Shown here one piece after another: positions 1 through 42,030 of a stretch of DNA of 42,030 bases; position 1 is the stretch's first letter; each line of letters starts with the position of its first letter. The stretch spans positions 1-42,030 of the forward strand of contig NZ_LXKA01000345.1 of NCBI RefSeq assembly GCF_001645125.1, in the 5' to 3' direction. The translations under genes and the position numbers were made by a program. Origin of the DNA: Paraburkholderia ginsengiterrae. Lineage in GTDB: Bacteria > Pseudomonadota > Gammaproteobacteria > Burkholderiales > Burkholderiaceae. The notes beneath the pieces are model-generated. The model made no database searches, had not been told where the DNA came from, and worked only from the letters and a program-made list of their open reading frames with translations.

Positions 1-142
1 ACCCAGGGTTAACCCATTATTTTCCGCGCTCCAAACCAAATACAGTTCCAACATACCACCTGACCCCAAACGCAAGGCCACCTCCGGCGAGGGAGGGCCC
101 AGCGGTGTTTCCTCAGTTCCACGAACTCAAAGGAGATGACAG

Positions 143-1600
143 ATGGAAATCCGCGACCCCTCCCCCGGCCTCTACAACGAAGATCTCGCGCCCGCCAGGC
201 AGCGCAACTGGGGGGCTTTCAGCATCTTCAACGTCTGGACCTCGGACGTGCACAGTCTCTGGGGCTACTACCTCGCCGCCAGTCTGTTCTTGCTGTGCGG
301 CAGCTTCGTCAACTTCCTGCTGGCCATCGGGCTCGGCTCGCTGGTGATCTTCGCGCTCATGAATCTGATCGGCTACGCGGGCGAAAAGACCGGCGTGCCT
401 TACCCGGTTCTGGCGCGCGCCTCGTTCGGCGTGTGGGGCGCCAACCTGGCCGCGCTGGTGCGCGCCGTGGTGGCCTGCTTCTGGTACGGCGCGCAGACGG
501 CTGCCGCGTCGGGTGCGATGGTCGCGCTGCTGATCCGCAGCGACGGCCTGATGGCGTTCCACAAAGGCACGCATTGGCTCGGCCACTCAGGGCTGGAGGT
601 GATCTGCTACGTGATCATCTGGGCGCTGCAGTTGCTCATCATCCAGAAGGGTATGGAGACGGTGCGCAAATTCCAGGACTGGGCCGGTCCCGCAGTGTGG
701 GTCGCCATGCTGATCCTCGCGATCGGCCTGTGCGTCAAAGCCGGCGGCTTCTCGTTCAGTCACGGCATACCGATGAACGTGCTGCTCGAGAAGACCAGCG
801 ACGCCGGCGTCAGCGGCGAGCCGGGCTCGTTCTGGGCGCTGATGGCCGTGGGCGCGACGTGGATCACATACTTCGCGGCGCTCTATCTGAACTTTTGCGA
901 CTTCTCGCGCTACGCGAAGAACCGTAGCGCTGTGAAGAAAGGCAATCTATGGGGCCTGCCCGTCAATCTGATCGCATTCTCGCTGGTCGCGGGCGTCACT
1001 ACCATTGCCGGTTTCAAGGTGTACGGCGAAGTGCTGCTTCACCCCGACCAGATCTCGGCCAAGTTCGACAGCTGGCTGCTGGCATTCATCGCGGCGCTGA
1101 CCTTCGCCGTTGCCACGCTGGGCATTAACGTGGTGGCCAATTTCGTGTCGGCCGCGTTCGACATCTCGAACACGTTCCCCAGGATGATCAGCTTCAAGAA
1201 GGGCGGCTATATCGCCGCGGCCATCGCGCTGGTGCTCTACCCGTTCGCGCCGTGGGAAGGCAACGCCGCGCACTTCGTCAACGCCATCGGCGCCACGATG
1301 GGCCCGCTGCTGGGGATCATTCTGGTGGATTACTACCTGGTGGCCAAGGGCAACATCAACGTCGCGGCGCTCTACCAGGAGCATGGCGAGTACCGCTACG
1401 AAGGCGGCTGGAATGTCAACGCGCTGGTCTCCGCAGCGGTGGGAAGCGTGTTCTCCACCTTCCTGCCCAATTTCACCAGCCTGTTGCCGGCCTGGTGGAA
1501 TACCTATGGCTGGTTCTTCGGCGTGGTGATCGGCGGCGGCATGTACCTGATCATGGCGACGCTGCGGCCGCGTGCCGCGATTGCGCCGACCCGCGCCTGA
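143..1600 (+). CDS. NCS1-family nucleobase/allantoin/hydantoin permease
   Basis: An inner-membrane symporter of the nucleobase:cation symporter-1 family, which imports purines, pyrimidines, allantoin or hydantoins with Na+ or H+. The 485-residue length and about twelve hydrophobic segments fit the family. The N-terminus carries the family's typical soluble lead-in followed by NWGAFSIFNVWTSDVHS, and later FCDFSRYAKNRSAVKKG matches the conserved loop after TM6. The ATG at 143 is preceded by AAAGGAGA at good spacing. It is a single gene with no catabolic partner beside it, so the substrate cannot be assigned. The family call is firm and the substrate is unknown. Confidence 0.92.
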   Translation: MEIRDPSPGLYNEDLAPARQRNWGAFSIFNVWTSDVHSLWGYYLAASLFLLCGSFVNFLLAIGLGSLVIFALMNLIGYAGEKTGVPYPVLARASFGVWGANLAALVRAVVACFWYGAQTAAASGAMVALLIRSDGLMAFHKGTHWLGHSGLEVICYVIIWALQLLIIQKGMETVRKFQDWAGPAVWVAMLILAIGLCVKAGGFSFSHGIPMNVLLEKTSDAGVSGEPGSFWALMAVGATWITYFAALYLNFCDFSRYAKNRSAVKKGNLWGLPVNLIAFSLVAGVTTIAGFKVYGEVLLHPDQISAKFDSWLLAFIAALTFAVATLGINVVANFVSAAFDISNTFPRMISFKKGGYIAAAIALVLYPFAPWEGNAAHFVNAIGATMGPLLGIILVDYYLVAKGNINVAALYQEHGEYRYEGGWNVNALVSAAVGSVFSTFLPNFTSLLPAWWNTYGWFFGVVIGGGMYLIMATLRPRAAIAPTRA

Positions 1601-1681
1601 GGGTTTTCCTGGGGAGAAGTAGGGCAACAATGCCGAGGGTGGTCATGCTAGGATTTCCCGCAGACAACTTCGGAGACTGCT

Positions 1682-2065
1682 ATGCCGTTCATCTGCGAAA
1701 ACGTTGAATGTCGCGCTGTGCTGGCCCGCGGACAGGTCAGACCCGCTCGCGAAGACGCAGGGTGGTGCTTCTACTGCTCGGACTGCAAAACGAGGAACGC
1801 GTTGAAGGATATTGGCGCGCCGGGTGGTCCTATCGACTTGGTTCAGCCGGAGCGATCCGATCTCCCGCACAAAGTGGTCGCGACTGCACGGCCGTTGGAA
1901 GACGGCAGGTATGCGGCACAGTTGCGCGTACAACGAGCGCTCGGCGTGAGGGGGACGTACGCGGTGGAAGAGCATTGGGATGAACTCGGCGTGTTCCCCG
2001 ATGCGCATGAAGCCGTCGCGCATGCGAAGTCCATCGCGGCGGACTGGTTGCAGCAGCACGCATAG
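1682..2065 (+). CDS. Small Cys-rich protein, possible zinc ribbon
   Basis: I do not recognise the family of this 127-residue soluble protein. The first 35 residues contain five cysteines (C5, C10, C29, C32, C35) in a CX4C...CX2CX2C arrangement, which suggests a small metal-binding or ribbon module. The remainder is mixed alpha/beta, with FPDAHEAVAHAKSIAADWL as a C-terminal helix. The ATG at 1682 has CGGAG seven bases upstream. It converges with the deaminase-fold gene at 2158-2622, and a large hairpin lies between them. A role as partner or immunity protein of that gene is conceivable from position alone, but nothing in the sequence shows it. Confidence 0.7.
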   Translation: MPFICENVECRAVLARGQVRPAREDAGWCFYCSDCKTRNALKDIGAPGGPIDLVQPERSDLPHKVVATARPLEDGRYAAQLRVQRALGVRGTYAVEEHWDELGVFPDAHEAVAHAKSIAADWLQQHA

Positions 2066-2104
2066 TCGCACGGGGCGCGCTGCATTCGGCCGCGCGCATC
2101 GTAT

Positions 2105-2143
2105 GCGGATCTTGACGGCCGGTCCACGGCCGCTAAGATCCGC
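2105..2143. terminator. Hairpin between convergent genes
   Basis: GCGGATCTT at 2105-2113 pairs perfectly with AAGATCCGC at 2135-2143, and an inner CGGCCG/CGGCCG pair extends the stem. There is no T run on either side, so it could act as a bidirectional transcript-end hairpin rather than a canonical Rho-independent terminator. It sits between two convergent genes. Confidence 0.55.
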
Positions 2144-2157
2144 GTAACAACCGGTGC

Positions 2158-2622
2158 CTACTTTTTCACCTTTGCCCCCAGTGCGGGAAATTGGCCCGGA
2201 TCGTTAATGTTCAGCGGGGCAGCGGGTTGGGCTGGGCCTTTTATCTGTTGCAAAGCCGCTTCGGAAAGTCTGTAGCGACTCCCTCCCCAGATAGGGGACA
2301 GCCATTCGCAACAATTCCCGCAAGGCTTCCACAGTAGGTACCCGCCATCGCTGCTAGCCGGGGAGAATTGAAATTTTTCCCAGTCCACGTTTCCGGGGGT
2401 AAGTCGCGTGAGCACAAGCGACAGAGCGTGGGCTTCCGCGCAAGCGAAAGCGCTCCGGGTAGGGAACACCTTATTCAGCCCCAGCATGTAGCTATGGAGC
2501 CGATTAGATGCCAACTGAATCGGAGTGGCGACGTCAACTGGGCCTCGAACTGACGCATTGTCGCCCGACTCTTCAATGTTGCCGTGTGTCGCGTCTGGAT
2601 AATGGCAAGTCACTGTTGGCAT
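2158..2622 (-). CDS. Stand-alone deaminase-fold protein (CAE...PCxxC), YwqJ/toxin-deaminase-like
   Basis: This 154-residue protein carries the zinc-site signature of the cytidine-deaminase-like fold: CAEAHALS at residues 61-68 (Cys as first ligand, Glu63 as proton shuttle) and PCGNC at 100-104 (the other two Cys ligands). The CAExxALS form is typical of the YwqJ-like and related deaminase domains found at the C-terminus of polymorphic toxins. Here there is no signal peptide, no delivery domain and no adjoining toxin gene. I chose the ATG at 2622 because GGAG lies nine bases upstream; an upstream GTG at 2637 would add five residues. A 22-nt element starting 71 bases upstream of this ATG recurs before the gene at 38690-39262. 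The substrate (free nucleoside, nucleic acid or other) cannot be told. Confidence 0.65.
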   Translation of the reverse strand: MPTVTCHYPDATHGNIEESGDNASVRGPVDVATPIQLASNRLHSYMLGLNKVFPTRSAFACAEAHALSLVLTRLTPGNVDWEKFQFSPASSDGGYLLWKPCGNCCEWLSPIWGGSRYRLSEAALQQIKGPAQPAAPLNINDPGQFPALGAKVKK

Positions 2623-2684
2623 AGTTCGCATCTCCACGTAGTCAAATTGCGCATCGTTCGGAACAAGCTGCGAACCTGTACTTT

Positions 2685-2714
2685 ATGGGGCTAGCGTTCC
2701 CCAACCGTTTCCCA
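2685..2714 (-). repeat. Copy 1 of a shared upstream element
   Basis: Positions 2693-2714 match 39322-39343 exactly over 22 bases, and 28 of 30 positions match over 2685-2714. Read on the minus strand, towards the deaminase-fold gene, it contains GGGAAACG and GGGGAACG as direct repeats 11 bases apart, one helical turn. In both copies an A/T-rich stretch containing TAAA follows within about 15 bases. This fits a shared promoter or regulator site, though a recombination footprint is also possible. Confidence 0.6.
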
Positions 2715-2887
2715 CGGCCTACGCCGGCATGACGCGCTCACGGCGATTGCAAACCGTAGCAGCCAGCCGAAACGAAAAAACGCCAATCTTCCGACGAATT
2801 GCCTCTTACCGACCGGTTACTTTCGGACACACTTCGTTGCGAATCGGGATCCGCGCGCCATCTACAATCCGCGCACGGAGGCAAATC

Positions 2888-3073
2888 ATGATCAGAATTT
2901 TGTGTGCAGTTGCGCTTGCGGCCGGCCTGTCCGGCTGCATTGTCGCTCCGCCGTACGCCTACGCACCTGCGCCGGCCTACGGATATGGTTACGCGCCTGG
3001 ATACTACGCGGCGCCAGCCGTCGATGTCGGCATCGGTATCGGCGGATATTACGGGCACGGCTGGCGGCGATAG
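2888..3073 (+). CDS. Small Tyr/Gly/Pro-rich lipoprotein
   Basis: A 61-residue predicted lipoprotein. The signal MIRILCAVALAAGLSGC ends in the lipobox LSGC (Cys17), and the mature part is rich in Tyr, Ala, Pro and Gly and ends in YYGHGWRR. I place the start at the ATG at 2888, with GGAGG eight bases upstream; the frame is open further back to 2729 but that part has no protein-like character. TACAAT at 2863-2868 is a possible -10 element. Small envelope lipoproteins of this composition are common in Burkholderiales and have no known function. Confidence 0.75.
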   Translation: MIRILCAVALAAGLSGCIVAPPYAYAPAPAYGYGYAPGYYAAPAVDVGIGIGGYYGHGWRR

Positions 3074-3208
3074 TTTCGTTGCGGCACCGGCTCCGCTGAC
3101 GAACGTGTCGCGCGAGCCGGATACAGGCAGGGCAGTCTTTTTTGACGGTTCCAATCCATTGCCCTAAATGGGGCGTTTTCAGTTGAGAACCGAAGGCTCA
3201 GCGCTGCA

Positions 3209-3904
3209 ATGAACAGTTTCGATACAGCAATCCAGATATTCCTGACGCACAACGCTTTCCATTCGGAAGCAATCAATCACGCGATAAGGGTGATAGCGGG
3301 CCAGGCCATCTTCAAAGGCCTCGTCCTGATACCCGTCTTGTGGTGGATGTGGTTCAAACCGGGACCGCGTAGTGAGAGGACGCGCGAGATGATCATCGCG
3401 ACGGTTGCAAGCGGTCTTCTGTCGCTTGCGAGCGGCAGGCTTCTCGCCTATTGCTTGCCGTTCCGGCAGAGGCCGCTCTACAACCCGGATCTGGGCCTCA
3501 ATTTCCCCTCTGTCGGCCTGCATGACGCCGTTGTGCGCACGTGGAGTTCTTTTCCCAGCGATCACGCGATGCTATGGATGTCGATTGCGACAGGTATCTT
3601 TCTTGTCTCACGACGCGTTGGCGCGCTCGCGCTGTTGTACACAGCGATCTTCATTTGCTTGCCGCGGGTGTACCTTGGTTTGCATTATCCGACTGACGTT
3701 CTCGCGGGAGCGGCCATCGGCGTCGCGATCACGTGGATCGCGACGCGTGATTTTTTCCGCACACGTTTCGCGGGACCGATCCTGCGATGGATGAACGGTT
3801 ATCCGGGCCCCGGCTATACGCTCGCGTTTCTGTTGGCTTTTGAGCTGATCACTCAGTTCGACGAAGTGTTCCTGTTCGTCAGGGCCGGTTGGAAGGCGTT
3901 GTAA
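3209..3904 (+). CDS. PAP2-family membrane phosphatase (undecaprenyl-diphosphatase-like)
   Basis: A 231-residue integral membrane protein with the phosphatidic-acid phosphatase type 2 signature: FRQRP (R86-P89), SFPSDHA (S114-A120, His119) and PRVYLGLHYPTD (R153, H159, D163). These build the phosphohistidine active site facing the periplasm. The Lys usual at the start of the first motif appears to be replaced by Arg. BcrC-type members recycle undecaprenyl pyrophosphate; others act on phospholipids. No clear ribosome site precedes the ATG. The gene converges with the SDR gene and ends at a strong hairpin. Family firm, lipid substrate open. Confidence 0.85.
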   Translation: MNSFDTAIQIFLTHNAFHSEAINHAIRVIAGQAIFKGLVLIPVLWWMWFKPGPRSERTREMIIATVASGLLSLASGRLLAYCLPFRQRPLYNPDLGLNFPSVGLHDAVVRTWSSFPSDHAMLWMSIATGIFLVSRRVGALALLYTAIFICLPRVYLGLHYPTDVLAGAAIGVAITWIATRDFFRTRFAGPILRWMNGYPGPGYTLAFLLAFELITQFDEVFLFVRAGWKAL

Positions 3905-3913
3905 GTACACAAG

Positions 3914-3937
3914 TGATCGGCCAGGAACGGCCGATCA
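3914..3937. terminator. Bidirectional hairpin between PAP2 and SDR genes
   Basis: TGATCGGCC (3914-3922) and GGCCGATCA (3929-3937) form a perfect 9-bp stem with a 6-base loop in the 42-base gap between convergent genes. An overlapping alternative stem pairs AAGTGATCG at 3911 with CGATCACTT at 3944-3952. Confidence 0.7.
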
Positions 3938-3946
3938 ATGTCTCGA

Positions 3947-4720
3947 TCACTTGGTCGTATAACCGCCGTTGATCAGAATGGTCTGCCCGGTAATCCACCA
4001 TCCGTCGCTGACCAGATGGCGGATGAAAGGCACCACATCCTCGATATCGGTTAGTCCAGTCGTGGAGAACGGCGAGAGCGCCGCGGCGGTCTTGTGGTAA
4101 GCCACCGCGTCCGCCCCTTCGGCGGGATAGAAGAACGGCGTGTCCATGGGCCCGGGGCCGATAGCCGTGACGGAGATGCCGCGCGCGCCGAATTCCTTGG
4201 CCGCCGCGCGCGTGAAATGCTCGACCGGTGCTTTGGTGCCCGCATAGGCAGCGTAAAACGGTGTGAATGCGCCGAGCAGCGACGTGACTAGCGTGACGAT
4301 CTTGCCATTGTCGTTGACGTGCTTGCCTGCCTCTTTAAGAAAGAAGAACGCCGACTTTGAATTCACCGCCGTCATTTCATCGTATTCGGCCTCGGTGATG
4401 TCGACGAATGCCTTCTTCAACACTTTGCCTACCGTGTTGATGGCAATGTCGGGACGGCCGACCGCGGCGACGACATCCGAAAACAGTTTCTCTACCGCGC
4501 CGGCCGAGGTCAGATCGGCCTGGAACGCGACTGCCCTGGCACCGGCCGATTCGATCGCGGCAACGGTCTCGTCCGCTGCGGCCTTCGAGCTCGCGCTGTT
4601 GTAGTGAATCGCTACCGCCTTGGCGCCCTGAGCGGCGAGATCCCGTGCAATCAATCCACCGAGATTTTTCGCGCCGCCCGCAATGACGACGGTTTTGCCT
4701 TTGATGCTGTGGTTTGCCAT
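3947..4720 (-). CDS. Short-chain dehydrogenase/reductase
   Basis: A 257-residue classical SDR that should carry out NAD(P)-dependent oxidation or reduction of an alcohol or ketone. It has a variant nucleotide loop GGAKNLGG (residues 15-22), Ser147 in VTSLLG, and the catalytic pair Tyr159/Lys163 in YAGTK. PGPMDTPFF and the C-terminal GWWITGQTILINGGY are usual for the family. It is transcribed away from the LysR gene at 4910, with 189 bases and a perfect inverted repeat between them, so that LysR protein is its likely regulator. The substrate is unknown. Confidence 0.88.
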   Translation of the reverse strand: MANHSIKGKTVVIAGGAKNLGGLIARDLAAQGAKAVAIHYNSASSKAAADETVAAIESAGARAVAFQADLTSAGAVEKLFSDVVAAVGRPDIAINTVGKVLKKAFVDITEAEYDEMTAVNSKSAFFFLKEAGKHVNDNGKIVTLVTSLLGAFTPFYAAYAGTKAPVEHFTRAAAKEFGARGISVTAIGPGPMDTPFFYPAEGADAVAYHKTAAALSPFSTTGLTDIEDVVPFIRHLVSDGWWITGQTILINGGYTTK

Positions 4721-4805
4721 GGTTCATCCCCAGTGCCGAAGCCGCCCGATGCAGCCTCTCATCCTGTTGGATGATATATTCCAGAAAAGCCGTGTAAATC
4801 TGCTG

Positions 4806-4828
4806 TTTCTGACATCACTGGTCAGAAA
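4806..4828. promoter_or_regulatory. Inverted-repeat operator in the SDR/LysR intergenic region
   Basis: TTTCTGAC (4806-4813) and GTCAGAAA (4821-4828) are perfect 8-bp arms around a 7-base spacer, placed 86 bases from the SDR start and 82 from the LysR start. Symmetry, spacing and position suit the site of a dimeric regulator. Confidence 0.55.
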
Positions 4829-4909
4829 AGTCGAACAGTGGCAAGGCGTTTCTCGCGCAGAAAGCTCAGTGCAACGTTGAGCAGCGCGCTCGTGCAGGTG
4901 GGAGCAAAC

Positions 4910-5899
4910 GTGGATCGTATCGACCTGTTTCGCGTCTTCGCGCGCGTTGTCGAGTGCGCGAATTTCACGCGCGCGGCGGACACGCTCGGCTTGCCGCGCT
5001 CGTCGGTATCCGCGGCGATCCTGGAGCTGGAGGGCCGGATCGGTGCCCGTTTGCTGCATCGGACCACGCGTAAGGTGTCGCCGACCCAGGACGGCACCGC
5101 GCTCTATGAGCGCTGCCTGCGCCTGATCGCGGACGTCGAGGAAACCGAGAACCTGTTCCGGCAGACCTCGGTGGGACCGAGCGGCGTGTTGCGCATCGAC
5201 GTGCCAAGCCGGATAGGCCGGCTGATTATTGCCCCCGCGCTGCCCGAATTCCTTGCCACCTATCCGAAAATCGACATTACGCTCGGCATGACGGATCGCG
5301 CGATCGACCTTGTCGAAGAACGCGCCGACTGCGTGCTGCGCATAGGCAAGCCGCACGATTCCGGCATGATCGCGCGTCCCATTGGCAATCTGCCGCTGAT
5401 CAATGTTGCGAGTCCTGTCTATTTATCCCGTCACGGTACGCCTCGCCGGCCCGGCGATATGGCAACGCATCAGGTCGTTCAGTACGCGTCGCCATCGAGT
5501 GGGCGCGCCACGCCGTGGGAATGGCTCGACGGCGAGACGGTCAGAACGCTGACAACGCAAGGGCGCGTGAGCGTCAACAGCGCGGAGGCGTACATTGCAT
5601 GCTGCCTCGCGGGACTCGGCTTGATCCAGATTCCCGCTTATGACGTGCAGCAGCATATACGTTCTGGAGAACTGATCGAAGTGATGCCGGAATTCCGGGC
5701 CGCCCCTATGCCGATGAACCTGCTTTATCCACATCGGCAACATCTGTCGCGCAGGGTTCAGGTGTTCGCTGATTGGCTCGACGTACTGTTGAAAGGACAA
5801 CTCGGTTGTGAGCTTGGCGGCGCTAAAGAACGTGCCATTCAAGGCGGGTCAACCGAGCTGTTCGATGTTAGGAGCGGCAAGAAAAACGGTGGCCGGTAA
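4910..5899 (+). CDS. LysR-family regulator, divergent from the SDR gene
   Basis: A LysR-type regulator of the CrgA/AaeR-like group: N-terminal winged helix-turn-helix (FTRAADTLGLPRSSVSAAI) with LLHRTTRKVSPTQDG, then a periplasmic-binding-like effector domain. I place the start at the GTG at 4910, with GGGAG six bases upstream, giving 329 residues; an upstream ATG at 4838 would add 24 residues unlike the family. It probably controls the divergent SDR gene through the palindrome at 4806-4828. The effector is unknown. Confidence 0.88.
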   Translation: MDRIDLFRVFARVVECANFTRAADTLGLPRSSVSAAILELEGRIGARLLHRTTRKVSPTQDGTALYERCLRLIADVEETENLFRQTSVGPSGVLRIDVPSRIGRLIIAPALPEFLATYPKIDITLGMTDRAIDLVEERADCVLRIGKPHDSGMIARPIGNLPLINVASPVYLSRHGTPRRPGDMATHQVVQYASPSSGRATPWEWLDGETVRTLTTQGRVSVNSAEAYIACCLAGLGLIQIPAYDVQQHIRSGELIEVMPEFRAAPMPMNLLYPHRQHLSRRVQVFADWLDVLLKGQLGCELGGAKERAIQGGSTELFDVRSGKKNGGR

Positions 5900-5937
5900 C
5901 GTGGATCAAGCGTCAACCATGGGGCTGAAGCGTTGGC

Positions 5938-7155
5938 TCACAGCCACGTGCCGCCCTGACGTTCGTTCGGCTCCTGCGTGAGGGCGTCGAAATCATGAAT
6001 CCAGTCCAGATGATGCAGCACACTGTCGCGCGCTCCAAGGCGCGTGTTGCGCGCCTGCGCGGCCGGCCCGTCGGGCAGATGCAGCACGTCCGCGGCGGAG
6101 ATCGACGCGTACTGCACTTTGCGCGTGCGGCCCCGGCGCAAGCGCTCGTAGGATTCCTGTGCCTCGCGCCAATTGCCTGGACCGGCCTTGGCAAGCTGCT
6201 CGGCCAGCACGACAGCATCTTCGATCGACTGGTTCGCGCCCTGGCCGTGATGTGGCACCAGTGCATGTGCGGCATCGCCGATCAGCGTCACGCGGCCCTT
6301 GCTCCAGCGGCCGAGCGGAGGACGATGGAAGAGCCCCCAGCGCTGGCTGATCGGCACAGCCGTGATCATCTGCACCACGGCCGGGTGCCAGTCCTTGAAC
6401 AGGCGCAGTTGCTCGCCCTCGCTGGCCGGCATGACCCAGTCGCGCGACGGCCACGGCGATGGATGACGCTCAACCAGCAGGAAGTTCTGGTCGCCCTTGT
6501 CGCCGATCGGATAGTGCAGCAAATGGCCGTGTGGTCCGACCCAGAACTGGATGGTCTCGGGATCGGGCAGCAGGTTCATGCACTCGGCCGGCACCACGCC
6601 GCGAAAGCCTGAGCAGCCCGAGTATAGGACGTCGTCGTATCCAAGCATCCAGCGCCGCGTGATCGAGCGCGCTCCGTCGGCGCCGATCACCAGATCGGCT
6701 TCGATGCGCTCGCCGTTGTCGAACGCCAGGCTGACGCGATCTGGCAGTTGCGCGAGATCGACCAGCCGATGGCTGAGCTTGATGCGCTCGAGGCCGACCG
6801 CCTTCGACAGCACGGCCTGAAGATCCGCACGATGAACACCCCAGTACGAGCCGCCGAATTGCTCGCGGTAGCTGGGTACGCCGCGATGATCTCCGATGAC
6901 CGCGCCACTGCGGCCATCACGATAGATCAGGGCGGGGATGTCCGCGCACACTGTGTCGAACGCCGCGCGCAGTCCCATTTGCTCGTAGAAGCGCGTTGCG
7001 TTGGCCGACAGCGCGACGGCTGCCCCTACCTCGCGCAGCTCGTCGGTCTGCTCGTAGAGCGTCGCATCGATTCCGTGCTCTCGCAGTGCGAGCGCAAGCG
7101 TAAGGCCGCCGATGCCCGCACCGACGATGGCGATTTTCAGATCCATCTGCTTCAT
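5938..7155 (-). CDS. FAD-dependent aromatic monooxygenase (salicylate hydroxylase-like)
   Basis: A 405-residue single-component flavoprotein hydroxylase. It shows the Rossmann motif GAGIGG (residues 12-17), the DG motif in GADGARS, and the GD motif in LIGDAAHALVPHHGQG followed by the SIEDAVVLA helix, all in order. Such enzymes use NAD(P)H and O2 to hydroxylate salicylate, hydroxybenzoates or hydroxynicotinate. The ATG at 7155 has TGGAG eight bases upstream. The divergent regulator resembles NahR and a NahR-type box lies in the gap, which favours a salicylate-like inducer; the true substrate is not shown. No ring-cleavage gene is nearby, so the product must feed a pathway elsewhere. Confidence 0.85.
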   Translation of the reverse strand: MKQMDLKIAIVGAGIGGLTLALALREHGIDATLYEQTDELREVGAAVALSANATRFYEQMGLRAAFDTVCADIPALIYRDGRSGAVIGDHRGVPSYREQFGGSYWGVHRADLQAVLSKAVGLERIKLSHRLVDLAQLPDRVSLAFDNGERIEADLVIGADGARSITRRWMLGYDDVLYSGCSGFRGVVPAECMNLLPDPETIQFWVGPHGHLLHYPIGDKGDQNFLLVERHPSPWPSRDWVMPASEGEQLRLFKDWHPAVVQMITAVPISQRWGLFHRPPLGRWSKGRVTLIGDAAHALVPHHGQGANQSIEDAVVLAEQLAKAGPGNWREAQESYERLRRGRTRKVQYASISAADVLHLPDGPAAQARNTRLGARDSVLHHLDWIHDFDALTQEPNERQGGTWL

Positions 7156-7291
7156 GACTGTGTCTCCAATATCCAGGTTTATAGGTCTGGGCTGATGTGC
7201 TGTGCGCTAAGGTCATACCGAATGTGTGCGCTGTGTCTGTATTCTCAGTACCGGACGTTCATCCCGCAATAAAATGGAAGGAATCTGCTTC

Positions 7292-7306
7292 ATCACTGAT
7301 TTGAAT
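7292..7306 (-). promoter_or_regulatory. NahR-type box
   Basis: The minus strand reads ATTCA-AATCAG-TGAT, fitting the ATTCA-N6-TGAT core of the established NahR operator. It lies about 137 bases upstream of the monooxygenase start and 22 upstream of the LysR start. Confidence 0.45.
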
Positions 7307-7327
7307 GAGAGGGGCAACGCCAAAGAT

Positions 7328-8272
7328 ATGGAACTGAGCGATGTAGACCTCAACCTGCTGCTGCTTTTTCAACGGTTGATGCGGGAGCGGCGCGTGTCGA
7401 CCGTCGCCGAGCAGATGAACATGAGTCAGCCGGGCGTCAGCAATGCACTCGCCAAGCTGCGCCGCCGGCTCGGCGATCCGCTGTTCGTGCGCGGGCCGGG
7501 TGGTGTGGTGCCCACGCCGTTCGCGCTGCGTCTGGCCGAACCGGTTTCGCAGGCACTTGCGACGCTGCACGCTGCGCTCAATCCGTCGACCGGTTTCGAT
7601 CCGCTACTTGTCACGCGCACCATGACGATCGGCATGACCGATATCGGCGAGGTCGTATTCCTGCCTGCGTTGGTCGAACGCCTTTCGCAAGTGGCGCCGG
7701 GCATTGCACTCAATACCGTCCGCAACGCGAGCGTCAATTTGAGCGATGAGATGGCCGATGGCCGGGTCGATCTCGCCATAGGCTTGCTGCCGCAACTCAA
7801 GGGCGGCTTCTATCAGCGCCGGCTGTTCGATCAGCGGTATGTGTGCCTCTTCCGGCGCGGCCACCCGCTTGAAGACACACCGCTGACGCTCGCCGCCTGG
7901 CGCGAGGCCGGGCATCTGGTCGTGGTGTCGGCCGGCACGGGCCATGGGCAGGTAGACGAATGGCTCAAGCAGCGCGGCGTGCGGCGCAACGTGCGACTAA
8001 CGGTGCCGCACTTCATGAGCGTGGGTAACATCCTGCAACGCACCGATCTGATTGCCACGGTGCCGGAGCGACTCGCCATGCAGCTGGTCGCGCCGTTTTC
8101 GCTCAGTGTGCGCGCGTTGCCCATGACATTGCCCGCCGCGCCCATCCATCTGCTTTGGCACGCACGCGTGCACCAGGACGAAGGGAGCCGCTGGCTGCGC
8201 GGGGTGGTGATCGAACTGTTCGCGGACACGGCAACGCATGCGCGCAAAACGGGGTCTGTGAGAAAGAAGTAG
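7328..8272 (+). CDS. NahR-like LysR regulator
   Basis: A 314-residue LysR protein of the NahR/NodD branch: MELSDVDLNLLLLF, the helix-turn-helix MSQPGVSNALAKLRRRLGDP, then MTDIGEVVFLPAL, AGTGHGQVD and VPHFMSVGNILQRTDL, all close to the segments I know from NahR of naphthalene plasmids. NahR activates salicylate catabolism in response to salicylate. I choose the ATG at 7328 because it matches the NahR start; the frame is open to 7226. It faces away from the FAD monooxygenase and probably activates it. It converges with the membrane-protein gene at 8375. Confidence 0.88.
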   Translation: MELSDVDLNLLLLFQRLMRERRVSTVAEQMNMSQPGVSNALAKLRRRLGDPLFVRGPGGVVPTPFALRLAEPVSQALATLHAALNPSTGFDPLLVTRTMTIGMTDIGEVVFLPALVERLSQVAPGIALNTVRNASVNLSDEMADGRVDLAIGLLPQLKGGFYQRRLFDQRYVCLFRRGHPLEDTPLTLAAWREAGHLVVVSAGTGHGQVDEWLKQRGVRRNVRLTVPHFMSVGNILQRTDLIATVPERLAMQLVAPFSLSVRALPMTLPAAPIHLLWHARVHQDEGSRWLRGVVIELFADTATHARKTGSVRKK

Positions 8273-8374
8273 CGCTTGGTTCCGCGGAATCTCCGGGTTG
8301 CGGAATTGCTGTTTGGAATTAGCTCCGATCGAGCACGACATGGAAGACCGGAGCTGAAAGCGCACTCCGCGCCT

Positions 8375-9010
8375 TCAAATCCAGCCCAGAACGCCGCCGA
8401 ATATCAGCAATGCCGAAGCGACACCGCCACCCAGCGCGGCGACCGTTTGCACTTGTCTGCGGCGCTCCACCATGTCGTGAACCCAGTAGGCCACGCGGAA
8501 GAACGGCAAATATCCGATCAGGAAGATCAACCAGGGAAACGAAGCGTTCCAGTACGGCAAATCCCAGGTCAGGACGCCGATATGGTTGAGGAAGAGTTCC
8601 GTCAGTACGCACAACACCGAATTGACGATTGCCATGAACCAGCGATTATTCATGCCGGCAATGCGCAGGTTTCGATCGGCAGGTAGCGTTCGCACGGCCA
8701 GCAGTCCCATCACGGCGAACATAAACGTGATCTCTATGTTGAGACCGATCAGCACGACATAGGCTGAACCGCCAGGCGTGGCCCAGGCCGGTGCGACCTG
8801 ATTGAAATGGAACAGCAGCCCATTCCAGATTTCGTTGACCCAGTCCATCAGCCAGAATGCCAGGCCGCCTAGTACCACGTTCCAGCGGCGTTCCGCGACC
8901 TGCTCGCTGTAGAGATAGAGCACGATCAGCATCAGGGGGATCACATACCAGGCAAAGTGACTGGGGTCACGCACCAGAGCATAGGCCTGGGCTGCGGAGG
9001 GAGTTGTCAT
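8375..9010 (-). CDS. Integral membrane protein of unknown function
   Basis: A 211-residue protein with about six hydrophobic segments, including YVIPLMLIVLYLY, FMFAVMGLLAV and WLIFLIGYLPFF, and several Trp/Asn-rich loops (WLMDWVNEIWNGLLF). I do not recognise the family. It is transcribed away from an AraC-type regulator only 63 bases from its start, so the two probably share a control region. Confidence 0.72.
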   Translation of the reverse strand: MTTPSAAQAYALVRDPSHFAWYVIPLMLIVLYLYSEQVAERRWNVVLGGLAFWLMDWVNEIWNGLLFHFNQVAPAWATPGGSAYVVLIGLNIEITFMFAVMGLLAVRTLPADRNLRIAGMNNRWFMAIVNSVLCVLTELFLNHIGVLTWDLPYWNASFPWLIFLIGYLPFFRVAYWVHDMVERRRQVQTVAALGGGVASALLIFGGVLGWI

Positions 9011-9073
9011 GCGCAGTGGTTCCGTTGGGGATTGTGGTTACCTTATTATGAAAAAGGGAGGACTAGTTTGCTT

Positions 9074-10129
9074 ATGAAACGCGGCCAATCTTTAACGGAA
9101 AGCGGCCAGCCAGGTTCGCCCGGCAGCGTTGCCACGAGCTATGTACAGGCGTTGCTCGACGTCGCGGAGGCGCGCGGTGCCGACCGCCAGGCGCTGTTGC
9201 AACAGGCGGACATTACGCTGCCAACCAGCGATCAGGCCGCGCTGCACGTGCCGGTGGGCCATCTGCTGGCACTGTTCGACGCTGCCCGTGATGCGACGGG
9301 CGACCGGCTGATCGGATTGCGCCTGGGCTGCGCCGCCAAGCCGCGAATGTTCAGCGCGCTCGGTTACGCCGCCATGGGATGCAAAACGCTGGGCGAGGCG
9401 GTTTCGTTGATCCCGCGATACGAAGCGGTGGTCTACGCAGGAGCCACCACGACCGTAACGCTGGGCCAGCACGACGCGACCATTGCCTGGCGACCGACAC
9501 TTCCGACAGCGGACGCTGCCCGGATGCAGCCCCTGAACGAAGCGATCGTTGCCGGCTGGTTGACCTATGGCCGCTGGATCACGGGGTTGCATGCCAACGT
9601 CAAAGCGGTGCGTTTTCAGCATCAGGCGCAGGACGCGCTGGATGACTACCGCGCCTTGTTCGGTTGTGTCCCGACCTTTGGCGCCGCCGACAATGCACTG
9701 GTTTTCGATCGGGGGCTGTTGGAACTACCGCTGATCCAGCACGACGATGGTCTGCGTCAACTGATGGAGCAACAGGCGCAAAACCTCTTGATTCGGCTGC
9801 ATGCAGATCGTTCCGTTGGTTCGCGCGTGCTGGACGCGATCCGTTCCGGTCTGCCTCGTGGGGAGTCTGACAGCGCCGCGATTGCCCGAGCGATGGGCAC
9901 GAGCGAGCGCAGCTTGCGCAGGCAGTTGCAGGAGGAAGGCTGCAATTTCAGAGCGCTGATCGCGCAGGTACGTGAAGAACTGGCGCGCGTCTATCTGGCT
10001 GACGACATGTTGAGCGTGCTCGATGTCGCGTTGCTGTTGGGCTACACCGAACAAAGCGCGTTTTCGGCCGCGTTCAGAAGCTGGACCGGCATGAGTCCGC
10101 GCGACTTCCAGGCGCGGCAACGACCTTGA
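9074..10129 (+). CDS. AraC-family regulator with arabinose-binding-like N-domain
   Basis: A 351-residue regulator. Residues up to about 210 form the ligand-binding domain found in OruR/ArgR-like AraC proteins (LGYAAMGCKTLGEAVSLIPRY is typical), and the C-terminal AraC helix-turn-helix pair includes AMGTSERSLRRQLQEEG and VALLLGYTEQSAFSAAFR. I use the ATG at 9074; AGGGAGGA lies 11 bases upstream, so a TTG at 9068 with better spacing is also possible. The divergent membrane-protein gene at 8375-9010 is the obvious target. Confidence 0.87.
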   Translation: MKRGQSLTESGQPGSPGSVATSYVQALLDVAEARGADRQALLQQADITLPTSDQAALHVPVGHLLALFDAARDATGDRLIGLRLGCAAKPRMFSALGYAAMGCKTLGEAVSLIPRYEAVVYAGATTTVTLGQHDATIAWRPTLPTADAARMQPLNEAIVAGWLTYGRWITGLHANVKAVRFQHQAQDALDDYRALFGCVPTFGAADNALVFDRGLLELPLIQHDDGLRQLMEQQAQNLLIRLHADRSVGSRVLDAIRSGLPRGESDSAAIARAMGTSERSLRRQLQEEGCNFRALIAQVREELARVYLADDMLSVLDVALLLGYTEQSAFSAAFRSWTGMSPRDFQARQRP

Positions 10130-10158
10130 CTCCAATCGAGCACTTGAGAAACACGACA

Positions 10159-10302
10159 ATGCATCCCGATCCCCGAGCCGCCGTAGTCACCGACCGTCCA
10201 GCGATCGATATCGCGCTTTACTCGCGCATCGGTTATACGGAGACGCACCGCGCCGAGGAGAAAGGTCTGAAGCGGGTATTTATGGTGAAGCGTTTGGATT
10301 AG
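10159..10302 (+). pseudogene. C-terminal remnant of a GNAT acetyltransferase
   Basis: A 47-codon frame whose last 29 residues, beginning ALYSRIGYTETHRAEE and ending RVFMVKRLD, match the usual end of GNAT acetyltransferases (ALYxRxGF followed by a final strand). The acetyl-CoA binding motif and N-terminal half are missing and no continuation exists upstream, where the AraC gene ends. I read it as a decayed fragment; expression as a short peptide cannot be excluded. Confidence 0.5.
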
Positions 10303-10322
10303 TTGGTGATAACGTCGACAGA

Positions 10323-11255
10323 TCAAGCATCCGCTAAGTGATGCGAATGGTCGGCATGCGTGTGCTGCCGCAATTCGCCGGGAATGAAAACGCGTTCGAG
10401 TCCACCGTTATCGAGCCAGGCGCGAGTGTTCTCGGCCGCACGATCGATCAGGCGACCGCATTGCGTGTAGTCGTAGGGGGAAATGTCGAGCGGGCATAGC
10501 GGCGGCACGACAAAGATATCGGCCTGCTTCGTGTAGAACTCGAGATCGCGAATGAGCTGGCGAGCAATGACAAGCGTCAACGCATGCATGGCCTGAGCGA
10601 TCGGGCTGCTCGGCGGCGTGCGCAACGCACAGGCAAAGCCGGCGGGCAGCACAACAATACGTGTGGCCTGCAACCCGATGGCGACGGAAATGGGCGTGTT
10701 GTTCGCCACACCGCCGTCGACCAGGTCCACGCCGCCGATTCGGACCGGTGGAAATACACCGGGAATCGCCGCGCTCGCCAGGACCGCATCCACCACCGAG
10801 CCGGAGGAGAGGACGATTTCGTTGCCCGACAGCATTTCGGTCGCGACGATATGCAAGGGTAGCGCGGCCTGCTCCACACGCGCAAACGAGAGATTCTTCT
10901 CCAGCAGTTTGCGCAGCGCTGTTGCTTCGACGAGATGGGGGCGCCGCCTCAATATGATGTCGAGTAAGCCGAGCAACGAGAACGGCATGATGTCCTGCCG
11001 GCGAATCCGGCACCACAGCGCCTCGAGCATGGCGACACCGTCGGCGCTCGGGTAGCCCGCGAGATATGCCGCGTTGATCGCGCCCGCGGATGCACCGACG
11101 ACACAGCCTGGATGCTCACCACGCTTGAGCAATTCTCGCAGCATGCCGACTTCGATCGCTCCCAGACTGCCGCCGCCGGCGAAGACAAATGCGGTCAAGG
11201 GGGCACGAGGCGGGTTCGCCGGCGAATCCGGATTCGTGGTGAGAATCGATGACAT
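10323..11255 (-). CDS. Patatin-like phospholipase
   Basis: A 310-residue patatin-family lipid hydrolase with a Ser-Asp dyad: glycine-rich oxyanion loop FAGGGSLGAIEVG, nucleophile elbow GASAGA, and the Asp motif VDGGVANN (DGG rather than the commoner DGA). There is no signal peptide, and the C-terminus is His-rich (HTHADHSHH). The ATG at 11255 has GGAG seven bases upstream; a TTG at 11294 would add 13 residues. Bacterial patatins include both housekeeping and secreted toxic lipases. No secretion system is near, so a role cannot be assigned. Confidence 0.87.
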   Translation of the reverse strand: MSSILTTNPDSPANPPRAPLTAFVFAGGGSLGAIEVGMLRELLKRGEHPGCVVGASAGAINAAYLAGYPSADGVAMLEALWCRIRRQDIMPFSLLGLLDIILRRRPHLVEATALRKLLEKNLSFARVEQAALPLHIVATEMLSGNEIVLSSGSVVDAVLASAAIPGVFPPVRIGGVDLVDGGVANNTPISVAIGLQATRIVVLPAGFACALRTPPSSPIAQAMHALTLVIARQLIRDLEFYTKQADIFVVPPLCPLDISPYDYTQCGRLIDRAAENTRAWLDNGGLERVFIPGELRQHTHADHSHHLADA

Positions 11256-11340
11256 GGCGGTCTCCGCGACACGTCGAGCGTCCTTATTGGGCAATTCTTA
11301 GGTACGCGCGGATTTCTATCATATGCCATGAAATCCCAAC

Positions 11341-12651
11341 TCAATGCCCGTGCCGCCCGCCGACTGCAACCGGCGTCTGTTTCGCTTGCCGGCTCAGCAT
11401 CAGCGTGACGACGGCGGATACCGCCAGCGTCGCACCCACTACATACAAGCCCGCTGAATAACCGCCCGTGACGTTCTTGAGCCATCCAATCATGAATGGC
11501 CCGACGAAGCCGCCGAGGTTGCCGATCGAGTTGATCATCGCGATGCCCGCCGCCGCCCCGGCGCCTGACAGAAACACGCTGGGCATCGCCCACAACGGCG
11601 CCTTGGCCGCGCTGATGCCGACGTTCACGATGACGAGCGCCAGGATGATCATCAATGCCGTCGTCGCGCTGCCGGCGAAAATGAATCCGAGGCACGCCAC
11701 CACGCAGGGAATGACAACGTGCCAGGTGCGCTCTTCGCTGCGGTCCGAATGCTTTGCCCAGAGGACCATCGCGATCACGGCGAGAACGCTCGGCACGCCT
11801 GCGAGCAGACCTGTCTCGAACGGCCCGAACCCGTATTGGCGAATGATCAGCGGCGCCCACAAGCCGAGCGTGTATAACCCCGCCGACGTGCCGAAGTAGA
11901 TCAACGCCAGCGCCAGGACGCGCGGATCGCGCAACGCGCTTAACGCCCCCGCGGTGTGGCCGGCATGCGACTGCCTCGCGTCCGCTTCCAGCTTCAACTT
12001 CGCGATCAGCCATTCGCGTTCTTCAGGCTGAAGCCATTGCGCTTTCGCCGGCGTGTCCGTCAGGTACTTCAGCACGAAAAAGCCGAGAACGACGGCCGGC
12101 ACGGCTTCGATGATGTAGAGCATCTGCCAGTCGGCCAGTCCGGCGATGGGATGCAGATTCATGATCGCGCCGGAGATCGGCGAGCCGATCGCGATCGAGA
12201 GCGGCGCGGCCGCCATGAACCACGCCGCGGCGGCGGCGCGTTGGCGCGACGGAAACCACAGGCTCAGATACAGAATGATGCCCGGAAAGAAGCCCGCTTC
12301 GGCGACACCCAGAATAAAGCGCAGCGCGTAGAAACTGTTCGGACCGACCACGAACGCCGACGCGAACGACACGATCCCCCACGACACCATCACGCGAGCA
12401 ATCCACCGGCGTGCGCCCACTTTGTGAAGGATCAGGTTCGACGGCACTTCGAACAGAAAGTAGCCGATGAAGAACAGGCCGCCGCCGAGACCAAAGGCCG
12501 TCGGCGAGAGGCCAATGGCCTTGTTCATCGACAGCGCGGCAAAACCTACGTTGACCCGGTCCAGAAAACTCACGAAATACAACAACATCACGAACGGGAT
12601 AATCCGCAGCATGAGCTTGCGGGACACCCGGCGTTCGAGTTCGGAATTCAT
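11341..12651 (-). CDS. MFS transporter, ACS family (TtuB-like tartrate carrier)
   Basis: A 436-residue, twelve-helix major facilitator of the anion:cation symporter family, recognisable by FLDRVNVGFAALSMN in helix 1, the EVPSNLIL segment of helix 2 and GVAEAGFFPGI. Members import tartrate, phthalate, glucarate and similar acids with protons. The gene follows the tartrate-type dehydrogenase by 51 bases, and that pairing is known from ttu clusters of Agrobacterium, so tartrate or D-malate is the likely cargo. Its ribosome site AAGGAGG is embedded in the palindrome CCTCCAAGGAGG (12657-12668), and three tandem 9-base repeats precede it. Confidence 0.88.
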   Translation of the reverse strand: MNSELERRVSRKLMLRIIPFVMLLYFVSFLDRVNVGFAALSMNKAIGLSPTAFGLGGGLFFIGYFLFEVPSNLILHKVGARRWIARVMVSWGIVSFASAFVVGPNSFYALRFILGVAEAGFFPGIILYLSLWFPSRQRAAAAAWFMAAAPLSIAIGSPISGAIMNLHPIAGLADWQMLYIIEAVPAVVLGFFVLKYLTDTPAKAQWLQPEEREWLIAKLKLEADARQSHAGHTAGALSALRDPRVLALALIYFGTSAGLYTLGLWAPLIIRQYGFGPFETGLLAGVPSVLAVIAMVLWAKHSDRSEERTWHVVIPCVVACLGFIFAGSATTALMIILALVIVNVGISAAKAPLWAMPSVFLSGAGAAAGIAMINSIGNLGGFVGPFMIGWLKNVTGGYSAGLYVVGATLAVSAVVTLMLSRQAKQTPVAVGGRHGH

Positions 12652-12674
12652 TGTCTCCTCCTTGGAGGTTTTAG

Positions 12675-12701
12675 CCGTGCTCTATGTGCTCTTCGTGCTC
12701 T
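12675..12701 (-). repeat. Three tandem 9-bp repeats between ttuC and the MFS gene
   Basis: Plus strand: CCGTGCTCT, ATGTGCTCT, TCGTGCTCT in immediate succession. The seven bases GTGCTCT are invariant in each unit. The array fills half of the 51-base intercistronic gap. It could be slipped-strand DNA or an RNA-level signal. Confidence 0.7.
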
Positions 12702-12702
12702 A

Positions 12703-13797
12703 TCAGGCCGCGTTCGCGGCGGGCACTTCGGCTTTCTCGATGAATGCGCAGACGGCAGCGGTCACCTGCGCCGTCGTTGCCGTGCCGCCAAGATCGCGGG
12801 TGTGAAGGGTAGTGTCCGCAGTCACCGCTTCGACGGCTTGCATCACGCGTTTTGCCGCGTCGAATTCGCTCAGATGTTCGAGCAGCATGACAACCGACCA
12901 GAAGGTGCCGACCGGATTGGCGAGACCCTTGCCCATGATGTCGAACGCGGAACCGTGGATCGGCTCGAACATCGAGGGATAGCGGCGCTCCGGATCGATG
13001 TTGCCGGTCGGTGCGATGCCGAGGCTGCCGGCGAGAGCGGCGGCGAGGTCGCTGAGAATATCGGCGTGCAGGTTGGTGGCGACGATCGTGTCGAGACTGG
13101 CAGGGCGATTGATCATGCGGGCCGTCGATGCGTCCACCAGTTCCTTGTCCCACGTGACGTCCGGAAATTCCTTCGAGACTTCGCGAGCGATTTCGTCCCA
13201 CATCACCATGGCGTGACGCTGGGCGTTGCTCTTGGTAATCACGGTCAACAGTTTGCGCGGACGCGATTGCGCGAGGCGGAACGCGAAGCGCATGATTCGC
13301 TCGACACCGGCGCGGGTCATCATCGACACGTCCGTTGCGGCTTCGATCGGATGCCCCTGGTGGACGCGGCCGCCGACGCCCGCATATTCGCCTTCCGAGT
13401 TTTCGCGGACGATGACCCAGTTCAGATCTTCCGGCTTGCAGCGCTTCAGCGGCCCGTCGATACCCGGCAGGATGCGGGTCGGACGCACGTTGGCGTATTG
13501 ATCGAAGCCTTGGCAGATTTTGAGGCGAAGACCCCACAGCGTGATGTGGTCAGGAATGTCCGGGTCGCCTGCCGAGCCGAACAGGATTGCGTCCTTGTTG
13601 CGAAGGGCGTCGAGCCCGTCGGCCGGCATCATTACGCCGTGCTCGCGATAGTAGTCGCCACCCCAGTCGAAGTTTTCAAACTCGAATGCGAACGACCGGG
13701 TGGTCCTGGCGAGCGCTTCGAGGACCTGCGCGCCGGCGGGTACGACTTCCTTGCCGATGCCGTCGCCGGGAATGGTTGCGATGCGATAGGTTTTCAT
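12703..13797 (-). CDS. ttuC: Tartrate dehydrogenase / D-malate dehydrogenase
   Basis: A 364-residue member of the isocitrate/isopropylmalate dehydrogenase superfamily, tartrate-dehydrogenase branch. It starts TYRIATIPGDGIGKEV and shows RENSEGEYAGVGGR, the Lys of VITKSNAQRH, the metal-binding Asp stretch NLHADILSDLAAALAG and the nucleotide loop PIHGSAFDI. These enzymes use NAD+ and Mn2+ to oxidise tartrate to oxaloglycolate or to oxidatively decarboxylate D-malate. It forms an operon with the downstream MFS carrier and lies opposite a LysR gene, the same trio as in ttu and dml loci. Family firm; tartrate versus D-malate is undecided. Confidence 0.9.
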   Translation of the reverse strand: MKTYRIATIPGDGIGKEVVPAGAQVLEALARTTRSFAFEFENFDWGGDYYREHGVMMPADGLDALRNKDAILFGSAGDPDIPDHITLWGLRLKICQGFDQYANVRPTRILPGIDGPLKRCKPEDLNWVIVRENSEGEYAGVGGRVHQGHPIEAATDVSMMTRAGVERIMRFAFRLAQSRPRKLLTVITKSNAQRHAMVMWDEIAREVSKEFPDVTWDKELVDASTARMINRPASLDTIVATNLHADILSDLAAALAGSLGIAPTGNIDPERRYPSMFEPIHGSAFDIMGKGLANPVGTFWSVVMLLEHLSEFDAAKRVMQAVEAVTADTTLHTRDLGGTATTAQVTAAVCAFIEKAEVPAANAA

Positions 13798-13869
13798 GTC
13801 TCCGACCTCTAGGTGTTGGGGGTGTCAGTGAACTCTACCCATCTCCGCAAGAAAAAACCGGTGCTAAAC

Positions 13870-13890
13870 TCAAAGCATCTTTAACTTTGA
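13870..13890. promoter_or_regulatory. Candidate LysR site in the ttuC divergent promoter
   Basis: TCAAAG (13870-13875) and CTTTGA (13885-13890) are perfect 6-bp arms with a 9-base spacer, lying between the ttuC start and the divergent LysR start. Size and place fit a LysR site, but arms this short could arise by chance. Confidence 0.35.
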
Positions 13891-13906
13891 TTCACAAGTG
13901 AAAGCG

Positions 13907-14833
13907 ATGCGCGAGACCGTCGAACCGTCTGATTTAAGTTTCTTTTCGACGCTCGCCGCGTCCGGCAGCCTGAGCGCCGCCGCACGGGAGCTGGGGCTGA
14001 CGGCAGCGGCGGTCAGCAAGCATTTGCGGCAGATGGAGAGTCGCGCGGGCGTGCCGCTCGTCAACCGAACCACGCGGCGCATGACACTCACGCCGGACGG
14101 CGAGTTGTATCTCGAGCACGCGCGCCGGATCCTCGATCAGATCGACGAACTGGCCGAACTGCTGGGGACGGCGAAGAAAAATCCAAAGGGATTGCTGCGC
14201 GTGAACGCGACGCTCGGTTTTGGGCGCAGCCATGTCGCGCCGGCGATCTCGCGCTTTGTCGCGAAATATCCGCAGGTGTCGGTTCAACTTCAGCTATCGG
14301 TCAAGCCTCCTCCACTCACGGACGATACGTTCGACGTCTGCATCCGGTTCGGCGAACCGCCCGATACGCGGGTGGTCGCGCGTCGTCTTGCGACGAACCG
14401 GCGCCTGCTATGTGCCGCGCCTTCCTACATCGCGGCACGTGGGATGCCGATGACCGCGCACGATCTGACGCGGCACAACTGCATCGGCATCCGCCAGGGT
14501 GACGAAGCCTACGGCGTGTGGCGTCTGACTTCGGGCAGAGGCGCGTCGCGTAAAACGGAGGCCGTGCGCATCAACGGGTCGCTGACGACGAACGACGGCG
14601 AAATCGCGGTGAAGTGGGCGCTGGAAGGGCACGGCATCCTGATGCGCGCCGAGTGGGACATCAAGCAGTACCTCGCCGATGGTTCGCTGGTGCGGGTCTT
14701 GCCTGAGCACGACACGCCCAATGCCGATATCTTCGCGGTCTATTCGCAACGGCATCAGATGTCCAACCGGATTCGCGCGTTTGTCGATTTCATCGCGCAG
14801 GAGCTTGGGAGCGAGCCCGGCGCGGCGGCGTAG
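13907..14833 (+). CDS. LysR-family regulator of the tartrate/D-malate module
   Basis: A LysR-type regulator of about 308 residues. The helix-turn-helix is SLSAAARELGLTAAAVSKHL, followed by LVNRTTRRMTLTPDGE and an effector domain with FDVCIRFGEPPDTRVVARRL. It is close in type to DmlR/TtuA-like regulators that sit opposite tartrate or D-malate dehydrogenase genes. The start is uncertain: GTG at 13898 or ATG at 13907, neither with a clear ribosome site. The 109-base gap to ttuC carries a short inverted repeat. Confidence 0.87.
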   Translation: MRETVEPSDLSFFSTLAASGSLSAAARELGLTAAAVSKHLRQMESRAGVPLVNRTTRRMTLTPDGELYLEHARRILDQIDELAELLGTAKKNPKGLLRVNATLGFGRSHVAPAISRFVAKYPQVSVQLQLSVKPPPLTDDTFDVCIRFGEPPDTRVVARRLATNRRLLCAAPSYIAARGMPMTAHDLTRHNCIGIRQGDEAYGVWRLTSGRGASRKTEAVRINGSLTTNDGEIAVKWALEGHGILMRAEWDIKQYLADGSLVRVLPEHDTPNADIFAVYSQRHQMSNRIRAFVDFIAQELGSEPGAAA

Positions 14834-14932
14834 AAGGCTTGCGCTGTGGCGCGGCGGCCGCCGTTCGGGTGTCGGATCGTCGTGACGCAACAGTTCATGG
14901 TTCTCGCTGGGTTCTGGCTGGCCCTATTAAAT

Positions 14933-15017
14933 ATCGCATGCGATTTAATCTTATGCGCTTGACACCGGGTTTTGTTTCGTCCATCATACGACGCATGCGA
15001 TTCAATCGCGTGCGATT
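14933..15017 (+). promoter_or_regulatory. ohr promoter with three OhrR-type boxes
   Basis: Perfect palindrome ATCGCATGCGAT at 14933-14944, CGCATGCG at 14992-14999, and the near-palindrome AATCGCGTGCGATT at 15004-15017; the last two are centred 15 bases apart. Between the first and second boxes lies a sigma70-type promoter, TTGACA at 14959-14964 and CATCAT at 14982-14987 with a 17-base gap. Repressor bound at these boxes would block RNA polymerase, as in known OhrR control. Confidence 0.7.
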
Positions 15018-15054
15018 AAAAAGCTGAGCACCCTTATTCATCAAGGAATCCATC

Positions 15055-15501
15055 ATGACCAAGATCGACAAAGTTCTTTTTTCCGGCAATACCCACACCA
15101 CGGTGAATCGCGACCCTAGCGTGCAGCGTGGCGAGTTCGGCGTCGTCGACCTCAAGCTGTCGACACCGGCCGGCGACAACCTCGACATCATCGCGACAGA
15201 ACCGCACCCGCGGGCCGAGCAGCTGTTTGCCGGTGCATGGTCGGCCTGCTACATCTCGGCGCTCGGCATTGCGGCTTCGCTGAAGAAGGTCACGCTGCCG
15301 CCGGACCATTCGGTGGATATCCGGGTCGACGTCGGCCAGACCGGTGCCAACTGGTTCCTCGGCGCCGAGTTCACCGTCCGCATACCGGGCGTGGCGCAAG
15401 ACGCCGCCGAGGCGGTCGCGCACCTGGCTCATCAAATCTGCCCGTATTCGAAGGCTGTGCACGGAAACATCGAAGTCGTCGTGAACGTCATCACCGCTTG
15501 A
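15055..15501 (+). CDS. ohr: Organic hydroperoxide resistance protein Ohr
   Basis: A 148-residue OsmC/Ohr-family thiol peroxidase that reduces organic and lipid hydroperoxides in the cytoplasm. The two redox cysteines are present: Cys65 in GAWSACYISAL and Cys129 in HQICPYSKAVHGN. The Arg supporting the active site is probably in DPSVQRGEFGVVDL. Start ATG at 15055; AAGGA lies a few bases upstream. Three ATCGCATGCGAT-type boxes precede it and the same palindrome lies before ohrR, so the OhrR encoded at 16030 is almost certainly its repressor. Confidence 0.95.
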   Translation: MTKIDKVLFSGNTHTTVNRDPSVQRGEFGVVDLKLSTPAGDNLDIIATEPHPRAEQLFAGAWSACYISALGIAASLKKVTLPPDHSVDIRVDVGQTGANWFLGAEFTVRIPGVAQDAAEAVAHLAHQICPYSKAVHGNIEVVVNVITA

Positions 15502-15551
15502 TCCAGTAAGACACGTTTTTTTATCCAACACCTTTTAGGGAATTTCTCATC

Positions 15552-15827
15552 ATGAAGACCACCAAATTTATCGCCGCACTGCTCGTCGCCTTGTCTGCAT
15601 CCGCTGCCGCTCCCGCATTTGCCAGCGGTTACGGACCGGCCCCGTTTTACCGGCCCTCGGTTGGCGCGCCGGCGTCGCAACGCGGCGAGAGCGCACAAAC
15701 GGTCGCCGCCGAACGCGATGAAGCAACCGGCTCGCAAGCGGCTTACGGCGGTGTCGTTTCGGGGCTCTCACAGTCGGGGAGCCGTGCCGTGGTGACGCCT
15801 CGCGACAACCCCTTCGCACATCACTAA
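15552..15827 (+). CDS. Small exported protein of unknown function
   Basis: A 91-residue protein with a clear signal peptide (MKTTKFIAALLVALSASAAA, cleavage likely after AFA). The mature part is low-complexity, ending GSRAVVTPRDNPFAHH. It resembles the small DUF4148-type exported proteins of Burkholderia in size and style but lacks their YPADIQAAE core. It lies 50 bases after ohr in the same direction, so it may be cotranscribed and peroxide-inducible. Confidence 0.72.
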   Translation: MKTTKFIAALLVALSASAAAPAFASGYGPAPFYRPSVGAPASQRGESAQTVAAERDEATGSQAAYGGVVSGLSQSGSRAVVTPRDNPFAHH

Positions 15828-15960
15828 ATCGTGCATCTCTCCGCTGCTGGGCCGTCGCGCAACATGGTTCGTCTTGCGCGCCGGTCACGGCATCGGATAT
15901 GCCGTCCATTTGCTTACGTTCTGCCCGGTCGCCAGGCATGGTTAGTTCTATTGCGATATA

Positions 15961-15972
15961 ATCGCATGCGAT
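15961..15972 (+). promoter_or_regulatory. OhrR-type box upstream of ohrR
   Basis: A perfect ATCGCATGCGAT palindrome, identical to the one before ohr, placed 57 bases before the ohrR start. A second small inverted repeat, ATCTC (15977-15981) with GAGAT (15989-15993), follows. The arrangement implies that OhrR represses its own gene. Confidence 0.65.
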
Positions 15973-16029
15973 ATATATCTCGATGCGTGAGATACATGAG
16001 ACATTGGACTTTAGCCAAGGAGTATGCAG

Positions 16030-16491
16030 ATGAAACCCACGAATCAACCGGCGCCTGGCACAGTGATGCTTTCGGATTTCCTCTGCTTTGCGGTCTACTC
16101 GGCGAACCTGGCGTTCGGCAAGGGCTACAAGCCGATCCTCGAAAAGCTTGGGCTCACCTACACGCAATACATCACGATCATTGCGTTGTGGGAGGAGGAC
16201 AATCAGACTGTCAGCGGTCTGGGAGAGAAGCTGTTTCTTGAATCCAACACGCTTACTCCGATTCTGAAGAAACTCGAGGCCTTGGGTTATCTGGAAAGGC
16301 AGCGTGATCCCGAGGACGAGCGCCAGGTGCGCGTCAGTCTCACGAAAACCGGCCGGCGGCTGCGGGAAGACGGCCTGAAGATGGACCTTGTCGAAGCAAC
16401 CGGCCTGGCGCCCGATGAGTTCGACAATGTGCAGAAGGCGATCGTGAAGTTGCGCAACAATCTCATCGAGTCAGTTCAAACCGGCGATTGA
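16030..16491 (+). CDS. ohrR: Organic peroxide sensor OhrR (MarR family)
   Basis: A 153-residue MarR-family repressor with OhrR features: peroxide-sensing Cys19 in FLCFAVYSANLAF, the two nearby Tyr of KGYKPIL and LTYTQYITI, the recognition segment LFLESNTLTPILKKLEALG and the wing RDPEDERQVRVSLT. Oxidation of the Cys releases it from DNA. I choose the ATG at 16030, seven bases after AAGGAG; the ATG at 16024 is too close to that site. It lies downstream of ohr and probably binds the palindromes before both genes. Confidence 0.93.
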   Translation: MKPTNQPAPGTVMLSDFLCFAVYSANLAFGKGYKPILEKLGLTYTQYITIIALWEEDNQTVSGLGEKLFLESNTLTPILKKLEALGYLERQRDPEDERQVRVSLTKTGRRLREDGLKMDLVEATGLAPDEFDNVQKAIVKLRNNLIESVQTGD

Positions 16492-16496
16492 GTGGC

Positions 16497-16548
16497 GAGC
16501 GGCTTCGATTGACGCAACTCTTTCGCGCCGCTCTACAGCAAGCCGCTC
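16497..16548. terminator. Stem-loop between convergent ohrR and dgdA
   Basis: GAGCGGCTT (16497-16505) and AAGCCGCTC (16540-16548) are perfect 9-bp arms around 34 bases, filling most of the gap between the two convergent genes. No T tract follows. Confidence 0.4.
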
Positions 16549-16569
16549 CGGCTCAGCGCATCGAGGTGG

Positions 16570-17910
<1,341 letters not shown>

Positions 17911-17949
17911 CTAGTTGGCTCTCTGCTTTCATAGAATCGAATAGTTCTT

Positions 17950-18834
17950 ATGGAAGCTAGAAACGGGCCTTATATCTTGAGTCTCTCCCTCGAAATCGAT
18001 CTGCTGCGTTCGTTTATCGTCATTGCCGAAGTGCGGGCGCTGAGCCGCGCGGCCAGCCGGATCGGCCGCACCCAGTCTGCGCTGAGTCAGCAGATGAAGC
18101 GCCTCGAAGAAATTGTCGATCAGCCGCTGTTTCAGCGTACCGGGCGCGGGGTGGTGCTGACGAATCCCGGCGAACGCCTGTTGATCCACGCCCAACGCAT
18201 TCTGCGGCTGCACGACGAAGCGATGGCCGATCTTTCCGGTAAAAGCCTGTCGGGGACGATCCGTTTCGGCTGCCCGGACGACTACGCCGCCGTCTTCCTC
18301 CCGCATTTGCTGCGGCAGTTCTCGAGCCAGCACCCGCGCGCGCTGGTGGAGGTCATTTGCGCTCCCACGCCGCGCTTGCTCGAACAACTGGAAAGGCATG
18401 CGCTGGACCTTGCCCTGATCTCGTTGCCCGAGGACACCCCGAACGTCGACATCATTCGCCGCGAATCGCTCGTCTGGGTGGGCTATCCGGGACTCGATCC
18501 CGCACACTTCGATCCGTTGCCGCTGGCGCTTTCCGATCCAGACACGCTCGATCACGTGGCCGCCTGCGAAGCGCTGCAACGCGCGGGCACGGCCTACCGT
18601 ATTGCTTATGCGAGCAGCAGTCTGGCCGGCCTCACTGCCCTGGTCCGCTCGGGGCAGGCGGTGGCGGTCATCACACAGACTGCTGTCGCTCCGGATCTCG
18701 CCATACTCAATGGCGATCCTGCGCTTCCGCCTTTGCCCGGCGTAGTCATTACCCTCAAGTTCGAGCGTGAGCGCCCCGCCCATCTGACCACGGTCTTCGC
18801 GGAGCACATCCGGCAGACGCTGCCCTTGCTGTGA
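17950..18834 (+). CDS. dgdR: LysR-family regulator DgdR
   Basis: A 294-residue LysR protein matching what I recall of B. cepacia DgdR, including the unusual N-terminal lead NGPYILSLSLEIDLLRSF, the helix-turn-helix ALSRAASRIGRTQSALSQQ and FGCPDDYAAVFLPHLL. DgdR represses dgdA and is relieved by 2-methylalanine. The 78-base divergent region holds both promoters and presumably the operator. Confidence 0.93.
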   Translation: MEARNGPYILSLSLEIDLLRSFIVIAEVRALSRAASRIGRTQSALSQQMKRLEEIVDQPLFQRTGRGVVLTNPGERLLIHAQRILRLHDEAMADLSGKSLSGTIRFGCPDDYAAVFLPHLLRQFSSQHPRALVEVICAPTPRLLEQLERHALDLALISLPEDTPNVDIIRRESLVWVGYPGLDPAHFDPLPLALSDPDTLDHVAACEALQRAGTAYRIAYASSSLAGLTALVRSGQAVAVITQTAVAPDLAILNGDPALPPLPGVVITLKFERERPAHLTTVFAEHIRQTLPLL

Positions 18835-18839
18835 GTTCG

Positions 18840-18974
18840 CTAGTCGACGTTGAAGTGCACGCGAATATCCAGCCGGCTTTCGACCGGATGCCCCGATTGC
18901 ATGGCGGGGAAGAAGCGCCACTGGTGCAAGGCGGTCAGCACAACAGCGTCATTCCGATGATCGGCACTGTGGAG
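18840..18974 (-). pseudogene. Remnant of a TonB C-terminal domain
   Basis: A 44-codon open stretch ending at TAG on the minus strand reads ALHQWRFFPAMQSGHPVESR and then LDIRVHFNVD. This is the end of a TonB C-terminal domain: the helix before WRF-PA, the G-PV turn and the last strand. An in-frame stop at 18975-18977 cuts it off upstream and the proline-rich and membrane parts are absent, so it is a decayed piece left between dgdR and the GDSL gene. Confidence 0.6.
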
Positions 18975-19182
18975 TCACAGGCATTTTTTCAACGTCGGCA
19001 ACGCCTAACAAGGCAATCCTTCCCACCGGTACGTTTGATACCTTCCTCGGCCAATGCGCTGCAGCACTGCGGCGCGAAGCGTGCACTCTTCTTGCTTGCC
19101 CACCCGATGTGATCTCGCCACGCGGGTAACGGCGAGTGACCCACGCGGGCGTAGCCGCCCAGTTGAGCGTTCGGGAGCCGAT

Positions 19183-20199
19183 ATGCCAGCAATCAAAAAC
19201 AGGGTTCGTGTTGCAATTTCTGCCGTACTGATTGCACTGCTTGCATCATGCGGAGGTGGCGGCGGAGGTGGAAGCAGTAACGCAAGCAATCCGCCCGGCG
19301 GTGTTCATCTGCAAATCGTCTCGTTCGGCGACAGCCTGTCGGACGTCGGGACCTATGCGCCGATCGCCAGCGTAGTGGGCGGGGGGCGTTTCACGACCAA
19401 TCCTGGGCAGGTATGGACGCAGGATGTCGCGCAGTACTACGGCGATACGCTAACCGCTGCGTTCACGATCGGCTTGACTCATCAATTGAGCGCGCAAGGC
19501 GGCTTCGGCTATGCAGAGGGCGGCTCCACCGTCGCGACGCCGGCGAACCAGTACGACTTTCTCTCCGACGTGATCGGCAATATTGAAATGCCCGTCAACC
19601 AGCAGGTTTCAAGCTATCTGTCCGCGCATGGGAGCTTCAACTCCGGGCAACTGGTGCTGGTCTGGGTCGGCGCGAACGACGTGCTTCGCGCCGGCTCGCC
19701 GCCGGCCGCAGTGCCTACCGTGCAGGCGGCGGCGACCGCGCTGGCGCAGGTTATCGGGCAGATTATCCAGAGCGGCGCCACGCATGTTGTCGTGATCAAT
19801 GTGCCGAATGTCGGTCTCTCGCCAAAAGGTATTGCTTCGTCCGACGGCGGGGCGAATCTGACTCAGCTGTCGCAACTCTTCAACGGTACGTTGAACACTG
19901 CTTTGCAAAGCAACGGCTTGCAAAGCAAAGTTATCCTGATCGATTCTTACACCTGGGTCGACCAGGTTATTGCGAACTTTCAGGCCAATGGTTTTTCCGT
20001 GTCCAACACGGCTCAGGCCTGCTCTCCCACGAAGACGCCTGATAACACGTCGTTGTTATGCTCGCCGCCGACGTACGTCGCGTCCAATGCCGATCAGACG
20101 TATATGTTTGCCGACGACCTTCATCCGACCACGCATCTGCATACACTTTTCGCTCAATTCGTGGAGCAGCAGATCGCCGCCAGCGGTCTCGGTCATTGA
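19183..20199 (+). CDS. GDSL/SGNH-family esterase lipoprotein
   Basis: A 338-residue exported hydrolase. The signal ends in the lipobox LLASC (Cys23), followed by a glycine run; the SGNH blocks follow in order: SFGDSLSDVG (Ser51), WVGANDVL with the conserved Asn, and DDLHPTTHLH with catalytic Asp311 and His314. It should cleave esters at the cell envelope. The ATG at 19183 has GGGAG six bases upstream. Two extra Cys (in QACSPTK and LLCSPPT) may form a disulfide. It converges with the XRE-cupin gene. Confidence 0.88.
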   Translation: MPAIKNRVRVAISAVLIALLASCGGGGGGGSSNASNPPGGVHLQIVSFGDSLSDVGTYAPIASVVGGGRFTTNPGQVWTQDVAQYYGDTLTAAFTIGLTHQLSAQGGFGYAEGGSTVATPANQYDFLSDVIGNIEMPVNQQVSSYLSAHGSFNSGQLVLVWVGANDVLRAGSPPAAVPTVQAAATALAQVIGQIIQSGATHVVVINVPNVGLSPKGIASSDGGANLTQLSQLFNGTLNTALQSNGLQSKVILIDSYTWVDQVIANFQANGFSVSNTAQACSPTKTPDNTSLLCSPPTYVASNADQTYMFADDLHPTTHLHTLFAQFVEQQIAASGLGH

Positions 20200-20233
20200 T
20201 CTTGCGGAGCCGCCGGCGTTTGCGCTTCGACGG

Positions 20234-20803
20234 TCACGCTTTCCGGTCGACGATGACCGCGTATTTGCACGTCCGTGAACTTTCGTTCTTGAATACGCAG
20301 TCGCTCGGTGGTCCGAGTTCGAGGCAATCGCCCGCGCCGAGTTCGTGACGCTCGCCACCTTCGATAAACACCAGTTCCCCGTCTAGCACCCAGATCAACT
20401 GCCGTGTTTGCAAATAGGCCGACGCCGGCATCGGAATCTCCGCTGACGCAGGCAGATCAATCTCCACCAGGTTCAACGGAGACGCTGACTTCGGCGAGAC
20501 GTGCCGCCGCAGATACCCACTCTCCGGATCGACCCACACGGGTTGGTCCGTCACACGCAGCAGGCGCCCATCTTCAAGCTCGGCGAGCGCCAGCAGCGCC
20601 GACATGGTCATGCCAAACGCCCCAGCAAGCTTTGCCAGCAACGAGGCCGTCGGACTGCTCTCCCCACGCTCGACCTTGTGGACCATGGCGCGCGAGACGC
20701 CGGACTTCTCGGCGAGACCGGTCAGCGACCAACCGCGGCTCTCTCGCTCGGCCCGAATACGCGCACCGACGCGTTGATCTATATCGTCTATTATGGTGTA
20801 CAC
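20234..20803 (-). CDS. XRE-family regulator with C-terminal cupin
   Basis: A two-domain regulator of about 189 residues: an XRE helix-turn-helix (WSLTGLAEKSGVSRAMVHKVE) and a cupin sensor domain with ELGAGDCLELGPPSD. I place the start at the GTG at 20803, giving a short natural N-terminus before the HTH; the frame remains open to 20869, inside the divergent GNAT gene. Its start is 36 bases from that gene's start, so it very likely controls it. GTGTACAC (20796-20803) overlaps the start codon and CACTATAGTG (20810-20819) lies just upstream; either may be the operator. Confidence 0.85.
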   Translation of the reverse strand: MYTIIDDIDQRVGARIRAERESRGWSLTGLAEKSGVSRAMVHKVERGESSPTASLLAKLAGAFGMTMSALLALAELEDGRLLRVTDQPVWVDPESGYLRRHVSPKSASPLNLVEIDLPASAEIPMPASAYLQTRQLIWVLDGELVFIEGGERHELGAGDCLELGPPSDCVFKNESSRTCKYAVIVDRKA

Positions 20804-20819
20804 TTGTTTCACTATAGTG
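20796..20819. promoter_or_regulatory. Two perfect palindromes in the XRE-cupin/GNAT divergent gap
   Basis: GTGTACAC (20796-20803) and CACTATAGTG (20810-20819) are each perfect palindromes, separated by six bases. The first overlaps the regulator's start codon. Only 36 bases separate the two coding regions, so any control site must be here. Confidence 0.5.
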
Positions 20820-20839
20820 GACTGACAGGGAGCATGATA

Positions 20840-21367
20840 ATGGAAATCCGTGATGCGGGTGCGGATCATATCGAAGGTATCACGGCAATCTACAACGACG
20901 CCGTCACACGCACGACCGCGATCTGGAACGAGTCAACCGTGGATCATGCGAACCGCGCGGCGTGGCTGTCCGATCGTCAGAAGGCGGGCTATCCGGTGCT
21001 CGTTGCCGCGGGCGAAGCCGGCGAGGTGCTCGGCTATGCGTCGTTCGGCGACTGGCGCGCTTTTGACGGCTACCATCACACGGTCGAGCATTCGGTCTAT
21101 GTGCGTAGCGATCAGCAGGGAAAGGGCATTGGGCGGGCGCTCATGCAGGTGCTGATCGGCCGGGCCCAGTCGATCGGCAAGCATGTGATGGTGGCAGGCA
21201 TCGAGGCGAATAACGCCGGTTCCATCAAGCTGCACGAAAAGCTCGGCTTCGAGCACGTGGGCCACCTGAAGGAAGTCGGCATGAAGTTCGGCGCGTGGCT
21301 CGATCTGGCCTTCATGCAGCTCAAGCTGGATGCTCGTCCATCGCCCGACGCAGTACAAACGAGATGA
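20840..21367 (+). CDS. GNAT acetyltransferase, phosphinothricin/methionine-sulfoximine type
   Basis: A 175-residue GNAT of the Pat/Bar/MddA subgroup, recognised by MEIRDAGADHIEGITAIYN, YASFGDWRAFDGYHHTVEHS, the acetyl-CoA loop QQGKGIGRAL, AGIEANNAGSIKLHEKLGF and the late EVGMKFGAWLDLAFMQ. Such enzymes acetylate the amino group of methionine sulfoximine, methionine sulfone and in some cases phosphinothricin. The ATG at 20840 lies seven bases after GGGAG. The XRE-cupin gene opposite is the likely regulator. Confidence 0.88.
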   Translation: MEIRDAGADHIEGITAIYNDAVTRTTAIWNESTVDHANRAAWLSDRQKAGYPVLVAAGEAGEVLGYASFGDWRAFDGYHHTVEHSVYVRSDQQGKGIGRALMQVLIGRAQSIGKHVMVAGIEANNAGSIKLHEKLGFEHVGHLKEVGMKFGAWLDLAFMQLKLDARPSPDAVQTR

Positions 21368-21514
21368 TGCTGGTTTTGCCGTTGGGCTGGCTGGCCGGAG
21401 CGGGCGCGCGGTAGTCAGCCACGCACCCGCACCCGCGTCCGCGCCGGCAGCCTGAAGCTAAAAGCGGTCGCCGGCGCTCGTACTGCTGCTGTTACTGCGA
21501 ACCGTTACTGCTCA

Positions 21515-23176
21515 TCAGTCGTCGTCCCCGTGGCTCTCGAGGCCTGGAAGGCTATGGGTGCCTTCACGCTGAGCGGCAACGAGCTTGTGCGTGTCGAGGC
21601 CGAGGGCCTTCAGAATGGTCGGCGCCACTTGCATGTTCGTCACCGGCGTATCGACCACTTTTCCGTCCAGCTTCGGATTGGAGACCACCAGCAGCGTGTT
21701 CGTGTCGTCATCCGAAAGGCCGCCGTGCTCGGCCTGCTTGGCCGCGCTTCCGCTGTAAATCGTTCCATGTATCGGCTGGATGATGATGTCAGGAACACGG
21801 CCTTCCGCAGGATTGCCCCAGATCGACTTCAACGTTGCGCCGTCATAGAGCGTCTGGATGCGGGTGGAATTGACGCTCCCCTGGTCGGCGCTGAGGATCG
21901 ATACTGCCTGATCCCGATCGCTGTGGTTCTTGAGCCATAAGAGCGACACGTCGTCGGCCGTTTCCTGGGCGACCGCTACGCCGCCATTGCTGAGCAGCGT
22001 GGCGGGATCGCTCACGTCGGCGGTCGCATAAGCGTTTTTCGAACCGCTCAGCATGTGAAGCTTCGTGATATCGATCGGCGACTGGCCATGCTTGGCACCG
22101 ACGATGAACAGTGTCGATTGCAGCAGATGCGCTGCGTTGAGCGCATCGTACATCTTGCCCAGCGAGTCATCCACGAAGTCCAGCGATTGCGCCAAAGGCA
22201 ACGTCGGGGTCGCGGCCGCATCGAGATAGCCACCACGGGTCGTGGTCTTGCCTTCCATGGCCACCGTGACTTTCTGTCCGACGCTGACAGCCTGGAAGTT
22301 CATGCCGAAGATCGCCGGCACACCGACCTGCTTCGTCCCGGTCTGATCCAGTCCGTGGATCCAGTTCAGGACGACCTTGACTTTGAACCCATCGTACGTC
22401 CGGGTATACGTCGGGTCGGTGGTCCAGTCGGCGGTCGCGGGCGCGTTCGGATAGCCGTTCGCCTGCAGGGAGGTCGAGTTGATCTCGGGTGCGTAGAGTT
22501 CGTCCAGCCCCAACCCCGACGGCCCGTTGAGAATCTCATAGGCCGGATGCTTATCCGACCATGCGGTGCGCAGGCCGGCTTCATGGATGATCTCGAAGAT
22601 CGTGTTCGTATGGTGCTTCATGTACAGATGCGGCCAGACCGGCTCGCAGCCGTTGGCTGTCTTGCGCAGCGCGAGGTTCGCGGGATTGATGTGCGGATTG
22701 CGTGGATCGAACGCTGCGCCGGGTGGCGGCGATCCGCCGTCGAGCTTGGTGAGATCCCAGTCGAGTGCTTCGAAGTTGCTGACTTCCGTGCCCGGCGTGC
22801 CGGTGCAATTGCTGCCCGGGGGGTACAGGGTCGCGTCGTAGGTATCGTCATAGAAGACGCCATGACTCAAGGGGCTGCCGCCGGTTGCAAAGGCCAGAAG
22901 CCCTGGAAACGAGTCCGAGGGCCTGGAGGTCGAAGCATGGGTGTACTCGACGCCATGCTTGACGAGCTTCGCGAAGGTCGATCCCGGGTGTGCCTTGACG
23001 TAGTTGACCAGATCGGCCTCGTGCATCCCGTCCACACTGATCAGCAAGATGTGCGTGTACTGCTGGTGGTGATGATCGTCATCATGGTCCTGCGCCATCG
23101 CGGCCATGCTCGCGAACGCCAGAACGCTCGCGCTGAATATTGCCCCGACGCCAACCCATCTCCTGATTTCGTCCAT
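21515..23176 (-). CDS. Exported type I phosphodiesterase/nucleotide pyrophosphatase-family protein
   Basis: A 553-residue alkaline-phosphatase-superfamily hydrolase with a signal peptide (cleavage near AMAQ) followed by a His/Asp-rich stretch (DHDDDHHHQQ). The metal-site blocks are visible: ISVDGMHEAD near residue 47, TSRPSDSFPG with the candidate nucleophile Ser, SDKHPAYE, GAKHGQSPID and QAEHGGLSDDD. Members split phosphodiesters or phosphonates in the periplasm. GAGGTG precedes the ATG, and a 20-bp palindrome lies in the leader. No partner gene suggests the substrate. Confidence 0.85.
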   Translation of the reverse strand: MDEIRRWVGVGAIFSASVLAFASMAAMAQDHDDDHHHQQYTHILLISVDGMHEADLVNYVKAHPGSTFAKLVKHGVEYTHASTSRPSDSFPGLLAFATGGSPLSHGVFYDDTYDATLYPPGSNCTGTPGTEVSNFEALDWDLTKLDGGSPPPGAAFDPRNPHINPANLALRKTANGCEPVWPHLYMKHHTNTIFEIIHEAGLRTAWSDKHPAYEILNGPSGLGLDELYAPEINSTSLQANGYPNAPATADWTTDPTYTRTYDGFKVKVVLNWIHGLDQTGTKQVGVPAIFGMNFQAVSVGQKVTVAMEGKTTTRGGYLDAAATPTLPLAQSLDFVDDSLGKMYDALNAAHLLQSTLFIVGAKHGQSPIDITKLHMLSGSKNAYATADVSDPATLLSNGGVAVAQETADDVSLLWLKNHSDRDQAVSILSADQGSVNSTRIQTLYDGATLKSIWGNPAEGRVPDIIIQPIHGTIYSGSAAKQAEHGGLSDDDTNTLLVVSNPKLDGKVVDTPVTNMQVAPTILKALGLDTHKLVAAQREGTHSLPGLESHGDDD

Positions 23177-23195
23177 TCTTCACCTCGTAAATTGA

Positions 23196-23215
23196 TTGGG
23201 CACGGTCGTGCCCAA
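23196..23215. promoter_or_regulatory. Palindrome upstream of the phosphodiesterase gene
   Basis: TTGGGCACG (23196-23204) and CGTGCCCAA (23207-23215) are perfect 9-bp arms around two bases, starting 20 bases before the phosphodiesterase start codon. It is either a repressor operator or, in RNA, a leader hairpin close to the ribosome site. Confidence 0.5.
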
Positions 23216-23402
23216 GGAAGGGTAAGGATCGAAATGAGAAAGTACGGTGAAGGGTCGCTTTCGTTTGTCTTCCGGAGGGGGCTGGGACGCCCAAGGGGCG
23301 GGCGTTTGAGGGAGTGTAATAAATTGTATCGGCCGAGTGCTTTTAAGGCAGGTCGAAAGGCAGAAGTCATTTGCGCCTGAATAAACTGACCTTAAGCTTT
23401 GC

Positions 23403-24317
23403 TTAACTCGTACTTGTCAGAGCGACGATAAAGTCAAGAAATACCCTTGTCTTGGCTGGCATCTGGTGCCGGGATGGATGGTACGCATAGAGCGGGAAGC
23501 GCTCATCCGTCCAGTCCGGGAACAGGTTGACGAGCCGCCCCTTGCGGATCAGGTGTTCGGCGCCGAGCAGAAGCATCTGCGCGACGCCGGAGCCGGCCAG
23601 ACACGCGTTGAGGAGTGCGCTTGGATCATTCACCGTAAGCCGTCCATTCGTTTCGACAACGAGCTTTTTACGCTTGCGATGAAACTCCCACGTAAACGGC
23701 TTTCCGGTTTCCGGGTTCCGGAATTCGAGGCACCTGTGCGCTCCGTGCGCCAGCTCTTGAGGCTCCGCGGGCCGCCCCCGACGTGCGAGGTACGAGGGCG
23801 ATGCGACAGTGACAACCGCGGTGTCAAGGAGCTTTCGCGCAATCAGACTCGATGAGCGAGGTTCGCCAAATCGCAAGGCCAGATCGAAGCCGTCCATGAT
23901 GAGGTCGCCGAGCTGATCTCTCGCGATGAACTCGAGTTCGAGATCAGGATGCGCGTCCATGAACTCGTCGAGCTTAGGGCCCAGAATGATTCGCGAAAAA
24001 ACCGGGTCAAGATTGATTCGCAGCTTCCCGCGCACGGTCGCGGCGCCTCCTGTCGCGGCTGCTGCTGCTGCCTCCATTCCCCTTAAATGCGGCATGACCT
24101 GCTCGTAGAACCGTCGACCCTCTTCAGTCAGCGAAACGGCACGGGTCGTCCGATTGAAGAGCCGTATTTTTAGGCGCTTTTCGAGCCGGGCAATGGCCCG
24201 GCTAACCCCGGGTGGCGACATACCCATCACTTCGGACGCGGCTGCGAACGTCCCTGCATCGACGACCGCGGCAAATACGCTGATGCCGCTGGAGAGATTC
24301 TCGCTGGACGATCTCAT
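23403..24317 (-). CDS. LysR-family regulator
   Basis: A 304-residue LysR regulator of the CrgA-like group: helix-turn-helix TFAAASEVMGMSPPGVSRAI, RLFNRTTRAVSLTEEG, then an effector domain with FDLALRFGEPRSSSLIARKL. An unusual Ala-rich stretch (AAAAAATGGAA) lies between the linker helix and the effector domain. It faces away from the DUF4148 and NmrA-like genes, which are plausible targets across a 160-base gap, and lies upstream of the phosphodiesterase gene in the same direction. The true target is not shown. Confidence 0.87.
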   Translation of the reverse strand: MRSSSENLSSGISVFAAVVDAGTFAAASEVMGMSPPGVSRAIARLEKRLKIRLFNRTTRAVSLTEEGRRFYEQVMPHLRGMEAAAAAATGGAATVRGKLRINLDPVFSRIILGPKLDEFMDAHPDLELEFIARDQLGDLIMDGFDLALRFGEPRSSSLIARKLLDTAVVTVASPSYLARRGRPAEPQELAHGAHRCLEFRNPETGKPFTWEFHRKRKKLVVETNGRLTVNDPSALLNACLAGSGVAQMLLLGAEHLIRKGRLVNLFPDWTDERFPLYAYHPSRHQMPAKTRVFLDFIVALTSTS

Positions 24318-24477
24318 AGGCGCTCCCTGCTCAGTGCGTCAAAAACGGCACTATGACTCATTAGTAACCGGATGTCATTTAACAAGTGCCATTCATATCA
24401 TTTAGTTTCTTGTCGCGTTTACCCACAATGCATCCCAACAGGACGTTTTGTCCTCAACGGCCCAAAGGAGCATTGCC

Positions 24478-24819
24478 ATGAATACCCGTCATCTCGTCTT
24501 TGCCGTCGCGGCAGTCATCACCTTTCCTGTTGCTGGATACGCTCAGGAATCTGGCTCGACTGTCACGCGTGCGCAGGTGCGCGCAGAGCTTGTTCAACTG
24601 GAAAGCGTGGGCTATCAGCCCGGCCGCGCTAACGATCCCCATTACCCCGCCGACATTCAGGCAGCCGAAGCGGCTGTGGCTGCACAGAGGGGCGCGGGGC
24701 CGAACATCGACAGCAGCGTGGGCGGTGTGCGCAGTGATTCGTCCGGGTCCGGCAACCGCGGCACCGGCGAGCCGGCCCGCGCGAATGCACGGTTCGATTC
24801 GCTGTACACGCATCGCTGA
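24478..24819 (+). CDS. DUF4148-family exported protein
   Basis: A 113-residue small exported protein with a signal peptide (cleavage near GYAQ) and the DUF4148 core TRAQVRAELVQLESVGY followed by HYPADIQAAEAAVAA. This family is numerous in Burkholderia and relatives and has no known function. AAAGGAG lies eight bases before the ATG, and a short hairpin (AGGAC/GTCCT, 24440-24454) sits in the leader. A 9-bp hairpin directly follows the gene. Confidence 0.88.
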   Translation: MNTRHLVFAVAAVITFPVAGYAQESGSTVTRAQVRAELVQLESVGYQPGRANDPHYPADIQAAEAAVAAQRGAGPNIDSSVGGVRSDSSGSGNRGTGEPARANARFDSLYTHR

Positions 24820-24853
24820 TTGGCATCTGACACCAATCATTGTTGATGCCAAT
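24819..24853 (+). terminator. Hairpin after the DUF4148 gene
   Basis: ATTGGCATC (24819-24827) pairs perfectly with GATGCCAAT (24845-24853). A competing inner pairing is GATTGG (24818) with CCAATC (24833-24838). Only a weak T-rich stretch follows, so it may be an attenuator between this gene and the NmrA-like gene. Confidence 0.45.
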
Positions 24854-24932
24854 TTCCAATTCCCAGGGAGCGGGAGATGACCGTTCAACTCACTCGCCGC
24901 GACCTGTTCTATCTATGCAAGGAGAAGCAGCA

Positions 24933-25790
24933 ATGTACGCAATCACAGGAATAACAGGAAAGGTCGGCGGTGCGGTGGCGCGCACGTTGCTCGCCGCGGG
25001 TCAGCAGGTACGCGCGGTGGTACGCGATGCCGCTCGGGCACGTTTGTGGGCTGAGCGTGGGTGTGAAGTAGTGACAGCCGACATGGAGGACGCGGTGTCT
25101 CTCACCGCCGCGTTCAAGGGCATGCAAGGCGTCTTCATTCTGCCGCCGTCCGAGTTCGATCCGTCGCCGGGCTTTCCCGAGGCAAGTGCTGTGATTGACG
25201 CCGTACGCGGGGCACTTCAGGCGGCGGCGCCTGGCAAGGTTGTCTGCCTGTCGACGATCGGCGCGCAAGCCACCGAGACCAATCTGCTCACGCAACGTAC
25301 GTTGATGGAGCAGGTGCTTCGCGATTTGCCGATGCCCGTGACATTTCTGCGCCCCGGCTGGTTCATGGAAAACGCCGCGTGGAACGTTGCGCCGGCGCGG
25401 GACACAGGAACGATCCCCAGCTTTCTGCAGCCACTCGACAAAGCTGTGTCGATGGTGGCGACGGCGGACGTCGGCCGGGTCGCCGCACAACTGCTTCAGG
25501 AAACCTGGCGCGGCGTGCGTGTCGTCGAACTGGAGGGGCCGCAACGTGTGAGTCCCAACGATCTGGCCAAGGTGTTCGGCCAACTGCTAGGTCGTCCGGT
25601 TCGTGCGGAGGTGGTGGCGCGCGACACATGGGAGGCGCTGTTCCGGTCCCAAGGAATGAAAGAGCCGTTGCCACGAATGCGCATGCTCGACGGTTTCAAT
25701 GAAGGCTGGATCGACTTTGAAGGTGATCCAGCCGACATCGTCAAAGGCGACGTGGATCTGGAAACCGTTCTGCGAGGACTCGTCGCGTAA
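24933..25790 (+). CDS. NmrA-like NAD(P)-binding protein
   Basis: A 285-residue atypical SDR of the NmrA/HSCARG type: N-terminal Rossmann strand and loop MYAITGITGKVGGAVA, then VRAVVRDAARA, the FLRPGWFMEN segment and the late VRAEVVARDTWEALF. The usual catalytic Tyr-x3-Lys is not evident, as expected for this branch, whose members act as quinone reductases or redox sensors. The ATG at 24933 has AAGGAGA upstream. It lies 113 bases after the DUF4148 gene in the same direction and ends at a strong hairpin. Confidence 0.82.
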   Translation: MYAITGITGKVGGAVARTLLAAGQQVRAVVRDAARARLWAERGCEVVTADMEDAVSLTAAFKGMQGVFILPPSEFDPSPGFPEASAVIDAVRGALQAAAPGKVVCLSTIGAQATETNLLTQRTLMEQVLRDLPMPVTFLRPGWFMENAAWNVAPARDTGTIPSFLQPLDKAVSMVATADVGRVAAQLLQETWRGVRVVELEGPQRVSPNDLAKVFGQLLGRPVRAEVVARDTWEALFRSQGMKEPLPRMRMLDGFNEGWIDFEGDPADIVKGDVDLETVLRGLVA

Positions 25791-25807
25791 GCTGGTTAAT
25801 GCAATGG

Positions 25808-25845
25808 CACCCTGTGGCGCGTGCCGGAAATCGCGCTGCAGGGTG
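25808..25845 (+). terminator. Terminator-like hairpin after the NmrA-like gene
   Basis: CACCCTG-TG-GCGCG (25808-25821) pairs with CGCGC-TG-CAGGGTG (25832-25845) with one two-base internal mismatch, followed by TTTAC. It separates the NmrA-like gene from the polyamine cluster. Confidence 0.6.
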
Positions 25846-25965
25846 TTTACCGCTCATTGTTCATCAAGGTCTCCACGTCCAGAGATTCGCTTTGGAGCCG
25901 GGGCCACTCGGCAGGCCAGGCTGCGCATCTGGCCGGCTTTCTGTCTCGTCTGCCGCTCGCCGCAG

Positions 25966-26035
25966 AGATATGAGAGAAATTGATTAAATCAAACAAAAAA
26001 CATCAATTCTCATCAGATATTGTTCGACCCACAAT
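25966..26035 (+). promoter_or_regulatory. Polyamine-cluster control region, copy A (before the first binding-protein gene)
   Basis: This stretch aligns without gaps to 30121-30190; over the first 50 bases about 36 positions agree. It carries an inverted pair of half-sites, TGAGAGAAATTGAT (25971-25984) and the reverse complement of ATCAATTCTCATCA (26002-26015). The second half-site overlaps a possible -35 (TTCTCA, 26007-26012), and CACAAT at 26030-26035 fits a -10 element 17 bases further on. The layout is typical of a LysR-activated promoter. The transcript would have a leader of about 165 bases. Apart from this and the terminator, I see nothing in the 25791-26206 gap. Confidence 0.6.
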
Positions 26036-26206
26036 GGTTCACCCGTCGGCAAGGCGAGAGACGCGATCCCGCATCGACACTTCCATTCATTCCCGTCGCT
26101 ACTCAGATCATCAAAATAGATAGGAGTAGAAAGCAAATTGTTATCTGGCATTTTAAAAATTACAAACAACCTTCACGCCGATCTTCTACCTTCAAGGAAA
26201 ACAACA

Positions 26207-27328
26207 ATGCGCTTTTGTCATCTTCGTCATGAGGTCGCGGCTGCGGCCCTTGTTGCGTTCACCGGACTTCTTCTGTTCTGCCCGCCGCTTGCTATGGCGG
26301 CCGATGCCGAACTCAATGTCTACAACTGGTCCGACTACATCGCCAAGGACACGATTCCGAACTTCGAAAAAGACTCGGGCATTCATGTCAGATACGACAA
26401 CTACGACAGTGACGACACGCTGCAGGCCAAGCTTCTGGCGGGAAGTTCGGGATTCGACATCGTCGTGCCGTCGTCGCTTTACATGGCGAGGCAAATTCAG
26501 GCGGGCATCCTTCAGAAGCTCGACAAGTCGCAGATCCCGAATCTCAAGAATCTCGACCCGGTCCTTATGAAAATGGTCGCGGATGCCGATCCGGGCGCGC
26601 AATACGGCGTGCCTTGGGCGTACGGCACCGATGGCATCGGCTACAACGTGCAGGAAGTGAAGAAAGCGCTGGGTGACAACGCGCCCGTCGACAGTTGGGC
26701 CCTCATCTTCGATCCGGCAAACGTGTCGAAGCTGAAAAGCTGTGGCGTCTCGTTCCTCGATCAGGCCGGCGACGCATTCGCGACCGCGCTGCAGTATCTG
26801 CACAAGGATCCGAACAGCTCGAATCCCGCGGACTATCAGGCGGCCTTCGATCTGCTGAAGAAGGTGCGCCCATACATCACCCAGTTCAACTCGTCGGGCT
26901 ACATCAACGATCTCGCCAATAACGATGTCTGCGTGGCGCTGGGCTGGTCCGGCGACGTGGGCATTGCACGGCGGCGCGCGGCGGATGCGAAACGCTCCTA
27001 CGAGATCCGCTTCTCGAACGTCAAGGAGGGCGGCCTGTTGTGGTTCGACATGATGGTGATACCGAAGGACGCGCCGCATCCCGAAGCGGCCATGAAGTGG
27101 ATCAACTATATCGAGGACCCGAAGGTCAATGCGGCGATCACCAACGAGGTGTTCTATCCCACCGCGAACCGTGCCGCGCGGCCGCTCGTCAGCCCGGTCG
27201 TGTCGCAGGACGTGAGCGTTTATCCGCCCGACGACGTGCTGCGCAAAATGACGTTGATGAAGCCGTTGCCCATCGAGATTGTCCGGCTGGAAAACCGCCT
27301 TTGGGCGCAGCTTAAGGCGGGACGCTGA
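26207..27328 (+). CDS. PotF-like periplasmic polyamine-binding protein 1
   Basis: A 373-residue ABC-type substrate-binding protein of the PotD/PotF family with a signal peptide (cleavage near AMAAD). Conserved features include LNVYNWSDYIAKDT, the disulfide Cys pair Cys179/Cys242, GWSGDV with Asp250 at the place of PotF Asp247, and FDMMVIP with Asp281 at the place of PotF Asp278. It keeps these acidic residues that hold the amines of a diamine. Start ATG at 26207 after AAGGA. No permease or ATPase gene accompanies it; a DUF3138-like porin follows. The upstream region carries copy A of the cluster's control element. Confidence 0.9.
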   Translation: MRFCHLRHEVAAAALVAFTGLLLFCPPLAMAADAELNVYNWSDYIAKDTIPNFEKDSGIHVRYDNYDSDDTLQAKLLAGSSGFDIVVPSSLYMARQIQAGILQKLDKSQIPNLKNLDPVLMKMVADADPGAQYGVPWAYGTDGIGYNVQEVKKALGDNAPVDSWALIFDPANVSKLKSCGVSFLDQAGDAFATALQYLHKDPNSSNPADYQAAFDLLKKVRPYITQFNSSGYINDLANNDVCVALGWSGDVGIARRRAADAKRSYEIRFSNVKEGGLLWFDMMVIPKDAPHPEAAMKWINYIEDPKVNAAITNEVFYPTANRAARPLVSPVVSQDVSVYPPDDVLRKMTLMKPLPIEIVRLENRLWAQLKAGR

Positions 27329-27339
27329 TGGTGTCGAAT

Positions 27340-27404
27340 GGCGTGGTTTTAGCGAGCACCGATCGCCACGCCGTATGAAACCGCCGCCACGCTAAGGCCA
27401 CGCC
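27340..27404 (+). promoter_or_regulatory. Long intercistronic stem-loop between binding protein 1 and porin
   Basis: GGCGTGGTTTTAGCG (27340-27354) can pair in RNA with CGCTAAGGCCACGCC (27390-27404) over 15 positions, two of them G-U. A competing CCACGCC at 27366-27372 can pair with the first seven bases instead. It begins 12 bases after the stop codon. It may stabilise the upstream mRNA or limit read-through into the porin gene. Confidence 0.5.
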
Positions 27405-27577
27405 AGACCGCCCGCGCCGGTAACGCGCCGGCAACCTTCCCCTGATCTCAGCACGTTTTGTGAGCCGCCTCGCGCGCCTCGCATGGGAACGCCCGTGCAC
27501 GTTTTCCGTGAGCGGAAGGCATGCGGCGGCCAAGGCATCGGCAAGTTAATCGCAATACAAAAACGAGGAGACTTCGT

Positions 27578-29122
27578 GTGAGAAAGAAACTGATGTGTCT
27601 GCTGGTGGCGGGCTGTCTGCCCGGCATCGCGCTGGCAGACACCACGGCCGATCAAATAGGTGCATTGCAGGCGCAACTCGACGCGCTGCAAAAAGAGGTG
27701 AAGCGATTGCAGACGCAGCCGCCGGCCGGGCCGGCAGCCGCCGAGCCCGCCGCCGCTCCCGTCGATGTTTCGTCATCCGCGTATGGAAAAGCGCAGGCGA
27801 CGCTGACCAACGACGACGTTACCGCCATGAAGCAGCAGCTTGCCGTTCAGCAATTGAAGGTGAATTCGCTCGAAGACGCCGCGAATACCGGACCGATTGC
27901 CGGTCTTTCGGTGACGGGCTATATCGATCCGACCTACGTATATAACCGCGCGCAAAGCAGTTCCTCGTTCCTGTTCGCGAACCACGAAAGCACCGGTGGC
28001 TACTTCAACAGCACGTTCGGCGACCTGTACCTCGACATCAAGAAGACCTTCGGCGTCGGGCCGATGGCGCCGTCGGCTGAAATTACATTGATGCCCAATC
28101 GCGGCAACGGCATCACGCTGTTGCAGAACGAGCATGGGCAGATCGGCAACAACATTCTGAACACGGCAGTGGTCAGTGTGCCGCTGTCCGGCACGACGAC
28201 TTTCGTCGCGGGTCTGATGTCGAGCTTCGGTGGCTACGAAGTGCAGCAGTCGAATCAGATGCTTACGCTGACCCACAACCTGCTGTATGACTTCTCCGAC
28301 CCCGGCAGCTATATCGGCATTGGCGCGAACTACTCGAAGGGCAATTGGGCGTGGAAATTCCTGCTCGGCAATGAACAGTACCGGACCAATGGCGCCATCA
28401 CGCAGACCGGCACGAACGCGCTGGGCGATCCGATCACGACCAGCAACAAGGTGCCGACCTTCACAGCACGCGCGGACTATACGTGGTCGAGCGCACTCGA
28501 TATCGGGGCGTCGATCAACATCGGCCGCCAGAGTTTGCCGAGCGCCATCAATCCGACCACAGGGGCGGTGAGCTATGGCGTGAGCGGCCAGGCGCCCAGC
28601 GGTTTCGGCACGTTCTTCTTCTCGGAAGCCGACCTGACCTACCTGCTCGCCGACGTCCAGTACAACGTCGAGTTCGACTATGGCCAGCAACAGAACGCCG
28701 CGTTCAATGGCGGCCAGGCGCAATGGTATGGCGTCTCGCTGCTTGCGCATCGCAAGTTCAGCTTGCCCGGCGTCGGGCGGATGGGCGCGACGTTGCGCTA
28801 CGACTTCCTCGCAAACAGCAAGAACGGCGGCGGTGGCGGCGGCATTGCGTTGAACGGCCAGGGCCGCGACCCCTACAACGGGTTCGGCATCGGCGCGGAC
28901 TGCTTCGCCAATTCGCAGGCGAGCGGCGGCCTGGGGTTGCAGTGCAAGGGTTCAAATCGTCAGGACGTCGCGCTCGATCTGCTGTTTTTCCCGACTGAGC
29001 AGATTACGGTGAAGTTCGAGTACCGGCACGATTGGGCCAATAACAAGGTGTTCCTGCGTAACGATGGGTCGTATAGCAGTTCGAACGATCTTCTCGCCAC
29101 GCAGTTTATCTATTCGTTCTAG
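27578..29122 (+). CDS. DUF3138-like outer-membrane porin
   Basis: A 514-residue predicted beta-barrel with a signal peptide (MRKKLMCLLVAGCLPGIALA), an N-terminal coiled-coil (IGALQAQLDALQKEVKRLQ), a second helical segment (AMKQQLAVQQLKVNSLE) and then alternating strands ending in the outer-membrane signature FIYSF with a terminal Phe. Order and length match the DUF3138 family of Burkholderiales, often found beside transporter genes. I use the GTG at 27578 because GAGGAG lies seven bases upstream and the signal peptide then starts correctly. It probably lets polyamine-related solutes cross the outer membrane. Confidence 0.82.
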   Translation: MRKKLMCLLVAGCLPGIALADTTADQIGALQAQLDALQKEVKRLQTQPPAGPAAAEPAAAPVDVSSSAYGKAQATLTNDDVTAMKQQLAVQQLKVNSLEDAANTGPIAGLSVTGYIDPTYVYNRAQSSSSFLFANHESTGGYFNSTFGDLYLDIKKTFGVGPMAPSAEITLMPNRGNGITLLQNEHGQIGNNILNTAVVSVPLSGTTTFVAGLMSSFGGYEVQQSNQMLTLTHNLLYDFSDPGSYIGIGANYSKGNWAWKFLLGNEQYRTNGAITQTGTNALGDPITTSNKVPTFTARADYTWSSALDIGASINIGRQSLPSAINPTTGAVSYGVSGQAPSGFGTFFFSEADLTYLLADVQYNVEFDYGQQQNAAFNGGQAQWYGVSLLAHRKFSLPGVGRMGATLRYDFLANSKNGGGGGGIALNGQGRDPYNGFGIGADCFANSQASGGLGLQCKGSNRQDVALDLLFFPTEQITVKFEYRHDWANNKVFLRNDGSYSSSNDLLATQFIYSF

Positions 29123-29209
29123 CACGATTCACCGCTGCCGGGATTAGTGCAGATGATTCATAGATTATAGCTTCCCGCGTGATCGAGCCGGCCGTGGCTC
29201 CGATACAGA

Positions 29210-30118
29210 TCAGGCTTCGGGGCCGCGGCCGGAATTGCCTTCCTGACCCTGCGCGAGCAGCCATTCGAACATCTGCTCGACGATGGGCGAGCGCGAAGGC
29301 CCGGACACGCGCGATATCCACCACGTCATGCCCGGCAAACGCGGGTAATCGTCGAGGATGGTCAAAGCGTCTTCATCGATACTGCCTTGCGCCACCAGCC
29401 GGGAGAGGCAAGCAATGCCGCGTCCGCGCAACGCCGCGTCCAGCACGAGACGCTGATCGTCATAGATCGCGCTCATGCGAAAGGCCGACAGTTGCGCGCG
29501 GAAAATCGGCGCGGTGCTCTCGCTGGTCAGGTTTTCCTCGAGGCAGATGAGGCCCGTATGCAAATGATGCTTGGCGCGTGGCACGCGGTCTAATTTCGCC
29601 GCCAGTGCCGTGGCGCACACGGTCACCCACTCGTCTTGCAGAAACGGAAGTTCCAATAGCCCGGCCTGTTGCATTGGCCGCGCTCCGATCGTTAAGTCGA
29701 CGTCGATCTCATCGACGTAACGCGCGCTCTCATCAGTGGAAAGCAATGGACATAGATCGGGAAGTACCTGCTGCAACTGATCGAGACGCGGTTGCAGCCA
29801 ACCGTGCAGCAACGGAGCGGGGCACACCAGTACGACGAGCCCAGGGTCGAGGTACGTGGCGATCCGTCCGAGCCCGCTGCGCAGCGTTTCCATGGAGCGC
29901 TGCACGCTTCGCTGCAGCACCTCGCCGGCGACCGTCAGTTCCACGCCGCGGCCGATTCTGCGAAACAACGGTTGCCCCAGTTGCTCTTCGAGCTGCTGGA
30001 TCTGATGGCTGATGGCTGATTGCGACAGATGCAGTTCGTCGGCCGCGCGCGAGAAATTACCCAGTCTGGCGGCCGCTTCGAAGCCCATCAGCAGCTTCAG
30101 GGAGGGGACACGTTGCAT
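29210..30118 (-). CDS. LysR-family regulator of the agmatine/polyamine cluster (GcvA-like)
   Basis: A 302-residue LysR regulator of the GcvA/AmpR-like branch: PSLKLLMGFEAAARLGNFSR, helix-turn-helix AADELHLSQSAISHQIQQLE, LFRRIGRGVELTVAGE, then an effector domain with IDVDLTIGARPM and GRGIACLSRLVAQG. Its start codon lies three bases from copy B of the duplicated control element, which also serves aguA in the other direction. From position it should regulate itself, the aguA operon and, through copy A, the binding-protein/porin unit. Confidence 0.9.
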   Translation of the reverse strand: MQRVPSLKLLMGFEAAARLGNFSRAADELHLSQSAISHQIQQLEEQLGQPLFRRIGRGVELTVAGEVLQRSVQRSMETLRSGLGRIATYLDPGLVVLVCPAPLLHGWLQPRLDQLQQVLPDLCPLLSTDESARYVDEIDVDLTIGARPMQQAGLLELPFLQDEWVTVCATALAAKLDRVPRAKHHLHTGLICLEENLTSESTAPIFRAQLSAFRMSAIYDDQRLVLDAALRGRGIACLSRLVAQGSIDEDALTILDDYPRLPGMTWWISRVSGPSRSPIVEQMFEWLLAQGQEGNSGRGPEA

Positions 30119-30120
30119 TG

Positions 30121-30190
30121 AGATATGAGGAAAATTAATCGGTTAAGGCAATAAACATCATTTTTCATCAAGTGTAACCCGTATCACAAT
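30121..30190 (+). promoter_or_regulatory. Polyamine-cluster control region, copy B (LysR/aguA divergent)
   Basis: Counterpart of 25966-26035 without gaps. Half-sites are TGAGGAAAATTAAT (30126-30139) and the reverse complement of ATCATTTTTCATCA (30157-30170). TTTTCA at 30162-30167 and CACAAT at 30185-30190 are the matching -35 and -10 candidates, giving an aguA leader of roughly 25 bases. The first half-site is 8 bases from the LysR start, which suggests autoregulation. Confidence 0.62.
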
Positions 30191-30220
30191 ACCTCACCAC
30201 CTAACGATGGAGACACAGGA

Positions 30221-31258
30221 ATGAGTCGCTTTGACGCTCGCCAACATGGCTACCGGATGCCCGCTGAATGGGAAAAGATGCACACCACCTGGTTGGGATG
30301 GCCGATTCTGGAAGGCCGCGAAGACCTGTGGGGACCGCATTATCTGCGGGTTTGCCGGGAGTTCGCGCTGGTCGCGCAGACCATTGCCCGCTATCAGCGT
30401 TGCGTGGTGACGGCTCATCACAGTGAGGCGGATGCAGCGCGCGAGTTGCTCGGTAGCAGCGTCGAAGTGCTCGCCGTCGCGGCGGAAGACAACTGGCTGC
30501 GCGACTGCGGGCCGATTTTCCTGGTGGGCGAGGGTGGCCGGCTGGGCGCCGCTTCGTTCCGCTTCAACTGCTGGGGCGAGAAATACCAGCCTTACGACGG
30601 TTGCCAGCAGGTGGGGCAGGACATTGCCCGCGCGGCCGGAGCGCAAATTTTCAACTCTCATATGGTGCTGGAAGGCGGCGCTTTTTATGTCGATGGACAG
30701 GGCACGCTGATCACCACGGAAAGCTGCCTGCTGCATCCGAATCGCAATCCGCACATGAGTCGCGCGGAAATCGAGGCCGAACTCAGGCGTATGCTGGGAG
30801 TGGAGAAAATTGTCTGGCTGCCTGGTAATCCTGATGAAATTGAAACGAGCGGGCATGTGGACGGCATTGCGTCGTTTATTGCGCCAGGCAAGATGCTGTG
30901 CCAGAGCGCGAGCCCGGTGCAGGGCGATTACTTTCATGTGATGCGTGAGAATCGCCGCGCGCTGGAGCTGGCCACCGACGCAGCCGGGCGCCGCTTCGAA
31001 CTGCTCGATCTGCCCTCGCCGATTGTCAGCGAACGCTATGGCTCCGAGCGCTACTGCGATTGCTACGCGAACTACATTCTGGTCAACGGCGCGGTGATCT
31101 CGACCGCGTTTGGTGTGGAGCAGGATCAGGCCGCGCGCGAGGTCTTCGCTCAGGCGTTTCCGGAGCGGCGCGTCGAACTGCTGCCGATTCCCACTTTGTC
31201 GATCGGCGGCGGTAGCATCCATTGTTCGACGCAGCAGCAGCCAGCCACCACTCACTGA
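30221..31258 (+). CDS. aguA: Agmatine deiminase (cytoplasmic)
   Basis: A 345-residue PAD-fold guanidino hydrolase that converts agmatine to N-carbamoylputrescine and ammonia. All active-site blocks are present: NWLRDCGP (Trp92, Asp95), LEGGAFYVDGQG (Glu151), GHVDG (His212, Asp214) and GGGSIHCSTQQQP with nucleophile Cys335. It has no signal peptide. The ATG at 30221 has TGGAG eight bases upstream. It is the first gene of a same-strand series running through aguB, a second binding protein and two exported homologues. Control is probably by the divergent LysR. Confidence 0.93.
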   Translation: MSRFDARQHGYRMPAEWEKMHTTWLGWPILEGREDLWGPHYLRVCREFALVAQTIARYQRCVVTAHHSEADAARELLGSSVEVLAVAAEDNWLRDCGPIFLVGEGGRLGAASFRFNCWGEKYQPYDGCQQVGQDIARAAGAQIFNSHMVLEGGAFYVDGQGTLITTESCLLHPNRNPHMSRAEIEAELRRMLGVEKIVWLPGNPDEIETSGHVDGIASFIAPGKMLCQSASPVQGDYFHVMRENRRALELATDAAGRRFELLDLPSPIVSERYGSERYCDCYANYILVNGAVISTAFGVEQDQAAREVFAQAFPERRVELLPIPTLSIGGGSIHCSTQQQPATTH

Positions 31259-31294
31259 TCCGGACCGGATCCAATCATCGAAGGGAGACGTCAC

Positions 31295-32209
31295 ATGTCG
31301 TCGCGAAACATCACCGTAGCGTCGGTGCAAATGGCATCGGGCAGTTGGACCTTTGAAGACAATATGGCCACCGCGGAAAGACTGATCCGCGCGGCCGCAG
31401 CGCAGGGCGCCAACCTCGTACTGGTCCCCGAGCTTTTCACGATGCCGTACTTCTGTCTGGATCAGAACGTGCGGCATTTGGAACTGGCCGAACCGTTTGC
31501 AGACAATCCGCGGATTGCCCGCTTCGCGAAACTTGCCGGCGAACTGGGCATTGTGTTGCCCATTGGGTTTTTCGAGCGGGCCGGCAATGCCGCCTATAAC
31601 TCGATTGCCGTAGCTGATGCCGACGGCAAAGTACTCGGCGTGTATCGCAAGACTCACATTCCGGACGGTCCCGGCTATACCGAGAAGTTCTATTTCACGC
31701 CGGGCGACACCGGCTTCAAGGTGTGGGACACGCGCTTTGGCAAGATCGGCATCGGCATCTGCTGGGATCAGTGGTATCCGGAGACGGCTCGGAGCCTCGC
31801 CCTGATGGGCGCTGAAGTCCTGTGCTTTCCGACCATCATCGGGTCGGAGCCGTTCAGCAGCGAGTTCGACTCGGCGGGTCACTGGCAACGCACGATGCAG
31901 GGTCATGCGGCAGCGAATATGGTGCCGGTGGTGGCTGCCAACCGGATTGGCCGTGAGGTCGGCTTCGGCAACGGCAATCCACAACAGCAGGGACTCACCG
32001 GCGTGTTCTACGGTTCCAGTTTCATTGCGGATCATACGGGCGCGAAGGTGGCGGAGGCCAATCGCACGGACGAAACCATTCTTCTGCACACGTTCGATCT
32101 GAACGCCATTCGCGCGGACCGGCAGTCGTGGGGATTCTTCCGCGATCGCCGCCCGGAGATGTATCGCACGCTGCTAACCAGCGACGGCGCTTCTTCCTGC
32201 TATCGCTAA
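31295..32209 (+). CDS. aguB: N-carbamoylputrescine amidohydrolase
   Basis: A 304-residue nitrilase-superfamily amidase that hydrolyses N-carbamoylputrescine to putrescine, CO2 and ammonia. The catalytic triad is visible: Glu46 in LVLVPELF, Lys119 in YRKTHIPDGPGY and Cys156 in GIGICWDQWYPE. QQQGLTGVFYGSSFIAD and RRPEMYRTLLTSDG near the C-terminus are typical of AguB. AGGGAG precedes the ATG at 31295. It starts 37 bases after aguA and ends 11 bases before the next gene, so the three are clearly one operon. It has no export signal, so it acts in the cytoplasm. Confidence 0.93.
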   Translation: MSSRNITVASVQMASGSWTFEDNMATAERLIRAAAAQGANLVLVPELFTMPYFCLDQNVRHLELAEPFADNPRIARFAKLAGELGIVLPIGFFERAGNAAYNSIAVADADGKVLGVYRKTHIPDGPGYTEKFYFTPGDTGFKVWDTRFGKIGIGICWDQWYPETARSLALMGAEVLCFPTIIGSEPFSSEFDSAGHWQRTMQGHAAANMVPVVAANRIGREVGFGNGNPQQQGLTGVFYGSSFIADHTGAKVAEANRTDETILLHTFDLNAIRADRQSWGFFRDRRPEMYRTLLTSDGASSCYR

Positions 32210-32219
32210 GGAGTACGTT

Positions 32220-33332
32220 ATGAAAAAACACTGGCGCCTATCGTTCGCCGGTCTTGGTTTCTGTCTGTGTCTGTTCGCAGGGCAATCCCATGCCGAGGAA
32301 GAGAAAGTACTGAACCTGTACAACTGGAGCGATTATTTCGCCCCCGACACGTTGTCCGAGTTCCAGAAGGAAACCGGCATCAAGGTCCGTTACGACGCGT
32401 ACGACAGCGACGAGACACTGCAATCCAAGCTGATGACGGGCGACAGTGGCTACGACCTGGTGTGGCCGACTAACGATTTCATGGCGAAGCAGATCCAGGC
32501 CGGCGCGTTTCGCAAGCTCGACAAGAGCAAGCTGCCGAATCTCAGGAATCTGGACCCCGCGCTGCTGAAACTGATGGCGCAGTCCGATCCGGGCAATCAG
32601 TATGGCGTCCCCTACATGTGGGGGACGGTGGGCGTGGGCTACGACCGCGCCAAAGTCAGCGCGATCCTCGGCAAGGATATGCCGGCGGACAGCATGGACC
32701 TGCTGTTTAACCCGGCAATCGCGTCGCGCATCGCCGCTCACTGCGGCATCGGCTTGCAGGACTCCGCGAGCACGGTGTTGCCGTTGGCCCTGCGCTACGT
32801 TGGCCGCGATCCGGTGAATCCGACCGCGCTGGATTATGCGGTTGCGCAGACCATGCTGCTGAAGGCGCGGCCTAATATTCGTCTGTTCGTGGATTCGGCT
32901 AGCGCCAACGAGTTGATCGACGGCGAACTGTGCGTCATGGTCGGCTACTCAGGGGCGATTAACCTGGCCGCGCAAAAGGCGCGAGAGCTGGACCACAAGC
33001 GCGACGTTGTCTACGACATCCCGAGCATAGGCACGCTAATGTGGTTCGACGCCATGGTCATCCCCAAGACGGCGAAGCATCCGGACAATGCGCACGCGTT
33101 CATCAACTACATTCTGCGGCCGGACGTCGTGGCGAAGATCTCCAATGCCACGCGATACGCGAATGCCAATCAGGGCGCGCTGAGGTTGATGGACCCCGCG
33201 CTGATCAACAATCCGAACATCTATCCCGATGAGCAAAAGAAGCGGACTTTGTTTACGCCGGTGGCCGAAGCGCCCGCCACTGCTCGTCTGGAGGGTCGAA
33301 TCTGGCTTGGTCTCAAGGCGAGCAAGCCCTGA
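32220..33332 (+). CDS. PotF-like periplasmic binding protein 2, altered ligand pocket
   Basis: A 370-residue PotF-family binding protein with a signal peptide (cleavage likely SHA/EEE). Numbering runs almost in step with E. coli PotF: NWSDY at 35-39, Cys175 and Cys238 as the disulfide pair, and Asp277 in WFDAMVIP. But GYSGA has Ala246 where PotF has Asp247, and the DSASTV segment lacks the acidic residue near PotF 185. Both changes remove negative charge around one end of the ligand. It lies 11 bases after aguB with AAGGAG before its ATG. I infer a ligand with only one charged end, such as N-carbamoylputrescine. No permease gene is present. Confidence 0.88.
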   Translation: MKKHWRLSFAGLGFCLCLFAGQSHAEEEKVLNLYNWSDYFAPDTLSEFQKETGIKVRYDAYDSDETLQSKLMTGDSGYDLVWPTNDFMAKQIQAGAFRKLDKSKLPNLRNLDPALLKLMAQSDPGNQYGVPYMWGTVGVGYDRAKVSAILGKDMPADSMDLLFNPAIASRIAAHCGIGLQDSASTVLPLALRYVGRDPVNPTALDYAVAQTMLLKARPNIRLFVDSASANELIDGELCVMVGYSGAINLAAQKARELDHKRDVVYDIPSIGTLMWFDAMVIPKTAKHPDNAHAFINYILRPDVVAKISNATRYANANQGALRLMDPALINNPNIYPDEQKKRTLFTPVAEAPATARLEGRIWLGLKASKP

Positions 33333-33380
33333 GAAAAGGGTTATGCCGCAAGCTGTACCGATTGATATGAGGTGTTTTAC

Positions 33381-34493
33381 ATGACGACTAGACGTCATTT
33401 TCTGAAGCGGGGACTCATGGCATCCGGTGGTGCGCTGTTCTCTGGAGCGCTGGGCAGCAGCTTCTTCGGCGCGACCGCGTTCGCGCAAAGCGCCAACTGG
33501 AACATGCCGGACGAGGGCGGCGCTCACGCGGCGACCTGGATGGCGTTCGGTCCCAGCGAGGAAATCTGGGGCGGCAAACTGCTGCCCGTGGTCAGAGAGA
33601 ACCTGGCTGGCATTGCGAAGGCCATCGCGGCACACGAGCCGGTAAAAATGCTGGTGCGGGAGGAGGACCACGACATCGCCGCCCGCCTGTGCGGCGGCGC
33701 GGTCGAACTCGTGCCTCAACCAATCGATGACCTGTGGATGCGGGATACCGGGCCCGTGTTCGTCAAAGGACCCGCAGGGCAGCTTGGCGCGGTGGGCTTT
33801 AACTTCAACGGCTGGGGTAACAAGCAGGAACACGAGCAGGACGCGGAAGTCGCGTCGTTCGTCGCGCGCAGAGCCGGGGCGAAGCTGCTCGACACGCGTC
33901 TGGTCCTGGAAGGCGGTGGCATTGAAGTAGACGGAGAAGGCACGGCCATCATCACCGAGAGCTGCGTGCTGAATGCCAATCGCAATCCCGGTGTTGGCAA
34001 AGCGCAGTGCGAAGCGGAACTGTCCCGCCTGCTCGGGCTGCGGAAAATCATCTGGCTGCCAGGCATTGCAGGCAAAGACATTACCGATGGCCATACTGAT
34101 TTCTACGCACGCTTTACGAGCCTTGGCGTGGTGGTTGCCGGGCTCGATCCGGATCCGTCTTCCTACGACCACGCGGTGACGAAGCGTCACCTGGACATCC
34201 TGCGAAAGTCCACCGATGCGAAGGGCCGCCCGTTGAGAGTTGTGGTGCTGCAAGGCCCGACGACCGTGCGCCGGAAGTATGAGAACGATCAGTTCGCCGC
34301 CGGCTACGTCAACTTCTACGTGTGCAATCGCGCGGTGATTGCCCCGGAGTTCGGCGACAGCAAAGCGGACCGCAATACGCGCGACATTCTCGCGGATCTT
34401 TTTCCCGGGCGGGATGTGATTCAGCTGAATATCGATGGCGTGGCAGCCGGTGGTGGAGGAATCCACTGCACGACACAACAGCAACCCAGGTGA
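33381..34493 (+). CDS. Exported (Tat) agmatine deiminase-family protein
   Basis: A 370-residue PAD_porph-family guanidino deiminase with a twin-arginine signal at the very start (TTRRHFLKRG, hydrophobic stretch to about residue 34, cleavage near AFA). The active-site set is complete: LWMRDTGP (Trp119, Asp122), LEGGGIEVDGEG (Glu177), GHTD (His238, Asp240) and GGGGIHCTTQQQP (Cys363). It should fold in the cytoplasm and work in the periplasm on agmatine or a related guanidine, possibly peptidyl arginine as in the Porphyromonas member. GAGG precedes the ATG at 33381. It is 48 bases after the second binding protein, in the same orientation. Confidence 0.88.
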   Translation: MTTRRHFLKRGLMASGGALFSGALGSSFFGATAFAQSANWNMPDEGGAHAATWMAFGPSEEIWGGKLLPVVRENLAGIAKAIAAHEPVKMLVREEDHDIAARLCGGAVELVPQPIDDLWMRDTGPVFVKGPAGQLGAVGFNFNGWGNKQEHEQDAEVASFVARRAGAKLLDTRLVLEGGGIEVDGEGTAIITESCVLNANRNPGVGKAQCEAELSRLLGLRKIIWLPGIAGKDITDGHTDFYARFTSLGVVVAGLDPDPSSYDHAVTKRHLDILRKSTDAKGRPLRVVVLQGPTTVRRKYENDQFAAGYVNFYVCNRAVIAPEFGDSKADRNTRDILADLFPGRDVIQLNIDGVAAGGGGIHCTTQQQPR

Positions 34494-34544
34494 TCAGATT
34501 CTCGAGCTGCCGTGGGACGGCGGCTCGCTTGTGATTGATTTCGT

Positions 34545-34596
34545 GGTCGAATTTTCGACCGAACACTGAAGCGGTTTCCCTGATGATTGAAATCAT
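34545..34596 (+). promoter_or_regulatory. Hairpin and palindrome between the two exported deiminase genes
   Basis: GGTCGA-ATTT-TCGACC (34545-34560) is a compact stem-loop that may end the upstream transcript. ATGATT-GA-AATCAT (34583-34596) is a perfect 6-bp inverted repeat that could be an operator of the downstream gene; it faintly resembles the half-sites of the cluster's duplicated element. The 205-base gap suggests the last deiminase gene may have its own promoter. Confidence 0.4.
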
Positions 34597-34698
34597 GCCG
34601 TGGGCACATGTCCTGGCAGGGAGAGCTGTCGGCCGGCGTTTCGTATCCGCGAAAAACCACCGAGCTATTCCCGGGATGCCGCGAGCAATAAGAGGTAA

Positions 34699-36231
34699 AT
34701 GGACATGGCGGCAAACAAAGACAATCAGACGTTGGACGCATCGATCAAGCGTAAGCCGGTGACGCGTCGCGGCTTTATCAAAGGATCAGCGTCGTTGCTG
34801 GGATTTTCACTGGTGGGCACGTTGGCGGCTTGTGGCGGTGGCGGTGAATCGCCGGGTTCGTCATCGGAATCTTCGACGTCGCCGCCATCGTCACAGAAGC
34901 CACCCGTCGCGCTCCAGGCTCCGTATCTGATGCCGAGCGAGGATTCACTGCATACAGCAACGTATATGGCATTCGCTTCGGGTTCGGAAGGGATCTGGGC
35001 ACCGGTCACAGCACAGAGCACGGACGCGGGCATTGATCGGGTTCGTGCTGACCTGATGGACGTGGCCAAAGCAATCGGCACGTATGAGCCGGTCAACATG
35101 CTGGTGCTGCCGGTCGACCTGAGCGCCGCGCAGGCTTTGCTGACGATGCCGAGCGGCGCGAATCCCGCCATCCATGCGAACTACCTGGCGCGTGGCACCG
35201 GCGTGGGCGGCGTCAAACTTATCGCATTAGCCAATGGCTTCGACGATTTCTGGACGCGCGACACGGGCTGCGTCTTCGTCAAGGACACGGCCAATAGCAA
35301 CGCATTGTGCGCGGTGAATTTCAACTTCAACGGCTGGGGCAACGCGAATACGGACGGCGTCAATCTCACCCCCGGCATGACGGTGACCGCTTCGGTTGCC
35401 GCAAGCAGCAACAAATCGAAAGCAGGCAAATTCTTCCAGCCGTTTGCGAACGACCACACGCTGGCAGCGTGGATGGCGAAGGCGAGCAACGCGACGCTGA
35501 TCCAGAGCACGTTGACACTCGAAGGCGGGGCGATTGAATTCGACGGCGAGGCGACGGCGATCCTGACGGAATCCGCGGTGCTGCACGTCAATCGCAATCC
35601 ACAACTGTTCGCCATTCCGAACGGTGTAGTCGCCAATGCGAAGCTGCTGCCAACGGCCAAAGACACGGTGCTTGCGGAGTTGCGACGCACGCTCGGGGTG
35701 CAGAAGATCATCTGGATCCCGGGCACGGCAACCTTTCCGCAAGGCGCCGGCGTCGGCGCTCAAGGCGGCGCGGCGACGCCTGACAAGGAAACCGACATCA
35801 CGAATGGGCATGTCGACTTCTACGCGAAATTCCTCGCGCCCGGAGTTGTCGCGTACGCGGCCGATCCGGCCAACTCGACCTATGAACAGGCACTGATGCG
35901 CGCCAACTTCAGCCGCCTGTCGGGTCAATCGGATGCGAAGGGGCGGCCACTTACCCTGATTGCGTTGAATGCGCCAGGCACCTACTGCACCTCCAACGGC
36001 GTCACGTTGAGCGACAGGCAGATGACGAATTTTGCCGCGGGCTATATCAACTTCTACAAATGCAACGGGGCGATCATCGTTCCGAAGTTCAACGATGTTG
36101 CGGCCGATGCCGCCGCTGTGGCGACTATCCGACCGTATGCCGGCTCACGAGCGATTGTCCAGGTGGATATTCTGGGTATTGCGTCGGGTGGGGGCGGCGT
36201 GCATTGCTCGACTCGTGAACTCCCTGCTTAG
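34699..36231 (+). CDS. Exported Tat-lipoprotein of the agmatine deiminase family
   Basis: A 510-residue divergent member of the family, about 140 residues longer than its neighbour. The signal combines a twin-arginine motif (TRRGFIKGS, residues 22-30) with a lipobox LAAC (Cys45), followed by a Ser/Gly/Pro linker, so it is probably a lipid-anchored envelope protein. Active-site residues persist: FWTRDTG (Trp185, Asp188), LEGGAIEFDGEA (Glu275), GHVDF (His371, Asp373) and VHCSTRELP (Cys503). It differs at RDTGC (Pro replaced by Cys) and at REL instead of the usual QQQ after the nucleophile. Inserts lie around residues 215-255 and 343-363. Start at 34699 or 34705. The substrate may differ from agmatine. 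Confidence 0.85.
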   Translation: MDMAANKDNQTLDASIKRKPVTRRGFIKGSASLLGFSLVGTLAACGGGGESPGSSSESSTSPPSSQKPPVALQAPYLMPSEDSLHTATYMAFASGSEGIWAPVTAQSTDAGIDRVRADLMDVAKAIGTYEPVNMLVLPVDLSAAQALLTMPSGANPAIHANYLARGTGVGGVKLIALANGFDDFWTRDTGCVFVKDTANSNALCAVNFNFNGWGNANTDGVNLTPGMTVTASVAASSNKSKAGKFFQPFANDHTLAAWMAKASNATLIQSTLTLEGGAIEFDGEATAILTESAVLHVNRNPQLFAIPNGVVANAKLLPTAKDTVLAELRRTLGVQKIIWIPGTATFPQGAGVGAQGGAATPDKETDITNGHVDFYAKFLAPGVVAYAADPANSTYEQALMRANFSRLSGQSDAKGRPLTLIALNAPGTYCTSNGVTLSDRQMTNFAAGYINFYKCNGAIIVPKFNDVAADAAAVATIRPYAGSRAIVQVDILGIASGGGGVHCSTRELPA

Positions 36232-36277
36232 AGGTGAGTATCGAGTGCGAGTGCCATGACGGCGCCCCCCCGCGGGC

Positions 36278-37027
36278 CTACTTCGCGGCAGCCTCGATGA
36301 CCCGGGCGACCTCGTCAGGATGTGAGATATAGACCGCGTGACTTGCGCTCACTTCGGTGACCTTGGCGCCCGAGCGCTGATACATCCAGCGCTGGAGCTG
36401 TGGGCTCACCACGTGATCCTGTGTGGTCAGCACCGCATAGCTAGGCTTGGTCCGCCATGCAGCGACAGGCAGAGGTGCTGCCGCGGCTTTCTGTGCGAGT
36501 GGCTGTTGCGAGTCAGCCAGGAATTGCGCTTCTGACGGCGGAACGTCCTGCGCAAAGGTCTCGCGGAATCTCGCCGGCGGGATGTAGAAATATTTGTCCG
36601 GCGAGGCGCGCATGGCATCGTTTGGCGGGGCAAACTTCTGCAGGAGCTGGCCGGTGGCTTCGCCCTTGTCGGGTTGAATTGCGGCTACATAGACGAGTGC
36701 GCTCACCTTCGGGTCGGCGCCCGCATCCGTGATCACGGAGCCACCATAGCTATGACCGACGAGTACGACGGGGCCCTGCTGCCGATCAATGACGCGTTTG
36801 GTCGCGTCGACGTCCTCGTCGAGGCTGGTCAGCGGCTCCTGCACGATGCTCACGTGGTAGCCGTCTTTCGACAGGATGTCGTAGACGTTGCGCCAGCCAG
36901 AGCCGTCCACGAGCGCTCCGTGAACAATGACGATATCTTTTGCCGCGGTTCCGGCCTCGGCGTGGGCCATCGTGCTACCCATGGCAACCAGGGCGGCGGC
37001 AAGAAGAGTTTTTCGCAGTGCGAACAT
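36278..37027 (-). CDS. Exported alpha/beta hydrolase
   Basis: A 249-residue alpha/beta-fold hydrolase with a signal peptide (MFALRKTLLAAALVAMGS, cleavage near AHA). It has the oxyanion HGALVDGSGW, the nucleophile elbow GHSYGG and the C-terminal His block SASHAVYISHPDEV, similar to esterases of the salicylate-esterase-like group. I choose the ATG at 37027, seven bases after GGAG; eight further residues would precede it in the open frame. It lies 44 bases after the ABM-domain gene and is probably cotranscribed with it, opposite the DJ-1/AraC regulator. Confidence 0.85.
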   Translation of the reverse strand: MFALRKTLLAAALVAMGSTMAHAEAGTAAKDIVIVHGALVDGSGWRNVYDILSKDGYHVSIVQEPLTSLDEDVDATKRVIDRQQGPVVLVGHSYGGSVITDAGADPKVSALVYVAAIQPDKGEATGQLLQKFAPPNDAMRASPDKYFYIPPARFRETFAQDVPPSEAQFLADSQQPLAQKAAAAPLPVAAWRTKPSYAVLTTQDHVVSPQLQRWMYQRSGAKVTEVSASHAVYISHPDEVARVIEAAAK

Positions 37028-37070
37028 TTTAATCTCCACAATCACTTTCAAATACGCGTGTACAGGGGTG

Positions 37071-37376
37071 TCAGGCCAGCGTGTTCTTTATGGCCAGAAC
37101 GTCGAACGGCTCAACCGTAGGAGGGTGCGCCAGCATTTCATCGACCCGCGCCATCAGGCTCTTCGCCATGTTGCCGGCCAGATGCGCCTGGCGATCCTCT
37201 TCACTCGCAAAGGCGTCGAAGACACCGAACGTGTTGGGCGACAGCCTGAGAGCGAACCAGATCGGCGTGGTTGCCTCCCGATTCGTCATTTCCAGGCCGT
37301 CGGCAAGAAAGTCCGCGACCGCCTGCTCCTTTCCGGGTTTGGCTTCAAGTCTGACAAATAAAGCATGCTTGATCAT
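37071..37376 (-). CDS. Antibiotic-biosynthesis-monooxygenase (ABM) domain protein
   Basis: A 101-residue dimeric alpha/beta-barrel protein: KHALFVRLEAKPGKEQAVADFL, then TTPIWFALRLSPNTFGVFDAF and EDRQAHLAGNMAKSL, the usual ABM core. Members include quinone monooxygenases and haem- or aromatic-binding proteins. The ATG at 37376 follows GGAG by about eight bases. It is transcribed away from the DJ-1/AraC gene at 37484, just as the small barrel protein at 40192 is from the paralogous regulator. Confidence 0.82.
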   Translation of the reverse strand: MIKHALFVRLEAKPGKEQAVADFLADGLEMTNREATTPIWFALRLSPNTFGVFDAFASEEDRQAHLAGNMAKSLMARVDEMLAHPPTVEPFDVLAIKNTLA

Positions 37377-37449
37377 CTGTGTTCTCCAATGTCCGCGTGA
37401 GGGGCCACGCGATAGATGCACTTTACAAACGCGGTGTGTAGGAGAACAC

Positions 37450-37464
37450 TGTCCCAATCGACAA
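37450..37464 (-). promoter_or_regulatory. Candidate DJ-1/AraC regulator site 1
   Basis: The minus strand reads TTGTCG-N5-GACA over 15 bases, in the 107-base gap between the ABM gene and its regulator. The same pattern occurs in the left arm of the inverted repeat before the paralogous regulator (40587-40601). Confidence 0.4.
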
Positions 37465-37483
37465 TTTTGATATCGATACTGCC

Positions 37484-38443
37484 ATGCGAATTTTTGTACT
37501 CGCGCTCGAAGGGGTATTCGACACCGGCCTTACCGCGGTACTCGATGCCTTGGCGACGGCCAACGAACTTGCGCGCTCGACGGAAATTGCCATGCCGGGC
37601 TTCGAAATCACGATCGCGGGGATGCGTCCGGAGGTGCGCACCGCGCTCGGGCTGCAAGTTCCCGTGTGCGATGTGGCCGGCGCCCCCACTCCAGACTGGG
37701 TCGTTGTACCCGCGCTGAACAGGACCACGACGGATCTGCTGGTGCCATCGCTCGGCCGGGCTGACGTGATCGACGCGCTAGATGCGTTGCGCACGTGGCA
37801 CGATGCCGGCGCTCACATCGGAGCGGCCTGTACGGGCACTTTTGTGCTGGCCGAGAGTGGCTTGCTCGATGGGCGCGAAGCCACGACAACCTGGTGGCTC
37901 TCGCCCGTGTTCCGGCAGCGTTACCCCGACGTGCACCTGGACGCGCATCGCATTCTCGTGCCCAGCGGCAGCACGGTGACGGCAGGGGCCGCACTGAGCC
38001 ATCTCGACCTGGCGCTCTGGCTGATCCGCAACAACAGCCCCGAGGTTGCGGCGCTGGTGGCCAAGTACCTCGTATTCGATTCGCGGCCTTCGCAGTCCGC
38101 TTTTGCGATCTCCGATCACCTGTCCCATTCGGACCCGATCGTCGAACGTTTCGACCGCTGGGTGCGCGAACACCTCGACGCGGCAATCGCGCTCGACGAC
38201 GCTGCAGACGCCCTGGCGACGAGTAAACGGACCTTGACGCGACGTCTGAACGAAGTGCTGGGTAAAACGCCCGTCGAGTACATCCAGGATCTGCGAATCG
38301 AGCGCGCCGTCCATCTGCTGAAAACGAGCAAGGACAGCGTGGATCGTATCGCCGAGCGTGTCGGCTACGCAGACGGCGTCACACTGCGCACGCTGCTGCG
38401 GCGGCGGCTTGGTAAAGGCGTCCGTGAGTTGCGGGCGTCCTGA
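37484..38443 (+). CDS. AraC regulator with DJ-1/PfpI (GATase1-like) domain, paralogue 1
   Basis: A 319-residue regulator of the FtrA type. The N-terminal DJ-1/PfpI-like domain begins MRIFVLALEGVFDTGL and contains the nucleophile-elbow region GAACTGTFVLAESGLLDG followed by ATTTWWL. The C-terminal AraC domain has ALATSKRTLTRRLNEVLG and the second helix-turn-helix IAERVGYADGVTLRTLLRRR. It shares about that whole architecture, and many residues, with the gene at 40622. It probably controls the divergent ABM and hydrolase genes. The inducer is unknown. Confidence 0.9.
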   Translation: MRIFVLALEGVFDTGLTAVLDALATANELARSTEIAMPGFEITIAGMRPEVRTALGLQVPVCDVAGAPTPDWVVVPALNRTTTDLLVPSLGRADVIDALDALRTWHDAGAHIGAACTGTFVLAESGLLDGREATTTWWLSPVFRQRYPDVHLDAHRILVPSGSTVTAGAALSHLDLALWLIRNNSPEVAALVAKYLVFDSRPSQSAFAISDHLSHSDPIVERFDRWVREHLDAAIALDDAADALATSKRTLTRRLNEVLGKTPVEYIQDLRIERAVHLLKTSKDSVDRIAERVGYADGVTLRTLLRRRLGKGVRELRAS

Positions 38444-38689
38444 GTCCGGAATCGACGAAAATCTTCAGCATCAACTTCAACGTGACCTGTGCGAGCGCAT
38501 CGCAACGACATTGATCCAAACTGGGATAGCACTGCGAAAAATTGGTGGCGCGGTTTCGGCTACGACTGTTGTGACTTGATTGCAGTCGTTAGGGCGTGGG
38601 CTAACCGGATGGGTCGGCGGTGTGCGAGGTATTCCGCGCTTCGCTATGGCGGCGGGATTGACCGCAAGAATCTCGAACAGGTTCTAACA

Positions 38690-39262
38690 TCACTTTTGAG
38701 CCTTCAGCCAAGCGACTGCCTGTGGCCTTGTGCCGCCTGCTTTCTTCCAATGGCATACCGCTCTGAGCGCCTCTTTCTCCGTCAACGCAAACTCTTGTTG
38801 AAATTCGTCAATCGTCGTGACCACGGGCGGGGCGTTCCTTGCCGCCGCGGCCTGTTTCCCCTTGCTTAGCCTGATTCCGCCGGGCGTTCCCTCCGCAGGC
38901 CCGGTGATATCCCAGAGCACCCACAATTTGTTCTTCTTCACGACGCGCAAATGGTAGCCGTACCCATTCACTGAAAGAGAAATGTGCGGCTCCGGGTCCG
39001 CTCCACCCGCGGCGCCGCCCAGGCCGCCTTCATGAACACCCGCGGTGATGCACCAGTTGTATTCACGCATATAGTGAAGTAGATCCGCGCTAGGCCCGGA
39101 GACGGCATCATTGGTCGTCGCATTGTTTAGCAAGTCCACCAGGTCTTCCCGAGTGATTGTCTGAATGATCGGCGTATCGGCCGTGCCAGGAAAATAGGCA
39201 ACCGTTTGCTTGTACATCGACAAGACTTCGGTGATGCCTTTCTTTTGCAATAGTCTTGGCAT
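38690..39262 (-). CDS. Orphan protein of unknown function
   Basis: I do not recognise this 190-residue soluble protein. It has a Gly-rich central loop (EGGLGGAAGGADPEPH) followed by a strand-rich stretch, HISLSVNGYGYHLRVV and KLWVLWDITGP, and a basic helical end with ALTEKEALRAVCHWKKAGG. GAGG lies seven bases before the ATG at 39262. The 22-nt element that begins 71 bases upstream of the deaminase-fold gene's start recurs here 60 bases upstream in the same orientation. The 246 bases downstream (38444-38689) hold nothing I can identify. Confidence 0.72.
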   Translation of the reverse strand: MPRLLQKKGITEVLSMYKQTVAYFPGTADTPIIQTITREDLVDLLNNATTNDAVSGPSADLLHYMREYNWCITAGVHEGGLGGAAGGADPEPHISLSVNGYGYHLRVVKKNKLWVLWDITGPAEGTPGGIRLSKGKQAAAARNAPPVVTTIDEFQQEFALTEKEALRAVCHWKKAGGTRPQAVAWLKAQK

Positions 39263-39313
39263 GATGTGTCCTCGTTAAAAAGGGGCAAGATATTTAAGTC
39301 GCACCTTTATTTA

Positions 39314-39343
39314 ATGAGGCCAGCGTTCCCCAACCGTTTCCCA
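39314..39343 (-). repeat. Copy 2 of the shared upstream element
   Basis: Bases 39322-39343 are identical to 2693-2714, and the flanking eight bases agree at six positions. Orientation relative to the downstream gene is the same as for copy 1. Confidence 0.6.
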
Positions 39344-39445
39344 ACGGGTTTCACATCGTCGCCCAAGCTTCCCGGCCGCCAATCGGCAACTCGCGGCGCA
39401 AGGAGGCACACGGCTACGCCCCCGATGCACCAACAGGAAATCGCA

Positions 39446-40153
39446 TCACGCCGATGCTGGGTCAGCCTTCATGATCCGGGTGAGGACGAATGTGCGCCGC
39501 AACTCGAATCCAAGACGTTCATACAGTCCGACCGCGGATTGATTGTCACTGAGTACGTGCAGGAATGGCGTTTCCCCACGACGCTTGATGTCCCTGCACA
39601 AGAGACTCACAAGCCTGCCAGCGAGGCCTCTGCCGCGCCAGTCGTCATCCACGCAAACCGCGCTTATTTCAACGTATCCGTCGAGGCGCATTCGTTCTCC
39701 GGCCATCGCAATGAGACGCCCGCCGTCTCGAATGCCGATGTAGTTGCCCATCTCGTGAGTTCGCTTGCCGAGGGGACCGGGTTTGGTCTTTTGAACCAGC
39801 GCGCGCATGTCTTCCGCATCTGCGCTACTCAGGGCGATCACGTCCGGGTCGTCCATGTCGCGGGTTTCGTGGCGAGTGCCTACCATTTGATGGATCACGC
39901 CCACACGTTCTGCTCGCAGCGCATCGCCTGGCACGACAGGATCGAAGGACAGCAACGCGACCTGCTCATCAGGCAGCAGGAGCTGGTGGAGCGCCTGGTA
40001 GGCAGCAGGGGTTTCGCACTCGACCGCAGCGAACGGAGCGACGTCGGGGTGAAAGCGGCGAGCAAGCAGATCGCCTTGCCGCAAATGCGCCTGTCTGGTT
40101 GTCAGGGCGCCCCAGATGGGGCGGTCGAGGCTGGATTGTGTTGAGTGGTTCAT
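39446..40153 (-). CDS. GNAT-family acetyltransferase
   Basis: A 235-residue protein whose C-terminal half is a GNAT domain of the FR47 type: EISAVCVDDDWRGRGLAGRL is the acetyl-CoA loop, and HVLSDNQSAVGLYERLGFE gives the later strand and helix. The N-terminal half contains FAAVECETPAAYQALHQLL and is less typical. The ATG at 40153 follows AGGA by six bases; the frame is open to 40195. It lies 38 bases after the YCII-like gene, in the same operon opposite the second DJ-1/AraC regulator. The substrate is unknown. Confidence 0.85.
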   Translation of the reverse strand: MNHSTQSSLDRPIWGALTTRQAHLRQGDLLARRFHPDVAPFAAVECETPAAYQALHQLLLPDEQVALLSFDPVVPGDALRAERVGVIHQMVGTRHETRDMDDPDVIALSSADAEDMRALVQKTKPGPLGKRTHEMGNYIGIRDGGRLIAMAGERMRLDGYVEISAVCVDDDWRGRGLAGRLVSLLCRDIKRRGETPFLHVLSDNQSAVGLYERLGFELRRTFVLTRIMKADPASA

Positions 40154-40191
40154 ACCGGTTCCTTTTGACCGCTTCACTTCCTGCAGCACCG

Positions 40192-40482
40192 TCAAACGGC
40201 GTTCATCAGCATGCCGAGCGGTGCAAGCGGTCCGATTGGCATCAAGTCGAACGTCAGGAGGTTATCCCTGCCGAGTGGCAATGCCTTCAGAAGCTTGTCG
40301 GCCTCGTCGACTGAATCCACGTTCATCAGGAAAATGACCCCCTTCATTGCGTCCCGTAGCCAGAATTGCTCCATCTTGCCATCAAGGTAGAGCTGCAGGG
40401 TTGCGGGCACTTCCTTCGGCATATAGGCCTGTTGTTGCTCGAGGGTAAGCGGCTTGAGTGTGCCAATCGCCATCACTTTCAT
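40192..40482 (-). CDS. YCII/muconolactone-isomerase-like small protein
   Basis: A 96-residue predicted ferredoxin-like dimeric barrel: MKVMAIGTLKPLTLEQQ, a central GKMEQFWLRDAMKGVIFLMNV and the closing LPLGRDNLLTFDLMPIGPL. The pattern resembles YCII proteins and muconolactone delta-isomerases. GGAG precedes the ATG at 40482. First gene of a two-gene unit with the GNAT gene, divergent from the DJ-1/AraC regulator. Confidence 0.8.
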   Translation of the reverse strand: MKVMAIGTLKPLTLEQQQAYMPKEVPATLQLYLDGKMEQFWLRDAMKGVIFLMNVDSVDEADKLLKALPLGRDNLLTFDLMPIGPLAPLGMLMNAV

Positions 40483-40587
40483 GGTCTGCTCCGGTTACAC
40501 AGGTTGCTCAGGATGTTGTCCGGGAAAAGTTCGCAGGTTGCACCCGGATTGAGGGCTACTGTAGACAGGAACGGGTATGCGTACTAT

Positions 40588-40622
40588 TGTCGTAAATGAC
40601 ATTTTTGAGGTCATTTACGACA
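40588..40622. promoter_or_regulatory. Perfect 13-bp inverted repeat touching the regulator start codon
   Basis: TGTCGTAAATGAC (40588-40600) and GTCATTTACGACA (40610-40622) are exact reverse complements around nine bases. The last base is the A of the ATG at 40622. It probably serves as the operator for both divergent units; in RNA it would form a stable hairpin at the start site. Confidence 0.65.
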
Positions 40623-41599
40623 TGAAGCTGACCATTCTCGCACTCGATGGCGTGTTCGACACGGGGCTTTCCGCGGTGCTCGACGCTTTCACCACCGCGA
40701 ACGATCTGGCCGCGATCCAACAGCCCGGCGTCGGTCCGCACTTTGAAATCGACGTGATCGGTATGCGGCGCGATGTGCGGACCGGCTTGGGCATGCGCGT
40801 GCCGGTCAAGCCGGCGAGCGCCATGGACCGGCCGGACTGGCTGGTCGTGCCGGCACTCGCCAAGAAAACGCCGGAGCAACTGGTGCCGGCGCTTGCGCGG
40901 CGCGACGTGCTCGATGCACTGGCATTGCTCCGTCAAAGTCACGCGGATGGCGTGAAGATCGCCACCGCTTGCATTGGCACTTTCGTGCTTGCGGAATCTG
41001 GCTTGCTGAATGGCGAGGAAGCCACCACCACGTGGTGGCTCGCGCCGCTGTTTCGTCAGCGTTACCCGGAGGTTCGCCTGGACAGCGCTCGCATGGTGGT
41101 GCCGTCGGGCGACTTCACCACCGCGGGCGCCGCGATGGGGCACCTCGATCTCGCTCTTTGGCTGTTGAATCAGGCGAGTCCCGATCTGGCATCGGTTGTA
41201 GCCCGCTATCTGCTGGTGGACGCGCGACCATCGCAAGCGCCCTACATGATCCCGGATCATCTCGCGCGCGCAGATCCGCTCGTCGAGCGCTTCGAGCGTT
41301 GGGCAAGAGGCCGGCTCGCTGAGGGCTTCTCGCTTGATGCCGCAGCGAGCGCCCTGGCGACCAGTACGCGAACACTGCAACGCCGCATCGAGGCTGTGCT
41401 TGGAAAATCTCCGCTGTCATACTTCCAGGACCTTCGCGTCGAGCGAGCCGTTCATCTCCTGCGCACGAGCCGTCTCGACATTGAGGCGATTGCCTCGGAA
41501 GTGGGCTATGTCGACGGCGCGACGTTGCGCACGCTATTGCGCCGGCGCCTTGGGCGTGGAGTGCGCGAACTGCGTGTCGCGAGGGTGGACGATATGTGA
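40622..41599 (+). CDS. AraC regulator with DJ-1/PfpI (GATase1-like) domain, paralogue 2
   Basis: A 325-residue FtrA-type regulator and paralogue of the one at 37484: MKLTILALDGVFDTGL, ATACIGTFVLAESGLLNG, ATTTWWLAPLFRQRYPEV, then the AraC pair ALATSTRTLQRRIEAVLG and IASEVGYVDGATLRTLLRRR. I place the start at 40622 because it aligns with the paralogue. An ATG at 40577 with AGGA six bases upstream is a real alternative that would add 15 residues and place the inverted repeat within the coding region. It probably controls the divergent YCII-like and GNAT genes and itself. Confidence 0.9.
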   Translation: MKLTILALDGVFDTGLSAVLDAFTTANDLAAIQQPGVGPHFEIDVIGMRRDVRTGLGMRVPVKPASAMDRPDWLVVPALAKKTPEQLVPALARRDVLDALALLRQSHADGVKIATACIGTFVLAESGLLNGEEATTTWWLAPLFRQRYPEVRLDSARMVVPSGDFTTAGAAMGHLDLALWLLNQASPDLASVVARYLLVDARPSQAPYMIPDHLARADPLVERFERWARGRLAEGFSLDAAASALATSTRTLQRRIEAVLGKSPLSYFQDLRVERAVHLLRTSRLDIEAIASEVGYVDGATLRTLLRRRLGRGVRELRVARVDDM

Positions 41600-42030
41600 A
41601 GGTCGTGTTCCTGGCATGGATGTGGCAATAAGCGTGGCGAGACCGGGGGACTGTAATGGATAGGCCCGTATGAGACGTTGAGCGGTGAAGTTCCTCCACG
41701 TTACCATGACGAAATGCGTCAGCGTTTATTCTGGCCGCGCAGTGGCCATGTTAAGTGATACTGATCATTTGAGAAAGGCGGGGCGCCGTATCTCGTGCCT
41801 AGGCTTAGCGATGCCATCAAGGTTTCACAATACCATCAGACAATTGCAGCCGCGGACTAGGGGCAGGTTGGCGGCGATGATGTCTCTAATGACCGCATAA
41901 GAAGTAAGCACCCGGTGAAGGCACCTTGTCCAGCCCGTGCGTAAGCTATAGTGCGCTAGCGTAGGGTTTCCAGAGATGAGGGAGCAACGCATCAATGTCA
42001 GCGGCACGATGTGTTGGCAAGCGGGTGAGC
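41600..42030. other. Gene-poor terminal stretch
   Basis: I find no supportable gene, hairpin or repeat in these 431 bases. Two short open frames (41685-41900 plus, 41825-42007 minus) overlap on opposite strands and neither looks like a protein I know. A frame opening at about 41975 runs off the end of the window and may be the start of the next gene. Confidence 0.4.

What the first reader, a model, noticed from the sequence alone, without database searches (positions are those of the whole stretch)
26207..36231. Agmatine cluster with two exported agmatine-deiminase homologues beside the cytoplasmic one
The sequence shows three PAD_porph-family genes in one 6-kb series: one without a signal (30221), one with a Tat signal (33381) and one with a Tat signal plus lipobox (34699). 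All keep the Cys/His/Asp/Glu active-site set. Known agmatine pathways (AguA plus AguB, or SpeB) are cytoplasmic; the only well-known exported member is the Porphyromonas peptidylarginine deiminase. I infer a two-compartment pathway in which guanidines are deiminated in the periplasm or at the envelope, perhaps to capture agmatine or to strip ammonia from it outside. I know of no described system of this layout.
Basis: partly seen in the sequence, partly recalled or inferred. Interest (0 to 1): 0.82.

Follow-up and report, generated by a model that had tools for sequence, protein, structure and literature searches.

The report
Agmatine operon with exported deiminases
The genes form a known kind of agmatine-breakdown operon, already described in Pseudomonas aeruginosa, in which one deiminase works inside the cell and another is exported; this Burkholderia-type version adds a third deiminase that looks lipid-anchored and a binding protein whose pocket looks remodelled, perhaps for the pathway's half-finished product.

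Summary
Three PF04371 deiminase genes lie at 30221-36231: one without signal, one with a Tat signal, one with Tat signal plus lipobox; one search found no others in the genome. The claim that no such layout is known is wrong: LysR / deiminase / N-carbamoylputrescine amidase / PotF-like binding protein / Tat deiminase is the agu2ABCA' layout. A P. aeruginosa record has the same order, and its Tat signal is that of PA14_48450 Agu2A', an experimentally identified Tat substrate (PMC6085387). AguB passes its equivalog cut-off, which points to agmatine; the exported copies lack PPAD's two carboxylate-binding arginines. New: (1) the lipoprotein copy, conserved in Paraburkholderia and Burkholderia, also found in a separate binding-protein / DUF3138 porin / lipoprotein cluster; (2) the operon's binding protein has Ala at PotF D247, Thr at E185 and Asp at S87 in 14 of 14 distinct orthologues; none of 27 other rows has Ala247 or Asp87. 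I infer that it binds N-carbamoylputrescine, made in the periplasm, for import to AguB. Localisation, activity and ligand are untested.

The parts
26207..27328 (+). SBP1: PotF-like binding protein with an N-terminal signal (by eye); PotF sites D39, D247, D278 kept, D at E185, L at S87
27521..29122 (+). DUF3138 / BBP2 predicted outer-membrane beta-barrel porin
   Evidence: PF11336 903.5 bits; PF07642 67.5 bits
29210..30118 (-). LysR-type regulator (best NCBIfam match GcvA, below its cut-off), divergent from the deiminase operon
   Evidence: kept beside A' in other genera
30221..31258 (+). AguA-like deiminase without signal (Agu2A position)
   Evidence: 44% identical to the P. aeruginosa counterpart
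31295..32209 (+). AguB, N-carbamoylputrescine amidase (over TIGR03381 cut-off)
   Evidence: 58% identical to the P. aeruginosa counterpart
32220..33332 (+). SBP2: PotF-like binding protein (Agu2C position) with PotF D247 to A, E185 to T, S87 to D
   Evidence: 44% identical to the P. aeruginosa counterpart, SBP1 37%
33381..34493 (+). Tat deiminase (Agu2A' position)
   Evidence: 51% identical to P. aeruginosa Agu2A'
34699..36231 (+). Tat lipoprotein deiminase, 510 aa, with inserts beside the FNFNGWG motif and before the catalytic His

Best explanation
This is an agu2-type agmatine operon with an added envelope branch. Proposed flow: agmatine crosses the outer membrane, perhaps through the DUF3138 porin. 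In the periplasm the Tat deiminase and the lipid-anchored deiminase convert it to N-carbamoylputrescine plus ammonia. SBP2, whose pocket has lost carboxylates for one cationic end, captures N-carbamoylputrescine and hands it to a polyamine ABC transporter encoded elsewhere; cytoplasmic AguB then makes putrescine. SBP1 and cytoplasmic AguA serve agmatine taken up intact. Shown: gene order, signal motifs, families, catalytic residues, conservation, pocket residues. Inferred: substrate, localisation, SBP2 ligand, porin role, transporter partner. The stated confidence is for the core (agu2-type operon, agmatine deiminated in the envelope as well as in the cytoplasm); I give the SBP2 and import steps about 0.3.
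For: Same order in P. aeruginosa, its Tat signal that of PA14_48450 Agu2A'. AguB over the equivalog cut-off. Catalytic residues kept. Tat motif in 16 of 17 full-length Burkholderia/Paraburkholderia A' rows and Tat plus lipobox in 17 of 17 lipoprotein rows (counted by eye). Lipoprotein model closest to agmatine deiminases. PPAD Arg152/154 sites are Gly in the exported copies. SBP2: A247, T185, D87 in 14 of 14 distinct sequences; A247 and D87 in 0 of 27 other rows. PMC8666671 (passages): D247, D278 and E185 at least 96% conserved in 250 homologues, D247 a key carboxylate for one terminal amine. A Phyllobacterium plasmid clusters a Tat deiminase with an ABC transporter, AguB and a second deiminase. 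3 of 4 full-length DUF3138 genes of the genome lie within about 3.2 kb of a PotF-like gene.
Against: None of the three deiminases reaches TIGR03380. P. aeruginosa Agu2C keeps D247 and E185, so the ligand change is not general to agu2 operons. An uncharged residue at 185 is not unique to SBP2: 3 of the 27 other rows have A, Q or N there. The 14 SBP2 sequences share ancestry, so this may be one event. No transporter permease was found beside SBP2. LysR-A' pairs occur without AguA, AguB and SBP2 nearby (4 loci read, L067-L070; also G004), so the exported enzyme does not need these partners. In G193 (L060) the A' frame shows no Tat motif. The two Rhizobium relatives of the lipoprotein have no lipobox. 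The window LysR is 34% identical to the P. aeruginosa one.
Confidence: 0.55

Rival explanations
1. The exported deiminases remove agmatine outside the inner membrane as a signal or stress compound, with no import of the product; SBP2 binds something else or acts as a sensor.
For: LysR-A' pairs without AguA/AguB/SBP2 nearby in 4 loci read of genera g11 and g24, and G004 keeps LysR and A' after losing the three genes between. agu2ABCA' is reported to be preferentially expressed in biofilm, to enhance biofilm with agmatine, and to have little effect on agmatine levels compared with aguBA (PMC4287709, PMC4211729, passages).
Against: In all 5 other genus genomes with the AguA plus A' pair, AguB and SBP2 lie between them, and AguB uses the product of deimination.
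Confidence: 0.25
2. The lipoprotein acts on a different guanidine substrate, such as free arginine, other guanidino compounds or peptidyl-arginine at the cell surface.
For: It is the most divergent of the three (44-46% to A' rows, 34% to AguA rows), carries inserts next to the FNFNGWG motif and before the catalytic His, and occurs without A or A' nearby in the SBP1-DUF3138-lipoprotein cluster.
Against: PPAD's carboxylate-binding arginines are replaced by Gly, invariant in 14 of 14; sequence and fold are closest to agmatine deiminases.
Confidence: 0.15
3. The signals are inefficient or cryptic and all three deiminases are redundant cytoplasmic enzymes.
For: No localisation was measured here; one A' relative (G193) lacks the Tat motif in frame.
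Against: Tat motif in 16 of 17 A' rows, Tat plus lipobox in 17 of 17 lipoprotein rows; the homologous Agu2A' is an experimentally identified Tat substrate (PMC6085387).
Confidence: 0.05

Closest known systems
agu2ABCA' operon of P. aeruginosa PA14 (PMC4287709, PMC4211729, PMC6085387, passages; original Mol Microbiol 2010 paper not held)
   Same: Order of deiminase, amidase, PotF-like binding protein and Tat deiminase behind a divergent LysR gene, as read in a P. aeruginosa plasmid record; Tat signal of the last enzyme
   Different: The window adds a Tat lipoprotein deiminase and an upstream SBP1-DUF3138 pair; SBP2 has a changed pocket; protein identities 44-58%, LysR 34%
aguBA of P. aeruginosa
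   Same: Agmatine to N-carbamoylputrescine to putrescine
   Different: aguA and aguB under the TetR-type AguR (PMC4287709); no exported copy in it (recalled)
Porphyromonas gingivalis PPAD
   Same: PF04371-type fold and catalytic residues; exported (recalled)
   Different: Arg152/Arg154 absent here; PPAD has an added Ig-like domain while Pfam finds only PF04371 in the window proteins; weaker fold match to the lipoprotein model (target TM 0.59-0.62 against 0.80-0.86 for plant, E. faecalis and S. mutans agmatine deiminases)
PotF putrescine-binding protein
   Same: Family of SBP1 and SBP2
   Different: SBP2 lacks D247 and E185 and has Asp at S87

Membership tests
agu2ABCA'-type operon | Gene order deiminase, aguB, PotF-like SBP, Tat deiminase, divergent LysR | tested here: met
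agu2ABCA'-type operon | Last deiminase exported by Tat | tested here: inconclusive
   Motif present; export itself not testable here
agu2ABCA'-type operon | Induction by agmatine, effect on biofilm | not testable with these tools
   needs culture
Agmatine deiminase (TIGR03380 equivalog) | Score over 381.8 bits | tested here: not met
   287.1, 247.7, 150.5
Guanidine deiminase family PF04371 | Score over cut-off and catalytic Asp, Glu, His, Asp, Cys | tested here: met
N-carbamoylputrescine amidase (TIGR03381) | Score over 410.25 bits | tested here: met
   462.6
Peptidylarginine deiminase of PPAD type | Arg152 and Arg154 binding the substrate carboxylate | tested here: not met
   Hand alignment of one short motif: PPAD peptide printed in PMC4893104 ending VDFIYNR152 with VNFNFNG of the lipoprotein; Gly at both sites, invariant in 14 of 14; A' Gly/Gly, AguA Cys/Gly
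PotF putrescine binder (SBP2) | D247, D278, E185 present | tested here: not met
   D278 kept; D247A and E185T in 14 of 14
Tat lipoprotein (34699) | Twin-Arg motif and lipobox | tested here: met
   by motif only, lipidation itself not tested

The most novel reading that the evidence does not exclude
A split agmatine pathway in which deimination happens in the envelope, on free and lipid-anchored enzymes, and the intermediate N-carbamoylputrescine rather than agmatine is carried inward by a dedicated binding protein derived from PotF, with DUF3138 as the outer-membrane channel. I saw no N-carbamoylputrescine receptor in the listings (15 of 17 papers listed) or of the other paper searches, so it could be the first.
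Probability: 0.3. Interest if true: 0.62.

Novelty: new variant of a known kind. Interest (0 to 1): 0.42.

Why it matters
If right, part of agmatine breakdown is moved into the periplasm and its product imported. That would give Agu2A'-type enzymes a metabolic reason to be exported, a putative role to the DUF3138 porin family and a new ligand to the PotF family. Agmatine is common in plants and many Paraburkholderia live in soil and on plants (general knowledge, not from a call). The binding-protein prediction is directly testable with purified protein.

Tried and rejected
Peptidyl-arginine deiminase function: set aside as the leading reading (specificity residues and fold). Catalytically dead copies: rejected, catalytic residues kept. 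Uniqueness of the window: rejected. Lipid anchoring unique to this clade: doubtful; a Tat plus lipobox N-terminus is also seen in a Tsukamurella plasmid (L093, by the pattern) and, by eye where that pattern printed none, in g24 (L070, LGAC) and g21 (L072, L073, LLSC). The idea that SBP2's change is general to agu2 operons failed: P. aeruginosa keeps D247 and E185. The idea that Phyllobacterium lacks a second deiminase failed: one lies beside the cluster. The tree places the lipoproteins with the other Tat-exported rows, but that fork (89/96) is not starred and long branches are flagged, so origin by duplication of A' is not settled. The own-genome search with TIGR01187 (148 matches) was too broad to name the transporter partner. 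Paper searches for exported, secreted or lipoprotein agmatine deiminases showed no lipoprotein deiminase in their listings; one search listed 20 of 351 papers.

Full report
What is there. On the + strand: PotF-like SBP1 26207-27328, DUF3138 porin 27521-29122, LysR (minus strand) 29210-30118, AguA-like deiminase 30221-31258, AguB 31295-32209, PotF-like SBP2 32220-33332, Tat deiminase (A') 33381-34493 and Tat lipoprotein deiminase 34699-36231. Gaps between the genes from 30221 to 34493 are 36, 10 and 48 bases; 205 bases precede the lipoprotein gene (from these coordinates). All three deiminases exceed the PF04371 cut-off and are the only three matches found in the genome. Two TatC genes are encoded. 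PF04371 as such is common: it rings in 5 of 14 control genomes.

It is a known layout. A P. aeruginosa plasmid record, NZ_CP131792.1, carries LysR (opposite strand), agmatine deiminase family, aguB, solute-binding protein, agmatine deiminase family in the same order. The N-terminus of the last contains the signal printed for PA14_48450 Agu2A' in PMC6085387, which counts it among 8 experimentally identified Tat substrates of that species (passages). PMC4287709 and PMC4211729 (passages) describe agu2ABCA' as a second agmatine operon, preferentially expressed in biofilm. Identities to the window: AguA 44%, AguB 58%, SBP2 44%, A' 51%, LysR 34%.

Distribution. In 98 genomes of the genus, 13 have a PF04371 match. 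From I count 6 of 98 with the AguA plus A' pair (G000, G022, G037, G047, G049, G050) and 5 of 98 with a full-length lipoprotein (the same without G047; G022 has two). The other 7 of the 13 have A' alone (G004, G080), another cytoplasmic type (G018, G019, G068) or an odd distant form (G029, G073). In 300 genomes of the family, 37 match at E 1e-20 (which scored at most 5 candidates a genome). The lipoprotein itself (68% identity or more) is in the own genome and in 10 others, which hold 13 copies, all in one other genus (g12). I take g12 as Burkholderia because G361:C14 has the length and position of named record L034, and G347:C1 the position of L036. Of the 13 copies, 10 lie next to an A' gene by the coordinates; of the other 3, two (L034/L059 and L036) were read and lie behind SBP1 and DUF3138, and one (G300:C2) was not read. 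Layout varies: in G049 the lipoprotein is on the opposite strand, in P. sediminicola (L035) it sits behind the porin, in G022 and BL21I4N1 (L033) there are two copies, and G047 and G227 have the pair without a lipoprotein nearby. Two Rhizobium MAG relatives (48-51% identity, L037, L039) have a twin-Arg but no lipobox and none of the other cluster genes in the flanks held.

Signals. Of 17 full-length Burkholderia/Paraburkholderia A' rows, 16 show the Tat motif and one (G193, L060) does not in its frame; of 17 lipoprotein rows, 17 show Tat motif and lipobox (counted by eye, cut duplicates left out).

Core unit. In four loci read from genera g11 and g24 (L067-L070) a LysR and A' pair stands without AguA, AguB or SBP2 nearby. 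In G004 the A' reading frame begins like AguA, as after an internal deletion of AguA, AguB and SBP2. So the exported enzyme can be kept without these partners.

Chemistry. D188, E275, H371, D373 and C503 of the lipoprotein are invariant in 14 of 14 rows. Its AlphaFold2 model (mean pLDDT 74.6, pTM 0.77, residues 1-71 under 50) matches plant and bacterial agmatine deiminases best (target TM 0.80-0.86) and PPAD less well (0.59-0.62). PMC4893104 (passages) assigns PPAD's preference for C-terminal arginine to Arg152 and Arg154; its printed peptide ending VDFIYNR152 aligns by eye with VNFNFNG, giving Gly at both sites, invariant in 14 of 14; A' has Gly/Gly, AguA Cys/Gly. AguB passes its equivalog cut-off. 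These points favour agmatine. Against: no deiminase here reaches the TIGR03380 cut-off.

The binding proteins. PMC8666671 (passages) puts S38, D39 and D247 of PotF at one terminal amine and S85, S87, A182, E185, D278 and L348 on the other side, and reports D247, D278 and E185 at least 96% conserved in 250 homologues. In 14 of 14 distinct SBP2 sequences the sites read A247, T185, D87, D278; D39 is N in 5 and E in 1 of them. Of the other 27 rows (SBP1 orthologues, own-genome paralogues, other PotF-like proteins; the window's SBP1 counted twice) none has A247 or D87; 26 have D247 and the Phyllobacterium one Y. At 185, 3 of these 27 are also uncharged (A, Q, N). P. aeruginosa Agu2C keeps D247 and E185. 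I read SBP2 as adapted to a ligand with one neutral polar end and one amine, which N-carbamoylputrescine is. This is an inference from residues, and the 14 sequences are not independent.

Transport. None of the 20 window proteins scanned is an ABC permease or ATPase. A Phyllobacterium plasmid has a Tat deiminase (72% identical to A' over 90% of it), an ABC ATPase, two permeases, a binding protein, an aminotransferase, aguB, LysR and a second deiminase in one cluster. It links an exported deiminase with import of this type in another lineage; its binding protein is only distantly like SBP2 (132 bits).

Verdict. An already described operon type in a Burkholderia-type variant. The added lipoprotein, its link to SBP1-DUF3138 and the changed SBP2 pocket are the new points. 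Statements about what is not in print rest on the listings in an open-licence library.

Noticed in passing
27521-29122 and the own genome: DUF3138 porins sit near PotF-like genes: 3 of 4 full-length copies in the own genome (C346, C24, C350) lie within about 3.2 kb of one, the fourth (C289) does not by the matches listed; suggests a polyamine or agmatine channel family.
   Followed up: partly
L066 7209-8405 (G004): A' reading frame preceded by a start like AguA's: apparent deletion of AguA, AguB and SBP2, with LysR and A' kept.
   Followed up: partly
L038: Apparently decayed copy of the cluster in an uncultured Paraburkholderia (Vmac symbiont) assembly: several genes appear as broken pieces.
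   Followed up: no
L093 4890-6005: Tsukamurella plasmid: deiminase relative with twin-Arg and lipobox-like N-terminus near pks13 and fadD32.
   Followed up: no
L014, L015: Distant 475-aa PF04371-like proteins without a signal in two genomes of the genus (G073, G029); the one in the tree has a very long branch.
   Followed up: no
L060 (G193), A' at 10192-11226: The only A' row of 17 without a Tat motif in its frame; may be a changed or misread N-terminus.
   Followed up: no
30194-32089 and 33036-34484, minus strand: Long open frames antisense to the deiminase genes; probably by-products of G+C-rich codon use.
   Followed up: no
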